Shown one piece after another: positions 1 through 52,498 of a stretch of DNA of 52,498 bases. The first letter of the stretch is position 1. Every line of letters begins with the position of its first letter. The notes beneath the pieces were generated by a model. The model did not search any database, had not been told where the DNA came from, and saw only the letters and a program-made list of their open reading frames with translations. The stretch comes from Tahibacter aquaticus (GTDB lineage Bacteria > Pseudomonadota > Gammaproteobacteria > Xanthomonadales > Rhodanobacteraceae): assembly GCF_004363655.1 (NCBI RefSeq), contig NZ_SNZH01000027.1, positions 1-52,498 on the forward strand, given 5' to 3'. The translations under genes and the position numbers were made by a program.

Positions 1-162
1 TCCAAAGCCGCCGGCGAGCGTGCCGCCGCGATCATGAGCCTGATCGCCACCGCCAGGCAGAACGGCTATGAGCCTTACGCGTACCTCAAAGATGTGCTGA
101 CCCGCCTGCCGACACATCCTGATCGCCGCATCGCCGAACTGCCGCCGCATCGCTGGCGCTGA
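1..162 (+). CDS. IS66-family transposase, C-terminal part (partial)
   Basis: An open frame enters from the left edge and ends at TGA 160-162, giving 53 residues. The peptide contains NGYEPYAYLKDVLTRLPTH and ends in LPPHRW, the signature of the small C-terminal domain of IS66 TnpC transposases. TnpC is the DDE transposase of the element. The 5' part is outside the window, so integrity cannot be judged; the visible part has no stop or frameshift. Confidence 0.85.
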   Translation, partial: SKAAGERAAAIMSLIATARQNGYEPYAYLKDVLTRLPTHPDRRIAELPPHRWR

Positions 163-212
163 CTATCGCGGCTGGTGGGGCTGTGGAGAAGGTGGTTGTG
201 CCGGACGCTTAC
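1..212 (+). mobile_element. Right end of an IS66-family insertion sequence
   Basis: The window opens inside an IS66 element. After the transposase stop codon the sequence runs to CCGGACGCTTAC at 201-212, which is the reverse complement of the GTAAGCG-type terminal inverted repeat typical of IS66 elements. The element boundary is therefore placed at 212. The left end and the accessory IS66 ORFs lie outside the window. The first gene beyond the boundary starts only 35 bases later. Confidence 0.75.
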
Positions 213-246
213 AATCTTCATTTGATTACATGAGCAAGAGACTCCA

Positions 247-756
247 ATGAGAAGGGCTATGGCATTTCTTATCATGCTTGCTTCTGCGGGTCTCGTTGGC
301 TCGTTCCGATCTCCACCTGTTGTCGTTACCGAGGCGCAGCTTGAGAAGGTTTCAGTTTCAATAGGTTCATTTAGGTTTGATTGCCAGCGGTTGCCTGATG
401 ATTTAGCCGATCTAGCTAGTTCACGTGATTCGACGGCAATGTGTTGGAAAGGCCCCTATTTGAGCAAAAAAGCTGTAGTAGATTTTTGGGGCAACAAGCT
501 TGACTATCACGTTTATGGAGATGGCAAATTGTTCTCGTTACGCTCAATCGGCGTCGATCAGGTGCTTGGGAGTAACGATGACATCGTGCTTGGTGATAGA
601 GAACGATCGTGGCGATCGTTTTACCCAAGCTCGGTTAGTTCGCAGAGTGACGTTTCATGGTGGTTAAAGTTATTTATTGCGCTTTTTTCACTGAGCATTG
701 TAGTCATTGCAGTCGTGAGAATGGCTCGGCGTCGAAAATCTCGACGCGAATTGTAA
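247..756 (+). CDS. GspG-like secreted or anchored protein with C-terminal membrane segment
   Basis: The gene encodes 169 residues. An N-terminal hydrophobic stretch (about residues 4-19) looks like a signal sequence. The middle (about 40-118) resembles the C-terminal part of type II secretion major pseudopilins (GspG): a short QRLPDDLADL segment, then KGPYLSK, DFWGNKLDYHVYG and LFSLRSIGVDQVLGSNDDI, matching the family order GPYL, DPWGNPY, SLGADG, DDI. A second hydrophobic segment (about 140-158) is followed by a basic tail RRRKSRREL, so the domain is probably anchored at its C-terminus. The prepilin methylation motif of a true GspG is absent. It stands alone between an IS66 end and a symE-like gene, with no other secretion genes, and is visibly lower in GC than the rest of the window. 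Pilus function is unlikely; the role is unknown. Confidence 0.7.
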   Translation: MRRAMAFLIMLASAGLVGSFRSPPVVVTEAQLEKVSVSIGSFRFDCQRLPDDLADLASSRDSTAMCWKGPYLSKKAVVDFWGNKLDYHVYGDGKLFSLRSIGVDQVLGSNDDIVLGDRERSWRSFYPSSVSSQSDVSWWLKLFIALFSLSIVVIAVVRMARRRKSRREL

Positions 757-761
757 AGCGC

Positions 762-782
762 CGACTAACGACTAACGACTAA
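762..782 (+). repeat. Tandem 7-bp repeat CGACTAA, three copies
   Basis: Three perfect head-to-tail copies of CGACTAA follow the stop codon of the GspG-like gene, and a partial CG follows. Each copy adds a TAA or TGA-like stop in some frame. No function is apparent; slipped-strand duplication is the simplest origin. Confidence 0.8.
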
Positions 783-807
783 CGGGGTCAGGTTAACTTC
801 CAGTAGA

Positions 808-839
808 AGCAAAAGCCCCGCAGTTGCGGGGCTTTTGCT
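808..839. terminator. Bidirectional intrinsic terminator
   Basis: AGCAAAAGCCCCGC (808-821), loop AGTT, then GCGGGGCTTTTGCT (826-839) form a perfect 14-bp stem. The A-run and T-run lie in the arms, so it can act on both strands. It separates the convergent GspG-like gene (plus) and the symE-like gene (minus). Confidence 0.85.
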
Positions 840-848
840 GTGTGCCTG

Positions 849-1094
849 TCATCGCCGCCGTGTCTTAGTGGCCGGCGGCGCCTCGCACGTCATGACCAGA
901 CAGCCATGGAGCACTCGTACACGGATGCGTCCATTGGGCGGGAACCCAGCCCACTGTAACCAGTGCCCGTGTAGCCGGATGTACGGCACATCCCGGTCGC
1001 CGACCTGGTCGCGGTCACGAAGGGTCGGATAGTGCGAGGCGCCAACGGTGATGCGCTTGTCAGTAGTTGATGATCTATGCTTGGCCTTAGCCAT
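849..1094 (-). CDS. symE: SymE-family toxin-like protein
   Basis: The gene encodes 81 residues. The C-terminal half carries VPYIRLHGHWLQWAGF followed by GRIRVRVLHGCLVM, the core of the SymE/AbrB-superfamily fold; the upper part has RITVGASHYPTLRD. In E. coli SymE is an SOS-induced protein of a type I toxin-antitoxin pair, controlled by the cis-antisense RNA SymR and now regarded as nucleoid- or nucleic-acid-binding. The ATG at 1094 is preceded by AGGAG with 7-base spacing, so the start is secure. An inverted repeat lies 18 bases upstream. No SymR can be recognised by sequence, because such antisense RNAs are not conserved. The gene sits among transposon debris, so it may be a mobile remnant, but the frame is intact. 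Confidence 0.75.
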   Translation of the reverse strand: MAKAKHRSSTTDKRITVGASHYPTLRDRDQVGDRDVPYIRLHGHWLQWAGFPPNGRIRVRVLHGCLVMTCEAPPATKTRRR

Positions 1095-1111
1095 GATCCA
1101 CTCCTAGTCAG

Positions 1112-1143
1112 CGGGCCACGGGTGTTGGCGCACCCGTTGCCCG
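1112..1143. promoter_or_regulatory. Inverted repeat upstream of the symE-like gene
   Basis: CGGGCCACGGGTG (1112-1124), loop TTGGCG, CACCCGTTGCCCG (1131-1143): a 13-bp stem with one mismatch. It lies in the presumed leader of the symE-like gene on the minus strand. There is no T-run on either side, so it is not a standard terminator. It could be a leader structure, an operator or part of an antisense RNA; the sequence does not decide. Confidence 0.4.
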
Positions 1144-1163
1144 CGCTTGTATACCTTGTTGCT

Positions 1164-1378
1164 TCATCGCCGCCGCCCGCTGGTGGCGCGCTTGTTCTCA
1201 GTGGTCGCAGACGGCGGATGCTGTGTGCGCAATACCATCTGCTTGGCCTAGTGCTTGAGGATCAGGCTCTCCAGCACCTGCTGCGCGACCTGCAGTTCAT
1301 CGTCGTCGAACTGACGCAACGCCTCCAATGCAGGCGCAGCGCATCGTCGGGTCCGCGCTCGTCCTTGTCGAACACGGC
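1164..1378 (-). pseudogene. Relic of an XRE-type helix-turn-helix regulator (C-terminal part)
   Basis: Read on the minus strand from 1378, the frame gives FDKDERGPDDALRL, then after a single-base frame change near 1330 it continues as ALEALRQFDDDELQVAQQVL and ESLILKH, a layout common at the C-terminus of XRE-family transcription regulators. A TAG at 1248-1250 stands where the family has a glutamine (ILKHQAKQ), and beyond it the frame stays open to TGA at 1164-1166. The N-terminal HTH domain is missing. One frameshift, one nonsense codon and the truncation show that it is dead. Confidence 0.55.
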
Positions 1379-1455
1379 GCGCGTCAAGGTAGTTGTCGCC
1401 TGACGTGTATTCCTATCGAAGCTATGCGTCCGCTTTTCGGGCAGAGCGCCAAGTT

Positions 1456-1716
1456 GCCGGAACGCTCGGGGTTGAGCGTCACAACGTCGGTCGGCGTCCA
1501 GTCGCGCGTAGTCCCGCTCCAGCGTCGTGGATGTCGTTCGCGCGCGGCTCGGTAGAGCGCATCGCGGCTGCGTAGCAGCGCGCGATCGTGACCGGCATGG
1601 CGCTATGCAGGAGCGACGAAGCCGATGCCGCTGTGCCGATGGTCGGTGTTGTACCCGCGGACAAAGTTCGAGGCCCAGCGCCGCGCCTGATCCAGATCGG
1701 CGAAGCCGCCGACGGC
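1456..1716 (-). pseudogene. Relic of an IS3-family transposase OrfB (integrase C-terminal part)
   Basis: The minus-strand frame reads VGGFADLDQARRWASNFV, then GYNTDHRHSGIGFVAPA, a TAG (1603-1605), then RHAGHDRALLRSRDALYRAA and later RDWTPTDVVTLNPERSG. This is the end of the rve integrase core and C-terminal tail of IS3-family OrfB proteins. The stop replaces the glutamine of the usual APxQRH. N-terminal OrfB, OrfA and both terminal repeats are not visible. It abuts the XRE relic, so a deletion has probably joined two unrelated fragments. Confidence 0.75.
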
Positions 1717-1761
1717 AAGCATCCGCCCACCCCATCTTCTCCGCCAGTTTCACGCGAGTAG

Positions 1762-1944
1762 ATTGTACGACTCGATCAGGATGTGACGCTGTTTTCCACC
1801 GAAGCACGGTTCATGCGCTACATCATCGACCAGGCTGGCGGCAAGTGCGTGGTCCTGGCCCAGATGCTTGAGGATTTCGATCCGGACAGCGACGATTCGC
1901 CTGGATTGCGGTGCTACTTTTTTCGCATGACGAAAAATATCTAG
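1762..1944 (+). pseudogene. Unidentified C-terminal coding fragment
   Basis: Between a TAG at 1759-1761 and TAG at 1942-1944 the plus strand holds 60 open codons with normal protein composition, including DQDVTLFSTEARFMRYIID and QMLEDFDPDSDDSPGLRCYF. There is no start codon with a ribosome binding site. It may be the tail of a lost gene cut by the rearrangements that brought in the IS3 and XRE relics. The family is not recognised, and the opposite strand also has an open frame here, so the call is weak. Nothing is recognised from 1945 to 2059. Confidence 0.25.
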
Positions 1945-2059
1945 AAGAAGCACGCCGTGACCCGCAACGGATGAATCGAAAGCCGCTCGCTCGTCTGATT
2001 CGTTTGAAAATTTACGCCAGCAGAAATTGGCAACGCCTCGCCCCCGTCTCGGCGAAACC

Positions 2060-4318
2060 TCAATCCACCCCATTCACAAAAATCACATCCTGCCGCACCA
2101 CCGTCAGCGGCGTCGCGTTAATGACTTCGCGACCTATGCCGAGCGACCCCAGGTAGTCGTCGCCCCAGCAGTAAAGACCGCCCGCAAGCGTGATGGCGCA
2201 GACGTGGGTGCCGCCGATCGCCAGTGCGCCGGCCGCCATACCGCTCATGCCCAGTACCGGCGTGGCCAGCAGGCGCAGGCTGCGCACGGGGTCGCCGTTG
2301 CCGAGGTCGCCGTCGTAGTCGGCACCCCAGCACAGCACGGAGTTGCTGCGTACGGCACAGCTGATGTCGTCACCGGCAATGATGGCAGTGATGCTGCTGC
2401 CCAGGCCGGTCACTGCCGCGGGCACGAAGCTCGCGTCATTGAGGATGCCGTTGCCGAGCTGGCCGTAGCCGTCGTAACCCCAGCACCAGGCCGCGCCGTT
2501 TGCGACCGCGCAGGTATGCGTGACGCCGGCAGAGATGGCACTGACGCCGCTGGCCAAGCCTATCGCGGCGGTCGGCGTGGTCTGGATGCCGCTGTTGACG
2601 TTGTTGCCGACCTGGCCGTCGGTATTGAGTCCCCAGCACAGGGCCGCGCCGTTCTGGATGGCGCAGGTGTGATCGGAACCGGCGCTGATCGCACTGACGC
2701 CGCTGGCCAGTCCGCTCACCGCGACGGGAACCAGGCTGTCGGCGGTCTGGCCATTGCCGAGCTGGCCATTGGCGCCGTAGCCCCAGCACCACGCCGCGCC
2801 GTTGACGAGGGCGCAGCTGTGGCGCGCGCCGATGCTGACCTGGCTGGCGCCGGCCGGCAGACCGCTGACAGCCGCCGGTGCCTGGCGTGCAACCAAGTCG
2901 CCCACGCCGAGCTGGCCTTTTTCGTTGTTGCCCCAGCACAGCACCGTGCCGTTGACGACGGCGCAGCTGTGGTCCTGGCCGCCGGCTACCGAGGTCGGTG
3001 CCGCGCTGATACCGACAACGGCCGTCGGCAGCGGCGCAGTCAGACTGGTGGCGCCCAGGCCCAGCGCGTCTTCGCCGTTGTAGCCCCAGCAGCGCAGGCC
3101 GCCGGGTACGCTGGCGCAGCTATGGCTGGAACCCAGGCCGATGGCGCCTACGCCACTGCCGGCGGGATAGGTCTGCACAGGCGCGCTGCGCGAGCGGGCG
3201 GCGCCGTTGCCCAGTTCGCCGTTGGCGTTGAAACCCCAGCATCTCAGGGTGGCATCGCTCAGGCGCGCGCAGTTGCCGTAGCGCCGCGACGTGATGGCAG
3301 TCACCGAGGCCAGGCCCGGCACCTCGCCGGCCGTGGCGCTGCCGGTTATGTCGAGCTTGCCCAGCTGCGAATAGCTGTTGTCGCCCCAGCAGCGCACGCG
3401 GTCGCCGACCAGGGCGCAGGAATGTTCGCCGCCCGTGGCAATGGCAGAGGCTGCACCGCCCAGCCCCAGCACGGCAGCCGCTGACGACGACGGCGTGGTG
3501 CCGCCGGTACCCAGCTGGCCGCTGCCATTGGCGCCCCAGCAATACACCCCGCCGCCGCTCAGCAGCGCGCAACTGTGTACTGCCGCCGGCATGACCTGCA
3601 GCGCGGGCGCAGGCAGGCCGGATACGGCCACCGGCGTGTTCGTCAGGTTGCCGCTGGTGCCGTTGCCGAGCTGGCCGGAAAGATTGTTGCCCCAGCACCA
3701 GGCAGCACCGCCGATCACGGCGCAGGTATGCAGTACGCCGGCGGCGATCGCCGTGACCGCGCCGGCGGGCGCCTGTACCGGCGTGGGCAGGCGGCGGTCG
3801 TCGGAAGTGCCGTCGCCAAGCTGGCCGTAGAAATTCAGCCCCCAGCACTTTGCGGCATTGGAAACAATGGCACAACTGTGCAATTCGCCGACGCTGACGG
3901 CCGTGGCCGCGCCGCCCAGTCCCTGCACTTCGACGGCGGTGGTCGTGCTGGTGACGCTGCCGTCGCCGAGCTGGCCGTTCTCGTTTTCGCCCCAGCACCA
4001 GATGCGCCCGGCGGCCAGTGCGCAGCTATGGCCGGAGCCGGCGCTGAGTTGTTCCACCGGCAACGGCAGGCCTTGCACCGCCACAGGATCGACGCCCGCC
4101 GTGGTGCTGCCGTTGCCGAGCTGGCCGAACAGGTTGTAGCCCCAGCAGTACGCCTTGCCCTGTACCAGCGCGCAACCGTGCTGGTTGCCCAGGCTGGCCA
4201 TGCTGGCCGGCTGCAGCGGCACCACGACGCCGCGGCCATCCAGCGCCTGCGCCGATGTCGCCAGCGCAAGCAGAACCAGCGCAGCGGCCGCAGCGCCTCG
4301 TGCAGCAGATACGGACAT
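2060..4318 (-). CDS. Secreted RCC1-repeat (beta-propeller) protein
   Basis: The gene encodes about 752 residues from the ATG at 4318; an in-frame ATG at 4339 is possible, but the later start gives a clean signal peptide (MSVSAARGAAAAALVLLALA ending TSAQA). The mature part consists of 14 RCC1/alpha-tubulin-suppressor repeats, each with a C-W-G core followed by a QLGNG-like turn, and a histidine-S-C-A motif between repeats. These fold as seven-bladed propellers, so 14 repeats could give two. The paired cysteines per repeat may form disulphides in the periplasm or outside the cell. The protein ends VIFVNGVD, a diverged form of the FANGF tail found on other exported proteins of the window. Bacterial RCC1 exoproteins have no common known function. 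It stands alone, downstream of the AraC gene on the same strand. Confidence 0.85.
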   Translation of the reverse strand: MSVSAARGAAAAALVLLALATSAQALDGRGVVVPLQPASMASLGNQHGCALVQGKAYCWGYNLFGQLGNGSTTAGVDPVAVQGLPLPVEQLSAGSGHSCALAAGRIWCWGENENGQLGDGSVTSTTTAVEVQGLGGAATAVSVGELHSCAIVSNAAKCWGLNFYGQLGDGTSDDRRLPTPVQAPAGAVTAIAAGVLHTCAVIGGAAWCWGNNLSGQLGNGTSGNLTNTPVAVSGLPAPALQVMPAAVHSCALLSGGGVYCWGANGSGQLGTGGTTPSSSAAAVLGLGGAASAIATGGEHSCALVGDRVRCWGDNSYSQLGKLDITGSATAGEVPGLASVTAITSRRYGNCARLSDATLRCWGFNANGELGNGAARSRSAPVQTYPAGSGVGAIGLGSSHSCASVPGGLRCWGYNGEDALGLGATSLTAPLPTAVVGISAAPTSVAGGQDHSCAVVNGTVLCWGNNEKGQLGVGDLVARQAPAAVSGLPAGASQVSIGARHSCALVNGAAWCWGYGANGQLGNGQTADSLVPVAVSGLASGVSAISAGSDHTCAIQNGAALCWGLNTDGQVGNNVNSGIQTTPTAAIGLASGVSAISAGVTHTCAVANGAAWCWGYDGYGQLGNGILNDASFVPAAVTGLGSSITAIIAGDDISCAVRSNSVLCWGADYDGDLGNGDPVRSLRLLATPVLGMSGMAAGALAIGGTHVCAITLAGGLYCWGDDYLGSLGIGREVINATPLTVVRQDVIFVNGVD

Positions 4319-4409
4319 CGCACGCAGCCCCTGAGGCAAAGACAGGCTGCATGATCGCGCGTTGCCCAGCCGCTGTCACCGCGGCGGGCGTGGTGCGGTC
4401 CAGCCCGCC

Positions 4410-5171
4410 TCAGCCGGTGGTGCCGCGCCGCGCCGCGCGATAGCGCAGCGGCGTGGAGCCGGTCAGTGCCTTGAACTGGCGCGAGAACGCACTCTGGTCG
4501 CTATAGCCGCAGGCACCGGCTACCGTGGCGATGCTGTCTTCGCTCTGCGCCAGCAGCTTGCTCGCCGCCTCGATACGGGCGCGCGCCAGCAGTTGCATGG
4601 GCGTGAGGTCGAACAGGCGCTTGACCAGCCGCTCCAGCCGCCGCGTGCCCAGCCCGGCAACCCGCGCCAGCGCGTCGATGCGCAGCGCCTCGCCGTAGTG
4701 GCGCTGGATATGCTCGATCGCCCGGGCTACCTGGGCGATGCCTTCGTCGGCCGGATCGACCGAACGGCAGATGCCACACAGGCCGACAACCTCACCATTT
4801 TCCATGATGGGAAACTTGTACGAAATGCACCAGCTGGCGGCGCCGTCGGCCAGCGGCACGCGCTGCAGGCGGTCGTGGATCTCGACGCGCTGGTCGAGCA
4901 CGGCGCGGTCCTGGGCGTAGTAGTCGTCGCCATAGGGCGGCGGGAAGAGTTCGTCAGCAGTGCGGCCGATCAGCTCGCGCTTGTCGCGCCGGCCGGCGCG
5001 GTCGACCAGGGTACGATTGACGGCAACATAGCGCGCCTCGCAGTTCTTCACGAAGAACAGCGTGTCGTGCGCGCAATCGAACAGACGCTCGGCCACGTTG
5101 GCGGCCGAGCGCATGGAAATGGAAATGCCGCCGGACAAGGCGCTGCCGGGGCTGGCCAGAACTGCTGCCAT
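4410..5171 (-). CDS. PAS-domain AraC-family transcription regulator
   Basis: The start at 5171 is chosen because GGAGG stands 6 bases before that ATG; an in-frame ATG at 5213 lacks this. The product has 253 residues. The N-terminal half is a PAS fold (AERLFDCAHDTLFFVKNCEA, then IGRTADELFPPPYGDDY and a WCISYKFPIMENGEVVGLCG strand). The C-terminal third has the two helix-turn-helix motifs of AraC regulators, with SIATVAGACGYSDQSAFSRQF and TGSTPLRYR. It is a soluble, signal-responsive DNA-binding protein. Its promoter is shared, back to back over 188 bases, with the secreted serine protease gene, so that gene is a reasonable target candidate. The ligand is unknown. Confidence 0.88.
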   Translation of the reverse strand: MAAVLASPGSALSGGISISMRSAANVAERLFDCAHDTLFFVKNCEARYVAVNRTLVDRAGRRDKRELIGRTADELFPPPYGDDYYAQDRAVLDQRVEIHDRLQRVPLADGAASWCISYKFPIMENGEVVGLCGICRSVDPADEGIAQVARAIEHIQRHYGEALRIDALARVAGLGTRRLERLVKRLFDLTPMQLLARARIEAASKLLAQSEDSIATVAGACGYSDQSAFSRQFKALTGSTPLRYRAARRGTTG

Positions 5172-5284
5172 CGCACGCCTCCACGTGTATGACGATGCGG
5201 CTGGATACGACACCCCGGCTGTCGGATCCGCTCAATACCTGCGCGAACGCAGGCCCGATAGTAGCCGGGTTTCGTCCCCGGTAA

Positions 5285-7720
<2,436 letters not shown>

Positions 7721-7749
7721 GCTGACGCTTGATTGCCAGCTTTCTGGCG

Positions 7750-7780
7750 AAAAGCCCCGCGGGATTTCCGCGGGGCTTTT
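7750..7780 (+). terminator. Intrinsic terminator of the serine protease gene
   Basis: AAAAGCCCCGCGG (7750-7762), loop GATTT, CCGCGGGGCTTTT (7768-7780): a perfect 13-bp stem followed by another T, 30 bases after the protease stop codon. Confidence 0.9.
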
Positions 7781-7840
7781 TCGTTGCCCGCCACGCCGCG
7801 CTTGCCATGCCTGTCCTTGCTGCCGTCCAGCGGGACGGCA

Positions 7841-9169
7841 ATGGAAAGCGTCGCCGCCAATGCTCCAAATCAATCTGCTAGGGTGCTGCGTGACCTCGCC
7901 GCAGACCGCCCGCCCGTGAACCCGATAATCTTCGCCATCCCCGTCTTCTTCGCCCTGATCGGTATCGAGCTGTGGCTGGCACACCGGCGCAAGGCGAATG
8001 CCTACAACTTCGCCGACGCGGTCTGCAGCATCGGCCTGGGCGCCATGTCGCAGGTCAGCGGCATCTTTTCCAAGCTGGTCATGCTGGGCATCTATGTGCT
8101 CGCCTACGAGCATCTGCGCCTGTTCGAACTGGGCGCCGGCAGCATCACCGTCTGGCTGGGCGGCCTGCTGCTGTACGACTTCCTCTATTACTGGCATCAC
8201 CGCCTGGGCCACGAGATCGGCGTGCTCTGGGCGGCGCATGTCGTGCATCACCAGAGTGAAGAATTCAACCTTTCCACAGCACTGCGCCAGAGCAGCTCGA
8301 CCTTCCTGTTCGGCTGGGTGTTCTACCTGCCCATGGCCGTGCTGGGCTTTCCGCCGCTGGTGTTCGTCGTGGTCGGGCTGATCGACCTGCTCTACCAGTA
8401 CTGGATACACACCGAACAGATCGGCAAGCTGGGCTGGTTCGACCGCGTATTCGCCTCGCCGTCCAATCACCGCGTACACCACGGCGTGAACGACCGCTAC
8501 CTGGACAAGAACTACGGCGGAATACTCATCCTGTGGGACCGCTGGTTCGGCACCTATGCCGACGAAGAAGATGCCGAGCCGCCCATCTACGGCACGCGCG
8601 CGCCGCTGCGCCGCTACGACCCGATCTGGGCCAATCTGGAAGTGTATACGGCACTGGCGCGCGACAGCTGGCGCACGCGGCGCTGGCGCGACAAGCTCGC
8701 GCTGTGGTGGAAGCACCCGGGCTGGCAGCCGGCCGATCTGGCGGCTGCGCCCAAAATAGCCTTCGATCCCTACAACCGGCCCAAATACGCACCTGCAGTA
8801 GCACGCAAGGTGCAGGTCTACGTCGCCGTGCAATTCCTGCTGCTGATGCTGGTCGGCGCAGACTGCCTGGCCCGGGCGGAGGCACTGCCGCTGGCCTGGG
8901 GACTGGGTTATGTCGCCTGGGCCATGGCCAGCCTGGTCGCGCTATGCGCCTGGCTGGAAGGCAGCCGGCGTGCCGTCTACCTCGACGCGGCGCGGCTGGG
9001 TGCGGCGCTGGCCCTGCTGGGCTGGAGCGGCAGCTGGTTCGGCGGCTATGCCCAGCCGCCGCTACAGCTTGCAGCGGCGACGCTGCTGCTGGCTTCCCTG
9101 GTCGCCGCACTGCTGCTGGCACCTGCATTACGCCAGTCGGCCACACCGGCGTCGCCGCCGGCCGGCTGA
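7841..9169 (+). CDS. Sterol desaturase / fatty-acid hydroxylase family membrane protein
   Basis: The product has 442 residues from the ATG at 7841; a GTG at 7916 that starts just before the first membrane helix is an equally good start. The N-terminal half contains about four membrane helices and the three histidine clusters of the di-iron hydroxylase family: WHHRLGHE, HVVHHQSEEFN and SNHRVHHGVNDRYLDKNYGG. The order and spacing fit the alkylglycerol-monooxygenase-like branch. The C-terminal third (about 320-440) adds more hydrophobic helices without histidines. Family members insert oxygen into or desaturate lipids at the inner membrane; the substrate here is unknown. The gene follows the terminator of the protease gene and stands alone. 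Confidence 0.85.
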   Translation: MESVAANAPNQSARVLRDLAADRPPVNPIIFAIPVFFALIGIELWLAHRRKANAYNFADAVCSIGLGAMSQVSGIFSKLVMLGIYVLAYEHLRLFELGAGSITVWLGGLLLYDFLYYWHHRLGHEIGVLWAAHVVHHQSEEFNLSTALRQSSSTFLFGWVFYLPMAVLGFPPLVFVVVGLIDLLYQYWIHTEQIGKLGWFDRVFASPSNHRVHHGVNDRYLDKNYGGILILWDRWFGTYADEEDAEPPIYGTRAPLRRYDPIWANLEVYTALARDSWRTRRWRDKLALWWKHPGWQPADLAAAPKIAFDPYNRPKYAPAVARKVQVYVAVQFLLLMLVGADCLARAEALPLAWGLGYVAWAMASLVALCAWLEGSRRAVYLDAARLGAALALLGWSGSWFGGYAQPPLQLAAATLLLASLVAALLLAPALRQSATPASPPAG

Positions 9170-9217
9170 TTCGCGCACGCGGCAAAAACGCCGCGGCGCG
9201 ACGATAACCCGCTTGGC

Positions 9218-9895
9218 TCAGCGACTGCCGGAACGCATCGAAACGGGCAGGTAGCGGTCGGGAATGTTGCTGCTGAAGATCCAGTTCTGTTCGGAGTCCA
9301 TGGTGTAGGTAAATTCCGAACCCTCCAGCTTGGCATTGCCGAGGTTCTGCAGCCGCGTGACGATGGTGCAACCCGCCGAGGTAGACGCAAAGGTGGTGCT
9401 TTCGACGTATTGCGTCGCAAAGCTTTGCGGCGTGCCGAAACCGTCGTCGCCATTGCGCGGGCATTTGTTGTTGCTGATGTGGTATTCGGCAACCTGGGTA
9501 CGCAGCAGCCCGGCCGGGAAAATCGCCTGGGAAACGCGCGAACGCGTCGTGTAGTCGCTGTAGGCCGGCAGGGCGATCGCCGCGAGGATGCCGACCACGA
9601 ACAGAAGGCCGAGAAGAATGACCACGATGGCGATGATCCAGCCCGCCCGGCCGCTGGACTTGGGCTTGACCACCCGCGGCCTGCCTTCCCGCGTGGCGGT
9701 CATCGGCGGTGGCGGCGCGCGCAGGCCCAGTTCCGCGGCCACTTGCTGCAGCGGCACCCATTGCGGCAGCTGTTCATGCCAGACCAGGGTGGACATTTCC
9801 ACTTCGCCGCGGCCAAAGGCTGCGGCCAGCGCATCGCCGTTGACCGGTCCCTGCTGCTGGCGGTTACGGTCGGCGTAGTACCAGTTTCTCGACAT
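9218..9895 (-). CDS. GYF_2 (DUF4339)-pilin-like fusion protein
   Basis: The product has 225 residues; GGGGA before the ATG at 9895 fixes the start. Residues 1-60 form a GYF_2 domain (NWYYADRNRQQQGPVNGDAL and LVWHEQLPQWVPL). A proline-rich and basic linker leads to a type IV pilin-like helix (about 98-120: IIAIVVILLGLLFVVGILAA followed by IALPAYSDYTTRSRVSQAI), then a short pilin-like globular part with cysteines in NNKC and AGC. The pilin helix is therefore internal instead of N-terminal and has no usable prepilin cleavage site, so assembly into a pilus is doubtful. The likely topology is a cytoplasmic GYF domain and an outer pilin-like domain. It stands alone. Confidence 0.85.
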   Translation of the reverse strand: MSRNWYYADRNRQQQGPVNGDALAAAFGRGEVEMSTLVWHEQLPQWVPLQQVAAELGLRAPPPPMTATREGRPRVVKPKSSGRAGWIIAIVVILLGLLFVVGILAAIALPAYSDYTTRSRVSQAIFPAGLLRTQVAEYHISNNKCPRNGDDGFGTPQSFATQYVESTTFASTSAGCTIVTRLQNLGNAKLEGSEFTYTMDSEQNWIFSSNIPDRYLPVSMRSGSR

Positions 9896-10635
9896 GCGTT
9901 TCCCCTGTTTTGGACAGCGAATCCTACCGCGTCTGTGTGCGGCGCTGCTGCCTGTAACGAGACCCGCGCAGCAGGCAAGTCCGGCATGCGCCTGGCCGCA
10001 GGCCGGGCCCGGAGCGGCATCTGAAAAAAACATAGCGCGTGATCGATAGCGCCCCTGTGTCCCGAGTCAACCGGCAGGGCCAAAGGCCCGCGCCTGCGAC
10101 CGTGCCCTGTATGCCCCTGTGCCATCCACTGCCGCAGCGCGCGGCGAGGCCGCCTGCAACGCCGAAGCCAGTCAATACAACGGCGCGTTGTGGCACAAGA
10201 ACATGACGCTGAACCAATGCCGCCAGTAGCCGGCGCGCTTGGGCCAGGCAGTACAGGAATAGCTTTTGTGGACAAAATTGAACGGCAATCCAGTTCGGTG
10301 TACTGCGGAGGCGGCAGTGTGCGCAGCAGAAAGGTCTGCCTGCCGCCCGTCATGCACTGGCTGGCCCGCACCACCGGACAGTTCAGATCGCCGCTGCCCG
10401 GCGGACAGGCCGCCGTATCCAGCACCGGGTCGCAGACGACTTGCGCCGCGGCCGGCGAGGCCACCGTTGCGGCAGCCAGCAGGGAAAGACGACAGGAAAT
10501 ACCGCGTGGCAATTCCACGGAAACGAAGGGAATGAGCCAGACGTGCCGTCGCCTGCGACGCGCTGGCGACGACTACTCGGCATGGCGGGGCCGAATCGAT
10601 CAATGCCTGCAGCACACAGCATCGCCAGCGCCTGC
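9896..10635. other. Gap of about 740 bases without a secure gene
   Basis: Several frames are open on both strands. The best candidate is on the minus strand from a GTG at 10518: it starts with a plausible signal peptide (CRLSLLAAATVASPAAAQ) and continues CDPVLDTAACPPGSGDLNC and QCMTGGRQTFLLRTLPPPQ, but has no ribosome binding site and then runs on without a credible end into the pilin gene. On the plus strand, 10054-10229 has protein-like codons (ACNAEASQYNGALWHKNMTL) but no start. This looks like the decayed remains of one small secreted protein; the reading direction cannot be settled by eye. Confidence 0.35.
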
Positions 10636-11401
10636 CTATCCGGCGCCGGGCAACAGCAGCAGTGCTGCCGCGCAGTCCGCTGCCGGCGGCGTTGCCGCGG
10701 CGGGCCCGGCGGCTTCGCCGCACACGGCGGCATGGCTGTGCCGCAGCAGGTCGATGAAATCGCGCCGGTTGGCGCTGCGTGCCACCGTCAGCCCCTGCGC
10801 CGCCGCCGTTGTCGTCAGCACGGGCAGCGCGGTGGCGGCCTGGCCATCGGCCAGCAAGCGGCGCGCATAGCCGTTGCGCAACAGCACGACCGCATTGCTG
10901 CGCGCCCCGAAGCACTGCCCGGCCGCAGCCAGCGTGCGGCGGTACGGCACCAGCACTACGTCGCGCTGGGCTGCTGCCTGCGCCAGCACTCCGGCCAGGT
11001 TGTAGCTGGCCCGCAACGTATTCGGATTGGTTTCGCCGGCGCTGCCGGCGCTGCCGGCATAGACGGCATAGACGGCAACCGCCTCGCGATACGAGGCCAG
11101 CGCCTCGCTGCGACGCTTCAGGCCGATCTGTACCTTGCCGCGCACCATTGCTGTGCGGCGATGGACCGCAGGCCGCGCGCGCCGGCCATGCCTGCGGGTG
11201 TGGCTTGCAGGCGCCGGCTCATCGGAGGCGGCGGCGTGTGCAGGATGCGCGCCTGCAAGGTCGGCTCGGCCATGCCGTCCCGCTCGAACGGCGGCAGGCC
11301 GCAAAGCAATTCGTACAGCACGCCGCCCAGGGCGCAGGTATCGCAGGCCAGCGTGACCGGGTCGACGTATTCCATCACCGCACAAAAAGCTTCCTGTCCA
11401 C
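10636..11401 (-). pseudogene. Decayed Ser/Thr protein kinase with C-terminal TPR-like region
   Basis: Just past the DUF58 stop, the minus strand reads VMEYVDPVTLACDTCALGGV then LYELLCGLPPFERDG, the helix F-G region of Hanks-type kinases (DVYALGVVLYELLTGRRPF in intact members). The frame is lost near 11150, and another frame gives VQIGLKRRSEALASYREAV and a TPR-like helical tail ending at 10636. The ATP-binding lobe, the HRD loop and the DFG motif are missing. So this is a 3' remnant with at least one frameshift and a large deletion. Kinases of this layout are common in Lysobacterales, often in several copies. Confidence 0.6.
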
Positions 11402-12706
11402 TCACAGCCGCGCCGCGCGCTTCACCGCCAGGTAGTGCTGCACCAGGGCCGCCGGCAACTCGGTACAGGTGACGTCGAGGACGTCGGTACCTTGCGCGCG
11501 CAGCGCTTCGTGGGCGCGGGTGCGCTGCTCCACGTAGTAGTCCAGCGCGGCCACGCTGATCGCATCGGCCAGATCGGCCACGGGCTGGTCCAGCGGACGT
11601 TCCAGTACCTGCTCGCGCAGGCTGGCCACGCAGACCAGGTGACGCTTCTGCAACTGGCGCACGGCGCTGAGCAGCTCGTCGATGTCTTCGTCGCGCACGT
11701 TGGTGATCAGCAGCACCAGCGAACGGCGCTGCTGGCGCAGGCCGAGCTGGGTAGCCGCATCGAGATAGTCCGTCGCGATCGGGCTGGCATGCAGGTCGAA
11801 CACGCTGTTGAGCAAGGCATCGATGGTGCCAAGGCCACGCCGCGGCGCGAAATAGCGCGTCTGCCCGCCGGCCGCGAGCAGGCCGACGCCGTCGCCCTGG
11901 CGCAGCGCGATGTACGCCACCATCAGCGCGGCATTCAGGCAGTGATCGAAATGCGCCAGGTTGCCGTCGCGGGCGAGCATGCGCCGGCCGGTGTCCACCA
12001 GCAGCAGCACCTGCTGGTTGCGCTCGATCTGGTAGTCGCGGGAAATCAGCTTGCGCGCCCGCTGGCTGGCCTTCCAGTCGATCTGGCGCAGCGCATCGCC
12101 ATTGCGGTACTCGCGCAATTGCTGGAACTCGGTGCCCTCGCCGCGGCGGCGTTTCAGGTGTGCACCGACCACGCGCGAGGCGCGCTCGGCGCCGACCAGG
12201 GCCAGCTTGGCCAGCGGTGCGAAATTCGGATAGACACGTACTGCCTGCGGCGGCGGCAGCTGGCGCTGCTGGCACCACAGGCGCAGCGGCGAGGCCAGGC
12301 GCAGCATGCAGCCGGCAAAGTGGAAATTGCCGCGTTCGGTCGGGGTGAGGCGGTAGCTCAGTTCCACTTCGCGCCCGCGCGGCAGGCTGGCGCGGCGCGG
12401 CAGGCCGAATACCGGCCACTCGCCCGGATGCAGGTCATGCAGCTCTACCGGCAAGGTGCGCGTCGCCGCGTTGCGCAGGCGCAGCACCACGCTGCGCTCG
12501 ACCCCGACCGGCACCACCGGCGTCAGTTCGCGTTCGATCTGCGGCGACGGCGTGCGCCGCAGCGCCAGCGCATCGGTGACGGCCAGTACCGCCAGCGCAC
12601 CCATTGCGGCGAGAAAGGCCGCCAGCGGCAGCAGCTCGAACGCGACCAGCGCGCCCAGCGCCGCGCAGGCGACCAGGGCTGCCAGCAGGGCCGGCGCGGG
12701 CCTCAT
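11402..12706 (-). CDS. DUF58 / von Willebrand A-like domain protein of the MoxR cluster
   Basis: The product has 434 residues. The start overlaps the MoxR stop as ATGA (12703-12706). Two membrane helices at about 5-50 are followed by a beta-rich region, then the DUF58 core RRGEGTEFQQLREYRNGD and DIDWKASQR-like (QIDWKASQRARKLISRDY), then a vWA-like fold with LLLVDTGRRM in place of the usual DxSxS metal site. DUF58 proteins nearly always accompany MoxR AAA ATPases and are thought to be chaperone partners in assembling metal or envelope complexes. It is the last gene of a five-gene overlapping run. Confidence 0.9.
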   Translation of the reverse strand: MRPAPALLAALVACAALGALVAFELLPLAAFLAAMGALAVLAVTDALALRRTPSPQIERELTPVVPVGVERSVVLRLRNAATRTLPVELHDLHPGEWPVFGLPRRASLPRGREVELSYRLTPTERGNFHFAGCMLRLASPLRLWCQQRQLPPPQAVRVYPNFAPLAKLALVGAERASRVVGAHLKRRRGEGTEFQQLREYRNGDALRQIDWKASQRARKLISRDYQIERNQQVLLLVDTGRRMLARDGNLAHFDHCLNAALMVAYIALRQGDGVGLLAAGGQTRYFAPRRGLGTIDALLNSVFDLHASPIATDYLDAATQLGLRQQRRSLVLLITNVRDEDIDELLSAVRQLQKRHLVCVASLREQVLERPLDQPVADLADAISVAALDYYVEQRTRAHEALRAQGTDVLDVTCTELPAALVQHYLAVKRAARL

Positions 12707-13686
12707 CGGCGCGGCGCTTCCACTTTGGTCAGCAGCGCTTCCAGTACGTCGTCGATGCGGCGGCCTTCGATCTGCATTTCCGGCGCCAGGCTGACGCGAT
12801 GGCGCAGGCAGGGCTTGGCCACGGCACGCACGTCGTCCGGCGTGACGAAATCGCGCCCGTCCAGCACCGCCTGGGCGCGCGCCGCACGCACGATGGCCAG
12901 GCTGCCGCGCGGGCCTGCCCCCATGCTCAGGCCCGGCCATTCGCGCGTGCTGCGGGTGATGCGCACAGCGTAGTCCAGCACCACCGGATCGATGCTCACC
13001 AGGGCCGTGCCCAGCTGCATGGCGACGATGTCTTCGGGCTTGGCCACCGCACGCACGCGGCTCAGGTCGAAATCGCTGGCACTGCGGCCATGGCTGACCG
13101 AGGTGACCATGCGCACTTCGTCGGCCAGCTCCGGATAGTTCATCAGGATCTTCACCAGGAACCGGTCCAGCTGCGCTTCGGGCAGCGGATAGGTGCCTTC
13201 CTGTTCGATCGGGTTCTGCGTGGCCACGGTGAGGAACGGCGGTGACAGGGCGAAGCTGCGCGATTCGATGGTGACCTGCTGCTCCTGCATCACTTCCAGC
13301 AGCGCGGCCTGGGTCTTGGCGGGCGCGCGGTTGATTTCGTCGGCCAGCAGCAGGTTGGTGAACACCGGGCCGCGGCGGATCTTGAAGCTTTCGGTCTTGG
13401 GATCGTAGAAGGCGTGGCCGCTGACGTCGCTGGGCATCAGGTCGGGCGTGAACTGCACGCGCGCGAAGCTGCATTCCAGCGCCATGGCCAGCGAGCGCAC
13501 CAGCAAGGTCTTGCCCAGGCCAGGCACGCCTTCCAGCAGCACGTGGCCGCCGGCCAGCAAGGCAATCAGCAACTGGTCCAGCACTTCGCTCTGGCCGACG
13601 AAGGCCTCGGATATCTGCTGGCGTATGGCATCGGTGCGCTCGACCAGGGCGCTGCCGGTGATGGCCACTCGGACTTCGGCATTCAT
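12703..13686 (-). CDS. MoxR-family AAA+ ATPase
   Basis: The product has 327 residues, the normal length. Walker A is EGVPGLGKT (about 52-60), Walker B is LLADEINRAPAKTQAALLE (about 115-133), sensor 1 lies in TVATQNPIEQEGTYPLPEAQ and the arginine finger and sensor 2 regions follow (QLDRF). The C-terminal lid has VTPDDVRAVAKPCLRHR. MoxR ATPases are cytoplasmic chaperones that act with vWA/DUF58 partners. The start overlaps the DUF4350 stop by 4 bases and the end overlaps the DUF58 start by 4, so translation is probably coupled. Confidence 0.95.
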   Translation of the reverse strand: MNAEVRVAITGSALVERTDAIRQQISEAFVGQSEVLDQLLIALLAGGHVLLEGVPGLGKTLLVRSLAMALECSFARVQFTPDLMPSDVSGHAFYDPKTESFKIRRGPVFTNLLLADEINRAPAKTQAALLEVMQEQQVTIESRSFALSPPFLTVATQNPIEQEGTYPLPEAQLDRFLVKILMNYPELADEVRMVTSVSHGRSASDFDLSRVRAVAKPEDIVAMQLGTALVSIDPVVLDYAVRITRSTREWPGLSMGAGPRGSLAIVRAARAQAVLDGRDFVTPDDVRAVAKPCLRHRVSLAPEMQIEGRRIDDVLEALLTKVEAPRR

Positions 13687-15038
13687 GTCTTGGCTCGCAA
13701 TTGCATCAGGGTTCGGATGGTGCTGAGGAATACGTCGGGCTTGCCCAGGCCTTGCGGCTGCAGCGCCTGGCGCACGCGCAGGGGAGGAATCTCGTGGCGC
13801 TGCGCCAGGGCCAGCACCAGGGCTTCGCCGCTCAGCGCAGCGGTGACCGGATCGCGCCGGCGCAGGCGCTGCAGGAACGCCCGCAGCACTGCCGCATGCA
13901 GCGCTGCGGTGCGCGCGCGGCCAAAGGCGAACTCGCCTGCCGCCAGCACATGCGACAGCAGGGCACGCCGGTGCGGCGATTCCAGCGGCAGCAGCGGGCC
14001 CAGGCGCTGGCTGCGCGCCCACAGCCAGCCCGCCAGCGCCAACGCGAGGGCCAGCAGCAGCGGCCAGCCGTGACGCACCAGCAGCACGTACAGCGGCGGC
14101 ACATCGGTGGAATAGACCAGGAATACACGGCCTTCGCCCAGCGCCGGCCCCAGCACCTGCCAGGTCAGCGCCGCATTGTCATCTTTGTTCAATTCTTTAT
14201 TTGTCAGGAAATCGAGATCGGCCGCGATGAACAGGTTGCCGTCGCCCCAGTCGTGGCGGCCGAACACGAAGCCGTCTTTGGCATTGCCCCACAGCCAGCT
14301 GAAGTCGCTCTCGTATTCGGCATCGGTGAAGAAGCGGTAGCGGCTGCAGTAGCCGTTGTCCGGCGTCGTGTCGTTGTCGGCTGGTGGCTTGGCGGCGGCG
14401 TCGGTCTTGCCTGCTTCGGTCTTGCCTGCTTCGGTCTTGCCTGCTTCGGTCTTGCCTGCTTCGGTCTTGCCTGCTTCGGTCTTGCCTGCTTCGGTCTTGC
14501 CTGCTTCGGCCTTGCCCGCTTCGGCCTTGCCTGCTTCGGCCTTGCCTGCTTCGCCTGCCGCGGCAGGCGCTGTTGCGTCCTTGCCGGATGCGGTGGCCGG
14601 CGGCAGCGTCTTCCAGTCCAGGCAGCTGACATGTTCGCCCACGGTCAGCGCCAGCCTTTCCAGCAGTGGCCCGACGCGGCCTTCGTCGCCGCCTTCGGGC
14701 AGGCGCAACAGCAGATGGCCGCCTTCGCCGACCCATTCCAGCAAGGCATCGGTACGCGCCGCATCGATGACACGCACGTCGCTGTGCAGCACGACGGTGT
14801 CCTCTGGTTGCAAGGCCATGTCGTCGAGATCGAGGTCGGCCCGGCTGATCGCCTGTATGCCTTGCTGCTGCAAGGTCAGGCGCAGCGCCAGCAAGGGGTT
14901 GTAGCGCGCCTCGCCGCGGGGCGGCAGGTCGATTTCCTTGGACACGCGATGAAAGGTGCTGAGAAACCACCAGACCAGCGCCGCCGTCACCAGCAGCGGC
15001 AATACGCCGAGAAAAAGCCAGCGCTGCGTGCGGCTCAT
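13683..15038 (-). CDS. DUF4350-domain membrane protein with pentapeptide repeat
   Basis: The product has 451 residues. The start at 15038 overlaps the DUF4129 stop by 4 bases. One N-terminal membrane helix (WLFLGVLPLLVTAALVWWFL) precedes a periplasmic DUF4350 domain (NPLLALRLTLQQQG, LEWVGEGGHLLLRLPEGG), then a low-complexity EAGK(A/T) repeat at about 161-213, then the rest of the domain (GRHDWGDGNLFIAADLDFL), a second helix (about 355-375) and a C-terminal cytoplasmic helical part. DUF4350 domains resemble the GATase1-like folds of ABC-associated proteins. It is a fixed partner of MoxR/DUF58/DUF4129 clusters; its molecular function is unknown. The repeat insert interrupts the domain and is probably a flexible loop. 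Confidence 0.85.
   Translation of the reverse strand: MSRTQRWLFLGVLPLLVTAALVWWFLSTFHRVSKEIDLPPRGEARYNPLLALRLTLQQQGIQAISRADLDLDDMALQPEDTVVLHSDVRVIDAARTDALLEWVGEGGHLLLRLPEGGDEGRVGPLLERLALTVGEHVSCLDWKTLPPATASGKDATAPAAAGEAGKAEAGKAEAGKAEAGKTEAGKTEAGKTEAGKTEAGKTEAGKTEAGKTDAAAKPPADNDTTPDNGYCSRYRFFTDAEYESDFSWLWGNAKDGFVFGRHDWGDGNLFIAADLDFLTNKELNKDDNAALTWQVLGPALGEGRVFLVYSTDVPPLYVLLVRHGWPLLLALALALAGWLWARSQRLGPLLPLESPHRRALLSHVLAAGEFAFGRARTAALHAAVLRAFLQRLRRRDPVTAALSGEALVLALAQRHEIPPLRVRQALQPQGLGKPDVFLSTIRTLMQLRAKT
14400..14555. repeat. 15-bp tandem repeat (minisatellite) inside the DUF4350 gene
   Basis: About ten head-to-tail copies of CTTGCCTGCTTCGGT (plus strand) encode the pentapeptide E-A-G-K-T or E-A-G-K-A on the minus strand. 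Seven neighbouring copies are nearly identical in DNA; the three at the N-terminal end of the encoded repeat differ by one base (T to A residue). As the unit is a multiple of three, copy changes keep the frame. Confidence 0.95.
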
Positions 15039-16651
15039 GCGACGACGCTCCGCGCTTCCGTCCGCGCTTCCGTCCAGGCTGTCAGCAGGTTTTCCAGTTC
15101 GGCCGCGCTGGGCAGCCGGCGCGCATAGGCCGCGGCCTGCCAGCAGCGCACGATGCGTGCGAACAGGCCGGCGTAGGCGTCTTCGCCCAGGCGCCGCGCA
15201 CGGCGCAGGCATTCGGACTCGGTAGCGCCCGGCGGTGCCGGCGTACCCAGTCTTTCATCCAGGCGCAGCACCGCGGCACGGTAGAGCAAGGCCAGTGCCG
15301 CACGCTGCTGGCCCTGACGCCAGAGTGTGCGCACCGCGCCCGGCAGGTCGTCGGGCAGGCGGTCGGGCAAGGCAATAGCGTGTTCCTGCAGCGGATCGGG
15401 CTGACGTTCGCGTTCGAAGCGGTCGCCTACCCAGGACAGCCACAGGCGGTGATAGCGCACGATCAGCACCAGCAGAACCGCCACCAGCACCCAGAGGATG
15501 TTTTCCGCGACGAAGGCCATGCCCTGGCCGACGGTCTGTATCCATTGCAGGCTTGGCGAAACCGGCTTGAACGGCTCGGACGGGTCGGGCGGCGCGATGC
15601 GCTCCCAGGTGGTGACTGTGGTCTTGGGGCTCAGGTCGGGATCGGCATAGGCCTTGTCCACGGCGGCGCGAAACTCGGCGTCGCCTTCGTAGTATTCGCC
15701 GGCAAAGATGCGCTGCAGGCTGTCGGGCGCGGCACCGGCGGTATCTTCCTCGACGGTCTCGGCGGCCACGCCGCCGACCTTGTCCTGCTGTTCCGGCGTC
15801 TCTTTCGCGGTCTCGGCTTCTGCTGCACGCAGCGGGCCAGGCAGCGCCGTCGCCAGCAGCAGGCCGGCAGCGAGCACCAGCAGCGGCACCGTGCCGGCCA
15901 GGCGCGCGGCCAGGCGGCGGAAGGCCAGCTCCACGTCCCAGGCTTCCAGCTGCGTGCGCCGGTTCAGATACAGGCCGAAGCCGGCGCCGACGAAGAACGG
16001 CTCGATCACGCTCATTGCGATCCAGTAGCACAGGTTCTGCAGCAGCCGCGCCCACAGGGGCATATCCAGCAGCAGGTCCTCCCACACGGCCTTGGACGCC
16101 ACGGAGAGGAATTCGATAGGCACGAACATCACCGCCAGGGCGACGATGCTGAAGCTCAGCATGGTCTCCATGTTGACCGCGACCAGGGTGGTCAGCGCAC
16201 TGGTGCCGCTGGCCGCACGCTGCAGCACGCGCACGCGTTCGCTGCGACGCGGCCCTTTCAGCCCTTCCAGCAGATCCACCGGCAGCACCAGCCCGCGGGC
16301 CGGATGCAGGCGCCGCCAGGTCAGCCAGGGCAGCATGCTGCGCCAGCCCCAGCTGGCCTGTGCCCTGACCGTCTCGGCCACGCTGGGCGCGGCACCGAAT
16401 ACCGCACGGGAAAGTATAAAAAGCGGCACGCGATCGAAGACCGGCTTGAGCCACCAGAACACGAGTACCGCCAGCCCGACCAGGTCGAGCAGCGCGCCGG
16501 CCAGGTTGAGCAGCAGGAATACCGGCAAGGTGACCAGCACCCAGGAGCGCCAGATCGTGCCCGCATGGCGGCGCACCAGGGCGAAGCCAAGGTCGGTCGC
16601 CTCCCAGGACGAACGCGGCCTCAGCGCGACGGTGAGGCCTTCAACCCGCAT
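15035..16651 (-). CDS. DUF4129-domain multi-pass membrane protein of the MoxR cluster
   Basis: The product has 538 residues. Several membrane helices fill the first half (WVLVTLPVFLLLNLAGALLD, TLVAVNMETMLSFSIVALAV, VLAAGLLLATALPG). A charged periplasmic stretch (about 270-375) follows, one more helix (ILWVLVAVLLVLIVRYHRLW), and a cytoplasmic DUF4129 domain with WRQGQQRAALALLYRAAV and a C-terminal helix bundle. The DUF4129 domain resembles the C-terminal regions of transglutaminase-like partners of MoxR genes. It overlaps the SpoIIM-like gene by 11 bases and the DUF4350 gene by 4, so it belongs to one operon. Confidence 0.85.
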   Translation of the reverse strand: MRVEGLTVALRPRSSWEATDLGFALVRRHAGTIWRSWVLVTLPVFLLLNLAGALLDLVGLAVLVFWWLKPVFDRVPLFILSRAVFGAAPSVAETVRAQASWGWRSMLPWLTWRRLHPARGLVLPVDLLEGLKGPRRSERVRVLQRAASGTSALTTLVAVNMETMLSFSIVALAVMFVPIEFLSVASKAVWEDLLLDMPLWARLLQNLCYWIAMSVIEPFFVGAGFGLYLNRRTQLEAWDVELAFRRLAARLAGTVPLLVLAAGLLLATALPGPLRAAEAETAKETPEQQDKVGGVAAETVEEDTAGAAPDSLQRIFAGEYYEGDAEFRAAVDKAYADPDLSPKTTVTTWERIAPPDPSEPFKPVSPSLQWIQTVGQGMAFVAENILWVLVAVLLVLIVRYHRLWLSWVGDRFERERQPDPLQEHAIALPDRLPDDLPGAVRTLWRQGQQRAALALLYRAAVLRLDERLGTPAPPGATESECLRRARRLGEDAYAGLFARIVRCWQAAAYARRLPSAAELENLLTAWTEARTEARSVVA

Positions 16652-17639
16652 GCGCTGCTCCGCGCCCGCCGCGCCACAGCCAGAGCAGGATGGCCAGCCA
16701 CAGCGCCGCGCCGACGCCGAGCTTGACCAGGTTGGGCATCCAGCCGATGGACGACCAGAACGCCTCGACGAACGCGGCGAACAGCAGCAGCACGAACACG
16801 CCGAACACCAGCTTGGCGCCGAGGATGCCGGCTTCGACCAGGGCGCGGCCGCGGCTGCGCCGGCCCGGCGCGATCAGGGCAAAGCCCAGCTGCATGCCGG
16901 CACCGCCCGAAATCACGATCGCCAGCAGCTCCGGCGCGGAATGGCCGACGACGAAACGCCATAACGGCTCGCCGTAGCCAATCGCAATGAGATGGCCGAA
17001 CGCGGCGCCGAAAAACACGCCGTTGAACACCAGCGAGAAAATGGAACCAACGCAGAAAATCAGCCCGCTGGCAAAGGTGCGGAAGCCGATGCTGATATTG
17101 TTCATGATGTAAACACCGAACATTTGCACATCGCTACCGCTTTCGCGGCCCAGCCTGGCATCGCTGTCGGCCGGGTCGTACATTGCTTCGAGCTTGGCGA
17201 TCTGCTCGGCCGGCATGATCGAATGCACCAGCTCGGGCCGGTATTGCAACAGCGCCATGATGGTCAGCATGGGCAGGAACATCAGCGCAGCCGACAGCCA
17301 CATGGCGCGCCACTGGCTGCGCACCAGGCGCGGGAATTCGGCGCCGAAGAACTGCACCACGGCCTGCAGCCGCGGCGAACGCGGCCGGTACAGCACCAGG
17401 TGGCCGCGGTGGACCAGATCCTGCAGCCGGTCGATCAGCACCACGCTGTAGCCGCGCCGCTGGGCCAGGGCCAGGTGCTGGCAGACACGGCGATAGGCAC
17501 CGGGAAATTCGAGATCGCCGAACACGCCTTCCGCGTCGCGGCTGCGCTCCTGCACGCGCGGCCGCGTGCGCTGCTTGAGCCACTGCTCCAGCGCCTGCCA
17601 CTCCGGCTCGTGCCGCTCCTGGAAAATATCCTGCTTCAT
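16641..17639 (-). CDS. SpoIIM-like (DUF95) membrane protein
   Basis: The product has 332 residues. A cytoplasmic N-terminal helical part with YRRVCQHLALAQRRGYS precedes a membrane part with about five helices, including MFGVYIMNNISIGFRTFASG and GVFFGAAFGHLIAIGYG, then FVVGHSAPELLAIVISGGAG, which are the DUF95/SpoIIM signatures. In Bacillus SpoIIM acts in peptidoglycan remodelling during engulfment; in non-sporulating Gram-negatives the homologue always travels with RDD, MoxR and DUF58 genes and has no assigned role. It is probably the first gene of the tight operon, after a 298-base gap. Confidence 0.9.
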   Translation of the reverse strand: MKQDIFQERHEPEWQALEQWLKQRTRPRVQERSRDAEGVFGDLEFPGAYRRVCQHLALAQRRGYSVVLIDRLQDLVHRGHLVLYRPRSPRLQAVVQFFGAEFPRLVRSQWRAMWLSAALMFLPMLTIMALLQYRPELVHSIMPAEQIAKLEAMYDPADSDARLGRESGSDVQMFGVYIMNNISIGFRTFASGLIFCVGSIFSLVFNGVFFGAAFGHLIAIGYGEPLWRFVVGHSAPELLAIVISGGAGMQLGFALIAPGRRSRGRALVEAGILGAKLVFGVFVLLLFAAFVEAFWSSIGWMPNLVKLGVGAALWLAILLWLWRGGRGAAHAG

Positions 17640-17937
17640 CGCTGCCGCTGCGGCTTCCTGGAATTCCGATGCAGCCGCGGCGGCGCGCCGGGCCGGGAGG
17701 TCCGGCGCACTGCGCCCTGTTCTGCGCCGGACGCTGTGCTAATCGCAGTTGCGCCGGATTTGTGCTCAGACACGGACGCTGCGGTTGCAACCCCTGAGTC
17801 TCGGTACATTCCGGCGTGTTTCGCCGCGCTACGCCGTTGCGCCTCGTCGCCGTGCTGCGCGTGCGTCTCCTCGCCGCGCCGGTTCGCGCGGCGAAATGCC
17901 TGCGCAATTCCTGTTCGAAAACTCATGCGCCGGAACA
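17640..17937. other. 298-base gap upstream of the SpoIIM-MoxR operon
   Basis: No gene is seen. On the minus strand this is the likely promoter region of the SpoIIM-like gene, but no convincing -35/-10 pair can be picked out in this GC-rich stretch. It is also possible that the two RDD genes upstream are transcribed through it. Confidence 0.4.
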
Positions 17938-18642
17938 CTAGCGCCGCCCCAGGAAACTGTTGGCCAGCCCGAGCAGGCGCTGCACGGCGACGGCGCCGCG
18001 GGCCTGGGTTAGCTGCGGCAGCAGGTTGGCCAGTTCCTGCTGGCGTTCCGGCGTCAGCAGCCTGGCCCGTTCGGCGAAGGCGACGATGGCTGCCTGCTCT
18101 GCCGCAGGCAGCGGAATCGGCGTCGGCACCGCCGGCACCTGCGGCGCAGAACTGTGTCCGTGGGGATTTTCCACATGTATCACCAGCGTGCCGGCCACCA
18201 TGTCGCCGAAGCGGCGGCTGTGCGTATCGGCCAGCGAAGCCACCAGGCCAAAACCGTACATCAGCGGCAGCATGTCCACCGTACGCATCAGATTGCGCAC
18301 CACCGAAGCCACCCAGCCCACCGGCGTGCCGTTGGCATTGACCACGCGCAGGCCCAGCGCGCGCTTGCCCAGGGTCTGTCCGTCGCGCAGCACCTCGAAC
18401 AGCACCGGATAGACCCAGAACACGCAGAACAGCACGATCAGGTACAGGCCCATGCCGGCACTGCCCAGCAAGGCGAGCACGATGGCGCATATCCACACCA
18501 CGGCCAGGCGTATGGCGAAGTCGATGGCCCAGGCGCAGGCCCGCGGCAGCGCGCCGGCGGCGCGCAGGCGCAGGGCGATGCCCTCGGGCGTTTCCACCAG
18601 GGTCAGGGTATCGACCAGGGCTGGCGGGCTTGCCGCGTTCAG
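17938..18642 (-). CDS. RDD-family membrane protein (first of two, downstream)
   Basis: The product has about 234 residues. The RDD domain is clear: ALPRACAWAIDFAIRL (RxxAxxxD), two helices, RDGQTLGKRALGLRVVNANG, and DTHSRRFGDMVAGTLVIHV. The C-terminal 70 residues are a soluble helical tail with PERQQELANLLPQLTQARG. No ATG or ribosome binding site is found at the expected N-terminus: the frame offers CTG at 18642, overlapping the stop of the upstream RDD gene as in CTGA, or GTG at 18597. The N-terminus (VDTLTLVETPEGIALRLR) matches the family best with the 18642 start. The start is unresolved. RDD proteins are small transporters or ion exchangers in some cases; here the context is the MoxR cluster. 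Confidence 0.8.
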   Translation of the reverse strand: MNAASPPALVDTLTLVETPEGIALRLRAAGALPRACAWAIDFAIRLAVVWICAIVLALLGSAGMGLYLIVLFCVFWVYPVLFEVLRDGQTLGKRALGLRVVNANGTPVGWVASVVRNLMRTVDMLPLMYGFGLVASLADTHSRRFGDMVAGTLVIHVENPHGHSSAPQVPAVPTPIPLPAAEQAAIVAFAERARLLTPERQQELANLLPQLTQARGAVAVQRLLGLANSFLGRR

Positions 18643-19259
18643 ACGTTCACCACGAGGGTGTCGGCGGCCAGGTCGTGCAGGCAGCGGCGCTCGTCGCCGA
18701 AGATCATCAGCGCGTCGACCAGCCAGAGTACGAAACCGATCAGCGGAATGGCCCGCAGCAGAATGAACGGCAGATAGCGCAGCACGATCAGGCGCCAGAA
18801 TTCGCAAGGGCTGCCATCGCTGCGCACGATGCGGATACCGACGATCTTCTTGCCCAGGGTCTGGCCATCGCGGTACAGGAAATACAGGTTGAAGCCCAGC
18901 ACGGCCAGGATGCCGGCGACGAAAATCATGCCGAACACCGCCAGGGCAGCGTCGCCGGAACTGTCGGCGAACTGCGGCAGCACGATCGCGGCGACGACGG
19001 ACGAACCCACGACGAACACAGTGTCGAGCACATAGGCGCCAAGGCGCACGCCACGCCCGGCCAGCTCGACATCGTCGCCGGCCGGCATCTCGACCGGGGC
19101 CAGCGGCGCTGCATACGGATTGGCCGCTGGCAGCGGCGGTGGCAGCGCATAGGGATTGGCCTGGGGCAGCGGCGGCGGCTGCGCATAGGGATTGGCCTGG
19201 GGCAGCGGCGGCGGCTGCGCATAGGCCGAGGCTAGCGGTAATGGCGGCGGCTGCGACAC
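18639..19259 (-). CDS. RDD-family membrane protein with proline-rich N-terminus
   Basis: The product has 206 residues and starts with GTG at 19259 after GGGAGGGG. Residues 1-55 are a proline-rich low-complexity region made of three or four repeats of LPQANPYAQPPP. The RDD domain follows: GRGVRLGAYVLDTVFVVGSS, then YFLYRDGQTLGKKIVGIRIV and a last pair of helices ending RRCLHDLAADTLVVNV. It is paired with a second RDD gene whose start overlaps its stop. The proline-rich tail is probably cytoplasmic and could be a protein-binding arm. Confidence 0.88.
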   Translation of the reverse strand: MSQPPPLPLASAYAQPPPLPQANPYAQPPPLPQANPYALPPPLPAANPYAAPLAPVEMPAGDDVELAGRGVRLGAYVLDTVFVVGSSVVAAIVLPQFADSSGDAALAVFGMIFVAGILAVLGFNLYFLYRDGQTLGKKIVGIRIVRSDGSPCEFWRLIVLRYLPFILLRAIPLIGFVLWLVDALMIFGDERRCLHDLAADTLVVNV

Positions 19260-19334
19260 TTTTCCCCTCCCTGCGTGGAACCGGCACTGTAGCCGCGGCC
19301 TGCGGCGCCCACAATCGGCTGCGACGGCACGCCG

Positions 19335-20081
19335 CTAGGCGGCGGGCGCCTCGTCGACCAGCGGTTTCAGATCCGGTGCCAGCGCGACCCGCTCGTCAAA
19401 GACGAAGCAGTGTCCTTCATACCCCCACCCTCCCACCTGCTCGAAATAGCCGAGAATGCCGCCGTCGAGCTGCAACACCTCGGGCAAGCCGTTGGCGCTG
19501 AGCCACAACGCGGCCTTTTCGCAGCGGATGCCGCCGGTGCAGAAGCTGACCACGGTGGCATCGGCCAGTTCTTCCAGCCGCGGCGCCAGCGCCGCCGGCA
19601 GTTCGGTGAAGCGGTCTATGGGCAGGCTCAGCGCACCGGCAAAGCTGCCCAGCTGCACTTCCTCGCGGTTGCGTGTATCCAGCAGCACCAAACGCCGGCC
19701 GCTGTCGTCACGGCCCTGGCCTATCCAGCGCGCCAGGTCTGCCGGCGCCACGCTGGCCGCGCGGCCACGCAGGGGATCGGCCTGCTCGCGGCGGAAACTG
19801 ATGATCTCGGACTTGAGCTTGAACTTCAGCCGGGCGAACGGCAGTGCCTGGCTGTGGCTGAATTTGACCGCGATCGCGGCGAAGCGCGCGTCGCTGCGCA
19901 GCAGCGCGAGAAACGCATCGATGCCGGCGGCGCTGCCGGCAAGGAACAGGTTGATGCCTTCGTGCGCCAGCAGCACGGTGCCGCGCAACTGCTGCGCCTC
20001 GGCGCAGGGCTTGAGCAGGTCGAGCAGTGCCTGCGGCGCATCGACAGGGACGAAATGGTAGGCGGCGATATTCACGATCAT
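19335..20081 (-). CDS. trhO: tRNA uridine(34) hydroxylase, rhodanese family (short form)
   Basis: The product has 248 residues. The N-terminal acylphosphatase-like domain (AYHFVPVDAP, RGTVLLAHEGINLFLAG, KFSHSQALPFARLKFKLK) precedes a rhodanese domain with LLDTRNREEVQLGSFAGAL and the active-site loop VVSFCTGGIRCEKAALWL (cysteine near 179). TrhO (YceA) uses oxygen to make 5-hydroxyuridine at the wobble base of some tRNAs. The length is near 250 instead of the 320-350 of E. coli TrhO: the protein stops after GYEGHCFVFDERVAL, without the C-terminal cysteine-rich part, as in several other proteobacteria. It stands alone. Confidence 0.9.
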   Translation of the reverse strand: MIVNIAAYHFVPVDAPQALLDLLKPCAEAQQLRGTVLLAHEGINLFLAGSAAGIDAFLALLRSDARFAAIAVKFSHSQALPFARLKFKLKSEIISFRREQADPLRGRAASVAPADLARWIGQGRDDSGRRLVLLDTRNREEVQLGSFAGALSLPIDRFTELPAALAPRLEELADATVVSFCTGGIRCEKAALWLSANGLPEVLQLDGGILGYFEQVGGWGYEGHCFVFDERVALAPDLKPLVDEAPAA

Positions 20082-20398
20082 CGCCGCATTGTAGCCGCAG
20101 GCACCTGATTCACGGCACTTTTCGCGCGGCAGCAGACCGCGGCGGCACCCCCGCCCCTGCCCGCCGCCAGTGCCCCGCCCCTGTCGAAAGACAGGTCGTG
20201 CCGCCAGGCTTGCGCCAGTGCCGCAGACAAAATCCGTTTTGCATCATTCTCCACAACAGGGAAACACCGCAGCGCCGGTACGCCACTCCGCCAGGGAACA
20301 GGAAGTTCCCGCGTACCGGCGGCGCGACCACCCACCCTGTGACGGCGCGCCGCGCCGTCCACCTCGCCGCACATGTCACAGCCAACCCGGAGTACCGC

Positions 20399-20806
20399 AT
20401 GGCCACCATCAGCAACGTCAGCCTGAAGATCGATCCCATCGCCAGCAACAAGCGGCGCAAGGTGACGGTCAGCTATTCCCTGCGCTTCAACCCGCGCGAA
20501 GAAGCCGCCGGCAGCGTATTCGAGGAAAACGTCGTGCTGCGCGGCGACGATCCGATCTTCGACGACGACCGCGCCGTCATCGCCGCCAGCTTCGTCAAAG
20601 CCGTACCCGGCACGCTCAACCGCAGCTTCACCAAGCAGGTTTCGCAGAACCGCCTGGACGAAGACGGCGACACCATCATCTTCGGCGTGCCGGTGCTGAC
20701 GCTGAAAGACGAGCTGTACGCCCGCGTCACGCTGAAGCCGTTCGCACCACGCCCGGCCCAGGCCGACTCCAACCTGGTCAGTGGCCAGTTCGGCCCCGGT
20801 GCCTGA
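20399..20806 (+). CDS. Conserved hypothetical protein, 135 residues
   Basis: GGAG 8 bases before the ATG at 20399 fixes the start. The protein has no signal peptide or membrane helix. It is charged and beta-rich, with KVTVSYSLRFNPREEAAGSV and FEENVVLRGDDPIFDDDRAV, then LDEDGDTIIFGVPVLTLKDE. I do not recognise the family. The mixed pattern of acidic turns and strands would suit a small beta-sandwich. The gene faces the purine permease and is separated from it by a strong hairpin. The 317 bases upstream (20082-20398) hold no recognisable gene and no clear promoter. Confidence 0.8.
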   Translation: MATISNVSLKIDPIASNKRRKVTVSYSLRFNPREEAAGSVFEENVVLRGDDPIFDDDRAVIAASFVKAVPGTLNRSFTKQVSQNRLDEDGDTIIFGVPVLTLKDELYARVTLKPFAPRPAQADSNLVSGQFGPGA

Positions 20807-20809
20807 AAC

Positions 20810-20845
20810 CGCGGCGGCGCCGCACACCGTTGCGGCGCCGCCGCG
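20810..20845. terminator. Strong hairpin between convergent genes
   Basis: CGCGGCGGCGCCGC (20810-20823), loop ACACCGTT, GCGGCGCCGCCGCG (20832-20845): a perfect 14-bp stem made of G and C only, between two converging genes. There is no T-run, so intrinsic termination is inferred from place and stability alone. Confidence 0.55.
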
Positions 20846-20878
20846 CCGCCCGCCGCTGCGGGCGGCACCGCCTGGCGC

Positions 20879-22168
20879 TCAGGCCAGGGCGAACTTGGCC
20901 ACGAATACCAGCGCGATCAGCGCCACTGCGGGCGGAATCTCGCGCCAGCGCCCGGCCAGCAGCTTGATCGCCGCATAGCTGATGAAACCGAAGGCAATGC
21001 CGTGGGCGATGGAAAACGTCAGCGGCATGCTCAGCGCGCAGATCAGTGCCGGCGCGGTTTCGGTCAGGTCGTCCCAGGACAGTTCGGCCAGGCCACGGCT
21101 CATCAGTATGGCGACGTAGATCAGCGCCGGCGCCGTGGCGAACGGCGGTACCGTCGCCGCCAGCGGCGAGAACAGCAGCGCGGCGAGAAACAGCAGCGCG
21201 ACGACGACGGCAGTCAGGCCGGTGCGCCCGCCCACGGCCGTACCGGCCGCGCTTTCGATATACGCCGTCGTCGACGAGGTACCCAGCAGCGCACCGGCGG
21301 CAATCGCGCTGGAATCGGCCAGCAGCGCCCGGCGCAGGCGCGGCAGCCGCCCCTGCGCATCGAGCAGGCCGGCGCGGTGCGCCACGCCGACCAGGGTACC
21401 GCTGGCATCGAACAGTTCGATCAGGAAAAACGTCAGCACGACCGTGACCAGCCCGGCCTCCAGCGCCGCGCCGATATCCAGCTGCAGCAGCGTCGGCAAC
21501 AGCGACGGCGGCGGCGCGAACACGCCGGCGAATTTCGCCTGCCCGCCGATCAGTGCCGCGATCGTGACGGCGAGAATGCCGATGACGATGCCGCCACGCA
21601 CCTTGCGCGCTTCCAGCGCAACGATCAGCACCAGGCCCGCGCTGGCATACAGGGCCGCCGGTGCATGCAGGTCGCCCAGGCCGATCAGCGTGGCCGGATT
21701 GGCCACGATCAGGCCGGCGTTCTTGAACCCGATCACGGCGAGGAACAGGCCGATGCCGGCGGAAATCGCCAGCTTCAGCGAGGTCGGAATCGCGTTGACG
21801 ATCCATTCGCGCACACGCAGCAGGCTCAGGGCGATGAACAGGCAGCCCGAGATGAACACCGCGCCCAGGGCAGCCTGCCAGCTGAAGCCCATGCCGTTGA
21901 CCACGCTGAAGGCGAAATACGCATTCAGTCCCATGCCCGGCGCGAGCGCGATCGGATAATTCGCGTACAGCCCCATCACCGCCGAACCGATCGCCGCGGC
22001 CAGGCAGGTCGCGACGAATACCGCGTCGCGCGGCATGCCGGCGGCGGCAAGAATGTCCGGATTGACGAACATGATGTAGGCCATGGCCAGAAACGTGGCC
22101 AGGCCGGCCATGCATTCCGTGCGCACATCGGTCGCGTGCTCGCGCAGGCCGAACCATCGATCGAGCAT
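20879..22168 (-). CDS. NCS2/AzgA-family purine permease
   Basis: The product has 429 residues from the ATG at 22168, preceded by GGAG with 8-base spacing. Typical AzgA features: the N-terminal RTECMAGLATFLAMAYIMFV, NPDILAAAGMPRDAVFVATC, ALAPGMGLNAYFAF, and the second signature LFDASGTLVGVAHRAGLLD, then GTSSTTAYIESAAGTAVGGR. About 13-14 membrane helices are spread along the chain. It most likely imports adenine, guanine or hypoxanthine with protons (AdeP/GhxP/PbuG group); which base cannot be told from motifs alone. It stands alone and has no visible purine riboswitch. Confidence 0.93.
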   Translation of the reverse strand: MLDRWFGLREHATDVRTECMAGLATFLAMAYIMFVNPDILAAAGMPRDAVFVATCLAAAIGSAVMGLYANYPIALAPGMGLNAYFAFSVVNGMGFSWQAALGAVFISGCLFIALSLLRVREWIVNAIPTSLKLAISAGIGLFLAVIGFKNAGLIVANPATLIGLGDLHAPAALYASAGLVLIVALEARKVRGGIVIGILAVTIAALIGGQAKFAGVFAPPPSLLPTLLQLDIGAALEAGLVTVVLTFFLIELFDASGTLVGVAHRAGLLDAQGRLPRLRRALLADSSAIAAGALLGTSSTTAYIESAAGTAVGGRTGLTAVVVALLFLAALLFSPLAATVPPFATAPALIYVAILMSRGLAELSWDDLTETAPALICALSMPLTFSIAHGIAFGFISYAAIKLLAGRWREIPPAVALIALVFVAKFALA

Positions 22169-22266
22169 GGGTGTCTCCGGCGGGGTCGCGGAGATTCTAC
22201 GCAATGAGGATTGTGGGGAGGGGCTGCGGTTGCGACTGCAGGCTGCGCGACGCTGGATGCGGAACG

Positions 22267-22459
22267 CCCTCTCCTCCGACTACGTCGGGGGAGAGGGCCG
22301 GGGTGAGGGGGCAGGTGTCAAAATCGACCTTGCCCACATGCTTTTGCGATGCAACCACGGACGCGAGTCCTGGCTTGCGCGAAATCCAGATTTCGAGGCA
22401 AATCTGGGCGCCCGCCCCCTCTCCCAACCCTCCCCCCGCTGCCGTTCGGAGGAGAGGGT
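22267..22459. repeat. Pair of inverted REP-like GC hairpins
   Basis: CCCTCTCCTCCGA, short loop, TCGGGGGAGAGGG plus CCGGGGTGAGGGG lies at 22267-22310, and an inverted partner CCCCCTCTCCCAACCC to GGAGGAGAGGG lies at 22414-22459. These match the style of the CCTCACCCCGGCCCTCTCCC palindromic repeats scattered in many proteobacterial genomes. A further 8-bp hairpin, CCAGATTT with AAATCTGG, is at 22386-22407. The gap between permease and metalloprotease (22169-22572) holds nothing else recognisable. Confidence 0.7.
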
Positions 22460-22572
22460 TAAAGTCACGGCCCTCTGCACCAGCACCACCAGCACCGCCC
22501 GAACTATCGATGCTTCAGCCCTTCAGCACTTCCAGCGGCACCTGGCAAATTGCTTCCGCAACATCCCCCCGC

Positions 22573-24540
22573 TTACGGCGCAGCCACCTGGAACCCATTC
22601 GCAAAAATCACATCGCTGGCTGCCGTAATCGCAAAATTCGGCGCCGAAATATTGAAGAAGATATTGCCCACGCAGGAGACCCGGATACGTGCCGCCGACG
22701 TCGTGACATTCGGCACCACGATCGTCGCCGAACCACTGTTCGGAAAGCTGCCCACGTTGAGCGGATAGGTCAGACCGCCGTCGGTGGAAACATCGATGCC
22801 GACCTGGGCACAGCTGATCGGCGCGGCCGCGGTGCCGGCCACGTCCCAGGTCACGCTCTGGCTGCTGTTGCCGGCCCAGCTCACCGCCGTGTTCGGCGTA
22901 TTCACCTTGAATGCACCGCTGGTGACCACCGACTGCACCGTCATGTCGGCGCTGCTGGTGCTGCCGGAATTCGGCACGTTGTCGCGCACGGTCAGGCGGA
23001 AATGCAGCGTACGTGCCGTGGTCGGCAGGACTTCGCCTTTCAGCGCGGTACCCGCAACGAGATTGGACAGGCGCGGAATCGTGCGCACGCCCGTCGGCGT
23101 GGGATTGAGCGAACGCATGATCGGACCGTTGCCCGGATCGGCCGCCAGGTTGTTGTTCGCCGGGCCGATGTCGTTCTGCTCCCAGCCGTAGCTGAGCGTG
23201 CCGCCGCTGCTGGTGGTAGCGCTACCGCTCAGCGTGAACGGCGTGCGCGCCGGAACGATGAAGCTGGACAGGGGCACAATGACCGGTGCCGGGTTCGGAT
23301 TCGGCGTGGCCTCGGCACAGCCGGCGCCGGCGCCAGCGGCATAGGTGCCGATCTCGTTCAAGCTGCTGGCGGTGAAATACGGATCGGAGTTGGGCTGCAG
23401 GTCGGCCGCGCCGCAGATGCCGGCATAGGCCATGATGGTCGAACCGCTGCCGGGCTCGTACGCGGTGGGGCCGTTGCGATTGCCGCCGCAGCTGCTGGTC
23501 GTGCTGTTGAAGGTGTGGTCGCCGCCGAACTGATGCCCCATTTCATGCGCGACATAGTCGATCCAGAACGCATCGCCGGTCGGGTTGGTCGCACCGGTGG
23601 TACCGTCGCCTTTGAGTCCGTTGCGGCAAACCACGCCCAGGTTGGCCACGCCCGAACCCGAGGTCAGCACGTGGCCGATATCGTAGTTGGCCGCGCCGAT
23701 GACGCTGTCCAGGTGCGCGCTGTTCATGTCGATGGCGTCGTCGCCGTCCGGATACGGGTCGCCTGCCGCGGTCGCATAGATGATCTGGTCGTTGTTCGCG
23801 ACCAGCGTCATATGGATGGCGAAATCCTTCTCGTAGACCTGATTGACACGGTTCATCGTCGCCACCACGCCGGCCAGGCCATTGGCGACGCTGGCGCCGC
23901 CGGCAGGGCTGACCGCGGCCACGTACTGGTGCGTAGTACCGACGGCGGCGACGTAGCTGCGCCGGGTGGTGCCCGTCGTGGTCATCGGCACGGGCAGCGC
24001 ACGCAGGCCGCGGTCGATGGAACCGGATGCGGGCTTGCCGTGCACGCCGCATTGGAAATCGCGGCTGGCGCTGAACTGGCCGCGCGAGAAACTCATGTAG
24101 TCGTTGCCGCCGCCCCTGCTTTGCGGCTGCACTATCCAGACACCGTCGGCGGCAAACACCATGGCCTGGAAGCCCAGCGGTGAAACATCGATGCGCGCCT
24201 GCGTGCCGTCCGCGGCAATGCCGATATAGCTTTTTATCTGTGGATATTTTGCCGCCAGCTGCGTCGGCATCACGCCCGAATCGCCCAGCACGAATTCATC
24301 GAAACCGCCATCCGGACGCGGAACTGCCAGCGCTTCGCCCTGGCGCGCAGGCCCGCTCAGGAAGGTCTGCAGTGCGGCCTCATCCAGCGCCGTGGCGCGA
24401 AAGGTCTGCGCCTGCGGTGCATCCGCGGCCAACGCACGCTGCACGGTCTCGCGCCACAGGGATTGCGTGGCCGCGGCGGCCAGCACCGACGGTGCGGCCA
24501 CAAGCAGCAGCGCTGCCAACACAAATTTCAGTCGTTTCAT
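22573..24540 (-). CDS. Secreted reprolysin-like (M12B-type) zinc metalloprotease
   Basis: The product has 655 residues. The signal peptide is MKRLKFVLAALLLVAAPSVLA. A propeptide (to about 180) is followed by a catalytic domain with RRSYVAAVGTTHQYVAAVSP, NVYEKDF-like (NQVYEKDFAIHMTLVANND) and the zinc site HEMGHQFGGDH (about 331-341), HExxHxxGxxH with a downstream Met-turn in GSTIMAYAG. The C-terminal part has two beta-sandwich regions (about 410-640; PRTPFTLSGSAT-like and NTAVSWAGNSSQSVTWDVAG). The last residues read DVIFANGFQVAAP, one of the shared tails in this window. It is exported and probably degrades extracellular protein. It stands alone. Confidence 0.92.
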   Translation of the reverse strand: MKRLKFVLAALLLVAAPSVLAAAATQSLWRETVQRALAADAPQAQTFRATALDEAALQTFLSGPARQGEALAVPRPDGGFDEFVLGDSGVMPTQLAAKYPQIKSYIGIAADGTQARIDVSPLGFQAMVFAADGVWIVQPQSRGGGNDYMSFSRGQFSASRDFQCGVHGKPASGSIDRGLRALPVPMTTTGTTRRSYVAAVGTTHQYVAAVSPAGGASVANGLAGVVATMNRVNQVYEKDFAIHMTLVANNDQIIYATAAGDPYPDGDDAIDMNSAHLDSVIGAANYDIGHVLTSGSGVANLGVVCRNGLKGDGTTGATNPTGDAFWIDYVAHEMGHQFGGDHTFNSTTSSCGGNRNGPTAYEPGSGSTIMAYAGICGAADLQPNSDPYFTASSLNEIGTYAAGAGAGCAEATPNPNPAPVIVPLSSFIVPARTPFTLSGSATTSSGGTLSYGWEQNDIGPANNNLAADPGNGPIMRSLNPTPTGVRTIPRLSNLVAGTALKGEVLPTTARTLHFRLTVRDNVPNSGSTSSADMTVQSVVTSGAFKVNTPNTAVSWAGNSSQSVTWDVAGTAAAPISCAQVGIDVSTDGGLTYPLNVGSFPNSGSATIVVPNVTTSAARIRVSCVGNIFFNISAPNFAITAASDVIFANGFQVAAP

Positions 24541-24766
24541 GAATGATTCCCTGAATCGAAAAGCCGGCACGTCATGCAAAATTTTCTGGCTCGACGCCAC
24601 ACGCAATGTGAAGTCGCCGCTGGCAGCTGGGGTTGCGACACACATTGGCCGGACCGCAGGAACGAGCGCGCATAGGCCGCAAGACCTACACCCCAGGCAA
24701 GCATCGGCGAATCGACGCAATTGGAGCACCCCTGCCTGTGCCGTAAAACTGCACAAACGCTGCCAA

Positions 24767-25219
24767 TCACTCAGCCCGCGTTCGCACGGCATAGTACCAG
24801 CCGGCCAGCGCGCCGCCGGCCATCAGGCTGGCCAGGCCCAGCGGTGTACGTGCGGCAAACACCAGCACCACCAGACCAGCCAGCAGGTTGGCGCTGTACA
24901 GCGCGGCCCACACGGCGGCCGCACCGGCCAGTGTATACAACGCCGTGCGGTGCGATTCGTAGCCCTGCGCCAGCCAGTCGGCCAGGGCGAACGCGGGCAC
25001 CAGGCCGACCAGGCAAATCACCGCATACAGCGGCGTAAACGCGTACAGGTCGTGCCAGGTGGATTGCAGCCGTACCGGCAAGGGAACATCGATACCCAGC
25101 CGCATCAGGTCGGCCAGGTTGAACTGGGTCTGCGCCAGCGAGCCCCAGATCGCGCAAATGCACAAGGCCAGCAGGAACGCAGCACTGCGTCTGCGCCAGT
25201 TGCGATCAGCCTTGGCCAT
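24767..25219 (-). CDS. Small integral membrane protein
   Basis: The product has 150 residues from the ATG at 25219, chosen because a basic N-terminus (MAKADRNWRRR) leads straight into the first helix. Four hydrophobic segments are visible: AAFLLALCICAIWGSL, LYAVICLVGLVPAFAL, LYTLAGAAAVWAALYS and a last pair around LLAGLVVLVFAARTPLGLAS. Between them DVPLPVRLQSTWHDLYAFTP is a loop. The family is not recognised. It is divergent from the PQQ sugar dehydrogenase gene, over 130 bases. Confidence 0.7.
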   Translation of the reverse strand: MAKADRNWRRRSAAFLLALCICAIWGSLAQTQFNLADLMRLGIDVPLPVRLQSTWHDLYAFTPLYAVICLVGLVPAFALADWLAQGYESHRTALYTLAGAAAVWAALYSANLLAGLVVLVFAARTPLGLASLMAGGALAGWYYAVRTRAE

Positions 25220-25349
25220 GCCTGGGTCTCGTGTTGCGGCGTCGCCGCAGCGTAGAACATTCGAGCGGCGTTTGCGTCCGGCGCGCGAGCGTTGTCGCAA
25301 CCCGCCCTCTGCTATGGTCATGCTTCCATCGCCGGCCGGAGCTGCCTTC

Positions 25350-26432
25350 ATGCGAATTGCCGTCCTGTTCCTGCTTGCCTGCGGCAGTGCTGCGGCAGCC
25401 GACTATCGCATCAGTACGGTGGCGACAGGACTGGATCACCCCTGGTCGCTGGCCAGCCTGCCTGACGGGCGGCTGCTGGTGACCGAACGCAGCGGCAGAT
25501 TGCGCGTGATCGAAAACGGCCAGCTCAGGCCGCAGGCGATTGCCGGCGTGCCGGCCGTGCTCGCCGACGGACAGGGCGGTTTGTTCGAGGTATTGCCCGA
25601 CGCGCATTTCGCCGACAACCAACTGCTGTACCTGTCGTTCGCCGCGGGCAGCAGGCAGGCCAATTCCACCAATGTGGTGCGCGCCCGGCTGGCCGGCGAA
25701 AAACTGGTCGAGGTCAAGACCATCTTCGTGGCCAAGCCGCTGAAGAAAGGCACGGCCCACTACGGCGCACGCATGCTGCAGCTCGACGACGGCAGCCTGC
25801 TGGTCGGCCTCGGCGACGGTTTTGCGTTTCGCGAAGAGGCGCAGAACCTGCGCAGCCACCTGGGCAAGATCGTGCGCATCGACGGCGACGGCAGCGTGCC
25901 CAGGGACAATCCCTTCGTCGGCCGCGCCGACGTGCTGCCCGAGATCTACAGCTACGGCCATCGCAATGTGCAGGGCCTCGCTTTCGATGCGCAAAACCAT
26001 ATCGTCTACGCCCACGAACACGGCCCGCGCGGCGGCGACGAGATCAACCGCATCGAGGCCGGGCGCAACTACGGCTGGCCGTTGATCACCTACGGCCTGG
26101 ACTATACCGGCGCGGTGATTTCGCCGTTTACGCAAAAGCCCGGACTGGAACAGCCGCTGCTGCAGTGGACGCCGTCGATCGCACCGGCCGGCATGGTGCT
26201 GTACCGCGGCGATGCGTTTCCGCAGTGGCGCGGCAGTCTTGTCGTCAGCGCGCTGGCGGCGCAGCAGGCGCGGCGCGTACCCATCACCGACGGCAAGGCC
26301 GGTACGCAGGAAATCCTGTTTGCCGAACTGAAGAAGCGCCTGCGCGACGTACGCGTCGCCGCCGACGGTGGCCTGTACCTGCTCACCGACTACAGTGCGG
26401 GCGAGGTGCTCAAGGTCGATCCGCCGCGTTAG
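25350..26432 (+). CDS. PQQ-dependent aldose sugar dehydrogenase (YliI-like)
   Basis: The product has 360 residues, the usual size. The signal peptide is MRIAVLFLLACGSAAAA. The propeller starts with VATGLDHPWSLASLPDGRLL and VTERSGRLRVI, and includes GLGDGFAFREEAQ, LPEIYSYGHRNVQGLAFD and the metal/PQQ region EHGPRGGDEINRIEAGRNYG followed by WPLITYG. The order fits soluble GDH/YliI proteins, periplasmic enzymes oxidising free aldose sugars with PQQ. PQQ biosynthesis genes are not in this window. A RidA-like gene follows 66 bases downstream on the same strand. Confidence 0.92.
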   Translation: MRIAVLFLLACGSAAAADYRISTVATGLDHPWSLASLPDGRLLVTERSGRLRVIENGQLRPQAIAGVPAVLADGQGGLFEVLPDAHFADNQLLYLSFAAGSRQANSTNVVRARLAGEKLVEVKTIFVAKPLKKGTAHYGARMLQLDDGSLLVGLGDGFAFREEAQNLRSHLGKIVRIDGDGSVPRDNPFVGRADVLPEIYSYGHRNVQGLAFDAQNHIVYAHEHGPRGGDEINRIEAGRNYGWPLITYGLDYTGAVISPFTQKPGLEQPLLQWTPSIAPAGMVLYRGDAFPQWRGSLVVSALAAQQARRVPITDGKAGTQEILFAELKKRLRDVRVAADGGLYLLTDYSAGEVLKVDPPR

Positions 26433-26498
26433 CGCTTATGCGCTTGCATGAAACCGCCGGCCCTGCACAACTGCTGCTTTCGCCCCGAGGAATTTGCC

Positions 26499-26843
26499 AT
26501 GATCCAGCGCTTCGACACCGGCCCGCGCATGTCCGAAATGGTCGTGCACAACGGTACCGTCTATCTCGCCGGCCAGATCGCCGACGACGCCACTGCGGAC
26601 ATCGGCGGCCAGACGCAGCAGGTACTCGACGCGATCGACGCCCTGCTCGCCCGCGCCGGCAGCGACAAATCGAAGATCCTGCGCGCGCAGATCTTCCTGG
26701 TCGACCTGGCCGATTTCGCCGCGATGAACGCCGTGTGGGAACACTGGGTAGTACCCGGCCATACACCGGCCCGCGCCACCGTACAGGCTGCGCTGGCCAA
26801 TCCGCAGTGGAAAATCGAAATCGTGGTCACTGCAGCGGTGTAG
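26499..26843 (+). CDS. RidA / YjgF family protein
   Basis: The product has 114 residues; GAGGA stands 7 bases before the ATG. The chain reads VVHNGTVYLAGQIADDATAD, QTQQVLDAIDALLARAGSDK, KILRAQIFLVDLADFAAMNA and HTPARATVQAALANP, all family hallmarks, with the arginine of PARAT as the substrate-binding residue. Canonical RidA trimers hydrolyse reactive enamine/imine intermediates; this protein is of the Rid subgroup with VDLADFA and may act on another imine. It is probably co-transcribed with the sugar dehydrogenase. Confidence 0.9.
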   Translation: MIQRFDTGPRMSEMVVHNGTVYLAGQIADDATADIGGQTQQVLDAIDALLARAGSDKSKILRAQIFLVDLADFAAMNAVWEHWVVPGHTPARATVQAALANPQWKIEIVVTAAV

Positions 26844-26918
26844 TGTTTGCGCAGGGTGCAACGAGCGGTCGCGAATCGCGTCGCCGCACGACGGGCTGTA
26901 TCTGCGCCGCGGCGGCTT

Positions 26919-26952
26919 GCGGCGCCATTCGCGGTGCTCATCGCGCCCTACG
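26919..26952 (+). repeat. Interspersed REP-like repeat, single copy
   Basis: GCGGCGCCATTCGCGGTGCT continues CATCGCGCCCTACG. The same sequence with few changes recurs, in opposite orientation, at 39600-39634, with a more diverged copy at 39551-39583. All copies are intergenic, which suggests a small dispersed repeat family of this genome. Confidence 0.6.
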
Positions 26953-27023
26953 TTGCAGGCTGTCGCCGAACCGTTCTGTGCCGACAGCCGCATGGCCCGC
27001 GCAGCCGGTCTGGCCGCACCGGC

Positions 27024-27218
27024 TCAGCAAGGTACTTCTTCCCAGCTGCAACGCTGCTGTCCGCCGACAGTACGGCATATCCAGCGCACGCACTTGCCCT
27101 GTCCGCCGCTGGCGGGCAGGGTCAGCGTCACCGGCTGCACCACGCCGTTGCGCTTGAGCACGCGATGCATGCTCGCCAGCAGTTTCGCCTGGTCTACCTT
27201 GTTCATCGTCTTTGCCAT
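27024..27218 (-). CDS. Small hypothetical protein, 64 residues
   Basis: The ATG at 27218 is preceded by GAGG with 7-base spacing. The peptide has an N-terminal helix (KVDQAKLLASMHRVLKRNG) and a strand-rich C-terminal half with four cysteines (GKCVRWICR, QQRCSW, VPC). The cysteines are not in a CxxC pair pattern. No signal peptide or membrane helix. I do not recognise the family. It follows, on the opposite strand, a REP-like repeat and stands apart from its neighbours. Confidence 0.65.
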   Translation of the reverse strand: MAKTMNKVDQAKLLASMHRVLKRNGVVQPVTLTLPASGGQGKCVRWICRTVGGQQRCSWEEVPC

Positions 27219-27307
27219 GGCTACACCTCGTCGATACGACAGCAGTGGGGATTACCTGTCTCTGACCCGCCATTCCCGAACCGGCATGGGCCGTTCCATC
27301 GCACCGA

Positions 27308-29737
27308 TCAGCGCACGCTGATCGCCACGCTGACCATTTCGCCCGTGTTGGTACGCAATACCAGGTAGGGATTGCCGGCGCTCTTGGTCAGCGCTTCGGA
27401 AGCAACCAGATTGAGCTTGCTGTTGCTTTCCAGCTGGAATACCAGTTCCTTTCCGCCAAATTCCACTTTGGTAATTCGGTCGAGATTTTTTCCCGACAGT
27501 GCAACGACACCGAGATAGTTGACGGCGAGCGGCGCGGTCTTGGCGTCGTCGATGCTGACCTTGCTGTCGGCCGGCGAGGACAGGGACGGCATGTCGACGG
27601 TAAGCCCCGATACACCCGGGCCGCTGACGATGACCGTGCGCACATCGGCCAACGCGGTTGCCGGCACGTCGAACAGAAGGAGAGCGCCATTGGCGATGAA
27701 ATCGGTCGCCGCATAGCCCGTGCCGACACGCATTTTCCAGCCGGCTTTGCTGCTCGCTCCGCTGCCTCCCAGGGCAAGCCGCACCGTGGCGCCGCCCGCA
27801 AGCACGGCAAAACTGGCGCTCTGGCGCCGATAGGACAGGCGGCTGTCGCTCCACTGTGCCGGCATGAACGGAATGCGCACGCCGATGCTTACGTCACCGT
27901 CCAGCCATTCGCCGGGAACCAGCGCCTCGACCTGCAGGCAGCTCGTCGGCTTTATCGACGCGCGCCCGTCAGCAGCGAAGACACGCACGCTGCAACCCAC
28001 AACATTCAGATCGTAGGACTGATCGAGGACATGCTCGCCCACCGTCAACAGCAGGCGCGATCCTTTCGGTGCCGCCAGCAAGGGACTGCCATCGCGGTTG
28101 CCCAGGACTACGCGCAAAGGCACCGACTGCAGATACCGGTCCAGCGGAAAACCCAGTTCCTGAATACCGATGCCGCTGCCCGACGCCGCCATCATCGCCT
28201 TTTGCGACAAGGCCTCGCCGCCATCGTAGCGGCCACTGACATAGGCCTGGCCGAAGGCCAGATCCTTCAGTTCGCCGCGGATCTCCATGGCGATTTCCGA
28301 CTTGATCTGCAGACCGCTGGCAGCATCGGCGTATACCCGATTGCCGAGCATCACCTGCGTGCCGGGAAAGAAATTCTTGCCGCGAATCGAGGCGACGTAG
28401 CGGTTTGCGCCGAGGCTGGTCCAGATGACGTTGTCGACCTGCGGTTCCAGCAGGTCGGACACATTGCCCGGCCGCGGTATGTGCAGAGTGCCGCTGCCCA
28501 GCGGAGCGGTTGCCACTTCCTTGTCGACGTAGGTGGCGGTGGTAAAGCGCTTCGCGTCGTATCGGCGCCAGTAGCTACGCGCCGAAATTGCCAGCGCCTC
28601 GGCGCCACAGCTGTCGCTGGCCGCATTGGTCACGGAAACCACGGCAAGCATCTGGCGCATGCCGGGCGCAATCGAACGCCGCCCCAGCACCGGCTTGAAC
28701 GCCCAGCCGAAGCGGAGTTCGTCTTTCTTGTTCGACGGAAACTGCAAGGCCATCGTGTCGATGTCGCGATACACGTACAGGTTCTGGCTTTCGCTGGAAT
28801 GCGCCAGCCCCAGGGTCAGCACGCTCATCACGGCGGAGCCGCCAAACGCGTTCGCTTTCTTGCTGAGGGCCATCGCGTTGTAGGTCTTCTCCAGCGGCAT
28901 CATCGACACGAGCGAGACATGCGGATTCTCTACCTGGCAGGGTTTTCCGTTGTCCGAGAGCGGATTCAGCGCGATTTCCACATAGGCCGCACGATCGTGC
29001 ATGCCGCCGGGTGGATCGATGGAAACCGGTACGGCGAGCACGGCCTGGCTGCGCGCGACACCGCCGTCGATGCGATCGCTGACAGCCCGCTCCAGCACCA
29101 TGCGCAAGTTGTAGATCTGGTAGGCCAGATTGACCTGGTTGGCCAGTGTGTCTTCGGCGCCGAGGCCTACGCCGGGGGTAAAGGCCGGCAGAGCAGGCGC
29201 AGCGGCCGCCGAGTCCGGCCGCTCGGGCGGCGCTGGTTTGAGCTCGGTCGTCGTTGTCGTGCGTTCGGTAACTGCCAGCTGGCCTTCCTGCGCGGCCTCG
29301 GTCGTGTTTACTGCCGGCTGGATCGGCGATGTCAGCTGCAGCGTCGTACTGGTCGATTTGCTCGACGCACTCTGGATCCGGTCCAGGCCCGCGACGACGT
29401 TGCCTGCATTGATCGCATTGATCGAGGCCAGGCGGCTTTCCAGCTCGGCCAGCATGATGCTCAGCGAACGGTCGTCGTAGACCTTGGCCTCGCCGACGCG
29501 GATGCCGTTGTCTTCCGGCGCCTCGTTGTCTTTCTTGTTTTTCCGCGCCTCTTTGTCGTTCTGCACCCCGCTGTCTTTCGAAGCGGTGTCCGTTTTACCG
29601 GCCGACCCGGTGGTCTCGACAGCGGCAGGCACAGCACGCGCAGTCGCGTCAGCATCAGCGGCAGCGGCAGCGGCAGCGGCAGGCAAACCCAGCCCGCCGG
29701 CCAGCAAAACCACTAGAAATACCGCGAAGATTTTCAT
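27308..29737 (-). CDS. Large secreted hypothetical protein with C-terminal Ig/IPT-like regions
   Basis: The product has 809 residues. A signal peptide (KIFAVFLVVLLAGGLGLPA) is followed by an Ala- and Asp-rich segment, a highly charged stretch (DKEARKNKKDNEAPEDNG) and a helix that may form a coiled coil (LSIMLAELESRLASINAINA). The central part (about 200-480) is a globular region including VSIDPPGGMHDRAAYVEIAL and AFGGSAVMSVLTLGLAHSS. From about 430 the chain is beta-rich, with repeated units such as NVIWTSLGANRYVASIRGKN, FFPGTQVMLGNRVY, VVALSGKNLDRITKVEFGGK, which look like IPT/TIG immunoglobulin-like folds. No enzyme motif is visible. Family unknown. It is next to an aspartic protease gene on the same strand, 90 bases away. 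Confidence 0.82.
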   Translation of the reverse strand: MKIFAVFLVVLLAGGLGLPAAAAAAAADADATARAVPAAVETTGSAGKTDTASKDSGVQNDKEARKNKKDNEAPEDNGIRVGEAKVYDDRSLSIMLAELESRLASINAINAGNVVAGLDRIQSASSKSTSTTLQLTSPIQPAVNTTEAAQEGQLAVTERTTTTTELKPAPPERPDSAAAAPALPAFTPGVGLGAEDTLANQVNLAYQIYNLRMVLERAVSDRIDGGVARSQAVLAVPVSIDPPGGMHDRAAYVEIALNPLSDNGKPCQVENPHVSLVSMMPLEKTYNAMALSKKANAFGGSAVMSVLTLGLAHSSESQNLYVYRDIDTMALQFPSNKKDELRFGWAFKPVLGRRSIAPGMRQMLAVVSVTNAASDSCGAEALAISARSYWRRYDAKRFTTATYVDKEVATAPLGSGTLHIPRPGNVSDLLEPQVDNVIWTSLGANRYVASIRGKNFFPGTQVMLGNRVYADAASGLQIKSEIAMEIRGELKDLAFGQAYVSGRYDGGEALSQKAMMAASGSGIGIQELGFPLDRYLQSVPLRVVLGNRDGSPLLAAPKGSRLLLTVGEHVLDQSYDLNVVGCSVRVFAADGRASIKPTSCLQVEALVPGEWLDGDVSIGVRIPFMPAQWSDSRLSYRRQSASFAVLAGGATVRLALGGSGASSKAGWKMRVGTGYAATDFIANGALLLFDVPATALADVRTVIVSGPGVSGLTVDMPSLSSPADSKVSIDDAKTAPLAVNYLGVVALSGKNLDRITKVEFGGKELVFQLESNSKLNLVASEALTKSAGNPYLVLRTNTGEMVSVAISVR

Positions 29738-29826
29738 GAGACGCCCCCTGCACCGACACGCTCATCGCGCGATACCGATACAAGTTGCGTCGCGGTGCGG
29801 AATCTCCCAGGCAGGCCGCCACGGCG

Positions 29827-31695
29827 TCAGTGCTTGGCCCGCTCGGCGTGCGCGGGTATCAGGTCGCGCAGTGTCATGGCCGATTCGCGGGTCTTGCCAT
29901 CGCGCTGGTAGACAACCGGGACGGGGGTTTGCAGCGCAGCGTCGGACAGCAGATCGCGCCACTGGCTCAGCGAGCGCGCCGCCACAGGCTCGCCGCCGAT
30001 ACGCAGGATGCGGTCGTCGCGCTGCAGGCCGGCCTGCGCCGCGGGGCTGCCGGCCAGCACGTCATAGACCTTGAGCACATCGGCATCGCGCAGCAGGGCC
30101 AGGCCGCTGCGGTCGCTGCGGAACGGCTTCGCGTAGTTGGCGTTCGGCGCGAGGTAGACGGTCTTGTTGGCGTAGTCGAAGGCAACCGTAAAGCGGCCAA
30201 GCACGCGGCCGCCGATATTCGCGTCGACGTCGGCATTGGCGAAAGCGCCCTTGTCGCCGGTGTACAGGCTGGCCGCGACGTCGGGCAGCACGAAGCCGCC
30301 GATGGCGAGCTGGCCCAGGCGCACCGGCCAGGCACGCATCGGTCCGCCCACGCCCCAGCCCGACAATGCTTCGTACCTGGCGTTGTAGCGCTGCTTCAGG
30401 CCATGCCGGGCGACGAACGGCGAATGCAGGTCGATGGCCGAACCGGAACCGGTGTCGATGCTGATACGTGCCGGCACACCGTCGATCTCGCCCTGGATGA
30501 TGGGGATGCGCTCGGCCAGGGTGAACGGCACGGCGCGGGCATTGGCCGGCTTGACGAATTTCTCCGGCGTGCTGAGCACCAGCTGCTGCGCCGCGTAGTC
30601 GATGGTGACGCCGAAGCGCTGGAACAGTTCGTAGCCGATGACGCCGTCGAAATCTTCGCCTTCCATCGCCGCGACCTGGCCGAAGTCGATCACGTAGAAC
30701 AGCGGCTGCTCGAACAGCACGCCGCCCAGGCGCAGCGACGTGGCCTTGGCCAGCTTCACCTCGGCACTTTTCTCGCCGGCACCGCGCGCGACAAGCTCGC
30801 CCTCGGCCTGCAATCCCAGTTTCTGCAGCGCCGCCGGCAGCAGGATATTCACACCGCCGGTATCGACCAGCATCTGCAGCGGCTTGCCGTCGACCTCCAC
30901 CTTGATATGGATATGGTCGCGCACGAGACGGAACGGAATGCGCGTGACACCGGTTGCATCGACGATATGCGCACCACCTTCGTGCCGCGGCACGGCAAAA
31001 TCCGCGTCCGCCAGCGCTGCACCGGCACTGAAACTGGCATAGGCAATTTCAACGCGGTTGGCCGCCTCGTCGCCGCGGTCGACCACGACGCGAAACGGCA
31101 GGCGCAGGCCGGCCACTTCGCGCCAGTCCGACAGCCGCGTCACTACGGGTTCGCGCGTGTCCAGGCCGGTGACGGTACGCTCCAGCAGCTGGCTGTCGCG
31201 GCCGAACCACAGCTCTACCGGTTCGCCGCCGGCCGGCGTGGCGCGGATCACCTGGTAATGCCGGCCCGCCTCTTCGCGCGCCTGCGCCGGCTGCCACTGC
31301 GCCGCACCGCGCTGGGCGAACCAGTAGCCGCGCTGGCTCAGCCAGGCCGCTGTACGCGCTTCTCGCAAGGCTTCTGCCGCGTCCTGCACGCCCACTTCGC
31401 CGCCCGGATTGAGCGTCCATGAAACTTTTCCATCGTATCCATTCGCGCCCTGGTAGAGCCCCAGCTTGTAGCGCGCCACACTGCGGCCTGTGGCGAGGTC
31501 TTCCCGTGTTTCCACGCTGCCGTCGAGGCCGGCAGCCTTCATCTGGCCCTGGCCAGTCAGGGAAAACACCGTATCCCAGGCAGCCCCTCCGCTGGCAGTC
31601 TTGGCTTGTGCCAGCAGCGTGGCAGTATCGTCCGCTGCCAGGGACGCAGAACCCGACAACAGCAGGAGCAGCAGCAACAGCAGGCGCAGCAACAT
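29827..31695 (-). CDS. Exported retropepsin-like aspartic protease with PDZ domain
   Basis: The product has 622 residues. The signal peptide is a leucine run (MLLRLLLLLLLLLSGSASLA). An outer-membrane-lipoprotein-like beta region (about 20-240) is followed by two retropepsin-like repeats, each with a catalytic D-T-G: LQMLVDTGGVNILLP and ARISIDTGSGSAIDL. Both have the hydrophobic-hydrophobic-D-T-G core, so the pair may build one active site. A PDZ domain at the C-terminus has VYDVLAGSPAAQAGLQRDDR and ILRIGGEPV. It is probably periplasmic. It is divergent from a winged-helix regulator, with an operator-like palindrome between them. Confidence 0.88.
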   Translation of the reverse strand: MLLRLLLLLLLLLSGSASLAADDTATLLAQAKTASGGAAWDTVFSLTGQGQMKAAGLDGSVETREDLATGRSVARYKLGLYQGANGYDGKVSWTLNPGGEVGVQDAAEALREARTAAWLSQRGYWFAQRGAAQWQPAQAREEAGRHYQVIRATPAGGEPVELWFGRDSQLLERTVTGLDTREPVVTRLSDWREVAGLRLPFRVVVDRGDEAANRVEIAYASFSAGAALADADFAVPRHEGGAHIVDATGVTRIPFRLVRDHIHIKVEVDGKPLQMLVDTGGVNILLPAALQKLGLQAEGELVARGAGEKSAEVKLAKATSLRLGGVLFEQPLFYVIDFGQVAAMEGEDFDGVIGYELFQRFGVTIDYAAQQLVLSTPEKFVKPANARAVPFTLAERIPIIQGEIDGVPARISIDTGSGSAIDLHSPFVARHGLKQRYNARYEALSGWGVGGPMRAWPVRLGQLAIGGFVLPDVAASLYTGDKGAFANADVDANIGGRVLGRFTVAFDYANKTVYLAPNANYAKPFRSDRSGLALLRDADVLKVYDVLAGSPAAQAGLQRDDRILRIGGEPVAARSLSQWRDLLSDAALQTPVPVVYQRDGKTRESAMTLRDLIPAHAERAKH

Positions 31696-31752
31696 GAGCG
31701 TTCTCCGGTGACGCCGGCGCGGCCTGCAGCAGCCACGCCGTACGATTCGTTG

Positions 31753-31776
31753 TTGAATTTTTGAGTAAAATTTCAA
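31753..31776. promoter_or_regulatory. Operator-like palindrome in a divergent promoter region
   Basis: TTGAATTTTT (31753-31762), GAGT, AAAATTTCAA (31767-31776): 10-bp arms with one mismatch in an AT-rich patch inside a GC-rich neighbourhood. It is 58 bases upstream of the aspartic protease start (minus) and 18 bases upstream of the winged-helix regulator start (plus). Size and place fit a binding site for that regulator. Confidence 0.55.
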
Positions 31777-31793
31777 TACAGGCAACCCAACCG

Positions 31794-32420
31794 ATGGCAC
31801 AGTCACGCAAATCCGACGGCGGCTCGCGCAAACCCTCCAACCGCCCGGTGGAAAAGCCGCGCGAAATCGCCCTGCTTGCCGCACCGGCGCGGCAAGAGCT
31901 GATCGATACCCTGGAAGCACTCGGCGGGGAAGCCTCGGTGGCAACGCTCGCGGCGCAGCTTGGGCGTCCCGCCGACGGCCTGTACTACCACCTGCGCCTG
32001 CTGCTGCGCGGCGGCCTGCTCGACGAACTGCCGGACGAAGGCGACGGCCGCCGCTATCGCACCAAGGCCGAACAGGGCGCGCGCCTGCAGCTGCGCTACC
32101 GCGGCGGCCGCAACGCCGGCGCCGCGGCAATGGAAAAGGTCGGCGCCAGCATGCTGCGCATTGCCTCGCGCGACTTCGCCTCGGCCCTGCGCGAAGGCGG
32201 TGTCGTCACCGACGGTGCCGAACGCGAAATCTGCGCCTCGCGCACCAAAGGCTGGGTGGACAGCAAAGACCTGGCCGAGATCAACCGCCTGCTCGGGCGC
32301 GCTTTGCAACTTCTGCACAAACCACGCAGCGTAGCGCGGGACAAGCTGATCGCCGTGACGGTGGTCATGGCGCCGTTGCCAGTGAAGCCGAGCCGGCGCG
32401 GACAGGACGACGATCAGTAA
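31794..32420 (+). CDS. Winged-helix (ArsR-like) transcription regulator
   Basis: The product has 208 residues from the ATG at 31794; an in-frame TTG at 31761 lies inside the palindrome and is less likely. The N-terminal 30 residues are basic and disordered. The winged helix is at about 35-100: LAAPARQELIDTLEALGGEA, VATLAAQLGRPADGLYYHLR, and LLRGGLLDEL, with a RRYRTK wing. The C-terminal part is a helical bundle (ASMLRIASRDFASALREGGV), perhaps for dimerisation. No metal-binding cysteines of classical ArsR are present. It probably controls itself and the divergent protease gene. Confidence 0.85.
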   Translation: MAQSRKSDGGSRKPSNRPVEKPREIALLAAPARQELIDTLEALGGEASVATLAAQLGRPADGLYYHLRLLLRGGLLDELPDEGDGRRYRTKAEQGARLQLRYRGGRNAGAAAMEKVGASMLRIASRDFASALREGGVVTDGAEREICASRTKGWVDSKDLAEINRLLGRALQLLHKPRSVARDKLIAVTVVMAPLPVKPSRRGQDDDQ

Positions 32421-32552
32421 AGCGGGGCACGAGTGGCTTGCACTCGCCTGCCTCGACACCCCCAAGCCTTGCGCTGCGGGAATCTGGCCAGGGCCTGACT
32501 CAGGCAGCCTGCGCCAGCGGGGCGGAGCCGGCGCCTGCCGGGGTTGGCACGC

Positions 32553-32987
32553 CTACAGCACGCGCGCGTAGCGGCGCCCGGTCAATTCGTAGCCCAAGGT
32601 TTCGTAGAACGCATGGGCACCGGCGCGGTGCACGGCGGTACTGACCACCAGGCGTTGCGCGCCGCAATCGCGCGCCCATTCCTCGGCCGCCTGCACCAGC
32701 CGCTTGCCGGCGCCGCTGCCGCGCGCCTGAGCCGATACCACCAGCAGGGTCAGTTGCACCGAAGGCTGGTCGCGATTGAGGCTGGCGTGGGAGTGCACCG
32801 TGGCCAGGCCGCAGACATTGCCGGCGCGCGAGGCCACGTAAGTCACCGCACAGGCCGTGCGCTGCAGCCCGACCAGGCGGGCGGCGGCCTGTTCGACACT
32901 GGCCGGGTAGCCCAGCTCGCCCAGCAGCACGGCCACGGCCGCGGCGTCGTCGATACGGGCAATGCGGATTTCGGTAGCCGGATTCAT
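32553..32987 (-). CDS. GNAT-family N-acetyltransferase
   Basis: The product has 144 residues. The fold shows AAAVAVLLGELGYPASVEQA, the acetyl-CoA loop VVSAQARGSGAGKRLVQAAE (R/Q-x-x-G-x-G/A) and the C-terminal AHAFYETLGYELTGRRYARV. The substrate cannot be told. It is divergent from the TraB/GumN gene over about 140 bases with no visible operator. Confidence 0.88.
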   Translation of the reverse strand: MNPATEIRIARIDDAAAVAVLLGELGYPASVEQAAARLVGLQRTACAVTYVASRAGNVCGLATVHSHASLNRDQPSVQLTLLVVSAQARGSGAGKRLVQAAEEWARDCGAQRLVVSTAVHRAGAHAFYETLGYELTGRRYARVL

Positions 32988-33128
32988 TCGCGCCGCTCCA
33001 GAAGGGCCGCCATGATGCCGCAGCCGATGCCGGCCCCGGTATGCCGCCGGACGAACGCGGTTCATACGGACACGACTAGGCTGCGTCGCCTCGTAGCACC
33101 CATTCCTTTCCCCAGCCCCGGTAGCCTT

Positions 33129-34130
33129 ATGCGCCTGTCCCTGCTTGCCTGTCTGCTGACCGCCCTGCTCGTCCGCCCGGCACTGGCCGCCCCCCCGCCC
33201 GCCCCGGACAGCAGCACCGCGCTGCTGGAAACCGTCGTCGTCAGCGGCGAACAGCCCGGCCCCGGTTTGTGGAAAGTTTCCAAAGGCGAGCATGTTCTTT
33301 GGATACTCGGCACCTTGACACCCCTGCCGAAGAAGGTCAGCTGGGTTTCGCGCGAGGTGGAAGGCGTGGTTGCCCAGGCGCAGCAAGTGCTGCTGCCGCC
33401 GCAGGCGACGGTCAAGGTCGACGGAGGCATGTTCACCGGACTGTTCCTGCTGCCCAGCCTGCTCAAGGCGCGCAACAACCCGGACAAGCAGACCCTGGCC
33501 GACGTGCTGCCGGCCGAGCTGTACGCACGCTGGCAGCCGCTAAAGAAAAAATACCTGGGCAGCAGCAATGCCGTGGAAAAACGCCGGCCGATTTTCGCCG
33601 CGCACGATCTGTACGAGAAGGCGATCGAACGCGCCGGCCTGCGCCGCAACGGCAAGGTGGCCGAGGTGGTGGAAAAGCTGGCGAAGAAGCACGAGGTCGA
33701 ACGGGTACAGCCGCTGATCGCGATCAAGCTGGCCGAACCCAAGGATGCCCTGCGCGCTTTCGCCAAATCCAACCTCGACGACATCGACTGCCTGCGCAAG
33801 ACCGTAGACCGCCTGGAAAGCGATCTGCCGGCAATGCAGGCCCGCGCCAATGCCTGGGCCGTCGGCGACATCGAGGCACTGCGCGCGCTGCCCTACGTCG
33901 ACCAGCAACAGGCCTGCCAGGAAGCCCTGCTGCGCAACAGCACGGTACAGGAACGCGGCATGGGCGACCTGCGCGAACGCGTCGCGGCCGAGTGGCTGAA
34001 GGCAGCGGAAGCGGCCCTGCAGAAGAACGCGGTGACCCTGGCGGTACTGCCGATAGGGCAGATTCTGGATGACGACGGCTATGTCGCTACCTTGCGCAGT
34101 CGCGGGTATGCGGTGGAAGCGCCGTTGTGA
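33129..34130 (+). CDS. TraB/GumN-family protein, exported
   Basis: The product has 333 residues. The signal peptide is MRLSLLACLLTALLVRPALA. The family start is LWKVSKGEHVLWILGTLTPL followed by PKKVSWVSREVE; a GxH-type histidine of classic TraB proteins is replaced here by LTPLP, so the usual glycine-S-x-H metal site is not evident. The middle has YLGSSNAVEKRRPIFAAHDL and AIERAGLRRNGKVAEVV, and the end has LPIGQILDDDGYVATLRSRG, matching the ERNxxMA/...LLxxxGY layout of the superfamily. TraB-like proteins are putative metalloproteases. Function unknown. Confidence 0.85.
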   Translation: MRLSLLACLLTALLVRPALAAPPPAPDSSTALLETVVVSGEQPGPGLWKVSKGEHVLWILGTLTPLPKKVSWVSREVEGVVAQAQQVLLPPQATVKVDGGMFTGLFLLPSLLKARNNPDKQTLADVLPAELYARWQPLKKKYLGSSNAVEKRRPIFAAHDLYEKAIERAGLRRNGKVAEVVEKLAKKHEVERVQPLIAIKLAEPKDALRAFAKSNLDDIDCLRKTVDRLESDLPAMQARANAWAVGDIEALRALPYVDQQQACQEALLRNSTVQERGMGDLRERVAAEWLKAAEAALQKNAVTLAVLPIGQILDDDGYVATLRSRGYAVEAPL

Positions 34131-34291
34131 GTGCGGCGTCAGTGCGCGTTTGACGCCTGGCGCTGTCTCCTCCTCACTTGCACGAGGAGGAAGACGACGC
34201 ACGGAGCCACCGACGCTGCCGCCTCCGGACACCAACGGGCCGGAGACGACCAGGGCCACGCCGCACTTTCATGGCCGCGCTCGTCCAACGT

Positions 34292-35083
34292 CTACGCAAA
34301 CACCACCATCGTCTGCCGGCTCAAGGCCACCACGCGTCCGTCCGGCGCGCTGATCGTGGTGGACTGGCTGGTATAGCCGTCGCGCGCGGCGACCATTTCC
34401 GCGTCGACTTGCCAGCCGGTCAGTGGCTGGTCGGCGTAGCTGTCCACCAGCAGCTCCAGCATCCAGGTCAGCGAACTGCCCGGCGATACGCCGTCCATCC
34501 ACGACAACGCCACGGGCGGCACGAAATCGGCCAGGGCCAGCAGGTGCGATTCGCTCATGCCACCGTCGTCGCGCAGGCCGACCTTGAAAACGTTGCGCGT
34601 GACCGGCGTGTTGGTGAACGGCAGGGCGCCAGCGCTCAGCTCTACCTTGAAATGCTGCATGAAGTTCGGCGTGACCCCGGGCATGAACGGCAGTGGCGTG
34701 GGCGGCGGCCCGGGAATCGCGGCCACCGACTCGACGCTGCGTTGTACGCGCGACTCGCGTGCACTGCCGAACACGCCGATGACCAGGGCCAGCAATCCGC
34801 CGTCCTCGTCTTCCAGCCGCGCCTGCACATGCACGGCACTCTTGCCGCTGCGCAGCAGCTGCGCCGCGGCGCGCACGGTGCCGCCGGGAATCGGTGCAAT
34901 GAAGGTCATCTGCAAAGTGCGCAAGGGCAGCTCGGCCGCGACGCAGCTGCGCATCGCCGCCAGCGCAATCGCCGCCTGCAGGCCGCCGAAAACGCTACGC
35001 CCCTGCAGCCAGTCATCACCGACCTGCAGCGACAGACGCCCTTCGTCGCGCACGGCACTGCGCATCAGTTCGGACAATTTCAT
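34292..35083 (-). CDS. Thioesterase-family (double hotdog) protein
   Basis: The product has 263 residues from the ATG at 35083, preceded by GAGAGG. Two hotdog units are visible: RSVFGGLQAAIALAAM, MTFIAPIPGGTVRAAAQLLR, SAVHVQARLEDEDGGLLALV in the first half, and the second with PPVALSWMDGVSPGSSLTWM and LELLVDSY. This is the acyl-CoA thioesterase II/4HBT_3 layout. It is a cytoplasmic enzyme that probably hydrolyses a medium- or long-chain acyl-CoA. It is divergent from the beta-helix protein gene. Confidence 0.88.
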   Translation of the reverse strand: MKLSELMRSAVRDEGRLSLQVGDDWLQGRSVFGGLQAAIALAAMRSCVAAELPLRTLQMTFIAPIPGGTVRAAAQLLRSGKSAVHVQARLEDEDGGLLALVIGVFGSARESRVQRSVESVAAIPGPPPTPLPFMPGVTPNFMQHFKVELSAGALPFTNTPVTRNVFKVGLRDDGGMSESHLLALADFVPPVALSWMDGVSPGSSLTWMLELLVDSYADQPLTGWQVDAEMVAARDGYTSQSTTISAPDGRVVALSRQTMVVFA

Positions 35084-35277
35084 ACAACCCTCTCCAGATT
35101 GGGTAGACGCCAAGCTTAGGCGATGGGCGCGCACACGAACGGTGCAGGATTCGCCAGGCACCGGCCGTCCGGCGGAATCGGCCGCCAGCGCCGTTCGCTT
35201 CGCGCTTCGTCGGCGGTTTCACAGATCGGCACGGCGTTCGCCCGCAGCCTGCGGTCCGCCGAATCCGGAGACAGTCC

Positions 35278-36630
35278 ATGCACCGCCTGCCGTTGCTGCT
35301 ATTGCTGCTGTTGTTGTCTTGCCCCGGCAGCGTCCTGGGCGCCACCTACCTGGTCGGGCCGACGCGGCCGAACACCAGCCTGAACCAGCTGTTCGCGGCG
35401 GTCGATCTGAACGGCGGCGACCTGGTGCTGGTCGACGGCAATGTCACCTATGCCGGCGGGGTCATCGTGCCGGCTGCCGACGGCGGCAGCGCCGGCAATC
35501 CGGTCACCCTTCGCGGCGTGCGCGTCAACGGCAACCGGCCGCGCCTCAATGGCGGCAGCAATACGCTGGAATTCCGCCAATCCAATTACCTCGTGTTCGA
35601 AGGCTTCGAAGTCAGCGGCGGCAGCGCACGCTGCATCCTGCAGGGCGCGCACGAGGTGACCGTGCGCGACAGCGTCATTCACGACTGCGCCGGCCACGGC
35701 ATTCTCGGCACGGACCAGTTTTCCGGCTCGTTCACGCTGGAATACTCCGAGGTCTATGCAGCCGGCGCAGGCACTTCGCAACATGCCCTGTACATGCAGA
35801 GCGACGAAATCGCCTGGCCCGGCTCGGTCTTCCGCATGCGCTACAACTACATCCACGACGGCACCGGCGGCAACCTGCTCAAGTGCCGCCATGAACGTGC
35901 CGAGATCCACTACAACTGGTTCCAGGGCGCCGCCTACCATGAGCTGGAACTGATCGGCCCAGACGAAGAAACCCAGCAGGACGGCTGGAGCCGCGATCTG
36001 GTGCGCGAAGACCAGGACGTGGTCGGCAACGTGATCGTGCATACCAACCCGGCCTTCGGCGCCGTGGTGCGCATCGGCGGCGACGGCAGCGGCGTCAGCA
36101 AGGGCCGCGCGCGCTTCGTCAACAACACCTTCCTGCTCAGCTCGGGCCAGGACACCACGGTGTTCCGCATTTTCCAGGAAATGCAATCGGTAGAAATGCA
36201 CAACAACGTCATCGACGTGACCGGCAGCGGCGTCGCGCGCATCATCCGCGCGGTCGACGGCGAACTGGTCTGGACCGACGGGCGGCAGATCCGCGGCAGC
36301 AACAACTGGATCGAAAGCGGTTCCACCTTCGTCCCCGCCGTTGGCGAGTGGAGCGGCACCGTGAGCGGCAGCAATCCCGGCTTTGCCAACGCCGCGGCAT
36401 TCGACCTGCGGCCGCTACTGGCCAGTCCGCTGCGCAACAGCGGCAACAACGCGCCGGCGAGCAATCCCGCGTTCGTCTTTCCCGGCCCGCTGTATCTGCC
36501 GCTGTTCCAGCCGCAGCGCGCAGCGACCGCGATCGGTGCCGCACAGTCGCGCGCGGCCGATGGGCTGATCGATGTCGGCGCATTCGAATACCTGGGCGAT
36601 GCGCTATTTGCGAACGGGTTCCAGAATTGA
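35278..36630 (+). CDS. Secreted right-handed beta-helix protein
   Basis: The product has 450 residues. The signal peptide is a leucine run ending SCPGSVLG. The body has the spaced short strands of a parallel beta-helix: NYLVFEGFEVSGGSARCILQ, HEVTVRDSVIHDCAGHGILG, RYNYIHDGTGGNLLKCRHER, RFVNNTFLLSSGQDTTVFRI and MHNNVIDVTGSGVARIIRAV. Such proteins often bind or cut polysaccharides, but no catalytic residues can be assigned. It ends LGDALFANGFQN, the FANGF tail. A terminator follows at once. Confidence 0.88.
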   Translation: MHRLPLLLLLLLLSCPGSVLGATYLVGPTRPNTSLNQLFAAVDLNGGDLVLVDGNVTYAGGVIVPAADGGSAGNPVTLRGVRVNGNRPRLNGGSNTLEFRQSNYLVFEGFEVSGGSARCILQGAHEVTVRDSVIHDCAGHGILGTDQFSGSFTLEYSEVYAAGAGTSQHALYMQSDEIAWPGSVFRMRYNYIHDGTGGNLLKCRHERAEIHYNWFQGAAYHELELIGPDEETQQDGWSRDLVREDQDVVGNVIVHTNPAFGAVVRIGGDGSGVSKGRARFVNNTFLLSSGQDTTVFRIFQEMQSVEMHNNVIDVTGSGVARIIRAVDGELVWTDGRQIRGSNNWIESGSTFVPAVGEWSGTVSGSNPGFANAAAFDLRPLLASPLRNSGNNAPASNPAFVFPGPLYLPLFQPQRAATAIGAAQSRAADGLIDVGAFEYLGDALFANGFQN

Positions 36631-36633
36631 TGT

Positions 36634-36655
36634 CTCGGCGGCGCCGAGGTTTTTG
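36634..36655 (+). terminator. Intrinsic terminator of the beta-helix gene
   Basis: CTCGGC, loop GGC, GCCGAG, then GTTTTTG, only 3 bases after the stop codon. The stem is short (6 bp) but all G/C except one pair, with a T5 tract. Confidence 0.75.
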
Positions 36656-36704
36656 CAAAGCCAGGCTTGCAGAAAATACGCGCGGCGCTTTGGCGCCCTC
36701 GCCC

Positions 36705-36736
36705 GCAGCAAAGCCCGGGGGAAAGGGCTTTGCTGC
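36705..36736 (-). terminator. Terminator-like hairpin of the LCAT-like gene
   Basis: GCAGCAAAGCCC (36705-36716), eight-base loop, GGGCTTTGCTGC (36725-36736): a perfect 12-bp stem just beyond the stop codon of the minus-strand hydrolase gene. No long T-run follows. Confidence 0.6.
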
Positions 36737-36742
36737 AATGCC

Positions 36743-37924
36743 TCACGCCACATGCGTCGCCAGGCTCGCCACATCGCCGTCCCACGCGCCGAAATAACTG
36801 CGGCTGCGGCGCTCGGCGGCATGTTCGGGACCGCGCGGCTGCATCTTCAGGGCGCGTTTGCCGTCCAGCCATAGCGATACGGTGTTGATCACCCGGCTGT
36901 CGCGACAGACACGGCCATGGTCCAGCGCGCCGGCAAAGCCGGCCAGGGTTACACCGGGCACCGCGGCGCTGCGCAGGTGGACGCGGCCGTCGCCGAGGCC
37001 GTCCTTGCTCGCCGCGGCGAAATCGAACCAGTTCGGATTGCTGCTGTTGGCCTGCTGCACGGTAAAGCCGCTCTGCGTCGGCACCCCGGCGCTCTGCAGG
37101 ATCAGGATGCGGTCGGCATGGGCGGCCAGCGCCGCGTCGTCGATCACGCTGGCCGTGCTGCTGCCGCCCTGCCGGGCCGCCTTGCCGCGATGGAAGGCTT
37201 CCGCATCGGCGACGAAACGCGGCTCGAAACCGCCATTGCCATCACGCACGTTGGCCTGCCAGTTGGCGGCATCGAACAGGTCTACCGGCTTGCCCGCCTC
37301 ATTCACACAGCAGCCGTCGAAATACGGCGTCATCTGGTAGACCGAGGGAAAGCTGCGCGCGATCTTGCGGTAGTCCTCGTCGGTGCCGAACCAGCCGTCG
37401 CGCTCGCCCGCGACCAGCATCTGTGCCGCAGCGATGGAACCGCGGAACGGTGGCGCGATGAATACGACACGATCGACCTCGGCAAAGGGATTCTTGCGAT
37501 CGCGCAGGCCGAGCATCGAGCGCAGTACCAGCCCGCCCATGCTGTGGGTGATGAAGTTCAGGGCCGGCGAGCGTTTCAGGCGTTTCTGCCGCCCCTGCAG
37601 CTCGTCGCAGAATTCCATCAGCTTCTGCGCCGCGTGCTCGATCGGGCGGCGCCAGTCGTAGGTGAATACGTGCAGGGCTTCGTTGGGCTTCCACGCGCGC
37701 AGCTTGCCGACCATTTCACCGTAGGCGTAGCGGATCGGCCGCGACGGCAGCATGCGATGGCCGTCGTTGGCCTCGTAGCGGCCGTCGAGCAGGGCGAAAT
37801 CGAGCGGGTTCTCGAACGCATCGCCGAACACCATGTCTTCCAGGCTCCAGCGCACCGGCCAGTCCAGCGGATAGCTGTCGGTCAACTCGCTGCCCTTGAT
37901 GCCCGGAATCAGAACGGTGGCCAT
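36743..37924 (-). CDS. LCAT/PGAP1-like alpha/beta hydrolase
   Basis: The product has 393 residues from the ATG at 37924, preceded by GGGAG. It starts ATVLIPGIKGSELTDSYP, the oxyanion region of lecithin-cholesterol acyltransferase folds, and has FTYDWRRPIEHAAQKLMEF, then the nucleophile elbow FITHSMGGLVLRSML (G-x-S-x-G variant H-S-M-G-G). DRVVFIAPPFRGSIAAAQML follows, as in LCAT. The aspartate is probably in HADRILILQSAGVP and the histidine in VHLRSAAVPG or DHGRVCRD. There is no signal peptide, so it is cytoplasmic. The substrate is probably a lipid or ester. Confidence 0.85.
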   Translation of the reverse strand: MATVLIPGIKGSELTDSYPLDWPVRWSLEDMVFGDAFENPLDFALLDGRYEANDGHRMLPSRPIRYAYGEMVGKLRAWKPNEALHVFTYDWRRPIEHAAQKLMEFCDELQGRQKRLKRSPALNFITHSMGGLVLRSMLGLRDRKNPFAEVDRVVFIAPPFRGSIAAAQMLVAGERDGWFGTDEDYRKIARSFPSVYQMTPYFDGCCVNEAGKPVDLFDAANWQANVRDGNGGFEPRFVADAEAFHRGKAARQGGSSTASVIDDAALAAHADRILILQSAGVPTQSGFTVQQANSSNPNWFDFAAASKDGLGDGRVHLRSAAVPGVTLAGFAGALDHGRVCRDSRVINTVSLWLDGKRALKMQPRGPEHAAERRSRSYFGAWDGDVASLATHVA

Positions 37925-38053
37925 TGCAATGCTCCCTGCGGATAGGCGCGCCGACTGTAGCAGCCCGGCGTGTTAGCGGCTTGTCGGCATGCCGCGCACT
38001 GGCGGCCGCGGACAGCGTCGCGGCATCATCGGTTTTTTGCCGGCGACGCTGCC

Positions 38054-38611
38054 ATGGCCGATACCCTGTCCGCGGTACCGTTGCTGGAGACACCGCGGCT
38101 GCGCCTGCGCACCGTGCGCCGCGACGACCTGGCGGCGATCTACGCGCTGCATGCCGACCCGCGCGCGATGCGCTACTGGAGCTGCGCGCCGTGGACGCAG
38201 GCGCAGCAGGCGGAAGACTGGTTCGCCCAGCGCGCCCGCCAGGGCGAAACCGAGGAAATCTGGCCCTGGGGCATCAGCCGGATCGGTGCCGACACACTGA
38301 TCGGCCTGGTCACCGTGTTTGCGGTCAACCGCAGCCAGCACCGCGCCGAGATCGGCTACCTGCTGGACCCCGCGCACTGGGGCAAGGGCTACGCCCGGGA
38401 AGCCTTGCGCGCCGCCCTGGCCTACGGCTTCGAGGCATTGCAGCTGCTGCGCGTCGAAGCCGATATCGATCCGCGCAACGAAGCGTCCTGCCGCCTTGTG
38501 GAAAAGCTCGGCTTCCGCCGCGAGGGCTATCTGCGCGAGCGCTGGCGCGTCAACGGCGAAATCACCGACACGGCCTTGTACGGCCTGTTGCGGCGGGAAC
38601 TGACCGCATGA
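38054..38611 (+). CDS. RimJ/RimL-type GNAT acetyltransferase
   Basis: The product has 185 residues. It starts LLETPRLRLRTVRRDDLAAI and contains HRAEIGYLLDPAHWGKGYAR EALRAAL-type acetyl-CoA binding loop and DPRNEASCRLVEKLGFRREG, as in ribosomal-protein and aminoglycoside-like acetyltransferases. It is followed after 25 bases by a DMT transporter on the same strand, probably one transcript. Confidence 0.9.
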   Translation: MADTLSAVPLLETPRLRLRTVRRDDLAAIYALHADPRAMRYWSCAPWTQAQQAEDWFAQRARQGETEEIWPWGISRIGADTLIGLVTVFAVNRSQHRAEIGYLLDPAHWGKGYAREALRAALAYGFEALQLLRVEADIDPRNEASCRLVEKLGFRREGYLRERWRVNGEITDTALYGLLRRELTA

Positions 38612-38636
38612 GCGGCGCCATGACGGCTGCCGCCCC

Positions 38637-39536
38637 ATGAACGAAGCGCTGCCCCGCCGCGTGTTCCGCCGCGGCCTGCTGATCGCCGCGACGGCGTCGG
38701 TGCTGTTTTCGGCCAAGGCCATCGTGGCCAAGCTGCTGTACCGCCATGGCGTCGACGCACTGGACGTACTGGCCTTGCGCATGCTGTTTTCCGCACCGCT
38801 GTTCTTCGCCATCGCGCTGTGGCAATGGCGCCGTCACGACAGCCTGAGCTGGCGCGAGGCGGCCAGCGTGCTGGTACTGGGATTGCTGGGCTATTACCTG
38901 TCCAGCTACCTGGATTTCCTCGGGCTGCAATACATCAGCGCAGCGCTGGAGCGGCTGATCCTGTTCCTGTCACCGTCGTTCGTGCTGCTGATCAGCGCAC
39001 TCGTGCTGCGCCGGCGCATCGGCGGCCGCGAATGGGCAGCACTGGCGCTGGCCTACGGCGGCATCGTGCTGGTGTTCGCGCACGATCTGCAGCTGGGCGG
39101 CGACCGCGTCGTGCTGGGCGCCGGCCTGGTACTGGGCTCGGCCTTGTCGTACGCGCTGTACCTGCTGGGTTCGGGCGAACTGGTCAGGCGGCTGGGACCG
39201 TGGCGGCTGGTCGCCTACGCCATGCTGGTTTCCACCGTTGCGGTACTGACGCATTTCGGCGCCACACGCCACTGGCAGGAGCTGCGGCTGCCGCTGGAGG
39301 TCTACGCCCTGTCGGCGGTGAACGCGGTGTTCTGCACCGTCATGCCCGTGGTCATGACCATGCTGGCCGTCGCGCGCATCGGCGCGCCGAGTGCGGCCCA
39401 GGCAGGCATGGTCGGCCCGGTTTCCACCGTGTTCCTCGGCGCCTGGCTGCTGCACGAGCCGATCACGGCCTGGCAGCTGGCCGGCTCGGCGCTGGTGCTG
39501 GCGGGCATGTATGTGCTGTCGATGCGCAAGGCGTGA
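38637..39536 (+). CDS. EamA/DMT-family transporter
   Basis: The product has 299 residues with ten predicted membrane helices in two EamA halves: the first from LLIAATASVLFSAKAIVAKL to AALERLILFLSPSFVLLISA, the second from LVLGSALSYALYLLGSGELV to GSALVLAGMYVLSM. The family exports or imports amino acids, nucleosides or other small metabolites; the substrate is unknown. It follows a GNAT gene closely, perhaps acetylation and export together. Confidence 0.9.
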   Translation: MNEALPRRVFRRGLLIAATASVLFSAKAIVAKLLYRHGVDALDVLALRMLFSAPLFFAIALWQWRRHDSLSWREAASVLVLGLLGYYLSSYLDFLGLQYISAALERLILFLSPSFVLLISALVLRRRIGGREWAALALAYGGIVLVFAHDLQLGGDRVVLGAGLVLGSALSYALYLLGSGELVRRLGPWRLVAYAMLVSTVAVLTHFGATRHWQELRLPLEVYALSAVNAVFCTVMPVVMTMLAVARIGAPSAAQAGMVGPVSTVFLGAWLLHEPITAWQLAGSALVLAGMYVLSMRKA

Positions 39537-39550
39537 GCAGCGGCCGCTTG

Positions 39551-39634
39551 CGCTGCAATTCGCCGTCGCTCATCGCACCGTACACAGCTGAGGTATACCC
39601 GTAGGGCGCCGATGAGCACCGCGAATTGCGCCGC
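39551..39634. repeat. Paired inverted REP-like repeats
   Basis: The left copy (39551-39583) reads CGCTGCAATTCGCCGTCGCT and continues CATCGCACCGTAC; the right copy (39600-39634, minus strand) reads GCGGCGCAATTCGCGGTGCT and continues CATCGGCGCCCTACG. The two face each other and can form a long imperfect hairpin. They belong to the same family as 26919-26952. They lie between the converging DMT and lpxH genes. Confidence 0.65.
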
Positions 39635-39692
39635 CCCCGGGCGGCGCCGGACAGCCATCATGAAAAACGCGGCACTCTTTCAATGCGGCAGT

Positions 39693-40412
39693 TCAGCGCC
39701 ATACCAGCAGCTGCGCATGCCCGTCCTCGATGCGCAGCACGCTGCCCTGTTCGTACCAGTCGCCCAGTACGATGCGTTCGGCCGGTTCGTTGTCGACGAG
39801 CAGGTAGTGCGTCGCCGGCCGGTGCGTGTGGCCGTGGATCAGGCGATAGATGCCGTGCTGGCGCATCACCGCTTCCACCGCGTCGTCGGCCACGTCCATG
39901 ATTTCGGCGCTGGCGGTACCGGTATGCAGGCGGCTCTGCTCGCGCGCGTGGCGGGCGAAGTCGCGGCGCTGCGGCAGCGGCTGGGCCAGGAACTGCTGTT
40001 GCCAGGCCGGATCGCGCACCTGGCGGCGGAACTGCTGGTAGGCGACATCGTCGCTGCACAAGGTGTCGCCATGCATCAGCAGGTAGGGCCGGCCTTCGAT
40101 CTCGACGACGCTGGGATCGTCCAGCAATACCACGCCGGTGTTGGCCGCAAAGTGCGCACCGATCAGGAAATCGCGATTGCCGGCCATGAAATACGCCGGC
40201 GTGCCCGAGGCAACGAACTCGGCCAGCGCACCCTGCACGCGCGCCGCCAGGGCTGCATCGTCGTCGTCGCCGATCCAGCTTTCGAACAGGTCGCCCAGGA
40301 TGTACAAGGCCGCGGCGTCGCGTGCAGGCCCCGCAAGAAATTCCAGCAGCAGATCGGTGATCTGCGGACGCTCGTCGTCCAGGTGCAGATCGGAGATGAA
40401 ATAGGTCGTCAT
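39693..40412 (-). CDS. lpxH: UDP-2,3-diacylglucosamine diphosphatase
   Basis: The product has 239 residues, the expected length. All metallophosphoesterase motifs are present: FISDLHLDDERP (D-x-H), YILGDLFESWIGDD, AGNRDFLIG, LMHGDTLCSDD and IHGHTHRPA. LpxH removes UMP from UDP-2,3-diacylglucosamine to make lipid X, the fourth step of lipid A synthesis, at the inner membrane with Mn2+. It stands alone here, with the REP pair downstream and a hairpin upstream. It confirms a Gram-negative host with lipopolysaccharide. Confidence 0.96.
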   Translation of the reverse strand: MTTYFISDLHLDDERPQITDLLLEFLAGPARDAAALYILGDLFESWIGDDDDAALAARVQGALAEFVASGTPAYFMAGNRDFLIGAHFAANTGVVLLDDPSVVEIEGRPYLLMHGDTLCSDDVAYQQFRRQVRDPAWQQQFLAQPLPQRRDFARHAREQSRLHTGTASAEIMDVADDAVEAVMRQHGIYRLIHGHTHRPATHYLLVDNEPAERIVLGDWYEQGSVLRIEDGHAQLLVWR

Positions 40413-40449
40413 GCTGCGACGATAGCAGACGGCTGCACCCGCCTGGCAA

Positions 40450-40479
40450 GGCCCGCGCCGGCAACTGCCGGCGCGGGCC
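40450..40479 (-). terminator. Strong hairpin upstream of lpxH
   Basis: GGCCCGCGCCGGC (40450-40462), loop AACT, GCCGGCGCGGGCC (40467-40479): a perfect 13-bp G/C stem immediately after the stop of the decayed CSLREA gene and before lpxH. It looks like that gene's former terminator, though no T-run is present. Confidence 0.6.
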
Positions 40480-40488
40480 GACGGCGTA

Positions 40489-40904
40489 TCAGGGACGCTG
40501 GAAGCCGTTGCCGCCGGTGGCCGCGCTGCTGGCCAGCAGCGCATTGCGCGCGGTGATGCCCTGGAACGCCACGCTGGTGAAGCTGAAGCTGTGGCCCCGC
40601 GGCGGGCGGTTGCTGATAGCCACGCCACCGCCGTTCTTGTCGGCGCGGTTGCCGTCGAAGAGGCCGTTGACGCTATTTACCGTCTTGGGCAATTCCACAT
40701 TGGTAATCGCCAGGCCGCCGCTGCCGATGAAGGTGTTGGCATTGCCGTCGTCGACCGTGTTGTTCGGCACCGTGGTATTGGTCCTGGTTGCGCCGGCATC
40801 GCTTCGCGCAGGCTGCACTGGCCGTTGGCCGCGTTGTCGCCGGCGCCGGCCGCGGACGACAGCGCGGCAAGCAGCAGGAACAGCGACACAGGCGTGCGGC
40901 ACAT
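40489..40904 (-). pseudogene. Decayed CSLREA-domain beta-helix exoprotein
   Basis: From an ATG at 40904 the minus strand gives a signal peptide (TPVSLFLLLAALSSAAGAGD) and the CSLREA motif (ANGQCSLREA), which opens the N-terminal domain of many secreted beta-helix proteins. Near 40800 the frame changes, and another frame continues NTVDDGNANTFIGSGGLAIT, a beta-helix turn GLFDGNRADKNGGGVAISN, and a C-terminus SAATGGNGFQRP, a diverged FANGFQ tail. Intact CSLREA proteins have several hundred residues, so most of the body is deleted. A frameshift plus deletion makes it a pseudogene. Confidence 0.65.
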
Positions 40905-41104
40905 CGAGCGAGTGAACACGCGGCAAGCCTGCAATGGTGCAGCGCACACATGAACTACGCGGCGCCCGGCGAACAGAACGCCCTCTGGCGGCAGCCCGAA
41001 CATTGCAGCCAGGCCCCGCACCAGCACCAGAACAGGGGCCCGCCAGGGTGCAGCCGGCGCCGGCATGCCCTGCCACCATACCCATGCCGCTTGATGCACT
41101 TGCA

Positions 41105-41149
41105 CATATCAGCCCTAAGGCTGATATGTATCAGTCTATAGACTGATAC
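41105..41149. promoter_or_regulatory. Double palindrome, likely tandem operators
   Basis: CATATCAGCC-CTAA-GGCTGATATG (41105-41128) is followed directly by GTATCAGTC-TATA-GACTGATAC (41128-41149). Both fit TATCAG(C/T)C-N4-G(G/A)CTGATA and their centres are 22 bases apart, about two helical turns. The flanks are GC-rich; this patch is not. It sits 283 bases before the BNR exoprotein start and 200 bases before the dead CSLREA gene. The rest of the 40905-41431 gap holds nothing recognisable. Confidence 0.65.
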
Positions 41150-41431
41150 GACCGATTCCTGTAAATCGTCCGCCGGTTCGCTTCCTACGGGGAGGAGGCG
41201 CACCCGACCGCCAATGCAGCGCGGGCGCTCCCAACCGGCCTTGCGGCCGGCGAAGCCCCGTCTGCCAGCCCGGTAGGAAAAAGCTGCAACAGCAGTGCCG
41301 GCCGGCAGTTCGCGACGAACGCTCAATCACCAATTTCTTCCGCGTACGTGGCAAGCCGGAGTCGCTTTCTGTTCGCAGCGGGGGCGCTACGCGTCTGCGT
41401 AGTGCATTTATTTATAAATGGAGGGTGGGAG

Positions 41432-44326
41432 ATGAGCAATTCAAGAATCGGCCGGCTGTCGCTGCTGGCTGCAGGCCTGTTCGGCTGTGCATTGGGGTTT
41501 GCGCTGCAGGCCGAAGAAGAACACAGCATCGGCCGCGCGGTGGCTTTCTCGATCGATGCCAGCAAAGGCGCCGACAAGCGGGTCGACTACACGGCCCTGC
41601 AGGCATTGGGCCCCTGGGATGACCGCAACTACGCGCTGACCGCGGCAGACCTGGCCTTGCTGTCCAAGAACGAAGCCGACACCATCGTCGCGATTCCGGT
41701 GTTCTACCGCGTGGAAATGCGCAAAGCGAACAAGGAACTGCCGACCTTCGGCCCGGTGCAATATCCGCGCAGCGCATTGAACGGCTACCTGGCCAAATAC
41801 GGCGGCTATCGCATCGACGGCAAAACGTATACCGCGGTCAGCGCCGACGCGGCCGGTGCCTATCGCGTACACGAATCGCTGCCGCGGGATGAAGCCTCGC
41901 GCAACAGCGTCTTCCAGAATTTCCTCGGCGGTGAAAAACGCATCACCACGCCGGCCGGCGCGTCCGAATCGGCCGTGGCGATCAACCCGGTGAATACCAA
42001 TATCGTCATCGCCGGCACCAACGGCCCGGGCAGCGGCCAGAAAATGTGGCGTTCCACCGACGGCGGCCAGAGCTGGGGCAGCGCCATCGCCCTGGCCGGC
42101 ACCTGCTGCGACCCGGCCGTGGGCTGGTCGCCCGACGGCACGGTCGGCTATGCCTCGGCGCTCTCCAGCGTGGTCGGCAGCGGCACCAATGTGTATTTCT
42201 ACCGTTCTACCGACAACGGCGCCAGCTGGACGCGCAGTGCAACCCTGTCCAACCAGAACACCTCGGACAAGGAATACCTGCACGTCGACATGCACGCGAC
42301 CTCGCCGCACAAGGGCAACATCTACGTCGCCTGGCACGACAACAACATCCAGAAGATCGCCCGTTCGACCAACGGCGGCACCGCGTTCGGCGCAACCCTG
42401 ACCCTGGACGGTGCCAACCGCGGCATCGGCAGCGACATCACCTCGGACACCGCCGGCAACGTCTACTTCTTCTACCCGGCCACTTCCGGCGGCAGCCTGG
42501 GCAAAGCCATCCGCATGGCCAAGTCCACCGACGGCGGCGCCAGCTTCGGCAGCGCGTCGACGGTAAGCACGACCAATGCCGATTTCGATTTCCCGATTCC
42601 GGCCATGGAATCGCGCCGCGCCTTCATCTACGTGTCGGTCGACACGGACCGTTCCGGCGGCAGCTTCAACAACAGCCTGTACGTATCCTGGACCGACACC
42701 TCCACCACCGAAAACAACACCAGCGCGACGGCCAACCACGCCATCATCCGCGTCGCGCGCTCGCGCGACGGCGGCGCCACCTGGCAGATTTCCTCGCCGC
42801 ATTCCAGCAGCGACGTGAGCACGGTCGACCGCTTCAACCAATGGCTGTCGGTAGACCGCAATGGCCGCGTATTCGTGATGTATTACGACACGCGCCATTC
42901 CAGCGGGCGTAGCGGCACCGACCTGTACTACGCGGTTTCCAGCGACGGCGGCGTAACCTGGGGCACGGCGACGCGCCTGACCACGGTGACCTCGAAGAAC
43001 ATCAGCGAAGCCAACGAATGGGGCGACTACAACGGCATGGACGTGGCCCTGAACGAGATCATGGCCATCTATACCGACAATCGCGACGAATCCGGCGGCA
43101 CGGCCGAATCCAAGGACGTCTATGGCATCGGCGGCTTCGCCGGCCCTGCCGGCAACCAGGCGCCGGTGGCGAACTTCAGCGCGGCGACCAGCGGCCTTAC
43201 CGCCACGTTCACCGACAGCTCCAGCGACAGCGACGGCACCATCGCCTCGCGCAGCTGGAACTTCGGCGACAGCAGCACGTCCACCGCGACCAACCCGAGC
43301 AAGACCTATGCGGCCGCCGGCACCTACACCGTCACGCTGACCGTCACCGATAACGCCGGCGCCACCAACACCACGTCGAAGCCGGTCACCGTCAGCAGCG
43401 GCAGCAACGTGCCGCCGGTCGCCAACTTCAGCGTTGCCACCAGCGGCCTCACCGCCACGTTCACCGACAGCTCCAGCGACAGCGACGGCACCATCGCCGC
43501 GCGCAGCTGGAACTTCGGCGACGGCAGCACGTCCACCGCGACCAGCCCGAGCAAGACCTATGCGGCCGCCGGCACCTACACCGTCACGCTCACCGTCACC
43601 GACAACAGCGGCGCCACCAACACCACGTCGAAGCCGGCCACCGTCACTGCACCGCCAGGCGGCAACGTGCTGCAAAACGGCGTGGCGATCACCGGCCAGT
43701 CCGGCGCGACCGGCTCCAACACCTACTACACGATGGTCGTACCGGCCGGTGCGAGCAATCTGAAGTTCGTGACCAGTGGTGGGACCGGCGATGCCGATCT
43801 CTACGCACGCTTCGGTTCGCAGCCGACGACCACGACCTACGATTGCCGCTCCGAAAGCGGCACGAATGCCGAAACCTGCACCATCGCAACAGCGCAGGCC
43901 GGCACCTACCACGTACTGGTGCGCGGCTATGCAACCTACTCGGGCCTGGGCATCACCGGCAGCTATACCACCGGCGGTGGCGGCACGCAGACCTACACCA
44001 ACACCACCGATTTCACCATCACTGACAACACGACGGTCGACAGCCCGATCACGGTATCGGGCCGCACCGGCAATGCGCCGAGCAATGCCTCGGTCACGGT
44101 CGCGATCGTGCACACCTACCAGGGCGACCTCAAAGTCGATCTCGTGGCGCCGGACGGTTCGCTCTACAACATCCACAACCGCACCGGCAGCTCCACGCAG
44201 AACATCAACAAGACCGTCACGCTGAACCTGTCCAGCGAAGCGCTCAACGGCACCTGGAAGCTCCGCGTCAATGACAACGGCGCTGGCGACAGCGGCCGCA
44301 TCGACAGCTGGAGCGTCACCTTCTGA
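41432..44326 (+). CDS. Giant secreted BNR/sialidase-propeller protein with PKD-PKD-PPC-P tail
   Basis: The product has 964 residues. The start at 41432 has GGAGG 6 bases upstream and gives the signal peptide NSRIGRLSLLAAGLFGCALG. The first 570 residues form a propeller with BNR/Asp-box motifs (RSTDGGQSW, RSTDNGASW, KSTDGGASF, RSRDGGATW, SSDGGVTW). Two PKD domains (about 577-654 and 660-740), a PPC domain (about 745-846) and a P domain (about 852-964, ending IDSWSVTF) follow. PPC and P domains are common on exported hydrolases and are often removed or used for sorting. No sialidase catalytic residues (FRIP, arginine triad) are seen, so it is probably a binding or unknown-activity propeller. 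The tail is nearly identical to that of the next gene. Confidence 0.9.
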   Translation: MSNSRIGRLSLLAAGLFGCALGFALQAEEEHSIGRAVAFSIDASKGADKRVDYTALQALGPWDDRNYALTAADLALLSKNEADTIVAIPVFYRVEMRKANKELPTFGPVQYPRSALNGYLAKYGGYRIDGKTYTAVSADAAGAYRVHESLPRDEASRNSVFQNFLGGEKRITTPAGASESAVAINPVNTNIVIAGTNGPGSGQKMWRSTDGGQSWGSAIALAGTCCDPAVGWSPDGTVGYASALSSVVGSGTNVYFYRSTDNGASWTRSATLSNQNTSDKEYLHVDMHATSPHKGNIYVAWHDNNIQKIARSTNGGTAFGATLTLDGANRGIGSDITSDTAGNVYFFYPATSGGSLGKAIRMAKSTDGGASFGSASTVSTTNADFDFPIPAMESRRAFIYVSVDTDRSGGSFNNSLYVSWTDTSTTENNTSATANHAIIRVARSRDGGATWQISSPHSSSDVSTVDRFNQWLSVDRNGRVFVMYYDTRHSSGRSGTDLYYAVSSDGGVTWGTATRLTTVTSKNISEANEWGDYNGMDVALNEIMAIYTDNRDESGGTAESKDVYGIGGFAGPAGNQAPVANFSAATSGLTATFTDSSSDSDGTIASRSWNFGDSSTSTATNPSKTYAAAGTYTVTLTVTDNAGATNTTSKPVTVSSGSNVPPVANFSVATSGLTATFTDSSSDSDGTIAARSWNFGDGSTSTATSPSKTYAAAGTYTVTLTVTDNSGATNTTSKPATVTAPPGGNVLQNGVAITGQSGATGSNTYYTMVVPAGASNLKFVTSGGTGDADLYARFGSQPTTTTYDCRSESGTNAETCTIATAQAGTYHVLVRGYATYSGLGITGSYTTGGGGTQTYTNTTDFTITDNTTVDSPITVSGRTGNAPSNASVTVAIVHTYQGDLKVDLVAPDGSLYNIHNRTGSSTQNINKTVTLNLSSEALNGTWKLRVNDNGAGDSGRIDSWSVTF
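43162..44326 (+). repeat. Long direct repeat, copy 1 (PKD-PKD-PPC-P tail)
   Basis: This 1.16-kb stretch is highly similar in DNA to 46894-48053, with long runs of identity (for example across the PPC segment from GGCAACGTGCTGCA onward). A more diverged, single-PKD version is at 6800-7720. Within each copy the two PKD units are themselves near-identical tandem duplicates. Confidence 0.85.
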
Positions 44327-44342
44327 AGCCCGACGGCGGGGC

Positions 44343-44371
44343 ACGAACGGGGCGCCGCGCGCCCCGTTCGT
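44343..44371 (+). terminator. Terminator-like hairpin after the first BNR gene
   Basis: ACGAACGGGGCGC (44343-44355), loop CGC, GCGCCCCGTTCGT (44359-44371): a perfect 13-bp stem 17 bases after the stop. No T-run follows. The rest of the 298-base gap to the next start includes two smaller hairpins, GAATCCC/GGGATTC at 44482-44497 and one around 44499-44518, probably in the leader of the next gene. Confidence 0.65.
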
Positions 44372-44624
44372 TGCACCCGCCACAGCGGCCGCGACGCAGC
44401 AACGACACTGCGCCGGCCGCACTCCTCGCTTGTCGTGCCTACGGCAGCCTGGTGTGGCGATTCGGCAATTCGTTGAACGAAGAATCCCGAGGGATTCCGC
44501 CGCGCGCTGAGCGCGGCGAACGTGCAGGGAGTACCACGCGCAACGGCCTATCGCAGCACGACGCCGAAGCCGTTCGACGCATTACCGAATCGCCACACCG
44601 GCTGCCGCTTGCGGAGAACTGATC

Positions 44625-47600
44625 ATGCACGTACGCCCTGTTGCCCGGTGCCACCTGCTCCTGTTCGTGGCCGCCGTTTCCGTTTCCTCCCTCGCCAGCG
44701 CCCAGTCCGATACGCCGTTCGACGGCGACCGCGTCAATCGGCCGCGCGAGGAAAGCTGGCAGATCGAGCAGCGCCAGTTGTGGTTCATCCAGTCGCGCGG
44801 TCTCGACCGCGTTGCCAATGCCGACAGCGAACGGCGCAAGGCCGCGGCCGAACTCAAGGCCGAGGTCGAACGCCTGGCGCCGCTGCAGCACGCCGCCGGC
44901 GAAACCTGGGCGCCGCTGGGCCCCTCGTCCATGAACATGAGCAACTGGGTCATGGGCCGCGTCTCCGGCCGCAACAACGCCGTGGTGCCGCATCCCACCG
45001 ATGAAAACACCGTCTACTTCGGCGCCGCCGCCGGCGGCGTCTGGAAGACCAGCAACGGCGGTACGTCATGGACGCCGCTGTTCGACCAGGTCGGCACCCT
45101 GCCCATCGGCGCGCTGTTCGTCGAGCCGGCGGCGCCGGCCAACGTATGGGTCGGCACCGGCGACAGGAACGGCGGCGGCTGTGCCGGTTACTTCGGTCAG
45201 GGCCTGTACGTGAGCAGCGACAGCGGCAGCAGCTGGCAGGCGCGCAACGGCAGCGGCAGCGGAGCCATGCCGCTGTCCATCGTCAATGCCGTCGCGGTGC
45301 AGCCGACCAATGCGAACGTCGTGCTCGCCGGCGGTGCCGGCAGCTGCAGCAGCGGCTCGCTGTCGGGTTCGGGCCTGTACCGCTCGGCCGATCGCGGCGG
45401 CAGCTGGACCAAGACACTCAACGGCAACGTCGAAGACCTGATCTTCGTGCCCAATTCCGCCACCGTCTTCGCCGGCGTAGCCGGCAGCGGTGTGCACAAA
45501 TCCACCGACGGCGGCGCCACCTGGACCGCCATGAACAGCGGCCTCAGTGTGTCGGGCTCGCGCCTGCGCCTGGCCATGGCAGCGAGCAACAGCAACGTGC
45601 TCTACGCCCTGCAGAGCGGCAGCCTGCACCGCAGCGCCGACGGCGGCGCCAGCTGGTCGCTGCGGAGCAGCACCGCCTGCGAAGGCCAGTGCAGCTACAA
45701 CCTGGCCATCGACGTACATCCCAGCCAGCCCGACACCGTTCTCGTCGGCAGCATCCGCACCGCGCGCTCCACCAACGGCGGCAGCAGCTTCACCATCCTG
45801 CATTCCACCTGGGGCAGCAGCCAGGCCGTGCATCAGGACACCCACGTCGTGCGCTATTCGCGCAACAACCCCGATCGCTTCTGGATCGGCACCGACGGCG
45901 GTGTCTGGCGCACGGACAACAGCGGCAGCAGCTGGGTGAACATGAATTCCAACCTCAATGTCACCCAGTTCTACGACATCAGCGTCCATCCGACCAATCC
46001 CGACATCGTGTTCGGCGGCGCCCAGGACAACTCCTCGTCGCGCCGCAGCAGCAGTGCCGTGTGGGACCTGACCTTCGTCTCTGGCGACGGCTTCATGAAC
46101 GCGATCGACACGACCAATCCGTCCATCGTGTTCCAGACCAGCTATCCCTCGGGCAACTTTCCCAGCATCTACCGTTCGACCAATGGCGGCGGCGCCAACA
46201 GCTTCAGCAAGCTGGCGACGACCGGCATGACCGCATCGTCGAGCTTCCCCTGGGTCACGCCGATGGCGGTGGCGAGCAATCGCCTGTTCGTCGCATCCAA
46301 CGTGGTCTATCGCGCCACCACCTCGGCCAGTCCGATGTCCTGGACGGCGATCTCCGGCAGCCTGGGCTCGGCCGTGTCGGTGATCACGCCAGTGAGCATG
46401 GGCGTGCTGATACCGACCTATGTCGGCACCTCGAGCGGACGCATCTACGCCACGCCGGACGCGGCCGTGCCGAGCGCGACCTTCACCGACGTCACCGGCA
46501 ACTACCCCGGCGGCGTGGTTTCCGACGTGGCCATGGACCCGCTCAACGCACAGCGCGTGTTCGTCACGCGGGCCGGTTTCGGCGCTTCACGCCTGTACCG
46601 TTCCACCAGCGGCGGCACCACCTGGAGCGCGGTAGGCACCGGCCTGCCCAACGTGCCGGCCAATGCCGTCGCCATCGATCCGCTCAACACCAACCGTATC
46701 TTCGTCGGCACCGACGTCGGCGTGTATGAAAGCGCCGATGGCGGCAACACCTTCACCGCCTTCTCTACCGGGCTGCCGCTGGGCCTGGTCGTGACCGATC
46801 TCGAAATCGACGACTCGCCGCACGTGCTCAGCGCCGGCACCTACGGCCGCGGCGCCTGGAACGTCACGCTCAACAACGGCGGCAACCTGGCGCCGACCGC
46901 GAACTTCAGCGTCGCCACCAACGGCCTTACCGCCAGCTTCACCGACAGCTCCAGCGACAGCGACGGCAGCATCGCCTCGCGCAGCTGGAACTTCGGCGAC
47001 AGCAGCACCTCCACGGCGACCAACCCGAGCAAGACCTATGCGGCCGCCGGTACCTACACCGTCACACTGACCGTCACCGACAACGCCGGCGCCACCAACA
47101 CCACGTCGAAGCCGGTCACCGTCAGCAGCGGCAGCAACGTGCCGCCGGTCGCCAACTTCAGCGTCGCCGCCAACGGCCTCACCGCCACATTCACCGATAC
47201 CTCCAGCGACAGCGACGGCAGCATCGCCTCGCGCAGCTGGAACTTCGGCGACAGCAGCACGTCCACGGCCACCAACCCGAGCAAGACCTACGCGGCCGCC
47301 GGCACCTACACCGTCACACTGACCGTCACCGACAACGCCGGCGCCACCAACACCACGTCGAAGCCGGTCACCGTCACTGCACCGCCAGGCGGCAACGTGC
47401 TGCAGAACGGCGTGGCGATCACCGGCCAGTCCGGCGCGACCAGTTCCGACACCTACTACACGCTGGTCGTGCCAGCCGGTGCGAGCAATCTGAAGTTCGT
47501 GACCAGTGGTGGGACTGGCGATGCCGATCTCTATGCGCGCTTCGGTTCGCAGCCGACCACGACGACCTACGATTGCCGCTCCGAAAGCGGCACCAATGCC

Positions 47601-48053
47601 GAAACCTGCACCATCGCGACGGCGCAGGCCGGCACCTACCACGTACTGGTGCGCGGCTATGCGGCCTACTCGGGCCTGAGCATCACCGGCAGCTACACCA
47701 CCGGCGGCGGCGCGCAGACCTATACCAACACCAGTGACTTCAGCATCACCGACAACGCGACAGTGGACAGCCCCATCACCGTATCCGGCCGCAGCGGCAA
47801 CGCGCCGGCCAGCACACCGGTGAGCGTCGCCATCGTCCACACCTACATCGGCGATCTCAAGGTCGACCTGGTCGCACCCGACGGCACGCTCTACAGCATC
47901 CACAACAAGACCGGCGGCGCCACACAGAACCTCAACACCACGCTCAACCTCAACCTGTCCAGCGAGCCGCTCAACGGCATCTGGAAACTGCGCGTCAACG
48001 ACAGCGGCCCCGGCGACACCGGCCGCATTGACAGCTGGAGCGTCACCTTCTAG
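44625..48053 (+). CDS. Giant secreted BNR-propeller (sortilin/Vps10-like) protein with PKD-PKD-PPC-P tail
   Basis: The product has 1142 residues. The signal peptide is VARCHLLLFVAAVSVSSLASA. A helical segment (about 30-90) leads to a long propeller (about 90-750) with many Asp-box repeats (KTSNGGTSW, YVSSDSGSSW, RSADRGGSW, KSTDGGATW, RSADGGASW, RTDNSGSSW, ESADGGNTF), of the type seen in Vps10/sortilin-like and photosystem-assembly-like ten-bladed propellers, including GAAAGGVWKTSNGG, common in secreted bacterial members. Then PKD (about 757-834), PKD (839-917), PPC (924-1025) and P (1031-1142, ending IDSWSVTF). No protease or sialidase catalytic set is seen. Its tail closely copies that of the preceding gene. 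Probably extracellular, role unknown. Confidence 0.9.
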   Translation: MHVRPVARCHLLLFVAAVSVSSLASAQSDTPFDGDRVNRPREESWQIEQRQLWFIQSRGLDRVANADSERRKAAAELKAEVERLAPLQHAAGETWAPLGPSSMNMSNWVMGRVSGRNNAVVPHPTDENTVYFGAAAGGVWKTSNGGTSWTPLFDQVGTLPIGALFVEPAAPANVWVGTGDRNGGGCAGYFGQGLYVSSDSGSSWQARNGSGSGAMPLSIVNAVAVQPTNANVVLAGGAGSCSSGSLSGSGLYRSADRGGSWTKTLNGNVEDLIFVPNSATVFAGVAGSGVHKSTDGGATWTAMNSGLSVSGSRLRLAMAASNSNVLYALQSGSLHRSADGGASWSLRSSTACEGQCSYNLAIDVHPSQPDTVLVGSIRTARSTNGGSSFTILHSTWGSSQAVHQDTHVVRYSRNNPDRFWIGTDGGVWRTDNSGSSWVNMNSNLNVTQFYDISVHPTNPDIVFGGAQDNSSSRRSSSAVWDLTFVSGDGFMNAIDTTNPSIVFQTSYPSGNFPSIYRSTNGGGANSFSKLATTGMTASSSFPWVTPMAVASNRLFVASNVVYRATTSASPMSWTAISGSLGSAVSVITPVSMGVLIPTYVGTSSGRIYATPDAAVPSATFTDVTGNYPGGVVSDVAMDPLNAQRVFVTRAGFGASRLYRSTSGGTTWSAVGTGLPNVPANAVAIDPLNTNRIFVGTDVGVYESADGGNTFTAFSTGLPLGLVVTDLEIDDSPHVLSAGTYGRGAWNVTLNNGGNLAPTANFSVATNGLTASFTDSSSDSDGSIASRSWNFGDSSTSTATNPSKTYAAAGTYTVTLTVTDNAGATNTTSKPVTVSSGSNVPPVANFSVAANGLTATFTDTSSDSDGSIASRSWNFGDSSTSTATNPSKTYAAAGTYTVTLTVTDNAGATNTTSKPVTVTAPPGGNVLQNGVAITGQSGATSSDTYYTLVVPAGASNLKFVTSGGTGDADLYARFGSQPTTTTYDCRSESGTNAETCTIATAQAGTYHVLVRGYAAYSGLSITGSYTTGGGAQTYTNTSDFSITDNATVDSPITVSGRSGNAPASTPVSVAIVHTYIGDLKVDLVAPDGTLYSIHNKTGGATQNLNTTLNLNLSSEPLNGIWKLRVNDSGPGDTGRIDSWSVTF
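46894..48053 (+). repeat. Long direct repeat, copy 2 (PKD-PKD-PPC-P tail)
   Basis: This is the partner of 43162-44326, in the same orientation, 3.7 kb apart. Recombination between the copies would remove the second propeller but keep one intact tail. Confidence 0.85.
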
Positions 48054-48087
48054 TGCGCTGTCTCGTCACTACGGCGTAAAAAAAATC

Positions 48088-48181
48088 CCGGCGGCTTTCG
48101 TCGCGAGACCCGGCGCGATGCGGCGGCGTAGCAGAGCTACGGCGTCGCATCGCAATGAGGTATCGCGGCGAAAGCCGCCGG
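48088..48181. repeat. Large nested inverted repeat
   Basis: CCGGCGGCTTTCGTCGCGA (48088-48106) pairs with TCGCGGCGAAAGCCGCCGG (48163-48181), with one mismatch. Nested inside, GATGCGGCGGCGTAG (48117-48131) pairs with CTACGGCGTCGCATC (48137-48151), with two mismatches. It starts after an A-run 35 bases past the stop of the last BNR gene. It may end that transcript or be a copy of a structured mobile repeat. From 48182 to 48369 nothing else is recognised. Confidence 0.75.
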
Positions 48182-48369
48182 AATGGGTTACGGGTAGTGG
48201 CGAGGCACGACACTACCCGGCTGTCGGGAATCGCGCCTTCTTCACTGCCGCGGTAGAGCCGGCCAATCGCGGCGCTGCGGGTGCTCGCGGGTGCTTGCGG
48301 GGGGGGTTCCTCAACGGCCTGCTGATTCCGGTGCTACGCACCAGGCATTGGGCGCTGTAGACCACCCTG

Positions 48370-48417
48370 CCACTCCATAGTCAGGCACTCGTCGCGGAAC
48401 TTGCCGTTGATGTCCAG
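48370..48417 (-). pseudogene. Short IS3-family transposase relic
   Basis: Sixteen codons on the minus strand read LDINGKFRDECLTMEW. This matches the catalytic-core motif FNGKFRDECL of IS3-family OrfB transposases (around the DDE glutamate). Neither side continues the match. It is a leftover scrap that marks an old insertion or recombination point beside the RT island. Confidence 0.6.
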
Positions 48418-48420
48418 CCT

Positions 48421-48660
48421 AATTGACAGTGGAGGCTATCTTGACCCGCTGCAGCCGCCATATCGACTTGAATCTCGGCCGAGTCAGGATGACCGACACG
48501 CCACGGGTGAATCCCGAGGCCGAGGTGCGCATCATCCTGCGTTCGCAACTACCGGCACGTCGCACGAACAATCCTGCGCTCTCAAACCAAGACCTTCTGG
48601 TCGCGGGTAGTCACCTTTAGCAGTAATGCACAGTACCGCCAGCGATCCCGCTCAACAGGA
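48421..48660. other. Gap with no supported gene, left flank of the RT island
   Basis: A plus-strand frame of 65 codons (48423-48620) has protein-like composition (EAEVRIILRSQLPARR), but neither a recognised family nor a good ribosome binding site. I make no gene call. The stretch separates the IS3 relic from the terminator of the RT operon. Confidence 0.4.
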
Positions 48661-48774
48661 GAAAAAAGGCGGCCCGTTCCTACCGCCCGTGCCCGCGTCT
48701 CATTGCATCTGAGATACAAGCTGGCGCTTGTGTGTGAGCTGCCCACAGCCATTGGGTAGAACGGAGCGCCAACT
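48661..48774 (-). ncRNA. Candidate DRT3 non-coding RNA with a (CA)4 template tract
   Basis: The minus strand between the second RT stop codon (48775) and a T6 terminator has no ORF but clear structure. UUGGCGCU (48772-48765) pairs with AGCGCCAG (48728-48721), 7 Watson-Crick pairs plus one wobble. Inside lie a small hairpin, CCCA (48756-48753) with UGGG (48745-48742), or a competing GCUG/CAGC one, and then a loop with CACACACA (48736-48729). A second hairpin UCUCA/UGAGA follows, then the terminator. In my recollection of published DRT3 work, the RNA carries an ACACAC template from which Drt3a makes poly(GT). The position, strand, unpaired repeat and terminator fit that model. The 5' end is unknown: it may be processed from the RT mRNA or have its own promoter inside the RT gene. 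Confidence 0.7.
48662..48687 (-). terminator. Intrinsic terminator of the RT-ncRNA transcript
   Basis: On the minus strand GGCGG (48687-48683), a 10-base loop, CCGCC (48672-48668), followed directly by TTTTTT (48667-48662). The stem is short but all G/C and the T6 tract is uninterrupted. It is about 90 bases after the RT stop codon, leaving space for the candidate RNA. Confidence 0.75.
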
Positions 48775-50856
48775 TCAATATACCTCGACACTTCGTTTCG
48801 ATTCCAGTGCCCAAGCTAAGTCGAAACTCTTGCCCCACGCAGTGAACCACCGCTTCGTCGCATCTCGCAAGGCGTAGAACTGGCAGATATTGTCTAACCC
48901 AAAGACCCGACAGGATTCCACCTTCGTCCTGTCGTCTAGATACGGACAGGAAACGACGTCCAGCAAAAGCATCAGGCATTCACAGCTATCCCACCTACGA
49001 CGCTCGTTTCCGAGCTTATCGATGATGTGCGCTTGAAGAAACGCACGAATCTGGCGATATCGCTTCTTGTCTCCTACATAAGAAAGCAAGACTGTAACGG
49101 AGAAATAGTCGAGATACCCTGGCCGAAGCAATGCTTCAAAGTTTTCGTTAATCCGAAAGAATCTCGCCAGCTGCAGCTGAGACAAACGATAACTCCCCCC
49201 AAGCTGCTGGAGAGTCACTAGCAAATAAAGACTGTCAATACCGCGAAACTCTCGGCGAAAGTTTCTGTTCAGCTGCACAAACAAATTATCAAATATATAC
49301 TTAAAAATTCTATGCCGAAGCTCGCTAGAAAAAGCTCGAGTTTGTAGAAACCTAATCGACGTACAAAGCATCCGGCAAAGCCGCACAACATGATTTACCC
49401 TAGGCTCGGTCGAGTAGCAAAAGAATACCGTCTCAAGCACTGAATGAACTGCGGCCACTACTCGCTGCCTGTCCCCGGCCTCCTGCTTCGAGTCCAAGAA
49501 TTTCTCAACAACTTGAGTCAATTTCCGCTCCATAGCGGCCAATGTGTAGTTAAGCAGATCAGAATACGCGACGCGGGTCTCAACGACTATTGCTTTGTAT
49601 TTTGTTATTAATCTAGTGCTGTTGGCGCGACACGAAAAGCTTAGCGAATCACTGGACTCGACATGTGTCAGTAGCGGAACAATTTCCGAATCCAAGAGCG
49701 CGGAAACCTTGTCCTTCGCAATCGTCAATTCAGTAATTATTGGCTTTTCGTAGTCACGCAGCTTTGACTCGTTAATACCAAGTCTTTGCGCACGCAACGC
49801 CCTCTGAACAATATTAACAATTGCGGACCGGTTCTTCTTGTCGTTATAGAATATATAAAAATCATCGACATACCGAAAAACCTCGTAATCGACCCCGTGA
49901 ACTAACGGAATAGCAAGCTCACCAAGCTCTTTCTCTATCAAGGAGTCAACGGACTGCAGGATAATCTCGGCAAACACTCGCGAAAATTCCGGGCCAATGA
50001 CTATTCCATGCGTCTCGCCATCGTTTAGCGAACTCATTAACGCATCGAAACGCCCCGAAAATGTTCCTCCGATATCGCCTAAGTTAAGCTTTGTTCTTTC
50101 TCTGCCAAGAATCGCCCAAGCAATGGAATGAGTGTAGATGCTATCAAAACATTTGCTAACATCGATCAGCGTCATCGCATCATATTGCGACTCGCACCTA
50201 TGATAGTCCTTTGACTCAAAGAACCTATGAATATTCCTATAGTTTTTGTATACAAAGAATGATCCAAGCTTTTCGTATTCTTTGCCGTACTGCTCAACGC
50301 CACGGGTCTCGGAGTCGACTCTCTGTAAATGGAGGCTATCATTAAAGAATGTGCTCCTGGCAACCCTAACAGGCCGACGAATGGAGAACTTGCTAGCAGA
50401 AGCGTAGTAAGCGATTAGATTTCGGAATTTTGAGTAGAAAGCGGAGACTTCTAGCTGGCTAAACGGGTGAGGGATCGTCAGCGCTCTACCACCCAGACCG
50501 TGAGACACAATAAACGAAAATGGTGCTCGCCAATTTTTCTTGTTTGCTAGCCCGCTCGCCGGCCGCGCGACAAGCGATCTCGTCGCTCTTCGCTTCCCCC
50601 ACGCCGTAGTAGTTGAAGTCGAAACTTTAGAACCAGGAAGCATCCCCGAAATCAGCTGCATTACGACATCTAGACTAGAATCGTCGCAAGACCAAGATAG
50701 AGTTCCACACTCTGACTCATAGCGGACATTGAATTCCTCAAGAAAGGAATAGAACCCTCGATTCGAGAAGGTAGGCGGAACTTCAAATGGAAGTGTATCC
50801 GTAAGTATCGGACGAAACTCCGATCTAGAAAGGGGCCTTCGCTTACCGCGGCGCAT
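48775..50856 (-). CDS. drt3b: Defence-associated reverse transcriptase, Drt3b-like (UG8)
   Basis: The product has 693 residues. It starts inside the upstream RT gene with a 14-base overlap. The RT core is recognisable but diverged: motif A LIDVSKCFDSIYTH (about 228-242), motif B HGIVIGPEFSRVFAEIILQ, motif C FRYVDDFYIF (Y-V-D-D about 326-330) and a thumb-like part with KLRDYEKPIITELTIAKDK. The N-terminal 180 residues and the C-terminal 300 residues are mainly helical, match no fused enzyme I can recognise, and give the long size expected of Drt3b. No maturase, integrase or endonuclease domain is present, so it is not a group II intron RT. The gene is AT-rich compared with its surroundings. The assignment rests on the pairing with a Drt3a-like RT and on length. 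In the DRT3 model Drt3b makes the second, AC strand. Confidence 0.8.
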   Translation of the reverse strand: MRRGKRRPLSRSEFRPILTDTLPFEVPPTFSNRGFYSFLEEFNVRYESECGTLSWSCDDSSLDVVMQLISGMLPGSKVSTSTTTAWGKRRATRSLVARPASGLANKKNWRAPFSFIVSHGLGGRALTIPHPFSQLEVSAFYSKFRNLIAYYASASKFSIRRPVRVARSTFFNDSLHLQRVDSETRGVEQYGKEYEKLGSFFVYKNYRNIHRFFESKDYHRCESQYDAMTLIDVSKCFDSIYTHSIAWAILGRERTKLNLGDIGGTFSGRFDALMSSLNDGETHGIVIGPEFSRVFAEIILQSVDSLIEKELGELAIPLVHGVDYEVFRYVDDFYIFYNDKKNRSAIVNIVQRALRAQRLGINESKLRDYEKPIITELTIAKDKVSALLDSEIVPLLTHVESSDSLSFSCRANSTRLITKYKAIVVETRVAYSDLLNYTLAAMERKLTQVVEKFLDSKQEAGDRQRVVAAVHSVLETVFFCYSTEPRVNHVVRLCRMLCTSIRFLQTRAFSSELRHRIFKYIFDNLFVQLNRNFRREFRGIDSLYLLVTLQQLGGSYRLSQLQLARFFRINENFEALLRPGYLDYFSVTVLLSYVGDKKRYRQIRAFLQAHIIDKLGNERRRWDSCECLMLLLDVVSCPYLDDRTKVESCRVFGLDNICQFYALRDATKRWFTAWGKSFDLAWALESKRSVEVY

Positions 50857-52231
50857 ACTTCCACCCTTTAACTATTCGGCCTAGCTCATGAGTATTGAAG
50901 TTGTGATATACACGCTCTTCAAAGCCAACCTTAAATCGCATTGACTTGATACGCTTAACAAGGTTCCTAGATCGAGTTCGCTTAGCCAGCCTGACAAGCT
51001 GCTTGTCGAGTAGCGACAGGTTTTCTGTCTTATTGGCTAGCGAATTGCTGTAGTAGATACCAGTTGCGGCTGAGGATTTGTTACCAACAAGCTTGGTGTT
51101 TCCTGTAAGAAACTTTAGCCTGGCGATCAACTCCCTAAACGCCCGCCGTCGGCAAACTGATCTCTGCCTGTTATATATTGAGAATGATCTGGTCATTCTG
51201 AACTTGTACTTCGTTATCTTCTTGGCGCCAATTTCAACGGTGACGCGCGGTTCAACGCGGTTACCGGATCTGCACTTCGTAAATCTATATCCCAGATACT
51301 CGAATCGCGCGAGCCTACCCCTGATTAGCGTCGCCGGATCGGAAAGATTGAAGTACCTGGTCTTCTTCTCGTTAATTCGCAGACCAACTTCCAAGAGCTT
51401 CTCTTCTGCCACGCCCTTGATACTTAGAGCCGCTATTTCTGAGCTATCTCTCATCAGAATGAGGACAATATCGTCTACATATCGACAGTGGAGAACAACG
51501 CCTTCAATGCAGCGCACGCATGCATCAAATTCCGACAGAACAAGCTCCGCTAGATAGGCACTAATTCCAATTCCTCTCGGCAATCCGCGATCCATCCCGG
51601 AAAGTTTTTGGTAGCAATCCAGAACCTGCCTTATGAATTTCTTTGAAGCAGTACTAAGAATTCCGTCGCTATCCAATTTTTCAAGCAACATCTTTCTATC
51701 TATTGACTCATAAAACTGCGAAACATCGAGCCGAACAATCTCGTAACCAAGAGACCCAGCAAGCGCACCCCGAACTTGGCACGCTGCGTCGTGCCGGTTG
51801 GACTGCTTGATTGAATACGCTCGCCTGAGATTATTTTGCAGCTGCTTCAACACAAAATAGCTTTCTGGGCTTCCGTCCGCGACATAGACAATCTTCCCAC
51901 CGGGCCCCATTTTGGCTGCGATGTCGATTCTGAACCTGGACGAAAGGACGCGGTCGCTAGTGATCTGGAGCTGATCGTCAATTAGTCGTGACCGCCGAAG
52001 CCTGCACGCAGAAATTTCAGTTCTTATTTTGTTGACCTGATCGACAAGGTCTTTCTTCAATCTCCAATCATCGGCCGCTCTAATCTTTCGGATTCTCCCC
52101 GCACGATCTCGAATTTCTGACGAGATCGCGTGTGCATCTGGGAAGAACCTAGAGGCGAGGTCGTGGCCCCGCCGATTCTGTGAATCGAATATCTTTCTGA
52201 AATTTTTTGCAGTAAATAGCTGGTCTATCAT
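50843..52231 (-). CDS. drt3a: Defence-associated reverse transcriptase, Drt3a-like (UG3)
   Basis: The product has 462 residues from the ATG at 52231, where the family-like N-terminus MIDQLFTAKNFRKIFD begins; a GTG at 52240 is in frame three codons earlier. Neither has a strong ribosome binding site. RT motifs: A RLDVSQFYESIDR (about 165-177), B GLPRGIGISAYLAELVL, C CRYVDDIVLI (about 248-257), D/E region LEVGLRINEKKTRYF and FEYLGYRF. The C-terminal part is basic (TKYKFRMTRSFSIYNRQRSV, KRIKSMRF), suiting RNA binding. It is shorter than its partner and comes first, with overlapping translation into the Drt3b-like gene. Codon use is AT-rich, with many A- and T-ending codons, unlike the flanking genes. 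The pair matches the two-RT antiphage system DRT3 (UG3 plus UG8). Confidence 0.82.
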   Translation of the reverse strand: MIDQLFTAKNFRKIFDSQNRRGHDLASRFFPDAHAISSEIRDRAGRIRKIRAADDWRLKKDLVDQVNKIRTEISACRLRRSRLIDDQLQITSDRVLSSRFRIDIAAKMGPGGKIVYVADGSPESYFVLKQLQNNLRRAYSIKQSNRHDAACQVRGALAGSLGYEIVRLDVSQFYESIDRKMLLEKLDSDGILSTASKKFIRQVLDCYQKLSGMDRGLPRGIGISAYLAELVLSEFDACVRCIEGVVLHCRYVDDIVLILMRDSSEIAALSIKGVAEEKLLEVGLRINEKKTRYFNLSDPATLIRGRLARFEYLGYRFTKCRSGNRVEPRVTVEIGAKKITKYKFRMTRSFSIYNRQRSVCRRRAFRELIARLKFLTGNTKLVGNKSSAATGIYYSNSLANKTENLSLLDKQLVRLAKRTRSRNLVKRIKSMRFKVGFEERVYHNFNTHELGRIVKGWKYAPR

Positions 52232-52257
52232 TTTTCGCACCGATATTGTCTACGAGC

Positions 52258-52277
52258 CTATGTCTTGTAATACATAG
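52258..52277. promoter_or_regulatory. Short inverted repeat upstream of drt3a
   Basis: CTATGT, eight-base spacer, ACATAG, 27 bases before the drt3a start, in an AT-rich patch. It may belong to the promoter or 5' leader of the RT operon. No -35/-10 pair can be named with confidence. Confidence 0.4.
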
Positions 52278-52285
52278 TCGACGTG

Positions 52286-52309
52286 GCTGCGGCACAGTTC
52301 TGTGGCAGC
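52286..52309. promoter_or_regulatory. Long palindrome upstream of drt3a
   Basis: GCTGC-GG-CACAG-TT-CTGTG-GCAGC: two paired blocks of 5 bp with a 2-base bulge on one side. It lies 55 bases upstream of the drt3a start, where an operator or a leader hairpin would be expected. The remaining stretch to the IS end at 52408 has no gene. Confidence 0.45.
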
Positions 52310-52407
52310 CGGGATTTTCACGGTGATCTAAGAGTAGAAATCGACAGTCTTACTGGACCTCGTCTTCCTACTAGGGCACGAGGGAGCAATTGTTGTGGGT
52401 CGCCTAG

Positions 52408-52498
52408 CAGGCTGTTGAGAAACCAGTTTCCGCAGGCACAATGATAGGCGCCATCAATAACGGGTTAGCGAACAGCAATGCGCACAGCAGACGTCCAG
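52408..52498 (+). mobile_element. Left end of an IS5/IS1182-like insertion sequence (cut by the window edge)
   Basis: CAGGCTGTTGAGAAACC at 52408 resembles the terminal inverted repeats (GGCTGTTGA-A-A-A) of this group, and is preceded by CTAG, a common palindromic target. A transposase-like start follows 70 bases later. The other end is outside the window, so the exact family is open. Confidence 0.5.
52478..52498 (+). CDS. Transposase N-terminus (partial, 7 codons)
   Basis: ATG at 52478 opens MRTADVQ, which fits the N-termini of IS1182-like transposases (MRxxDxQ followed by LFSYV in known members). Only seven codons are visible, so the call rests mainly on the terminal-repeat-like sequence before it. 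Confidence 0.4.

Follow-up and report, generated by a model that had tools for sequence, protein, structure and literature searches.

A complete DRT3 operon in Tahibacter aquaticus with a compact and probably pseudoknotted template RNA

RESULTS

Two overlapping reverse transcriptase genes

The window is the whole stretch of DNA that was analysed, 52,498 nucleotides in length. Its minus strand carries a complete DRT3 operon between 48661 and 52240, comprising drt3a, drt3b and, just 3′ to these, the template RNA. The principal features are:

50843-52231, minus strand: drt3a, a reverse transcriptase of the UG3 kind, 462 amino acids from ATG, with YVDD at residues 251-254
48775-50856, minus strand: drt3b, a reverse transcriptase of the UG8 kind, 693 amino acids from ATG, assigned from open reading frame, profile and residue mapping; key residues E25, R124, D232, F237, R293, YVDD 329-332 and the terminal Y693
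48661-48774, minus strand: DRT3 template non-coding RNA, matched by covariance model R1 with 95.7 bits; the extent is that of the model match
52404-52498, no strand given: repeat end, probably of an insertion sequence, which reaches the end of the contig and lies 163 bases upstream of the drt3a GTG (172 bases from the ATG)

The drt3a reading frame runs from 50843 to 52240, encoding 465 amino acids if it starts at GTG, or 462 from the ATG at 52231. The latter agrees with the M-x-D-Q start of the family consensus. The two genes are adjacent, and the list of open reading frames confirms the lengths of 462 and 693 residues and the 14-base overlap that the first-pass annotation had described. About 97% of UG3 reverse transcriptases adjoin a UG8 enzyme, according to excerpts of PMC8934634.

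Drt3a scores 378.9 bits against NCBIfam NF041747 (cut-off 200), and Drt3b 646.2 bits against NF041748 (cut-off 350). The top PADLOC family for the upstream protein is Drt3a (E = 6.7e-108, 359.8 bits; next family name 98 bits), and that for the downstream protein is Drt3b (604.6 bits; next family name 145.9 bits). The order Drt3a (UG3) then Drt3b (UG8), which had been proposed from the letters together with an HMM search as its check, is thus borne out by wide margins; these profile margins are what places both enzymes in their classes, the tree discussed below covering Drt3b alone. The YVDD active site is intact in both proteins, as had been noted and is seen in the alignments. Pfam at E ≤ 0.1 finds RVT_1 alone in each, with no maturase or integrase domain, again in agreement with the earlier reading.

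Might this be a different pair of reverse transcriptases, from a retron, a DGR, a group II intron or another UG class? There are weak cross-matches to the models for group II maturase (73.7 bits), Drt2, retron St85 and Drt4. Yet these lie far under their cut-offs whereas the Drt3a and Drt3b matches lie far over theirs, and a reverse transcriptase pair in the same order with a CA-template RNA downstream is how the annotated DRT3 loci used for comparison are arranged. We consider that the chance of such another identity is negligible. A group II intron enzyme was rejected with maturase scores of 73.7 (Drt3a) and 37.8 bits (Drt3b) against a cut-off of 300, and a retron enzyme with St85 scores of 40.6 (Drt3a) and 17.5 bits (Drt3b) against 235. 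Kinship to either had been named in advance as grounds for withdrawing the assignment; both profiles fall far below their cut-offs.

The proteins may also be compared with solved structures. PDB entries 9z6y and 9z6z are the E. coli DRT3 complex of Deng et al. Window Drt3b matches the solved Drt3b sequences of 26cz (E = 3.1e-71) and 9z6y (E = 2.4e-68), and window Drt3a matches that of 9z6y (E = 1.8e-25). An AlphaFold2 model of Drt3a (pLDDT 87.6) has G2L4 and DRT9 as its best folds in Foldseek, and is also near retron and group II reverse transcriptases; that of Drt3b (pLDDT 80.7) is closest to DRT6, DRT4, UG15, AbiP2 and AbiK. Neither 9z6y nor 26cz is among the Foldseek matches listed, for a PDB copy up to 8 April 2026.

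Conservation of the key residues and division into two clades

One scan over contigs in GTDB yielded 328 relatives, of which the 80 kept span five phyla. The system is a known one, as the first-pass annotation stated; it is also widespread, so that its unfamiliarity from this bacterial group, on which that annotation had remarked, counts for little. A scan of viral contigs with one sequence gave no relative; the alignment scan gave 30 loci. Residues were counted over 107 Drt3b proteins. This set omits L079, L114, L117, L119, L121 and L122-L129 because they are short, truncated, interrupted or weakly matched (two of them, L122 and L123, at 25-26% over part of the query, were removed by hand), together with L007-L009 (below cut-off) and L013 (split gene).

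When the residues identified in the E. coli work are mapped onto window Drt3b, the adenine gate E25, the cytosine switch R293, the catalytic residues and the priming Y693 are all present; E25, R293 and R124 are the counterparts of E22, R241 and R71. R293, D232, F237, Y329, D331 and D332 are found in 107/107 proteins, R124 in 106, and E25 in 103 with aspartate in the other four. Y693 is the final residue, and is invariant in a 10-row alignment; all 107 proteins have a tyrosine within their last four residues. In L075 the alanine aligned at Y693 is a misalignment, and that protein ends in tyrosine. Pairwise identities of Drt3a correlate with those of Drt3b (Spearman 0.91, uncorrected for shared ancestry) over 97 of the 107 loci, those with an open reading frame of at least 390 amino acids in place; all Drt3a counts refer to these.

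The tree of the 107 Drt3b proteins divides into two deep clades. Clade I includes the solved complex 9z6y, and in 21/21 of its loci the template lies 101-261 nt past the stop codon. A closing stem around the template reaches p ≤ 0.05 in 13 of 20 of these loci (L106 was omitted as a near-copy of L107), and L107 itself gives p = 0.307. Clade II, where the template lies a median of 41 nt past the stop, includes the window as a lone long branch (length 0.96, with an odd amino-acid composition, in a FastTree phylogeny with long branches). An RNA of the clade I type would have its template more than 100 nt past the stop with a closing stem; in the window ACACAC lies 39 nt past it.

The template RNA and its nested helices

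The elements of the RNA are:

48729-48736, minus strand: RNA template CACACACA, with ACACAC at 48730-48735; conserved in relatives
48765-48770, minus strand: helix H1, 5′ strand GGCGCU, pairing with 48723-48728
48723-48728, minus strand: helix H1, 3′ strand AGCGCC, directly 3′ of the template
48737-48750, minus strand: helix H3, GGCUG/CAGCU, ending immediately 5′ of CACACACA
48698-48714, minus strand: H5, a variable hairpin (here UCUCA/UGAGA), positioned by consensus, with many double changes
48667-48688, minus strand: hairpin helix H4, which resembles a terminator in having a U tract after it; the 3′ strand of H2 lies in the hairpin loop
48759-48764, minus strand: pseudoknot helix H2, 5′ strand CCGUUC, pairing with 48674-48679
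48674-48679, minus strand: pseudoknot helix H2, 3′ strand GAACGG, within the loop of H4

Model R1 was built from 36 sequences with the window RNA among the training rows, and matches the window with E = 1.4e-18 in 1.0 Mb. In the genome (7.27 Mb) no other match was reported at E ≤ 1, with 150 of the 1542 first-look candidates scored; on the window alone there is an extra weak match of 13.2 bits at 42819-42931. At gathering thresholds Rfam 15 has no match anywhere in the window, the RNA included. The window has a single copy of CACACACAAGC, inside the R1 match at 48726-48736 on the minus strand, against 0.05 expected, and 5/100 shuffles contain it too. Of the 107 full-length relatives, the window included, 105 have ACACAC in the 300 nt that follow drt3b and two have CACACA instead; shuffling of letters yields 6.4, and gene ends of equal length 4/107.

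R1 matches 69 of the 94 loci given to it, once each and directly after drt3b, while the unmatched 25 comprise seven of clade I and 18 of clade II. This survey of 94 sources excluded L079 and L104-L129, part of L104-L121 being searched separately. Pairing was assessed in two alignments, A3 comprising 36 close relatives, and A4 the 69 loci matching R1, aligned by a model lacking H2. H1 is paired in 97.2% of cells in A3 and 90.5% in A4, with double changes in four of six pairs in A4; H3 is paired in 100% and 99.1%, respectively, and H4 in 98.6% in A4. Unprompted, RNAalifold returns H1, H3, H5 and H4, with 16 of 26 pairs doubly changed. The covariance-model match (95.7 bits) and these conserved pairings substantiate the earlier suggestion of a structured RNA with a CA-repeat downstream of the genes. 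From its position H3 is likely to be a template-boundary hairpin. H4 with its U tract is probably a terminator; a terminator scan picks up the site, in a stretch that has seven such sites against 3.6 in shuffles. The RNA is predicted to end 3′ at about 48661-48667.

A conserved pseudoknot

H2 is paired in 99.5% of 216 cells in A3. In A4, whose alignment model lacked the helix, 94.4% of 413 cells are paired and all six pairs are doubly changed, in 63 cells where shuffles give 20.5. Slid versions of H2 in A4 are 30-56% paired; that slid by +1 also has six doubly changed pairs, in 29 cells against the 63. The number of doubly changed pairs is matched by 15/500 shuffles in A3 and 4/500 in A4, and the number of pair types in A3 by 12/500. 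Shuffle tests on single loci are weak (p = 0.19 for the window, 0.255 for L013). All H2 pairs are formed in 57 of the 69 loci, and those in the window are six Watson–Crick pairs, one of which is a double change with respect to the commonest pair. The pseudoknot is conserved over the 69 loci matching R1; this falls short of all of clade II, 18 of whose loci R1 misses. No mention of a pseudoknot in DRT3 was found in the papers searched, which did not include the Science paper.

The same operon might instead carry an unknotted RNA, with H2 part of a nested fold, or with H1/H4 and H2 forming by turns, as a switch from a terminator form to a template form and back. On its own, the window RNA folds to −46 kcal/mol with H2 but without H1 and H4; in this minimum-energy fold H2 extends to 11 pairs within an outer GGCG/CGCC pairing, which is open to the 36 close relatives as well (96.5% of 144 cells, in most cases including a G-U). 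However, H1, H2 and H4 share no base, and each is doubly changed in relatives. The outer pairing is without any double change in A3, and in A4 it forms in 77.5% of 275 cells where shuffles average 75.9% and 54/500 are as high. The extension of H2 into the H4 stem forms in 63.8% of 265 cells against 61.0% in shuffles (19/500 as high) and shows no covariation. Because its extra pairings lack covariation the nested fold is disfavoured, while alternating states may still occur; overall we judge an unknotted RNA to be unlikely.

Genomic context

The G+C content of the operon is 47.8% compared with 66.4% in bases 1-48600, and because of this difference from the neighbouring DNA the operon was probably acquired. 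The 95 bases of the repeat end at 52404-52498 recur unchanged where contigs C26 and C6 end. No defence island was found among the 10 other open reading frames of the window that were scanned. The host genome has recC above cut-off with an adjoining recB-like gene (646.4 bits, below the cut-off of 696), together with greA.

An operon intact in sequence could nevertheless be silent or decaying, an acquired remnant beside an insertion sequence. The deviant G+C content and the nearness of the repeat end to the drt3a start would fit this, as would the lack of a sigma-70-like site on the operon strand in 48300-52498, and a putative transposase-like fragment downstream. But both frames are fully open and retain the catalytic, gating and priming residues, and the fully Watson–Crick H2 with its double change is what selection predicts. 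We therefore regard a remnant as a rather slim prospect, slimmer than that of an unknotted RNA.

DISCUSSION

We are confident that the window contains a complete DRT3 abortive-infection system, belonging to a so far unstudied branch with a compact and pseudoknotted RNA. The genes, key residues, RNA and conserved pairings are all present.

The chemistry, the link to RecBCD and the defence function can be proposed by analogy with the E. coli work (excerpts of PMC13174585). Drt3a would repeatedly copy the CACACACA template into poly-(dTdG), with H3 just 5′ of the template as the likely stop and H1 just 3′ framing the start. Drt3b would start from Y693 as primer and make poly-(dCdA) with no nucleic acid as template; E25 would serve as the gate for dATP, and R293 would bring about the switch to dCTP. 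The two products would anneal into repeat double-stranded DNA that is normally cleared by RecBCD; when a phage blocks RecBCD this DNA would accumulate, and cell growth would stop. In the RNA, the H4 loop pairs with the bases that immediately follow the 5′ strand of H1, and this may hold the template domain locked to the RNA's 3′ end. We infer this locking role from the pairing itself, as we do the boundary role of H3 and the terminator role of H4.

As a single locus this is ordinary, being one more DRT3. The mechanism, structure and residue roles have already been published (PMC13174585) and the family is widespread. Its added value is comparative, as a distant yet intact member that shows what stays invariant. 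All 107 loci compared have the cytosine switch, the primer tyrosine and a CA-repeat template, and their adenine gate is always glutamate or aspartate; with these elements so constant, the RNA template and the protein ‘template’ seem to be locked together. A covariance model of the window RNA would allow others to annotate it, given the lack of an Rfam 15 match at thresholds.

Are there two architectures of DRT3 RNA? We put forward tentatively, at a little under even chances, that clade II has an unstudied type resembling a miniature telomerase RNA, whose knot controls repeat addition or assembly. If so, the clade II RNA would be one of ~110 nt in which a boundary hairpin and a closing stem flank the repeat template, and the loop of the RNA's own terminator hairpin makes the pseudoknot. 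Such control by the knot may not be visible in the solved clade I complex, because in the clade I RNA the template sits close to the 3′ end and this 3′ domain seems to be absent. The pseudoknot is a directly testable handle on how a bacterial reverse transcriptase resets at a two-base repeat, a question common to DRT10 and telomerase.

Comparison with known systems

The system of 9z6y has, like the window, Drt3a, Drt3b and a CA-template RNA, and both proteins match in sequence. At L107, Drt3b matches that of 9z6y across all 650 residues, with the same catalytic and gating residues as the window; unlike the window this locus belongs to clade I, its template lies 124 nt past the stop codon, and it has no R1 match at E ≤ 10. 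EcoDRT3 (26cz; Wang et al. 2026, excerpts of PMC13174585) is distant from window Drt3b at 244 bits, but its E22, R71, D182, F187, R241, YVDD and Y666 are all matched in the window. The same excerpts describe a covariance model from EcoDRT3 and close systems, with 41 homologous systems in the legend and 32 unique hits in the methods. The DRT3 of E. coli plasmid CP083496 (L013) has the same compact RNA as the window (R1 35.7 bits) with counterparts of H1 and H2. It differs in having Drt3b as two separate open reading frames, with 35.6% identity to that of the window. Lastly, the RNAs of DRT10 and telomerase, as described in excerpts of PMC12632851, share with that of the window a short repeat template with a structured 5′ boundary element, which in telomerase is a stem-loop or a pseudoknot. 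This is a likeness of layout only, and DRT10 differs from the window in having one reverse transcriptase and a 9-nt repeat.

The operon and its phylogenetic position

The first-pass annotation had described a DRT3-like operon, with two reverse transcriptase genes overlapping by 14 bases and a candidate RNA downstream, and had named the products Drt3a and Drt3b. The arrangement is borne out by the open reading frames and by a match to the RNA.

Features of the DRT3 operon
48661-52240, minus strand: whole operon, drt3a, drt3b, then the RNA directly 3′ of drt3b
50843-52231, minus strand: drt3a, 462 amino acids from ATG (465 if an upstream GTG is used)
48775-50856, minus strand: drt3b, 693 amino acids, overlapping drt3a by 14 bases

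The names are upheld by the NCBIfam equivalogs, with scores of 378.9 bits for Drt3a (cut-off 200) and 646.2 bits for Drt3b (cut-off 350). The runner-up models are a group II maturase for Drt3a (73.7 bits, cut-off 300) and Drt4 for Drt3b (107.2 bits, cut-off 450). PADLOC concurs (Drt3a 359.8 versus 98 bits, Drt3b 604.6 versus 145.9 bits), and RVT_1 is the sole Pfam domain in each protein (E ≤ 0.1). Among solved structures Drt3b matches the E. coli DRT3 entries 26cz (3.1e-71) and 9z6y (2.4e-68) in sequence, and Drt3a matches 9z6y (1.8e-25). The AlphaFold2 model of Drt3b (pLDDT 80.7) is closest in fold to DRT6, DRT4, UG15 and Abi polymerases, and that of Drt3a (pLDDT 87.6) to G2L4 and DRT9, followed closely by retron and group II reverse transcriptases. 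These predicted folds fit the class 1/class 2 split, a term of PMC13174585.

When GTDB contigs were scanned once using an alignment of 10 proteins, 328 relatives emerged, of which the best 80 were retained; none of these exceeds 48% identity to the window, and their phyla are Pseudomonadota, Bacteroidota, Acidobacteriota, Verrucomicrobiota and Margulisiibacteriota. There were also 30 loci on viral contigs (some short of a full Drt3b), 11 plasmid records (8 covering 80% of the query) and three phage records (none with 80% query coverage). The Drt3b cut-off is passed by just 3 of 398 genomes of the window's order, its own included, and the other two proteins are 25-27% identical to it. Given this rarity, and a G+C content of 47.8% in the operon versus 66.4% in bases 1-48600, the sequence points to horizontal gain.

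The Drt3b tree (FastTree, 107 rows, midpoint root, long branches flagged) divides into two groups, with 21 rows in what we call clade I and 86 in clade II, the latter being larger here because the search was seeded by the window and its nearest relatives were retained. Clade I includes L107, a locus whose Drt3b matches 9z6y across 650/650 residues (1429 bits). The window forms a long branch (0.96) inside clade II beside 32 rows, with local support of 99 for the 33. We found no studied clade II member in the portions of the DRT3 literature consulted; 26cz is unplaced in the tree. The locus is a distant, new member of DRT3, and what is gained from it is a comparative anatomy of the RNA. Elsewhere in the tree, the Drt3b proteins of Henriciella and Sneathiella, from different families, are almost identical (end branches about 0.005), which suggests recent transfer, or shared contamination of both MAG records.

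The terminal 95 bases of the window (52404-52498, from CTAG) also end contig C26 and start contig C6 of the same genome, and belong to a repeat, probably an insertion sequence. The assembly breaks off at this repeat, 163-172 bases 5′ of drt3a, which hides the upstream neighbours. On the other side, a short stretch at 48360-48420 (minus strand) resembles by eye what we take to be an IS3-type transposase fragment, and hence mobile-element debris may be present downstream too. Three large plus-strand proteins (41348-44326, 44625-48053 and 5327-7720) all carry C-terminal PKD, PPC and proprotein-convertase P domains; the first two adjoin.

Conservation of working residues

The working residues of EcoDRT3b described in PMC13174585 include E22, R71, D182, F187, R241, YVDD and the priming Y666, aligning with E25, R124, D232, F237, R293, Y329-D332 and Y693 of the window. 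R293, D232, F237, Y329, D331 and D332 are unchanged in all 107 full-length Drt3b sequences, all of which have a tyrosine within the final four residues; R124 is conserved in 106 and V330 in 102. The adenine-gate position E25 is glutamate in 103 and aspartate in four (L015, L113, L115 and L116, all clade I loci); E22D in EcoDRT3b is reported to give partial synthesis (PMC13174585). The Drt3a motif is [YF]VDD in 96/97 and YADD in one.

The template RNA

ACACAC occurs within 300 nt 3′ of drt3b in 105/107 loci, compared with 6.4 for letter shuffles and 4/107 for gene ends of equal length. The remaining two loci (L084 and L086, both Orbaceae) have CACACA instead, a template about 77 nt past the stop codon flanked by an H1-like pair; neither is matched by R1, the covariance model described below. 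The distance from stop codon to ACACAC is 101-261 nt in clade I (21/21), and has a median of 41 nt in clade II (range 24-131, 84 loci).

RNAalifold on 36 aligned sequences (alignment A3) places helix H1 around the template, H3 immediately before it, a variable H5 and a terminal H4, with 16 of 26 consensus pairs doubly changed in some sequence. A terminator scan picks out H4 together with its U tract (48688-48667). R1, built from A3 with the window included, matches 69/94 loci at E ≤ 0.1, once each and directly 3′ of drt3b; 33 of the 69 are outside the training set, and the window's genome is matched once. Of the 25 loci missed, 7 belong to clade I and 18 to clade II. Alignment A4 comprises the 69 matched loci and is fitted to the model structure; in it 95.8% of 1765 cells in the model helices are paired, against 35-50% in slid controls.

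A probable pseudoknot in the RNA

A further helix, H2, crosses both H1 and H4.

Strands of H2
48759-48764: 5′ strand, six bases following the 5′ strand of H1
48674-48679: 3′ strand, six bases within the H4 loop

In A3 H2 is paired in 99.5% of 216 cells (slid versions 33-62%), and it exceeds 500/500 shuffles in paired cells, in doubly changed cells and in covariation score; its two doubly changed pairs are equalled by 15/500 and its pair types by 12/500. A4 is the stronger test, since it was made by a model lacking H2. There 94.4% of 413 cells are paired (slid versions 30-56%) and all six pairs show double changes, as in 4/500 shuffles. The doubly changed cells number 63 versus 20.5 in shuffles, none of which was as high; in the +1 slide six pairs are doubly changed as well, but across 29 cells. 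Across the 33 non-training loci the individual H2 pairs are kept in 25, 30, 30, 29, 30 and 31, and all six hold simultaneously in 57/69 loci.

Folded alone, the window RNA adopts a nested structure in which H2 is lengthened and an outer GGCG/CGCC pairing forms, and H1 and H4 are absent. The outer pairing is possible in 96.5% of 144 cells in close relatives, yet with zero double changes, and in A4 it falls to 77.5% of 275 cells, not above shuffles (54/500 as high); the lengthening of H2 pairs in 63.8% of 265 cells without covariation. By contrast H1, H2 and H4 each covary and have no base in common. On this comparative evidence the pseudoknot is favoured over the nested fold; H1/H4 and H2 may also be alternating states of one RNA. 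The word pseudoknot is absent from the main texts of PMC13174585, PMC13314766 and PMC13213688, and titles and abstracts retrieved for DRT3 and pseudoknot deal with DRT2 and DRT10 (including PMC12596737).

In clade I, pairing is possible between a segment shortly past the stop codon and another shortly past the template (p ≤ 0.05 in 13/20 loci), which suggests a longer RNA whose template is close to its 3′ end. The pairing fails this threshold in 7/20, including L107 (0.307); its near kin L110 and L104 both give 0.001. Relaxed to E ≤ 10 over 40 sources, R1 matches 0/21 clade I loci and gives five weak matches, all in clade II.

Comparison with known systems

By analogy with EcoDRT3 (PMC13174585), Drt3a would copy the RNA into poly-(dTdG) and Drt3b would build poly-(dCdA) from Y693 without a template; on blockage of RecBCD the duplex would pile up and growth would halt. 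The host has recC (694.9 bits, over cut-off), an adjoining recB-like gene (646.4 bits, slightly under the cut-off of 696) and greA (over cut-off). In our own reading H3 would be the stop for template copying, in parallel with what PMC12632851 describes as the template boundary of DRT10 and telomerase.
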